Source of the DNA: a virus
Reading direction: 5' to 3' (one strand)
Virus record (IMG/VR): IMGVR_UViG_3300027777_000171
Span: 1-22,217 of that record
Length of the DNA: 22,217 nt
The stretch's first letter is position 1. Each line of letters opens with the position of its first letter. Shown one piece after another: positions 1 to 22,217 of the stretch. Under the pieces are notes generated by a model, which ran no database searches, had not been told where the DNA came from, and saw only the letters and a program-made list of their open reading frames with translations. The position numbers and the translations under genes are program-made.

Positions 1-122
1 ATAATTACATACAAATAAAACAACAAATACGCGAAAATAAGCCAAAAAATACAAAAATAAGCGTAACAAGCTAGTACATAAACAACATAAAAGGGCTAAC
101 CTAAAGCAAAAACAGACATACA

Positions 123-148
123 CCCCCCCCTACCCCCCCCACCCCCCC
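123..148. repeat. Triple poly-C tract (C8-TA-C8-A-C7)
   Basis: Three cytosine runs of 8, 8 and 7 bases are separated by only TA and A, in an otherwise AT-rich genome. On the complementary strand these are three long G runs with one- and two-base spacers, a pattern that could form a G-quadruplex (with an i-motif on this strand). It lies in non-coding sequence upstream of the repeat cluster. Homopolymer length is error-prone in sequencing, so the exact counts are less certain than the presence of the tract. Confidence 0.8.
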
Positions 149-197
149 AATACGAAAAAAGGCTTAGATAGGAGATAACCCATCCAAAAATATTTTC

Positions 198-212
198 TAA
201 AAGTTAAGGTTT
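198..212 (+). repeat. 15-bp direct repeat TAAAAGTTAAGGTTT, copy 1
   Basis: An identical 15-base sequence occurs here and at 528-542. Copy 1 abuts the first unit of the 12-bp repeat cluster upstream of the zinc-finger gene. Copy 2 abuts the start codon of the phosphatase-like gene. The paired placement before two genes suggests a shared promoter or operator element. No standard -35/-10 pair was recognised. Confidence 0.6.
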
Positions 213-306
213 ATCCGTAACAGAATGGACAATTATCCGTAACAAGTGTAACATTTATCTGTAACATTTAATTATCTGTAACATATGAAATGTATTATCT
301 GTAACA
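211..306 (+). repeat. Iteron-like cluster: five copies of TTATCYGTAACA
   Basis: Five 12-bp direct repeats start at 211, 233, 255, 272 and 295. The first two read TTATCCGTAACA and the last three TTATCTGTAACA. Start-to-start distances are 22, 22, 17 and 23 bases, so several copies would sit on the same face of the helix. A shorter match (GTAACA) lies between copies 2 and 3, and CGTAACAAG also occurs at 62-70. The fifth copy is inside the first codons of the small zinc-finger gene. Such arrays typically bind a replication initiator or a repressor; which applies here is unknown. Confidence 0.8.
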
Positions 307-506
307 AAGAGTTTGTTGGAAGAAGCGACGCTAAGTTTTGTTCTCCAAAGTGTCGTGTAAAAGCTAGCAGGATAGAAGACCCTTCACTTCCTACGATTGA
401 GATTGAAGAGCATATAGAGACGAATGCAGAGAAAGAGTTTAGACAACGAATGGAGTTAAGGGATATTTATTTGAAGTACAGGTTTGGTGCAAATACGAGT
501 TCCTAA
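285..506 (+). CDS. Small zinc-finger protein
   Basis: This 73-residue protein begins with a compact zinc-binding motif: Cys3 and Cys6 (CxxC), then Cys19 and Cys23 (CxxxC) followed by Arg, of the type C-x2-C-x3-F ... K-F-C-x-P-x-C-R. The rest is acidic and then helical and charged. Such small fingers usually bind DNA or stabilise a phage regulatory or nuclease-associated protein. The same motif closes the HNH endonuclease nested in the terminase intein (its Cys183/186/204/208), so the two are probably relatives of one zinc-finger module. The ATG at 285 lies between copies 4 and 5 of the 12-bp repeats, and copy 5 encodes part of the CxxC. An autoregulator that binds those repeats is possible but unproven. 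Confidence 0.7.
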   Translation: MKCIICNKEFVGRSDAKFCSPKCRVKASRIEDPSLPTIEIEEHIETNAEKEFRQRMELRDIYLKYRFGANTSS

Positions 507-527
507 AAGTGAAAAAATTTTTGGTAT

Positions 528-542
528 TAAAAGTTAAGGTTT
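528..542 (+). repeat. 15-bp direct repeat TAAAAGTTAAGGTTT, copy 2
   Basis: This is the second exact copy of the 15-base sequence at 198-212. It ends one base before the ATG at 544, so it could supply a weak ribosome-binding sequence (AAGG four bases before the start) as well as, or instead of, a transcriptional element. Confidence 0.6.
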
Positions 543-543
543 T

Positions 544-864
544 ATGAAAATACTAACAGTGTGTGACCACGGAAATAATAGAAGTGTAACGCTGGCTCAT
601 CTTTTGAAGTACTGGGATAACGATGTGTTAGCGGTTGGAGTCGATACTAATAGTGATAGGACTCTTGAAATGTTGTATGATTGGGCTGACTATATTATTA
701 CCACAGATTCAACTCAGGTGATTCCAGACAAGTATCAGTACAAGACCAAGATGTTTTATGTGGGACCAGATGTCTTTCCTAGACCATTGAATAAAGAATT
801 GATGAATATATTTAAAGGATACCTTAAAGAGAATAAAAATTGGTTATGCCAGAAGTCCAAATAA
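544..864 (+). CDS. Tyrosine-phosphatase-like protein (LMW-PTP fold)
   Basis: This 106-residue protein carries a phosphatase P-loop signature near its N-terminus: Cys7, five residues, Arg13, then Ser14 (CDHGNNRS), directly after a short hydrophobic strand (ILTV). A following strand (VLAVGVDT) and the helix with the pattern LYDWADYIITTD resemble the second half of small low-molecular-weight tyrosine phosphatases of the type found in prokaryotes. This suggests removal of phosphate from protein tyrosine, or a related thiol-phosphate chemistry. It overlaps the terminase start by about 19-25 nt, so it is translated from the same message. Its job in the phage is unknown; a role in modifying host signalling is only an inference. 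A non-catalytic relative with the same loop cannot be excluded. Confidence 0.65.
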   Translation: MKILTVCDHGNNRSVTLAHLLKYWDNDVLAVGVDTNSDRTLEMLYDWADYIITTDSTQVIPDKYQYKTKMFYVGPDVFPRPLNKELMNIFKGYLKENKNWLCQKSK

Positions 865-2972
865 ACTACAAACCCAGAAAATGGTCTAAGATATTACATA
901 ACTCAACCAATAGATGGAATGTTATCGTAGCTCATAGAAGGGCTGGTAAGACTGTAGCAAGCATAAATCATCTTATTAGGGAGGCTATGAGAGTTCCTAA
1001 GAGTGATTACGCTTATATTGCTCCTACTTATAAACAGGCTAAGGCAGTGGTGTGGAATAAGATTTTAAAGGAGTATAGTAGACCAATTCCTCATTGTAAG
1101 ATAAATGAGGCTGAACTCTACATCCAATATCCAAATGGAAGTCGTATTACTCTTTATGGTGCTGATAATCCTGATAGTTTGCGAGGGATTGGGTTATGGG
1201 GAGTGGTCTTTGATGAATATTCTCAGCAACCATCAAATATATTTTCAGAAGTTGTTTCGAAATGTCTGGCTGAACATAATGGATTCGCAATTTGGATTGG
1301 AACACCTAAAGGAAAGAATGAGTTTTACAAAACATATCATAATGGATTGAAACAAGATAATTGGACAGTTATTTATCAACCAGTAACAAAAACTATAGAG
1401 GGAGAGGAAGATATAGACAAATATGTCACCAATATCAAGTTGGCGTATGAAGATGACCTAGAATTGGTTAAACAGGGTCGTATGACGCTAGATGAGGTTG
1501 AACAGGAGTGGAATTGTTCTTTCGTGGTAAGTGCCAGTGGTTCTTATTATGGGGACATTATTTCTCAGGCTAGAACAGAGAATCGATTTACAAATGTTCC
1601 TTGGATAAAACATCTTCCTGTGATGACTTGGTGGGATTTAGGAATGAGCGACAGTACTTCGATTATCTTTTTTCAGAAAGTAAACCAGGAATGGCATGTA
1701 ATTGATGCGTACGATAACGAAGGAGAGGGTCTACAACACTATATAGACGTTCTTCAGAAGAAAGGATACATCTATGGGTCTCACTGGGCTCCACACGATA
1801 TAGCGGTCAGAGAATTGGGCACAGGACTATCTAGGATTGAGATGGCTGCAAGTATGGGTCTAAAATTCAACATCGTACCTAAGAAGTTGAGTGACCAAGA
1901 TAGAATTAACGCTCTCAGAAGCAGATTTAACACTTTATGGTTCGATATAGATAAATGTGATAAATTATTAGATGCTCTGGCTAGTTATCATAAAGTTTGG
2001 GATGAAAAACGTGGAGAATGGAAAAATAAACCAGAACACGATTGGAGTTGCTTTGTTGGAGAAACAAATATATTGACACATAACGGAATGTATCAGATAA
2101 TGGAGTTAGATAATCATAAAATATTAACTCCAAACGGATGGAAAAAAATGAAACCACTTGGCAAGACAGGCATAAATGCCCAACTTGTGGAAGTCACATT
2201 CAACGACAATACACAAGTAAAATGTACGCCGGAACATTTGTTCTTAACGGAGAAAGGGTGGAAATCAGCAGAGTTCCTAGAAAAGGATTTGCTAATCCAA
2301 TCCTCCTTGACTCTAACACGCAGTATTTTGATGGTGGGATATACCGCATTTGGCCTAATGAAAAGTATTTTACAAGAGGTAGCAGAAAGTTGCACAGAGA
2401 GGTTTGGAAGGATGCATTTGGAGAAATTCCAAAAGGATGCCACATACACCACAAAAATATTGATGTTACGGACAATAATATTGAAAATTTGGAGTGCATT
2501 GATGCACACAAGCACTTATCAGACAACTGGAAGCGAAGAAATTCAGAAAAGAAAGTCCATTTTTCAGATAATGCAAGAAAAAAAGCAGCAGAGTGGCATG
2601 CTTCACCAGAAGGAGTGTTGTGGCACAAAAGACATGCAGAAAATTCTAAGAGTTGGACTAAATGGAAATACGAAGAAAAAGAATGTGAATGGTGTCAGAA
2701 AAAGTTTAAAGGGCTTGTTAGACGCAATGGTCACGCTCAAAAATACTGTCACCCAAATTGTAGAGCCGCTGCGTATAGAAAAAATAAGAAAGATTCAAGA
2801 GAGAGCTGATGTTTATGACATAAATGTTCCAGTAGAGCACTGCTTCTCATTATCAAATGGTGCTGTAGTTCACAATTCTCACTATGCTGATGCGATGAAT
2901 TATTGGGCAGTTACTCCAGAATTTGTAAATAGTAAACCAATGTCTTATTCTTATAAGGCAGAAAGATTCTAA
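846..2972 (+). CDS. terL: Terminase large subunit, intein-containing precursor
   Basis: This is the ATP-driven DNA-packaging motor and headful or site-specific nuclease. The N-terminal ATPase has a Walker A-type loop AHRRAGKT (residues 29-36), a Walker B strand ending in Asp-Glu (GVVFDEY, 119-125) and a coupling motif around WIGTPKG. The C-terminal RNase H-like nuclease shows a first aspartate in TWWDLGMSD, a second in WAPHD, and a third in SHYADAMNYW. An intein (2049-2876) separates EHDWS from SHYADAM. Removing it leaves about 432 residues (401 + 31), the usual terminase size. The open frame can be read from a TTG at 840, but ATG 846 is preferred. The gene overlaps the phosphatase-like gene. 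Correct splicing is needed because the third nuclease aspartate lies beyond the intein. Confidence 0.93.
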   Translation: MPEVQINYKPRKWSKILHNSTNRWNVIVAHRRAGKTVASINHLIREAMRVPKSDYAYIAPTYKQAKAVVWNKILKEYSRPIPHCKINEAELYIQYPNGSRITLYGADNPDSLRGIGLWGVVFDEYSQQPSNIFSEVVSKCLAEHNGFAIWIGTPKGKNEFYKTYHNGLKQDNWTVIYQPVTKTIEGEEDIDKYVTNIKLAYEDDLELVKQGRMTLDEVEQEWNCSFVVSASGSYYGDIISQARTENRFTNVPWIKHLPVMTWWDLGMSDSTSIIFFQKVNQEWHVIDAYDNEGEGLQHYIDVLQKKGYIYGSHWAPHDIAVRELGTGLSRIEMAASMGLKFNIVPKKLSDQDRINALRSRFNTLWFDIDKCDKLLDALASYHKVWDEKRGEWKNKPEHDWSCFVGETNILTHNGMYQIMELDNHKILTPNGWKKMKPLGKTGINAQLVEVTFNDNTQVKCTPEHLFLTEKGWKSAEFLEKDLLIQSSLTLTRSILMVGYTAFGLMKSILQEVAESCTERFGRMHLEKFQKDATYTTKILMLRTIILKIWSALMHTSTYQTTGSEEIQKRKSIFQIMQEKKQQSGMLHQKECCGTKDMQKILRVGLNGNTKKKNVNGVRKSLKGLLDAMVTLKNTVTQIVEPLRIEKIRKIQERADVYDINVPVEHCFSLSNGAVVHNSHYADAMNYWAVTPEFVNSKPMSYSYKAERF
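2138..2809 (+). CDS. HNH homing endonuclease nested out of frame in the intein
   Basis: The open frame of up to 223 codons runs entirely inside the intein, in the -1 (+2) frame relative to the terminase. It encodes a typical phage HNH nuclease: LHREVW (His86), then GEIPKGCHIHHKN (His104/His105) and NNIENLE (Asn114, Asn117). A zinc finger follows, with Cys183/Cys186 and Cys204/Cys208 before Arg-rich residues. The protein would nick or cut DNA and spread the intein. Three starts are possible: ATG 2138; ATG 2222 (195 residues), whose A-rich leader resembles other starts here; and GTG 2258 (183 residues), with GGAG five bases upstream. The first 40-50 residues overlap intein block B and are probably not part of the nuclease. 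Alternatives are ribosomal frameshifting into and out of this frame, or two compensating sequence errors. Confidence 0.85.
   Translation: MEKNETTWQDRHKCPTCGSHIQRQYTSKMYAGTFVLNGERVEISRVPRKGFANPILLDSNTQYFDGGIYRIWPNEKYFTRGSRKLHREVWKDAFGEIPKGCHIHHKNIDVTDNNIENLECIDAHKHLSDNWKRRNSEKKVHFSDNARKKAAEWHASPEGVLWHKRHAENSKSWTKWKYEEKECEWCQKKFKGLVRRNGHAQKYCHPNCRAAAYRKNKKDSRES
2249..2252 (+). promoter_or_regulatory. Possible ribosome-binding site for the nested HNH gene
   Basis: GGAG lies five bases before an in-frame GTG at 2258 that would start the HNH protein just upstream of its nuclease domain. Most genes in this window lack such a sequence, so its weight depends on whether the host uses Shine-Dalgarno pairing. 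It may also be coincidental, because the bases also encode part of intein block B in the other frame. Confidence 0.35.
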
Positions 2973-2973
2973 T

Positions 2974-3183
2974 ATGGCTAAAAAATCATTTGCGATGCCA
3001 AAGGTGCCTAAAATTAAATTTTCAGCACCAAAAGCACTTAAAATAAAGAGTATTACACCTAAAAAGATAAGTTCTATAAAGGTTAGTACTAAAATTCCTA
3101 AAGCACCTAGCTTTGCTCGTAGAAGTTACAGTGCTAAAAAAGGAGAGAATACTTCACTAATTCGTGAATCGATGAAAAAATAA
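2974..3183 (+). CDS. Small lysine/proline-rich basic protein
   Basis: This 69-residue protein is very basic and built of loosely repeated Lys-Pro-Ser/Ala segments (KVPKIKF, KALKIKS, KKISSIK, KIPKAPS), with no hydrophobic core or membrane segment. It starts one base after the terminase stop and precedes another small basic gene and the portal. A nucleic-acid-binding or DNA-neutralising role in the head is plausible from charge and position. No family was recognised. Confidence 0.65.
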   Translation: MAKKSFAMPKVPKIKFSAPKALKIKSITPKKISSIKVSTKIPKAPSFARRSYSAKKGENTSLIRESMKK

Positions 3184-3184
3184 T

Positions 3185-3316
3185 ATGAAAAATTCACCAA
3201 AATCAAACAAATCAAGACCAAATAAGAGCATAATCATGGATAGTGAGCCTAAAAAGATGAGGGCTAAGAAAAAAGAGGTAAAAAGTGTTCATGCTAAAAA
3301 ACTGATGCGAAAATAA
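3185..3316 (+). CDS. Very small basic protein between terminase and portal
   Basis: This is a 43-codon frame starting MKNSPKSNKSRPNK and ending KKLMRK, rich in Lys, Ser and Arg. It starts one base after the previous gene's stop and ends directly against the portal start (TAA then ATG), so it fills the gap exactly and fits the tight operon spacing. That spacing and the similar composition of its neighbour are the support for it being a real gene. No function is recognisable. Confidence 0.5.
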   Translation: MKNSPKSNKSRPNKSIIMDSEPKKMRAKKKEVKSVHAKKLMRK

Positions 3317-5095
3317 ATGCAAACAATAAATAATTTCCTACAAAATTATAGACAAGGAAGGATAGTTTTGACTTCTAGGGTCTCATATAATACTAGAGAC
3401 CTTATTGAAGACCTAGTTCGTCTTAGAAACGCTCAATTTGTTGACCCTACATTCGCAGATGGAACTCCTAAGATTTTCTACAATGTTGGTTGGGCAATGT
3501 CTGACAACATCTACAAACATACTTTGATAGGTGCTAAGGATATTCAACTTCATTCTAGTAATCGTAAAGGTTCAAAGATTATTTCACTTATTAAGATGGC
3601 TACCAGGTCGTATCTTAAAAGAACAATGTTTGGTGAAATATCAGATGAAATGCGAAAAGAATTGATTGATATGGGTCATGTGGTAGTTAAAGTTGTTAAT
3701 GGAGAGCCATATACAGTAGATTTGCTGAATATAATCTGCCCTCCAGAACTTGAATCGTTGCAAGATGGTTCTTTAGTAGAACAGATTCAGATGTCTTATG
3801 AGCAAATGCTTCAAAGGAAAGAAGATTGGAAAGAACATTGGGAAGATATAGAATCTCTCTGGGAGTATATGCAGCAAGCAGGAAGAAGTTATTTCACAGT
3901 CTATGAGTATTGGTGTCGTGATGACTTTGATGGAGATGGAAAAATAGTAAAAGGCTGTAAAACATATCTTGATAGGACTTATATGCCGCAAGATATGGTT
4001 AAAGACCCAATGATTTGGGCTCCATACCTAGAACTAGACAGTTACAAGTCTCCGTATACTAAAAAGATTAGAAGCAAAAAGAAACAAAAAGATTTGGGAA
4101 GTAACGAAGAATTGATTTATCCTTATGTTGAAAAAAGATTATTCAAATTAAAGGGTAGATGGCTAGGATTGGGTATTTACGAGTTGATTAAGGGAATCTT
4201 GGAGCACATTAACACAAACTGGAACTTGAAAAGAAAGTTTGATGAACTTCAATACAGAGGTATTATGGTTCACAAACAACCTACATTAGGAGACCAGCGT
4301 ACTCTTACTCAGGAATTTCTAGAATCATTGCCTAGTGGAGCTGTAATTGATGTAGTTGGAGATGAAGACCTTAGAAGATTGGAACTTGGGACAATCACAA
4401 TGGACAATCTTAGGACAAATGATTCACTGTTGCAGTTGATGAAGTTGATTCTTGGTGTAGCTGAACAGATTGCTGGTGAAAATCTGAAGACGAATGTAAC
4501 CGCAACCGCTATCAATGCAAATACAAGGCTATCTGAAACTACTTATGGTATCGTTATCAGACAAATGTCATTCCTTTTGAGAGAACTTTTCCAGGATTTT
4601 CTATTGAAAGAACTGATTGAGGAAATGACAATGGAAGATTGGCTAGAAGTTACAGGAGATGCGAAAGAAATCCTTGAACTAGAACAACCATTGATAGATA
4701 ATTATGTCAATCAAAAGACCAAGGAGGCAATGGATAAAGGAGTGTTCCTTACAGAACAAGATATAGATACATTCGCACAAGCGATTCAACAAGATTTGCA
4801 ATCTACTGGAAGCGTTAGATGGGCTCAGATAAGCAAAAAGTTAGTTGATAGTCTGGATTTGTTGGTAGAGTTCTACATTGATGGTGAGAACTTTGACGCA
4901 CAGGCAAGACTTCAGAATATCGAAGCTATGCTAAATCGTCAGAATCTTACTCTTAATAGGGAAGAACTTGAGAAAGAAGAAGTTGAACTTATGGGTCTTG
5001 ATTCTAAGAAATTAGAAAAAACTCAGGCTCAGAAGCAAGCAGAAGCTCAACAAGCACAGCAAATGGCAATGCAACAAGGTCAACCTAAGCAATAA
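3317..5095 (+). CDS. Portal protein
   Basis: This 592-residue protein has the position, length and composition of the portal, the dodecameric ring at one capsid vertex through which DNA passes and on which the terminase docks. Visible features are a charged N-terminal half, an acidic loop DFDGDGK around residues 202-212 resembling a calcium-binding loop (similar DGDG loops occur in other phage portals), a segment GLGIYELIKGILEHINTNWNLK near residue 290 typical of the stem/clip approach in portals, and a long helical region (QLMKLILGVAEQIAGEN onward). The C-terminus is Gln/Ala-rich and coiled-coil-like. It lies between the terminase and scaffold-capsid genes. Identification rests on pattern and gene order rather than a diagnostic motif. 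Confidence 0.85.
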   Translation: MQTINNFLQNYRQGRIVLTSRVSYNTRDLIEDLVRLRNAQFVDPTFADGTPKIFYNVGWAMSDNIYKHTLIGAKDIQLHSSNRKGSKIISLIKMATRSYLKRTMFGEISDEMRKELIDMGHVVVKVVNGEPYTVDLLNIICPPELESLQDGSLVEQIQMSYEQMLQRKEDWKEHWEDIESLWEYMQQAGRSYFTVYEYWCRDDFDGDGKIVKGCKTYLDRTYMPQDMVKDPMIWAPYLELDSYKSPYTKKIRSKKKQKDLGSNEELIYPYVEKRLFKLKGRWLGLGIYELIKGILEHINTNWNLKRKFDELQYRGIMVHKQPTLGDQRTLTQEFLESLPSGAVIDVVGDEDLRRLELGTITMDNLRTNDSLLQLMKLILGVAEQIAGENLKTNVTATAINANTRLSETTYGIVIRQMSFLLRELFQDFLLKELIEEMTMEDWLEVTGDAKEILELEQPLIDNYVNQKTKEAMDKGVFLTEQDIDTFAQAIQQDLQSTGSVRWAQISKKLVDSLDLLVEFYIDGENFDAQARLQNIEAMLNRQNLTLNREELEKEEVELMGLDSKKLEKTQAQKQAEAQQAQQMAMQQGQPKQ

Positions 5096-5106
5096 TATAA
5101 AATAAT

Positions 5107-5304
5107 ATGGCAAAACCTCTACAAAGAAAAGTAGCAGCGGCAAAACAAAAAGTAAGTACCGCTAAAAAAGCTGTTAAGGGAATTGTTAAACCAGTAAAGT
5201 CAGCAGTAAACGCAGTAAAATATGGACAAAGATTGACTGGTAGAACAGCAGTTCCTAATTTAAAAGCAATGAGAGCAAAAAAAATAATAACAACAATGGA
5301 TTAG
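5107..5304 (+). CDS. Small alanine/lysine-rich basic protein (histone H1-like composition)
   Basis: This 65-residue protein has Ala-Lys-Val-Pro composition (KVAAAKQKVSTAKKAVKG, KPVKSAVNAVK), much like the tail of histone H1 or bacterial H1-like proteins. It has no acidic patch until the final residue. It follows the portal by 11 nt. DNA binding inside the head is a reasonable inference from charge. It is a third small basic protein in the head module, after those at 2974 and 3185. Confidence 0.6.
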   Translation: MAKPLQRKVAAAKQKVSTAKKAVKGIVKPVKSAVNAVKYGQRLTGRTAVPNLKAMRAKKIITTMD

Positions 5305-5305
5305 T

Positions 5306-5599
5306 ATGAAAATAAACGAACTTAACCCAAAACTGAAAGAACAAGAGGCTAAAGAACTTGAAAAAAAATATAGAGAGTTCCAACAGAAGAAAGAAAGATG
5401 GGCTAAGTTCAAGGAAACTATATACTACAAATTGGTTCTGGAGTTACTGGAAGAAGAATTGGAAGACGCTAGAAGTATAAAAGCACTTCCTACGACAGTA
5501 ACTCCTAAGGACTTTGAGGAATTGGGAAAGATAACAGCAGTTCAACTACAAGTTTACGCAAGACTAGAAAAAATTAAACAGAAACTTATAAATGAGTAA
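5306..5599 (+). CDS. Small charged helical protein, unknown function
   Basis: This 97-residue protein has a Glu/Lys-rich N-terminal half with heptad-like spacing (LKEQEAKELEKKYREFQQKKERW) that predicts a coiled coil, and a second amphipathic segment. It has no cysteine, membrane segment or recognised motif. It is one base after the basic protein and overlaps the next small gene by 8 nt (ATGAGTAA). Its position between portal and scaffold suggests a head-assembly accessory, but no family was recognised. Confidence 0.65.
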   Translation: MKINELNPKLKEQEAKELEKKYREFQQKKERWAKFKETIYYKLVLELLEEELEDARSIKALPTTVTPKDFEELGKITAVQLQVYARLEKIKQKLINE

Positions 5600-5747
5600 A
5601 GGACAATTCAACGGAAAAGATTTAGAGAAATACCGCAAAGATGAGTTGATTGATATTATCATCTGGCTTAAAACTGTTTCAGATAAAAAGATTAAAGATT
5701 TAAAATCAAATTTAGAGTTCATTCACAATGCAAGCGAACTAGAATAA
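5592..5747 (+). CDS. Small hypothetical protein overlapping its upstream neighbour
   Basis: This 51-residue frame (MSKGQFNGKDLEKYRKDELIDIII ...) has an ATG inside the last codons of the preceding gene, an 8-nt overlap that suggests translational coupling. The product is charged and probably helical, with a short hydrophobic patch IDIIIWL. It ends just before a stem-loop upstream of the scaffold gene. No known function. Confidence 0.55.
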   Translation: MSKGQFNGKDLEKYRKDELIDIIIWLKTVSDKKIKDLKSNLEFIHNASELE

Positions 5748-5748
5748 G

Positions 5749-5791
5749 GAATTACCTATGAGTACACAATTTCGTGTATTCTAAGTAATTC
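5749..5791 (+). promoter_or_regulatory. Two-tier stem-loop upstream of the scaffold gene
   Basis: The outer arms GAATTAC (5749-5755) and GTAATTC (5785-5791) pair perfectly over 7 bp. The inner arms GAGTACAC (5760-5767) and GTGTATTC (5774-5781) pair over 8 bp with one G-U, around a 6-base loop. An asymmetric internal loop separates the two. Only TTT follows, so it is a poor intrinsic terminator and may act on message stability or translation instead. Confidence 0.6.
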
Positions 5792-5808
5792 TTTAATAAA
5801 AAAAAACT

Positions 5809-6363
5809 ATGACAGAGAACTCACCTCTAGACGACCAACTTCTAGAAGACGAATCTGTAGAGACTTCAGACGACCTAGCGTGGCTTGAAGGCGAAACAGA
5901 AAAAGAGTATGTTGAACGCCTTAACAAGGAAACTAAGCGAAACTTTAAATCACTTGCAGATGTCGCAAAGACAATCGTAAGTGCTGATAAGAGAATTGCT
6001 GAATTAGGTCGCCAGCCACAGACATCTCAACAGACTACCCCAGTTCATACCAATGATATGGAAGTCTACTTTTTCGAGATGAAACCTGAAGCTCAGAAGG
6101 TAGAAGCTGATTTAAGAACAGTAGCTAAAGCAACTGGAAAGTCCCTACTTCAAGTATGGAAAGAAGAAGCTTGGTTACAGGAAAAAGCAGCATCTATTTC
6201 TCGTGAAGAACAGCGTCAGAAAGCAGATGCTAAGAAAGTAATTGCCCCATCAGGCGGAACTAATGTTTCAAGTAGTTACGCTGATATGTCTGATGAAGAG
6301 ATTATGAATCTTCCACCAGAGGAAGCTGGCAAAGCTATCAAGGCAAAAGCAGGAAGACTTTAG
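5809..6363 (+). CDS. Capsid assembly scaffolding protein (probable)
   Basis: This 184-residue, acidic and largely helical protein sits immediately before the major capsid gene, the usual place for a scaffold that shapes the procapsid and then leaves. The N-terminus is strongly acidic (DDQLLEDESVETSDD). The middle is rich in Gln/Thr and then helical (EAQKVEADLRTVAKATGKSL). The C-terminus has SDEEIMNLPPEEAGKAIKAKAGRL, a mixed acidic-then-basic ending like the capsid-binding tails of scaffolds. No protease motif is visible. Assignment is by position, size and charge. It is preceded by a stem-loop and an A-rich leader. Confidence 0.72.
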   Translation: MTENSPLDDQLLEDESVETSDDLAWLEGETEKEYVERLNKETKRNFKSLADVAKTIVSADKRIAELGRQPQTSQQTTPVHTNDMEVYFFEMKPEAQKVEADLRTVAKATGKSLLQVWKEEAWLQEKAASISREEQRQKADAKKVIAPSGGTNVSSSYADMSDEEIMNLPPEEAGKAIKAKAGRL

Positions 6364-6364
6364 A

Positions 6365-6386
6365 ATTACATTTAATTTAATGTAAT
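6365..6386 (+). promoter_or_regulatory. Perfect 8-bp stem-loop upstream of the major capsid gene
   Basis: ATTACATT (6365-6372) and AATGTAAT (6379-6386) are exact inverse complements around a 6-base loop, ending 10 bases before the capsid start. AT-only pairing apart from one C-G pair makes it weak, and no U tract follows. It could protect a processed capsid transcript or be a binding palindrome. Confidence 0.55.
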
Positions 6387-6396
6387 ACACAAAAAA

Positions 6397-7599
6397 ATGG
6401 CAAACCCAAATAGTATCACAGCTGGAATACCAGCGTTGTGGTCAAAACAAATGCAGGTTATTCATCACAAAAAAGATGTTTACCGAGACATTGCAAGTTT
6501 CTCAGAAGAAGCAATCCTAAATGTTGGAGATACGGTTCACAAACCATATCGAAATAAATTGGTTGTTTCTGATACAGGAGCAGATGGTTCTTTCACAAGA
6601 CAAGCTCTTACACAGACAGATGAGACTTTGGTTATCAACAAAGACAAGCATGTTGCTTTCTACACCAAAGAACTCGACCAAATTCAGAATCAATATGATT
6701 TCGTTAATGAACATGCTACTGATGGTGGTATCGTTCTTTCAAACTCAATCGATGCTGAAGTTTTGGCAGAAGCAGCAAATGCAAGTTCAGTAATTGATAA
6801 CTCATACTTCGGTGGAACAGCTGGAGATGGTATCACACTTAACACTGCTAACATCGTTAAGATGTTCACAGCTGCTGACAGTGCTTTGAACGCACAAAAC
6901 ATTGACATGGAAGGTCGCTTCGCAGTTGTTTCTCCTCAATTCCGTCAGGTATTGGTTGAAGCATTGGCTGGTCGTGAATCTATCCTTGGAGATGATGTTT
7001 CTACTCGTGGACGAATGGGAGAATACATGGGATTCAACCTTCACATGTCTAACCAGGCTATGTGGACTGGAGAACTCTTGATTGGAACTCAGCCAACTGA
7101 TGGTGATACTGTTACTATCAATGGTGTAACTTTTACTTTCAAGACTACTCTTGGTTCAACTGCTGGTAATGTCCTTATTGGTGCTGATGCAGCTGCTGCT
7201 ATCACAAACCTAAAGGCTTTGGTAAATGCTCCAAGTACAACAACTTCAACTGGTGTTGCTCTATCTACAGCTAACCAAGCTAAGATGTACAACATTGCTG
7301 CTGGAACATTGACTGGAGGTATCCTATTCACAGCTAAGGGAGCTTCTTTCATTCGTGTATCTGAAACTCTTACTGCTGCTGCTGATATTTGGACATCTGC
7401 TCGACAACTACAGCATATCCTTTTTGGAAAAGCTGGTTCAATCGACGTTGCTGTTCAAAAGACTCCTAAGACTGAAATTAGACCTCGTGATGGTTATATC
7501 GGACACGATATTATCTCTTGGGAAGCTTTCGGTGTTAAGACTTTCAGCGATGGTGCAGTAGCACTAATAGACGGTAAAATTAACAGTTCTGCGTTTTAA
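6397..7599 (+). CDS. Major capsid protein with inserted domain
   Basis: This 400-residue protein follows the scaffold and has the make-up of an HK97-fold capsid subunit: an N-terminal arm, a region with DKHVAFYTKELDQIQNQYDF, the helix with RFAVVSPQFRQVLVEAL (a typical capsid strand-helix phrase), and the terminal strand pattern GHDIISWEAFGVKTFSDGAVALI. Between about residues 229 and 330 is an extra segment: DGDTVTINGVTFTFKTTLG, then a helix with AAAAITNLKALVNA, then GGILFTAKGA. It reads as a separate beta-sandwich-like domain of a type scattered among phage structural proteins. The capsid fold resumes with ARQLQHILFGKAGSIDVAVQK. The insertion is probably exposed on the capsid surface. Confidence 0.87.
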   Translation: MANPNSITAGIPALWSKQMQVIHHKKDVYRDIASFSEEAILNVGDTVHKPYRNKLVVSDTGADGSFTRQALTQTDETLVINKDKHVAFYTKELDQIQNQYDFVNEHATDGGIVLSNSIDAEVLAEAANASSVIDNSYFGGTAGDGITLNTANIVKMFTAADSALNAQNIDMEGRFAVVSPQFRQVLVEALAGRESILGDDVSTRGRMGEYMGFNLHMSNQAMWTGELLIGTQPTDGDTVTINGVTFTFKTTLGSTAGNVLIGADAAAAITNLKALVNAPSTTTSTGVALSTANQAKMYNIAAGTLTGGILFTAKGASFIRVSETLTAAADIWTSARQLQHILFGKAGSIDVAVQKTPKTEIRPRDGYIGHDIISWEAFGVKTFSDGAVALIDGKINSSAF

Positions 7600-7621
7600 G
7601 TAAAATAAAAAACTCGGTAAT

Positions 7622-7653
7622 TGGGAGATAGCGGACTAAAACCGCTTCTCCCA
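7622..7653 (+). promoter_or_regulatory. Strong stem-loop after the capsid gene
   Basis: TGGGAGA (7622-7628) pairs with TCTCCCA (7647-7653), and AGCGG (7630-7634) with CCGCT (7642-7646), around the loop ACTAAAA, with a single bulged T. This 12-bp, fairly GC-rich stem is the most stable-looking hairpin in the window. No U run follows. It lies between the capsid gene and the 115-residue gene, and could stabilise the upstream message 3' end or act as a partial terminator. The upper stem with its 7-base loop superficially resembles a tRNA anticodon arm, but no tRNA body surrounds it. Confidence 0.7.
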
Positions 7654-7671
7654 TCCTACGGGACAAAACAA

Positions 7672-8019
7672 ATGAAAATTTATAATAGAAGTGTATATTT
7701 TGGTTCATTGGGAACAGCATCAGCAACTTCTGGAGCAGCAACATTGAATAAGGTTCAGTCAGGTACAATTACTTCTGAATCTCTATCAACTGCTGCAGCT
7801 GCAGAGTACACATTGACACTTACGAATGATTTGATTACTTCTAATTCTATTGTTATGGCATCTGCTGGACTTGGAAGTTCTACAACTGGAACTCCTGGTA
7901 TCGGCGGCGTAACAGTGTCAACTGGTAAAGTAGTAATAACTGTAACTAACTTGGCTGCTTCTGCAGCATTTAATGGAACGATAAAGATAGCTTTCTTTAT
8001 CACAAACCCTGGAGTTTAG
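7672..8019 (+). CDS. Probable capsid-associated or decoration protein
   Basis: This 115-residue protein is rich in Ser, Thr, Ala and Gly, with alternating hydrophobic strands (EYTLTLTNDLI, GKVVITVTNLAA, GTIKIAFFITNPGV) that suggest a small all-beta sandwich. The frame can be extended to TTG 7621, but that would run through the hairpin. The ATG at 7672 with its A-rich leader is preferred. Its place directly after the capsid gene, with a stem-loop on both sides, is typical of decoration or head-stabilising proteins. This is inferred from context and composition. Confidence 0.6.
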   Translation: MKIYNRSVYFGSLGTASATSGAATLNKVQSGTITSESLSTAAAAEYTLTLTNDLITSNSIVMASAGLGSSTTGTPGIGGVTVSTGKVVITVTNLAASAAFNGTIKIAFFITNPGV

Positions 8020-8059
8020 TTATTTATTCAACCTATCACCAGTTGGTGGGTTGAAATAA
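8020..8059 (+). promoter_or_regulatory. Stem-loop after the putative decoration gene
   Basis: Arms TTATTT (8020-8025) with AAATAA (8054-8059), CAACC (8029-8033) with GGTTG (8049-8053), and CACC (8037-8040) with GGTG (8045-8048) form a 15-pair stem with two 3-base bulges and an AGTT loop. It begins right at the preceding stop codon. It could be a terminator-like or processing structure, although it lacks a clean U tract downstream. Confidence 0.6.
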
Positions 8060-8070
8060 GCAACAAAATT

Positions 8071-8301
8071 ATGGAAAAAAAATTATGGTGCGAACTTTGC
8101 GGAAGTAAAGGCGTACGACACAAAAAAGATTGTCCCTCATTGATTCAAGAAGTCAAAGAGGCGGAAGTAAGTTATAAGACAGAATATTCTGTTTATAACG
8201 AAGAAAGTTTAGTTCGTGTATATTCAGAAGAAATACATGGAGAAAACGCTAGAGAACTAGCAAAATCGTTTGCAGAAAAAAATAATTATCTAATAAAATA
8301 A
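8071..8301 (+). CDS. Small zinc-knuckle-like protein
   Basis: This 76-residue protein starts with WCELCGSKGVRHKKDCPS, giving Cys7, Cys10, His17 and Cys21 in a C-x2-C-x6-H-x3-C arrangement suitable for one zinc ion. The remainder is a mixed alpha/beta segment (SLVRVYSEEIHGENARELAKSFAEKNNYLIK). It follows the stem-loop and precedes a small structural gene by only four bases. A nucleic-acid-binding role is possible. It does not look like a structural head protein. No family recognised. Confidence 0.6.
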   Translation: MEKKLWCELCGSKGVRHKKDCPSLIQEVKEAEVSYKTEYSVYNEESLVRVYSEEIHGENARELAKSFAEKNNYLIK

Positions 8302-8305
8302 ACTT

Positions 8306-8626
8306 ATGATTCCATTTAAAACGGGAATTAACTCGATAACAGTTACTGGAACTGCTACAAATCTAAAAAGTCTAATTGATGCAGCTGTAGGAAGCACAGT
8401 TGATTATTCTAAAGGTGCATATATCAACCATGTTGAACTTACTCCAGAAGTTACAGTTCGTTGCACACTTGATGGTTCAACTCCAACAGCCTCTGCTGGT
8501 CCTCTTCTAAACGCAAATTCATTGTATGTTTATGAGGGAGCAACTCTTGACCAAATTATCCTGATTTCTACTACTACAAGTTCAAAAGTTGGAATACAAA
8601 TTGGTATGACAGAAAAGCAGCCCTAA
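8306..8626 (+). CDS. Small beta-rich virion protein (probable)
   Basis: This 106-residue protein is Thr/Ser/Gly-rich and strand-rich, with the phrase VRCTLDGSTPTASAGPLL, a loop-strand pattern seen in small phage head or head-fibre proteins and in beta-sandwich carbohydrate-associated domains. It has no signal peptide or membrane segment. It lies between the capsid group and the head-tail adaptor. Likely a minor head or head-decoration component, but the exact role is not visible. Confidence 0.5.
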   Translation: MIPFKTGINSITVTGTATNLKSLIDAAVGSTVDYSKGAYINHVELTPEVTVRCTLDGSTPTASAGPLLNANSLYVYEGATLDQIILISTTTSSKVGIQIGMTEKQP

Positions 8627-8661
8627 TTTTTATTGGATATTAACACTTAAAGAGCAAAAAA

Positions 8662-9390
8662 ATGATAGTTCAAGATTTAATCAACGAAATCAGATTTATA
8701 ACAAAGACAGACTCAACATCTTTTACAGATGCTGAAATTATTGCTGGTTTAAATCTTCATAACGCAGAGATTATCCAAGATATTATTAGGGTGCAGACAA
8801 CAAGAAATACAACTGCAACAAATGTAAGATACGATTTAATCTCTACTGGTGGTCTTTCTGAGGGAAATATTGGTTACAATGGAGAATATCCTTTTCCAAC
8901 TGACCTTTTAAGACCTATTAGAGTAGAAGTTTCTTTTGATGGAGCTAGTTGGAGACCTTGTGAGGTTTATGACATCAATGGAAACTCAACCAGTGAATAC
9001 AATCAGACTGAAATAAATCAGGCGTGGATGACAACAGAGAATATTGGAACAACTCCAACCGCAGTTACACCTTATGTAAGATTTATGAGAGATTCTTTCT
9101 TTATAAGACCATTAAATACAAATTCTACAGTATCAAATGGACTTGTAGTGTGGTATGAGGCAAGACAAGAAGATTTATCTTTGACTACTGATTCTCCAGT
9201 GTTTGAAAGCAATTTCCACGAAATACTTGTATTCAAAGGAGCACTACGATATGCGATGAGATATGCTGAAAAATATAACCCGCTCTGGCAAACAAAAGCA
9301 AATGAGATTAAGACTTATATGATGGAGTGGTACAAAAATCGTTTCAAATCAAATATGAAAATTAAACCTAGTTACGAAAGATTCATGTAA
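8662..9390 (+). CDS. Head-tail adaptor protein of podovirus type
   Basis: This 242-residue protein has the layout of short-tailed-phage adaptors that form the ring below the portal (SU10/P22 gp4-like family). It opens with a helical N-terminus (IVQDLINEIRFITKTDSTSFTDAEII). A central FPTDLLRPIRVEVSFDG strand region follows, then WYEARQEDLSL. The C-terminal helical part (NFHEILVFKGALRYAMRYAEKYN, then a helix ending EWYKNRF) is the most family-like. It follows the capsid genes and precedes the fibre module. No tape-measure or tube gene follows, which supports a short-tailed virion. Confidence 0.72.
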   Translation: MIVQDLINEIRFITKTDSTSFTDAEIIAGLNLHNAEIIQDIIRVQTTRNTTATNVRYDLISTGGLSEGNIGYNGEYPFPTDLLRPIRVEVSFDGASWRPCEVYDINGNSTSEYNQTEINQAWMTTENIGTTPTAVTPYVRFMRDSFFIRPLNTNSTVSNGLVVWYEARQEDLSLTTDSPVFESNFHEILVFKGALRYAMRYAEKYNPLWQTKANEIKTYMMEWYKNRFKSNMKIKPSYERFM

Positions 9391-9391
9391 A

Positions 9392-9676
9392 ATGGCTATC
9401 AACTATAACAAAATTCAAAAACCATCTACTCCTGATTATGAAGGAACAAATAGAATTGGGTGGAATCTATTGATTAACGCAGTTGATTTTTTACTGATAA
9501 ATCCATTAGATAGGCTTGTAACTACATTTAATGTAGATGATATATGGACATATATAGATGAAAGACTTGGACTTACCACTGAAGATGAATATATAATCCT
9601 AACTGAAGATGGCATACCGCTTTCTGCCACAGGAATGGATAATGTAAATTGGCACTTAATAACAAAACCTGAATGA
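9392..9676 (+). CDS. Small hypothetical protein upstream of the collagen-like fibre
   Basis: This 94-residue protein begins MAINYNKIQKPSTPDYEGTNR and is acidic in its second half. It starts one base after the adaptor stop, and its stop overlaps the start of the fibre gene by four bases (ATGA), so the two are likely translationally coupled. Tail or fibre assembly function is inferred only from this placement. Confidence 0.6.
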   Translation: MAINYNKIQKPSTPDYEGTNRIGWNLLINAVDFLLINPLDRLVTTFNVDDIWTYIDERLGLTTEDEYIILTEDGIPLSATGMDNVNWHLITKPE

Positions 9677-11643
9677 GCAAATACATTAAAATAAGTGAAT
9701 TACCAGTAGATTCAAACGTATTAGATACAGATTATACGATTGTTTATGATGTGGCTGGTGGAGCTACTAAAAGAGCTACTAAGGCTGATTTTAAAGGTGA
9801 TGTTGGAAGTCAAGGTCCTCAAGGATTTCAAGGTCCACAAGGATACCAAGGTTACCAAGGCAACCAAGGTAACCAAGGATTCCAGTCAAGTGTTCAGGGA
9901 CCTCAAGGTTTCCAAGGCTCACAAGGCAACCAAGGTAACCAGGGCAATCAGGGTAATCAATCCTCCGTTGCTGGTCCTCAGGGATTTCAGGGTAATCAAG
10001 GTTTTCAAGGAAATCAATCTTCTGTAGCAGGTCCGCAAGGTTATCAGGGTAACCAGGGTAACCAGGGATTTCAGGGTGTTCAAGGTAACCAAGGTACTCA
10101 AGGCAACCAAGGTAACCAAGGAGTGCAAGGTACTCAGGGTAACCAAGGAATACAAGGAAATCAAGGTTTTCAAGGTAGTCAAGGCTTCCAAGGAGTCCAA
10201 GGCAATCAAGGGAATCAGGGAAACCAGGGCTTCCAAGGCTTTCAGGGATTCCAAGGCAACCAATCTTCAATTCAAGGTCCGCAGGGTTATCAAGGAATAA
10301 ATGGAACAGGAACTGGTGATTTTATGTCAAATGGTTCAGTACCAATGACAGGAACTCTTCAAGCTGTCGCCTCTGACTCTTCTAAAGCTTCAATTCATGT
10401 TGCACAAGGAACAAAACCAACCACTACGACTGATGGTGATATTTGGTTTGATGCGAATGGAATGTATATCCAGAATCTTTCTGCTATTCATCAACTTGAC
10501 GCTGACGCAAATGCTGTTGGAGCTTTAAGCACAACTACGATTACTGACAATGGGAATGGGACTGTCAATGCTTCTTCAATAGATGTCTTTATTTACGCTC
10601 TAGCAGGTTGGCAGGGAAACTATATGAGAAGAACAGTTCCTGCTGCTACAAATCTTACTCTTACTGATGGAGTGGCAAACTTTCTGACTGTAAACTACAA
10701 TGCTGGAGTCCCAATCTTTGCAGTAACCACAACTGCTTCTAGCATAAACAGTTCTAATGTTCTTCTAATCGCAACAATGTGGAGAGAGGGAACTAGGATT
10801 CATTTCCAAACTGTAAACTGGGGGCTTGCTACCGCAACTCGTCTTAACGACCGCTTAATCAATGTTCAAAGATATGTAAGAACATCTGGCTTGATACTTG
10901 GTGAATCAACTGGAAATGTTATTACTCTTACTTCAGGATTAGCTTGGTATGGAATTAAAGCTTATGCCGAATCAGCAATGACATCCGCTGCTTCTAATTG
11001 CACATTCTATTATAAGAGTGCTGGAGTATGGACAAAAACTGATGTATCTACTTACAACAATACTCAATATGACGATGGCACAAATCTTCAAACACTTTCA
11101 AACAACAGATATACGGTAAACTGGGTTTATCGCTTCGTAAATGGAGATGCTGCACCTAAACTTGCGTATCATCTTGGTGCTGGAGATTATACCTCGGTAG
11201 CCTCAGCTGCTGGTGCCGCAGAACCTACTCCTCCTCCAGTTCTTCTTCAAATGGCTATTTTGGTTGGTCGTATCATTGTTAAAAAAAGTGCCGCAACTGC
11301 TTCTGAAATTGACAGTGCTTTCACGACAGTGTTCGCTGGAAGTGCAATTACTGACCATAATTCACTTGCAAATCTACAAGGAGGAACTTCTGGACAGTAT
11401 TATCACCTTACTTCTGCACAAGCTACCGTAGTTTCAAATACATCGGGAACAAATAGTGGAGACCAAGACCTGTCTGGGCTACTTCCAAAAGCAGGAGGAA
11501 CAATGACAGGCACACTTACATTGAGGACAGGCTCAGCTACAGCAGGGACAGAACCACTATTACTTGTAGCAGGACCAGTAAATACAGTTCCAGTAGCAGG
11601 AGCAGTAGAGTTTGATGGAACTGACTTGTATATTAGCTTTTAA
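9673..11643 (+). CDS. Tail fibre with Gly-X-Gln collagen-like repeats
   Basis: This 656-residue fibre starts with a short attachment-type module (YIKISELPVDSNVLDTDYTIVYDV). It then has about 55 Gly-X-Gln triplets between residues 45 and 212, interrupted by SSVQ/SSVA or SSIQ blocks. A collagen-like triple helix is expected; Gln in nearly every third position is distinctive. The remaining 440 residues are beta-rich and end with fibre phrases GTNSGDQDLSGLLPKAGGTMTGTLTL and GAVEFDGTDLYISF, common in phage fibres. It likely reaches out from the tail or head to bind the host surface. Repeats at DNA level vary synonymously in both Gly and Gln codons, suggesting age or selection against slippage. Confidence 0.88.
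   Translation: MSKYIKISELPVDSNVLDTDYTIVYDVAGGATKRATKADFKGDVGSQGPQGFQGPQGYQGYQGNQGNQGFQSSVQGPQGFQGSQGNQGNQGNQGNQSSVAGPQGFQGNQGFQGNQSSVAGPQGYQGNQGNQGFQGVQGNQGTQGNQGNQGVQGTQGNQGIQGNQGFQGSQGFQGVQGNQGNQGNQGFQGFQGFQGNQSSIQGPQGYQGINGTGTGDFMSNGSVPMTGTLQAVASDSSKASIHVAQGTKPTTTTDGDIWFDANGMYIQNLSAIHQLDADANAVGALSTTTITDNGNGTVNASSIDVFIYALAGWQGNYMRRTVPAATNLTLTDGVANFLTVNYNAGVPIFAVTTTASSINSSNVLLIATMWREGTRIHFQTVNWGLATATRLNDRLINVQRYVRTSGLILGESTGNVITLTSGLAWYGIKAYAESAMTSAASNCTFYYKSAGVWTKTDVSTYNNTQYDDGTNLQTLSNNRYTVNWVYRFVNGDAAPKLAYHLGAGDYTSVASAAGAAEPTPPPVLLQMAILVGRIIVKKSAATASEIDSAFTTVFAGSAITDHNSLANLQGGTSGQYYHLTSAQATVVSNTSGTNSGDQDLSGLLPKAGGTMTGTLTLRTGSATAGTEPLLLVAGPVNTVPVAGAVEFDGTDLYISF
9808..10300 (+). repeat. Collagen-like coding repeat (Gly-X-Gln)
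   Basis: Nine-base coding units for Gly-X-Gln are repeated in tandem, with X mostly Asn, Phe, Tyr, Pro, Val or Thr. Three or four interruptions contain Ser-Ser. Length variation by recombination between units would change fibre length. The other-frame and reverse open frames here are shadows of this low-complexity sequence. Confidence 0.85.
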
Positions 11644-11657
11644 GAATTTTTAATATA

Positions 11658-11858
11658 ATGAATAAACAAATTTCACAATTAACAGAATTAACTAGCATTG
11701 ATGATAGTGATGAACTAATTATCAATGATATTTATGATTCTGTTGAAGCTAAAAAAATAACTCGTAAAAATCTTGTAAAATATCCTGCTGTTACTCTTGG
11801 AACTTCAGAAGCTGGAGTCATAGAGTATGACGGAGGAGAATTTTACATCAATATTTAA
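11658..11858 (+). CDS. Miniature fibre-like protein
   Basis: This 66-residue protein looks like the two ends of the preceding fibre without its middle. Its N-terminal part (ISQLTELTSIDDSDELIINDI ... KKITRKNL) resembles the fibre's opening module, and its end (SEAGVIEYDGGEFYINI) resembles the fibre's ending (VAGAVEFDGTDLYISF). It may be a short adaptor or chaperone of fibre assembly, or a deletion derivative of a duplicated fibre gene. It begins 14 nt after the fibre. Confidence 0.6.
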   Translation: MNKQISQLTELTSIDDSDELIINDIYDSVEAKKITRKNLVKYPAVTLGTSEAGVIEYDGGEFYINI

Positions 11859-11860
11859 CT

Positions 11861-12682
11861 ATGGCAACAAGATATAAAATTACATCAGCAAAAGATTGGG
11901 ATACAGACGGAACTCTCGCCGCTAATTCAGATACTAAAATACCTTCTCAAAAAGCAGTAAAGACTTATGTAGATAGCAAGAATAGTGGTTGGATTCCAGT
12001 TTCGGACTCCTGGGCTTACGCTTCCGCTGACTCTCCAACTTTTACAATAACAGTTCCTACTGGTGCTGCTTCAATTTATAGTGTTGGGATGAGAATAAAA
12101 CTAACTCAAACGACTGTTAAATATTTTATTATCACCGCAGTAGCTGATACAGTCCTCACTGTTTATGGCGGAACGGATTATACCCTTATTAACGCTGCTA
12201 TCTCTGCAATCAGTTATTCCACTCAAAAAGCACCCCTTGGATTTCCACTATCTCCTGCCAAGTGGACTGTTGAGGTTATAAGTAGTGCAAATGCATTACA
12301 AAATTCTCCAACTCAAAATCAATGGTACAATCTTGGGTCTATTTCAATCAATGTTCCTGTAGGATTATGGGAACTTTCATATAGGGTTGGTATGCAAGTA
12401 AATAGAGCAACTGCTGGTTCGCTAACAATGAGTACTACACTTTCAACTGCCAATAATTCAGAAAGTGATGTTAATTTTACTAGCAATATAGATGATTATT
12501 CTGCAACAGCTATAAATCCTTTTTATTTGTCATCTATGGCATTTACAAAAAATATCGTGTCGTTGGCAGCAAAAGCAACATATTACTTAAATGGCAACTC
12601 TTCCGCTGCATCTATTGGCGGAATAAATCACAGAGGAGATACAACTAGGACATTACTTCGAGCAGTTTGTGCTTACTTATAA
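11861..12682 (+). CDS. Tail fibre / receptor-binding protein candidate
   Basis: This 273-residue protein begins with the common fibre segment LAANSDTKIPSQKAVKTYVDSK and continues with beta-rich sequence of Ser/Thr/Ala/Asn type (FTITVPTGAASIYSVGMRIKLTQ, LGSISINVPVGLWELSYRVG). The C-terminal half could be a compact receptor-binding or trimerisation domain. It starts two bases after the mini-fibre. No enzymatic motif is seen. Confidence 0.7.
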   Translation: MATRYKITSAKDWDTDGTLAANSDTKIPSQKAVKTYVDSKNSGWIPVSDSWAYASADSPTFTITVPTGAASIYSVGMRIKLTQTTVKYFIITAVADTVLTVYGGTDYTLINAAISAISYSTQKAPLGFPLSPAKWTVEVISSANALQNSPTQNQWYNLGSISINVPVGLWELSYRVGMQVNRATAGSLTMSTTLSTANNSESDVNFTSNIDDYSATAINPFYLSSMAFTKNIVSLAAKATYYLNGNSSAASIGGINHRGDTTRTLLRAVCAYL

Positions 12683-12740
12683 ACCCCTTACAAACTATAC
12701 TCAATATTATTAGGTAGGAATAAATAAATAACATAAAAAA
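12683..12740. other. Short A/T-rich gap between fibre and small ORF
   Basis: No gene, clear promoter or convincing hairpin was seen here. It is one of the few intergenic gaps over 50 bases and may hold a promoter for the following genes, but this cannot be shown from sequence. Confidence 0.4.
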
Positions 12741-12845
12741 ATGCCAATCACAAAAGGTTCATCAAAAAAAGCAATAGCTTCAAGATTCAAAGAACTCTAC
12801 GAAGATAATAAGAGCTATAAGTGCACTACTATAAAACCATACTAA
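12741..12845 (+). CDS. Very small basic ORF resembling the N-terminus of the 14163 protein
   Basis: This 34-codon frame starts MPITKGSSKKAIASRFKELY, after an A-rich leader. Its beginning resembles MSPLKKGKSQKTISSNISELH, the start of the protein at 14163, but it lacks that protein's KQSIAIAL segment. It may be a truncated paralogue left when the glycosyltransferase gene inserted, or a separate microprotein. Evidence for expression is only the leader and the similarity. Confidence 0.4.
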   Translation: MPITKGSSKKAIASRFKELYEDNKSYKCTTIKPY

Positions 12846-12863
12846 GAGCTTTAATCAATAATT

Positions 12864-12907
12864 AACCTGTGCCTTCTGGTGCTTGCCTTTCTCACAGGTT
12901 GGGCAAG
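12864..12907 (+). promoter_or_regulatory. Alternative hairpins in the glycosyltransferase leader
   Basis: AACCTGTG (12864-12871) and CACAGGTT (12893-12900) form a perfect 8-bp stem. CTTGCC (12882-12887) and GGCAAG (12902-12907) form a second 6-bp stem that overlaps the first one's arm and loop, so the two exclude one another. The gene's preferred ATG is at 12927. Such a pair can act as an attenuator or translation switch. Chance pairing is possible. Confidence 0.45.
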
Positions 12908-12926
12908 TATCAGAGGGAAAAAAAAG

Positions 12927-14153
12927 ATGTTTTCAATCATTATTCCGTTTCATAAAAAGAATCAGTTTCTGGCAGAAGCAATCGCTTCAATCCGAGAGCA
13001 GACCCTCCAAGATTATGAAATCGTGCTAGTGCCTAACGGCGAAGTGCTAAAAGACTCCAAGTACCTTGAAAGTTTCAAAGGCGACAATATCCAAATGTAT
13101 CCTTGCATAGAAACTGGTAAAGTCGGTAAAGTCAAAAGTTTCGGGTTTAAGCAAGCTAAAGGCGATTACCTGGTAGAACTGGATTACGACGACCTGCTGA
13201 CTCCAGACTGCCTGGAAAAACTCCAGCTGGAAATAGACAAAGACCAACCTGACTTTCTCTTTTCAAATTTTTGCCAAGTCAACCTTGATGGTGAGCCAGA
13301 TAAGCTTTGGTCAAACTATTACGGCTGGGAATACCGAGATTACCTGTATAAAGGCAAACTGCTCAAAGAAACTCTCAGTCCTGAGTTTACCCCTCAAAAC
13401 ATTTCTCGCATCTGGTTTAACGCCAACCACATCAGGGTATGGAAAAAAACCTTTTACGCAGAGCTTGGCGGGCACGACGAAAGTATGACTATCAGCGATG
13501 ACCACGACCTTGTGCTACGAAGTTACCTTAAGGGAGTGTGTCGGCATATTGACGATTGTCTGTACATTTACCGAGTGCACGAACAAAACACCACTTGGCT
13601 ACTCAACGGCGAAATTCAAGAAACTATGTGGCTTACCTACGACCGATATATCTGGCAACTGATGGAAAAATGGGCAGACGACAACAAGCTGAGAAAGATT
13701 GACCTGGCTGGTGGCATTAACCCTAAACTTGGCTACGAGAATTATGACTTACGCAACGCTCAGATAATCGGAGATTTAGACGAAACCTGGAAACTTGAAG
13801 ATAACTCAGTTGGAATCCTAAGAGCGGATAACGCCATTGAACATTTCAAAGACCCCATTCATACCATGAACGAAGCGTATCGGGTCCTAAAGCATGGCGG
13901 AGCATTCATGATTCTGGTACCTTCTACCGACGGACAAGGAGCCTGGTGCGACCCAACTCACGTCAGTTTCTGGAATTTGCGAAGTTTCCGCTACTACACC
14001 GAAGCTAACATGCGACTTTACATCGAACCTAAGTGTCAAGCTAAGTTTCAAATAATGAAATGCGTAAACATTAACCTCTGGAGACTACCATTTTGCGAAG
14101 TGCACCTTATCGCAGTCAAAGATGGCAGATTCCACGGAGAATATAATTGGTAA
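12927..14153 (+). CDS. Glycosyltransferase family 2 - methyltransferase fusion
   Basis: This 408-residue two-domain enzyme reads from ATG 12927; a longer frame to a GTG at 12879 would run through the hairpins. Residues 2-220 are a GT-A transferase: FSIIIPFHKK, DYEIVLVPNG, the metal/nucleotide-sugar motif LDYDD (85-89) and ISDDHDL (189-195). Residues 255-400 look like a SAM-dependent methyltransferase: KIDLAGGINP (257-266, motif I), DNAIEHF (301-307) and EAYRVLKHGGAFMILVPS (316-333). It may add and methylate a sugar on phage structural proteins or a host surface glycan. Its GC content is about 45% in sampled stretches, against roughly 35% nearby, and its codons use more C and G, pointing to recent acquisition. 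Confidence 0.82.
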   Translation: MFSIIIPFHKKNQFLAEAIASIREQTLQDYEIVLVPNGEVLKDSKYLESFKGDNIQMYPCIETGKVGKVKSFGFKQAKGDYLVELDYDDLLTPDCLEKLQLEIDKDQPDFLFSNFCQVNLDGEPDKLWSNYYGWEYRDYLYKGKLLKETLSPEFTPQNISRIWFNANHIRVWKKTFYAELGGHDESMTISDDHDLVLRSYLKGVCRHIDDCLYIYRVHEQNTTWLLNGEIQETMWLTYDRYIWQLMEKWADDNKLRKIDLAGGINPKLGYENYDLRNAQIIGDLDETWKLEDNSVGILRADNAIEHFKDPIHTMNEAYRVLKHGGAFMILVPSTDGQGAWCDPTHVSFWNLRSFRYYTEANMRLYIEPKCQAKFQIMKCVNINLWRLPFCEVHLIAVKDGRFHGEYNW

Positions 14154-14162
14154 AATAAACAT

Positions 14163-14333
14163 ATGAGTCCACTCAAAAAAGGAAAAAGTCAAAAAACGAT
14201 AAGTTCCAACATAAGTGAACTTCACAAAGGAAAGACATTTGCTAAAACAGCAAAGAAATTTGGAAAAGCAAAAGCTCAAAAACAAAGTATTGCAATCGCA
14301 TTAGAACAAGCAAGAAAATCTAAGAAAAAATAA
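14163..14333 (+). CDS. Small basic phage protein with KQSIAIAL motif
   Basis: This 56-residue protein is very Lys-rich, starts MSPLKKGKSQKTISSNISELH and ends with a helix KAQKQSIAIALEQARKSKKK. The KQ-x-IAIAL-x-x-AR segment recurs in small phage and bacterial proteins of unknown function. It ends directly against the next gene (TAA then ATG). The N-terminus resembles the tiny frame at 12741, on the other side of the glycosyltransferase gene. Confidence 0.65.
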   Translation: MSPLKKGKSQKTISSNISELHKGKTFAKTAKKFGKAKAQKQSIAIALEQARKSKKK

Positions 14334-15665
14334 ATGGCAACTACAAAGAAAAAATCAATAATATTCGGTAACTGGTATAAAGGAATTGGGACTAGCAAAT
14401 ATGACCAAGCCTACTTTGATGATTTTAAAAATACTGATATTACTACAGAAGTAGGAACTATTCGTTGTAATAACGCAGTAATTAAAGAAAGCGGAACAAC
14501 TATCACAGAGGCTGTTTTAAGATGTGTTTGTCCTAGCGGAACTACCTATTTCTTTTCTAGAACATCTGGAAAGATTTGGAAACGAAGTAACGCTGGAGTT
14601 TACTCATCAATAACAGATAACACTACAGAAACATCAGGAACACTTGGAGCAAGATTCTATAATGGATATGTTTATTTTGCTACTGCTTCTTATTTAGGTA
14701 GATTTGTTCCAGATACTGAGGGAAGTAGAGTTGATAACTGGGCTACTTTTACCAATAAAGATGCTTCATTTAAGCCAATGGCTGTCCAAAATCTAGCACT
14801 TTATATTGGTGATGGTAATTATGTGGCTTCAGTAGACGCTGCAGCAAATTTCAACGCAAATGCTTTAGACCTTGAAAGTCAACATAGAATTACATCATTA
14901 AAGAATTATGGATATGACCTGTTAGTTTTTACAGGAATTTCAAGTTATATTTCAAATTCTGGAGTTTTCAGATGGGATACTTATTCTTCTTCCTGGTCTT
15001 CAGAGGATTATATTGATGAACCTTACATAAATTTTGTGATTGTGTCAGATACTACTGATGTTTTGTTTATCTGTGCTGGAAAAAATGGAAATATTTATCT
15101 TTATGATGGAACAAGACTAGATTTCTACACTCAAGTTAGGAATACGACTACAAGCCCAAATACTCAGCTTACAACAGCTTTTAACCGCAGACCTATGTTT
15201 GCCATAGGTGGAGAGGTTTATTCTCTTGTAGTGCCACAGAGAGGGCTTGCAACAGCACTCAATCACGAGTTTACTTGCAGTGCTGGAATAGGAGCGACAA
15301 TTCATTCTCTTTGTACTTTGGGAACCACAATTCTTATTGCCTGGGAGTATTCAGGAACATTTGGAATAGACAAGATTGATACGAATAAAGCAACTGCAAC
15401 ATTCACCACACCCATTGTATCTAATAGAAAGATAACTGATATTAAAATACCTTATGATTCTCTACCAACTGGCACCAGCATCAGTTTAGAGATAGATACA
15501 GACAATGCTGGTTTTGTCTCGAAAACTATGATTAAAGACGCAGCTGATGAAAATATGTATCGCCTAGATGGACATTTAGCAAATCATAGAACAGTTAGAG
15601 CAAGAGTAACTCTTAATCCAAATGGAAGTGCCACACCCATTGTGCCGCACATTGAACTAATCTAA
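14334..15665 (+). CDS. Probable tail nozzle / beta-propeller-like structural protein
   Basis: This 443-residue beta-rich protein has repeated strand units with Trp/Tyr/Gly turns (GTTYFFSRTSGKIWKRSNAG, ARFYNGYVYFATASYLGRF, LALYIGDGNYVASVDA, NYGYDLLVFTG). They resemble the blades of a propeller, as in the nozzle proteins that close the short tail of podoviruses. The N-terminus KSIIFGNWYKGIGTSKYDQAYF, then NTDITTEVGTIR, also fits the opening of such proteins. It lies after the fibre module and before a second fibre and the internal proteins. Assignment is by pattern; an additional fibre or spike is an alternative. Confidence 0.55.
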   Translation: MATTKKKSIIFGNWYKGIGTSKYDQAYFDDFKNTDITTEVGTIRCNNAVIKESGTTITEAVLRCVCPSGTTYFFSRTSGKIWKRSNAGVYSSITDNTTETSGTLGARFYNGYVYFATASYLGRFVPDTEGSRVDNWATFTNKDASFKPMAVQNLALYIGDGNYVASVDAAANFNANALDLESQHRITSLKNYGYDLLVFTGISSYISNSGVFRWDTYSSSWSSEDYIDEPYINFVIVSDTTDVLFICAGKNGNIYLYDGTRLDFYTQVRNTTTSPNTQLTTAFNRRPMFAIGGEVYSLVVPQRGLATALNHEFTCSAGIGATIHSLCTLGTTILIAWEYSGTFGIDKIDTNKATATFTTPIVSNRKITDIKIPYDSLPTGTSISLEIDTDNAGFVSKTMIKDAADENMYRLDGHLANHRTVRARVTLNPNGSATPIVPHIELI

Positions 15666-16618
15666 TGGAATATAATTCAGATACAATTAGCGAATCAATC
15701 ACTGGTGGAGACCAAACAGATATTAAGGGTTCTCCAAATTTGGTAAATACTCAAAGATTTACTGCTGGTTCTGGAATAAATAAGTTTGCTGTTGTACAAG
15801 ACGGTGTTTTTTGCGGAGGATTAGATTATAAAACTTCTCCTTGGGCTTTAAGTTATAATGGAGAACAATATGTTGGTCCAGATGGAGAAATAGTATTAGA
15901 CGGTCCAAATAAAAGAATAATTATTAAAGATGATAATTCAGCAAGTCAGATTATTCTAAATGGAACAGACGGAACTATCAGGTTCAATTATGCTGGAACA
16001 AATTATGGTTATCTTACTGCTGACTCTTCTAATAATATAGTTTATACTTCAACAAGTGCTCATTTTTTCAGAGATGCAACACAAGAATATGCGTCATTAA
16101 AAGTAGATGGTCTTCATCTTGAAAGTGGAAAATCATTATGGTTTAATGGAGGAACAACCATTACAGATGCTGGATATGAAATGAGATTAGATAGGGATAT
16201 GACAATAACTGGAAGTATCTTTCCGTCATCAGATAAAACTTATGTTCTGGGTACAAGTGGTGCTAGATGGTATAATGTTGTATCTAAATACATAACTCCT
16301 GGTGATATTATCTTTCAAGATACGCATTGCCCTATTTGCGAAAAAGAATTTCAAGAAGAAGATTTTTTAATCAATTTCGCATATAAAAAAGATATTACAG
16401 ACCCATTAAGACCATTGACTCATACTGTTCCAGTACATTTTTCGTGTATGCAAAACTATAAGAGTGTTGATAAAGAAAAAGTTAAAAAATATATAGAAGA
16501 TATGGCTAAGGAAAGAGATATGATAGATAGTAAGGCAGCTGAAGAATTGTCAACAACTAAAGTAGAAAAAGATATAGCTCAAAATACAATATCAGAACAA
16601 ATAAATGAAACAATATGA
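15665..16618 (+). CDS. Tail fibre/spike protein with C-terminal zinc motif
   Basis: This 317-residue protein's first two-thirds are typical fibre sequence: GDQTDIKGSPNLV, a beta-helix-like stretch (GEIVLDGPNKRIIIKDDNSA), and the phrase IFPSSDKTYVLGTSGARWYNV, a widespread fibre module. The last third changes character: Cys222 and Cys225 (HCPICEKEF) and His258/Cys261 (VHFSC) form a probable zinc site, followed by a charged coiled coil to the end (VKKYIEDMAKERDMIDSKAA). Its ATG overlaps the nozzle stop by one base. Zinc ribbons at fibre ends are unusual; this could be a trimerisation or capping module. Confidence 0.7.
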   Translation: MEYNSDTISESITGGDQTDIKGSPNLVNTQRFTAGSGINKFAVVQDGVFCGGLDYKTSPWALSYNGEQYVGPDGEIVLDGPNKRIIIKDDNSASQIILNGTDGTIRFNYAGTNYGYLTADSSNNIVYTSTSAHFFRDATQEYASLKVDGLHLESGKSLWFNGGTTITDAGYEMRLDRDMTITGSIFPSSDKTYVLGTSGARWYNVVSKYITPGDIIFQDTHCPICEKEFQEEDFLINFAYKKDITDPLRPLTHTVPVHFSCMQNYKSVDKEKVKKYIEDMAKERDMIDSKAAEELSTTKVEKDIAQNTISEQINETI

Positions 16619-16842
16619 TAAAAAGATACATAATTAACATACTAATAAGCATAGACCAACTATTTAATACAATAGCTGGTGGAGACCCTGATGAAACTAT
16701 AAGTTCAAGGCTTGGAAAATATTACAAAGGAACTTGGTTTGAAATATTTGTAGATTGGCTTTTCCAATGGCAACATAAACAAGATGGACATTGCGAAGAT
16801 TCAATCGAATCAGATGAAGGTTCTCAATCAATAATAAAATAA
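16615..16842 (+). CDS. Small conserved phage protein (DQLFN ... GGDPDETISSR type)
   Basis: This 75-residue protein starts IKRYIINILISIDQLFNTIAGGDPDETISSRLGKY and contains an aromatic segment FEIFVDWLFQWQH then HCEDSIESDEGS. Proteins of this pattern are common in unrelated phages, often near tail or lysis genes. The hydrophobic start is short and may attach to membrane or virion. Function is not known to me. Overlaps the fibre stop by four bases. Confidence 0.65.
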   Translation: MIKRYIINILISIDQLFNTIAGGDPDETISSRLGKYYKGTWFEIFVDWLFQWQHKQDGHCEDSIESDEGSQSIIK

Positions 16843-16846
16843 AACT

Positions 16847-17830
16847 ATGGCAGACCAAATTTTAGCAGCAACAAATCAAACAGCTGCAAACACAATTCCA
16901 ACCTCACCAACAACAATAGCTGGAACAAACACAACAACTCCTGTTTCTGCTACAACTATTGGTGCTTCAACTGGAGCAAATGCTGCTGATGTCTATTCTG
17001 CTGCTAATTTGACTTCAGCACTTTCTACTCCATATACAAGACCAGACTTGTCTGACCCTTATGGACTACGCACAAATATCCAAAATCAATTAGGTATTAG
17101 TCCAGTTCAGGCAAATGTAAATCAGTTAATGGCTAATTTGAATAAATTCGACCTTGCTACTAAGGCTCAACAGTCTTATCTTGGAAATCAACAAGTAGCT
17201 ATGCCAGTCATTACAGGTCAACAGGCTTATGCTGGACAACAATCTGCTCTTACAAGGGAAAGTTTAACTGGAGAGCTTACTTCTGCTCAATCTTACTTAC
17301 AAGCACTCCAATCAGAAGCTGACCAACGATACCAAGTCGCTCAAAATGAACGTAGTCAAATTACTTCGATGATACTTCAAGCACCTGGAGCTAAGATTGG
17401 CTATGGAGATACTGTCGAACAAGCTGCTAAGAAAATGCAATCTTTCACAGAAAAAACTGCTAAAGAAGCTGAAAAGAAAGCAACTCAACAAGCAGAAGTT
17501 CAACTCTTTGCAAATACCCTTGGTTATATGCCTAAGGGAACTAAACTTACCACTAAGGAAAAGAAACTTCTTAAAGAAGCTGGCGTTACAGATAGGCAAC
17601 TTAAATTAGCTGCTGCAAAATCTAGTGGTTCATCAACCAGTGTTTCTGATACTAAAGCTTCAAATGAATCACAAACATTTAATGCTTTTATGGCTTTGCC
17701 AAAGGGTGAAGATGGCTATGCTGACCCTACAGACTGGAAACCATTGCTTAATGCTTGGCAAAATGCTGGAATGGATACAAGTTCATTTTTTAAGACATTT
17801 GAGAAATATATAAATCCTTCTGATTACTAA
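16847..17830 (+). CDS. Internal virion protein candidate, Ala/Gln/Thr-rich
   Basis: This 327-residue protein has a low-complexity N-terminus (Thr, Ala, Asn), then long helices rich in Gln and Ala (QSALTRESLTGELTSAQSYL, and KKMQSFTEKTAKEAEKKATQ near residues 195-215), and a final polar region. It resembles the helical internal or ejection proteins carried in the head of short-tailed phages. It precedes two larger such genes with a gap of one base. Its exact part in DNA ejection is unknown. Confidence 0.6.
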   Translation: MADQILAATNQTAANTIPTSPTTIAGTNTTTPVSATTIGASTGANAADVYSAANLTSALSTPYTRPDLSDPYGLRTNIQNQLGISPVQANVNQLMANLNKFDLATKAQQSYLGNQQVAMPVITGQQAYAGQQSALTRESLTGELTSAQSYLQALQSEADQRYQVAQNERSQITSMILQAPGAKIGYGDTVEQAAKKMQSFTEKTAKEAEKKATQQAEVQLFANTLGYMPKGTKLTTKEKKLLKEAGVTDRQLKLAAAKSSGSSTSVSDTKASNESQTFNAFMALPKGEDGYADPTDWKPLLNAWQNAGMDTSSFFKTFEKYINPSDY

Positions 17831-17831
17831 A

Positions 17832-20099
17832 ATGGTTAAACCAATACAACTACCAGGACAAACAACAAAAAATGTAACACAAACAAAAGTTGGTGCTATC
17901 AATCTTAAATCTGCTTATGAAACTATAAATAAAAATATTCAATTAAGAGAACAAGCAAAACAACAAGCATCAATAGATAAAGCTAATGAAGAAATAAGGC
18001 AACAACAAGAACAACAGAAAGCAAATCAAGAAGCTGCAAGTTCTCCATTCCATAATCCAATAGCTTTTCTTAGAGGTGCAACTGGATTAGCTGAAAGTTA
18101 TTTAGGTGTAAATAAAAATGATGTATTACCTGAAGACCAAAATGCTCCACAACAATATCAAGATTTGAGAGCTGAACAGATTAAACAACAAGCATCATTA
18201 GCACCAGGTAAATTTGGTCTTAATTGGGTTGATAGAGCAAAAGGAGCTATAGGAGAAGCAATGAAACCAATAACTTCTGTTGCTGGTGCTTTGATTACTG
18301 CACAACAAGCTACTAATCCATTTACTGCAACAACTCCAGAACAAACAAAACAAGCACAAGCTGGTCTTGCAGATATTACAATAGGAGGTGTACAAAAAAC
18401 TGGAGAAATAGCAAGTGGAGTAGGAAAATTTGGAGCAAATGTTATATCAGCAGCACAAGAATGGGCTCCAACTGAAGCATCAAAAAGAGAAGCAAAGAAA
18501 CAAGGGATTTCTCAAGAAGAATACAATAAACAATTTAGGACTAAAATAGATAATAATGGAATTTTAAACTATCATCCTGAATATACAAATGATGTTCAAA
18601 AAGGTGCAGCTGAAATTGTTGACTTAGGAACTTGGTTTATTCCAATTACTCGTTCAGAGAAAGCAATAGAACTAGCTAATGCTTTAGCAGAAATGCCAAA
18701 AGTAGCTGAATTGTTTGGAAAAGTTCCAAGATTGGTCAAAATTGGAGAAAAACTTGGATTTGCCTTTGAAGCAGCAAAAGATGCTACTGATGTAGCAATT
18801 TTAAATGCTGTGCAAGGAAAAAGTTGGGATGAAGTTAAATCTAACGCTGAAGCAGCTGGAGCATTTGGATTAGCTACTCACGGACTAGGAAAAGTATTTT
18901 CTACTATTAAAATGAAATCTGATTTGAAAAGTATAGATTCATTTTTTACAAAAGAAGGTAAAGAACTTACTGAAAATGAAATAGTTAAAGCTGATAATAT
19001 GATTAAATCAGGAACTCCAAAGTCTGAAGTTATAGACCAAATAATAGCTGATAGAAAAAATGAATCAGCAGATAAATTGTTAAAATTACTTGGTGAAAAA
19101 AGTGCACAAACTACAAAGGCTATTGAAGAATTAAAAACACCAACAGTAACAACTACAGAAACAAAAACTACTCCAGTTATAGAAAAAAAAGTAACCATAG
19201 AAGATATAAAACCGAATGCTGTTATTCAAAAAGATGGAACTATTGCTAAAGAAAATTTGTCAGTATTAAAAGAAAAAGTTTCTACTCAATCACAAGCACA
19301 AACTCTAAAAGAAGAATTTCAAAAAGAATATGATTCTCTAAAATCAGAAATAGCTAAAAGTGAAACTGGAAAAGCAACTAAAGAGCAAGCAATGCTTCTA
19401 AATCAAGCCAAAGATAGTGTTGCTGCAATGGAAGAATTAAAAAAAGTTCTTCCTACTGAAATAATAAAGGATATTCAAGCTAAAGGTGCTGCTGAAGTAA
19501 CTGCTAGAGCAGAAGGTGGAGTTGCAAAACCAGAAACACCTACAAGAATAAATGATTATACTACTGAGGGAATTAGAACTCGTGGTCTTTCATTTAGTAC
19601 CGAATCCAAAGCACTTGAAAAAAATTTAACGGAAGGTTTTTCTGATTTGCCAGAATATACAAAATTAAGTATGGCTGAAGAAGCTACTAGAGCTCAGGAT
19701 TTATTAGTTCAAGAACCAGATAGGGCAAAGAGGATAGCTATGGGATTAGAAAATGCACCAAATGGTGTTAGAGCTAATAGTATCTATGTGGCAGTAGTTA
19801 ATGATGCGGCAAAAAAGGGAGATGCTGCGATTATGAATCAATTAGCTAAATCAGACTTATCAAGATTGGCTACTGAAGCTGGACAAGATATTCGTATTTT
19901 GAGAGAACTTCATCCAAATAATCCAGTATATGCTATTAGGGATATTTATGAAACAAGATTGAAAGCACTAGAAGAAAGGCTTGGAAGTCTTGAAAAAGCT
20001 AAAGGTGCTTCTAAGAAAAGAATAACATCGGAGTTAAAAAAAGCTGCTCCAAAAGCAAAAGATTGGGCTTCATTTATAAATGAAATTAAATGTAAATAA
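17832..20099 (+). CDS. Large internal virion / ejection protein candidate
   Basis: This 755-residue protein is mostly helical, with Gln-rich coiled-coil sequence at the N-terminus and Lys/Glu-rich coiled coil after residue 380. Residues about 140-220 contain Gly/Ala-rich weakly hydrophobic stretches (ITSVAGALITAQ, IGGVQKTGEIASGVGKFGANVIS) that could insert into a membrane when DNA is ejected. It has no enzymatic motif. It is followed after two bases by the 667-residue gene. Size and order match the internal core proteins of podoviruses. Confidence 0.62.
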   Translation: MVKPIQLPGQTTKNVTQTKVGAINLKSAYETINKNIQLREQAKQQASIDKANEEIRQQQEQQKANQEAASSPFHNPIAFLRGATGLAESYLGVNKNDVLPEDQNAPQQYQDLRAEQIKQQASLAPGKFGLNWVDRAKGAIGEAMKPITSVAGALITAQQATNPFTATTPEQTKQAQAGLADITIGGVQKTGEIASGVGKFGANVISAAQEWAPTEASKREAKKQGISQEEYNKQFRTKIDNNGILNYHPEYTNDVQKGAAEIVDLGTWFIPITRSEKAIELANALAEMPKVAELFGKVPRLVKIGEKLGFAFEAAKDATDVAILNAVQGKSWDEVKSNAEAAGAFGLATHGLGKVFSTIKMKSDLKSIDSFFTKEGKELTENEIVKADNMIKSGTPKSEVIDQIIADRKNESADKLLKLLGEKSAQTTKAIEELKTPTVTTTETKTTPVIEKKVTIEDIKPNAVIQKDGTIAKENLSVLKEKVSTQSQAQTLKEEFQKEYDSLKSEIAKSETGKATKEQAMLLNQAKDSVAAMEELKKVLPTEIIKDIQAKGAAEVTARAEGGVAKPETPTRINDYTTEGIRTRGLSFSTESKALEKNLTEGFSDLPEYTKLSMAEEATRAQDLLVQEPDRAKRIAMGLENAPNGVRANSIYVAVVNDAAKKGDAAIMNQLAKSDLSRLATEAGQDIRILRELHPNNPVYAIRDIYETRLKALEERLGSLEKAKGASKKRITSELKKAAPKAKDWASFINEIKCK

Positions 20100-20101
20100 T
20101 T

Positions 20102-22105
20102 ATGGCTTATTGTTTAATACCATCATTAGCAGAGAAATTTAAAAAGGCACTTGTTAGTGGCGAAATTAACCCTGAAAAACTAGCAGAAATGACATCAACT
20201 GAAAGAAGAAAGGCTCTTGAGAAGTTTGTTGGTAAAGAGGAATCAAAAAATGTTAATGCCTTATTTGAAAGTAAGTTATTGCTTAAAAGACAACAACAAG
20301 GATTTATTACTTGGGCTAAAACTGTCGGAGGAATAAAGCCAGAATTAAAAAGAGATATTTTTACTAAGATTGAAAAATTAGACACTGTCCTTTCTCCAAA
20401 AGAAAAAGATGCTTTTCTTAATGATTTAGTTGATAAAAGACTTGGAGTTGATGTAACAGAAGAAGAATCAAAGAAAATATTGGAACTTTCCAACGCAATG
20501 CAGGAAAATAGAAATAAATATTATGACCCAATAACAAATAAATTTTCTTCAAAAGAAGCAGCAAATAAATATGGTGCTTCGCAGTATGTTTTAGACGAAT
20601 ACATTAAAGGATTAAAATCAGAAGTATTGGATTTAAAGGTATCTGATATTTGGAAAAATCCTAAAAAAGCTATTGGAGATATTGCTGGAATGACAAAAGC
20701 TTTAAAGGCATCATTGGATGACTCAGCTGTATTTAGACAAGGATGGAAAACAATGCTTACTAATCCAGTTATTTGGTCAAAAAATGCTATTAAATCATTT
20801 GGTGATATTGCAAAAGAACTTGGTGGTAAAGATGCCATGAAATCAGTTAAAGCTGATATATTTTCAAGAGAAAATCAGATGAATGGAATGTATCAGAAAA
20901 TGAAATTAGCTGTTGGTGTTACTGAGGAAGCATATCCAAGTACATTACCAGAAAAAATACCATTCCTTAAAAGACTTTATAAGGCTTCAGAAAATGCTTA
21001 TACTGGATTTCTTTATAGACAACGTGCTGATATTGCAGATAGATATATTGCTATTGCCAAGAAAACTGGAGTTGAATTAGATAAAAAACAATTAGAAAGT
21101 ATCGGTAAAATGGTAAATTCACTTACTGGTCGTGGTGATTTAGGAAAATTAGAGCCAGTAGCAAATGTTGTTAATAATGTTTTTTTCTCACCTAGATTTG
21201 TTAAGGCAAATTTTGATACTTTAACTGCACATCAGTTTCAAAAAGGAGTTACTCCATTTGTTCGCAAACAAGCAGCGTTAAATCTAGTTAAAGTTATAGC
21301 TGGAAGTTCTGCTGTAATGGCTACTGCTGAAGCTATGAGACCAGGAAGCGTTGAATTTGACCCAAGAAGTGCTGATTTTGGAAAGATTAAGGTAGGAGAT
21401 ACCAGATTTGATGTTACTGGAGGAATGGGAAGTTTGGTAACTTTATTTGCAAGAGAAATAGCTCAATCAACAAAAAGTACAAAGACTGGAGAAGTTAGTA
21501 AGATTGAATATGGATATGGTAAAACAAATGGATTGGATGTACTATATCAATACTTTGAAAATAAACTTTCCCCACCAGCTTCATTGGCTGCAGATTTAAT
21601 GCGACAAGCTGATAGACTTGGAAACAAATTAACTGTAGGTGGTGAATTTGCTAATTTGTTTGTTCCTCTTCCAATAACTACATATCAAGAATTGAAATCA
21701 AATCCAAATGCTGCAAATGTAGCTATTGGTCTAATATCTGATGCTCTTGGTATAGCAACCACAACTTATTCTCCAAATGTTCCTAAATACAAAAAACTTG
21801 AAAATATAGGTAATGCTCCACAAGATACTGCATATTCTAATCTTGATGAATCTACAAGTACTAGAGTTAAAGCATTTAAAACTCAAGTAAATCAGAAAAC
21901 ATTTGACCAAGCTAATAAGGAATTTCAAGAATCATCGCAAGCAGCAGTAAATAAGATTATAGCCAATCCTAGATACCAAAGAATGACTGAAGAGCAAAAA
22001 CAAAAGCAACTTGAATATACAATAAGTCAAAAGATGGATGAAATTTTAAAGAAATATAAATACAAAGAGCCTACAAAAGCTAAACCAATGAATTACATAA
22101 AATAA
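20102..22105 (+). CDS. Large internal/polyvalent virion protein, LPD38-like region
   Basis: This 667-residue helical protein has its second half matching a pattern I recognise from large polyvalent phage proteins (large polyvalent protein-associated domain 38). It has TGRGDLGKLEPVANVVNNVFFSPRF in two overlapping phrases near residues 340-370. A signature near 417-437 reads VEFDPRSADFGKIKVGDTRF, then GG. LDVLYQYFENKLSPPASLAADL follows later. In other phages this domain ends very large injected proteins; here it is one of three separate genes. It probably enters the host with the DNA. The stop overlaps the next ATG by one base. Confidence 0.65.
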   Translation: MAYCLIPSLAEKFKKALVSGEINPEKLAEMTSTERRKALEKFVGKEESKNVNALFESKLLLKRQQQGFITWAKTVGGIKPELKRDIFTKIEKLDTVLSPKEKDAFLNDLVDKRLGVDVTEEESKKILELSNAMQENRNKYYDPITNKFSSKEAANKYGASQYVLDEYIKGLKSEVLDLKVSDIWKNPKKAIGDIAGMTKALKASLDDSAVFRQGWKTMLTNPVIWSKNAIKSFGDIAKELGGKDAMKSVKADIFSRENQMNGMYQKMKLAVGVTEEAYPSTLPEKIPFLKRLYKASENAYTGFLYRQRADIADRYIAIAKKTGVELDKKQLESIGKMVNSLTGRGDLGKLEPVANVVNNVFFSPRFVKANFDTLTAHQFQKGVTPFVRKQAALNLVKVIAGSSAVMATAEAMRPGSVEFDPRSADFGKIKVGDTRFDVTGGMGSLVTLFAREIAQSTKSTKTGEVSKIEYGYGKTNGLDVLYQYFENKLSPPASLAADLMRQADRLGNKLTVGGEFANLFVPLPITTYQELKSNPNAANVAIGLISDALGIATTTYSPNVPKYKKLENIGNAPQDTAYSNLDESTSTRVKAFKTQVNQKTFDQANKEFQESSQAAVNKIIANPRYQRMTEEQKQKQLEYTISQKMDEILKKYKYKEPTKAKPMNYIK

Positions 22106-22217
22106 TGGATAAAAAAGAACTAGCAAACAAACTTAGAACAAAAATACCAAACTCAGATAAAACTGATGAAGAGGTTATTTCAATGTTCTCTAAAAAATAT
22201 CCTAAAATAAAAGATAT
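22105..22217 (+). CDS. Partial gene running off the right edge
   Basis: An ATG overlaps the preceding stop by one base (TAATG). The visible part encodes MDKKELANKLRTKIPNSDKT and then DEEVISMFSKKYPKIKD before the window ends. The pattern DEEV-x3-FSKKYP resembles a short helical repeat found at the ends of phage internal proteins. The rest lies outside the window. Confidence 0.6.
   Translation, partial: MDKKELANKLRTKIPNSDKTDEEVISMFSKKYPKIKD

Follow-up and report, generated by a model that had tools for sequence, protein, structure and literature searches.

The large terminase gene (terL) of the viral DNA studied here is interrupted by an intein, and a gene for an HNH endonuclease lies nested in this intein in the -1 frame. 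The window, i.e., the whole stretch of DNA analysed, is a 22,217-base IMG/VR virus record with a G+C content of 36%. Judged from this sequence and its relatives, the insert is very probably a homing intein whose nuclease is translated separately from a nested, overlapping gene; splicing, translation of the HNH protein, its target and homing itself are all inferred. The nested HNH gene is no lone oddity. Sequence comparison places it in a widespread class of terminase inteins, in which the N-terminus of the nuclease also overlaps the splicing domain.

The TerL gene including the intein occupies positions 840-2972 on the plus strand (as do all terL, intein and HNH features described below) and may start at TTG 840 or at ATG 846. 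Its reading frame matches Terminase_6N and Intein_splicing (2.4e-13) in Pfam as well as a PHROG terminase, and possesses no stop codon across the intein. The N-extein extends to position 2048 and the C-extein covers 2877-2972. The intein between them (2049-2876, 276 codons) interrupts the TerL nuclease motif after HDWS and before SHYADA, as inferred from the ORF, Pfam and the empty sites of inteinless phages. Its Hint splicing domain consists of an N-terminal half (2049-2303; AlphaFold residues 1-85, TIGR01445) with C1 at 2049 and the block B motif TPEH, and a C-terminal half (2769-2876; residues 241-276) with the block F motif DVYDI and the terminal HN, which is followed by Ser at 2877. The middle of the intein frame (2304-2768) appears to be an open, unstructured linker without constraint at the amino acid level, as indicated by AlphaFold and codon-position variability. 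The earlier note, made from the window sequence alone, had described an unbroken terminase frame with these splicing blocks, and both its coordinates and its motifs were right (ORF, Pfam). The motifs of class 1 inteins are present: C1, T60, H63 and N276 are invariant (57/57), H275 is found in more than 90%, and the residue following the intein (+1) is C, S or T among the relatives. By its motifs and Hint fold, the insert is an intein of the class 1 type, with splicing being inferred.

In the AlphaFold model of the window intein, built with 57 aligned relatives, residues 1-85 have a pLDDT of mostly 84-98 and residues 241-276 of 95-97, and residues 91-236 are mostly below 50. The model thus predicts two confidently folded Hint halves and a disordered linker. 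The best solved match of this model in Foldseek was the gp41-1 intein (E 2.2e-6). Several other features of the window may be mentioned. Near the contig start (121-150) there are three runs of 7-8 C separated by TA or A, which is odd at 36% G+C. A small protein starting MKILTVCDHGNNRS (544-864) resembles the loop of low-molecular-weight phosphatases, without a match in Pfam. Collagen-like triplet repeats (9673-11643; Pfam Collagen 3.7e-21) mark a probable tail or fibre gene, and in the phage structural region a family 2 glycosyltransferase and a methyltransferase domain are combined in a single ORF (12879-14153).

The nested gene (2138-2809) encodes a protein of 223 amino acids. The HNH nuclease with a zinc finger that the earlier note had read in the -1 frame was recovered in Pfam as HNH_3 (1e-11), together with a C-terminal Cys4 zinc ribbon that scored under the curated cut-off (5e-4). 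The catalytic core (LHREVW...CHIHH...N...NLEC; residues 84-122) is encoded by 2387-2503, and the zinc ribbon (residues 182-215) by 2681-2782, a stretch overlapping the region just before the IntC half as well as its start. H105 and N117 of the HNH motif region are invariant, and H102, H104 and N113 are present in more than 90% of the relatives; the ribbon residues C183, C186, C204 and C208 are invariant in the HNH alignment. At the N-terminus there is a further CxxC motif (2177-2188), invariant in 70/70 loci, which is overprinted on the intein so that its codons lie across the intein codons N-A-Q-L-V. The Cys directly preceding HIHH is found in 81/84 HNH proteins with this CxxC compared to 8/43 without it, which suggests (without proving) that the two share one metal site. 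The N-terminal extension with CxxC is absent from relatives such as L010, L011, L012 and L014 and is therefore probably an addition made by overprinting, although this remains an inference. The predicted structure of the HNH protein has a mean pLDDT of 87.9; its best solved match is the homing HNH endonuclease I-HmuI, which is weak (E 0.16), and a sequence search of solved structures with the HNH protein gave only weak, probably unrelated matches.

The arrangement is conserved. IMG/VR relatives collected with HNH similarity as the sole criterion comprised 87 loci, representing 83 distinct contigs. The HNH gene is nested in all of them, with the N- and C-terminal halves of the intein in the +1 frame relative to HNH (83/83). 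The frame offset is thus kept in homologous terminase inteins, a check that the earlier note had proposed. The terminase frame across the HNH gene contains no stop in any of these contigs, and the third frame is usually stop-rich. The same offset and open frame can be found in Tetrasphaera phage TJE1, Rhodobacteraceae phage LS06-2018-MD07, Acinetobacter phage Highwayman and one faecal phage contig, as well as in 19 bacterial or archaeal genome contigs from several phyla, which look like proviruses. In three annotated carrier phages the entire region is labelled as terminase only. Relatives with the HNH in frame with the intein, which according to the earlier note would have refuted its reading, were sought and none was found; the offset is -1 in every contiguous locus. 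Note that an IMG/VR search with the whole terminase protein yielded no matches, the patterns being too specific. Note also that L098 and L125 carry damaged-looking nested elements (L098/L125: a stop in both frames near the HNH end; a frame break in the intein N half).

Divergence at the three codon positions of the intein frame was compared in pairs with 65-97% HNH identity. It amounts to.26/.18/.54 (positions 1/2/3) in the exteins and.20/.13/.59 in the part of IntC beyond the HNH stop, to.16/.20/.25 in the Hint-N/HNH overlap, and to.18/.51/.24 in the middle of the intein, where position 2 is the most variable. The HNH frame therefore holds the wobble bases of the intein in the overlap, and the HNH protein alone is held in the middle. 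Furthermore, at those four-fold wobble sites where the intein residue is unchanged (30 disjoint pairs), the difference is.29 in the Hint-N overlap vs.66 outside, with 28/30 pairs lower and 1 higher (p=3e-6). On this comparative evidence, both frames are constrained where HNH overlaps the splicing domain, and in the middle the intein frame is merely kept open, with constraint there only on HNH. The suggestion that both frames are selected, one for a linker in the splicing precursor and the other for a freestanding nuclease, is thereby supported by the conserved offset, the codon-position divergence and the start signals embedded in the intein.

The HNH gene of the window likely starts at an internal ATG (2138-2140), the nearest in-frame stop being 7 codons upstream. 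Among the relatives the HNH frame carries stops upstream, and an ATG is located 8-15 codons ahead of CxxC in 68/70 loci. In many loci the intein residues G-E-V-L-T are encoded as GGA GAG GTT..., which puts a GGAGAGG-type Shine-Dalgarno sequence (SD) 10 nt upstream of the ATG, and the Glu codon of GEVLT is GAG in 44/56 cases vs 31.8 expected from the same genes (P=3e-4). The window HNH gene has no SD, and the same is true for 20/20 other window genes checked. In view of the conserved ATG and SD, and as the missing SD is matched by the other genes of the window, internal initiation is the best inference for the production of HNH; translation itself is inferred. The absence of SD-like motifs upstream of all 20 start codons (0/20) is also an observation on the window as a whole, whose host probably does not rely on SD sequences.

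All inteins examined interrupt TerL, mostly at the motif HDW(S/A)SH-x-ADAxRY and in several adjacent phases. Across loci L002-L127, one intein family occurs at adjacent phases of this motif (after HDW, HDWS, HDWSSH or HDWSSHA). Inteinless relatives carry the joined motif, e.g. HDWSSHACDAMRY in Pelagibacter phage HTVC203P. The mean identity is 34% for the exteins (down to 17%), 62% for IntN and 55% for HNH, and HNH similarity is correlated more closely with that of IntN (r.71) than with that of the exteins (r.50). These values fit a joint spread of the intein with its HNH. The higher conservation of intein and HNH compared to the exteins suggests horizontal spread, but slower evolution could partly account for it. 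The signs of a homing role are only indirect (the mismatch between extein and intein similarity, the empty sites), and cleavage is inferred.

Besides the contiguous form, other architectures exist among the relatives. In L108, L110, L113, L120 and L122, the terminase frame stops after IntN, a homologous HNH gene comes next, and IntC with the terminase end is found in another ORF; by this gene order they are split inteins with the nuclease between the halves. In Vibrio phage 1.238.A (L139), the halves keep the +1 offset with stops between them, and the C-half is annotated separately as a hint protein. An unannotated HNH relative (2501-3130 of L139) is located there between the N-terminal part of TerL and the "hedgehog/hint domain protein". 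These six loci thus meet the definition of a fractured gene or split intein, whereas the window, with its contiguous ORF 840-2972, does not. In Brochothrix phage BL3 the terminase is split and HNH is reduced to a remnant; the intein appears to split TerL (L140, 1900-2700), and gp3 would consist of IntC and the final part of the terminase. Freestanding HNH relatives immediately follow terL in unrelated phages (L013, L015, L141-L144). Well-supported branches of the HNH tree imply at least 4 interchanges between nested and other forms; the architecture has therefore switched repeatedly, with the direction being unresolved. The earlier note had also regarded homologues with stops in the middle of the terminase frame as a refutation. 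Such homologues occur, but the majority of the inspected ones are split inteins, for which a stop in this region is irrelevant; the refutation tests set by the note thus turned out in favour of its reading.

An obvious worry with a single metagenomic contig is that an ordinary intein with its HNH in frame has acquired two compensating indels, by assembly error or as a recent pseudogene, which only simulate the nested gene. As the relatives keep the same offset, identical in 83/83 distinct contigs and in isolated phages and accompanied by dual constraint, this reading was rejected and has practically no probability left; the nested out-of-frame HNH is real and not an assembly error. Hardly more credible is the possibility that the HNH ORF is the sole real gene, the intein frame being open by chance and the terminase either restored by a group I intron or broken. 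For the window alone, chance is not easily dismissed, because the +1 frame of HNH is stop-poor: 1.8 stops are expected with synonymous shuffling (P(0)=0.08) and 3.6 with neutral synonymous codons (P(0)=0.0065), compared to 16 expected and 14 observed in the +2 frame. This natural scarcity of stops can also explain the constant phase of the offset. The open middle of the window is thus only weak evidence against chance, and the earlier claim that chance openness is unlikely was overstated for this sequence. It does hold for the family, where 72 lineages less than 70% identical have 0 stops in the intein frame vs 108 or 244 expected. This set was filtered on openness, but the 83 IMG/VR contigs were not and are all open, and the corresponding frame contains 3-11 stops in 14/15 relatives of the split or freestanding type. 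Judged from this conservation, the family-wide openness is far beyond chance, and the statement that a frame open by chance is impossible was accepted for the family and rejected for the single window sequence. Apart from the open frame in all lineages, the intact and conserved intein motifs and the Hint fold speak against a chance-open frame, and a group I intron was rejected, as there was no match in Rfam.

If the nested gene is real, its product could still be made or used in another way. Programmed -1 frameshifting from the terminase frame, instead of internal initiation, would agree with the offset of -1 in every case and with the A-rich GGAAAAAAATG at the start in the window and in L002. 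However, the A-run is missing elsewhere (e.g., in L006), HNH-frame stops near and upstream of the ATG leave only a short stretch for a shift, and ATG and SD are conserved at a fixed spacing in most loci; frameshifting was therefore rejected for lack of a conserved A-run and is improbable. Somewhat more weight, albeit still little, can be given to the idea that HNH is a packaging nuclease (a TerL partner like HK97 gp74) which happens to be nested in an intein and has no role in homing. Freestanding relatives are located directly after terL in PAE1, FBPa53, SN1, CL2 and EauM-23, others adjoin terL or terS, and HNH proteins are common beside terminases (Kala et al. 2014, as cited in PMC12613952). 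Against this, the HNH gene is located within a selfish element, the same TerL family has members without intein and HNH, HNH similarity follows the intein more than the terminase, phage BL3 retains the terminase though its HNH has decayed, and the best (albeit weak) fold match is a homing enzyme. A homing intein with a nested nuclease gene remains the preferred explanation.

In canonical HNH inteins (e.g., of the Ssp GyrB type), the nuclease forms a domain of the intein and is read in the same frame. They resemble the window in that intein and HNH nuclease form a mobile unit, but no case with HNH in frame was found in the window family. The ShiLan domain (Arsenault, Gosselin and Gogarten 2025, PMC11855218) is an HNH that was inserted out of frame into the methylase of a mycobacteriophage. 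As in the window family, this HNH gene encodes zinc fingers and lies in another frame of an insert through which the host gene is stop-free; its distribution suggests homing. However, the ShiLan insert lacks an intein splicing domain and is presumably tolerated by the host protein, whereas in the window family the host frame is a complete intein and HNH overlaps the splicing domain itself; in terms of Pfam, the window shares the offset and openness of the ShiLan type but not the absence of a splicing domain. Furthermore, the ShiLan HNH has a GTG start without a ribosome-binding site, whereas an embedded SD is frequent in the window family. In fractured genes the intein is split, and the nuclease is encoded by a free gene located between its two parts (Dassa et al. 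2009, NAR 37:2560; as cited in PMC3229294 and PMC10448857). The window family shares with them the free nuclease gene amid intein halves, includes truly split relatives, and has a predicted Hint fold closest to that of gp41-1. The window differs from fractured genes in that its intein is contiguous, one stretch of DNA encoding both intein and nuclease in two frames. Within the partial coverage of our literature search, no publication described an intein with an HNH gene in a second reading frame. Terminase inteins are listed by Kelley et al. 2016 (PMC5050341), where a term search revealed no mention of the arrangement. PMC11855218 cites Gosselin, Arsenault and Gogarten 2025 (bioRxiv 2025.01.02.630785) on the "non-canonical architecture" of actinobacteriophage inteins and Gorbalenya 1998, "Non-canonical inteins", for overlapping frames. 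Related cases may be described in both, and there is a real chance that the 2025 preprint has priority for nested inteins.

We propose that the endonuclease is not an intein domain but a nested -1 frame gene with its own start. Translation from the terminase start would yield a precursor of terminase and intein, in which the Hint halves would fold around the disordered linker and excise themselves, leaving intact terminase. On the same mRNA, initiation within the Hint coding region would produce HNH as a free nuclease. Its probable target is the HDW-SH-ADAxRY motif of inteinless terL, and repair of the cut would then copy the intein into this allele. In the middle, the only demand of selection on the host frame would be the absence of stops, and after an in-frame stop or an indel the intein could persist as a split intein with HNH between its halves. 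Whether nested out-of-frame homing inteins form a distinct and abundant class of mobile elements, with the Cys-ligand region at the nuclease N-terminus gained de novo by overprinting on the splicing domain, and bridge contiguous inteins and fractured (split) genes, is for us evenly balanced. As we read it, the nested arrangement represents a third design of homing inteins: splicing and nuclease functions are not fused, nor do they reside in separate genes, but are encoded in overlapping frames of one stretch of DNA. It also provides a concrete path by which contiguous inteins could become split ones with the nuclease located between the halves. Furthermore, it supplies a large natural dataset of long same-strand gene overlaps with start signals inside a protein-splicing motif, and the nuclease has probably been missed in many annotated terminases and metagenomic contigs.
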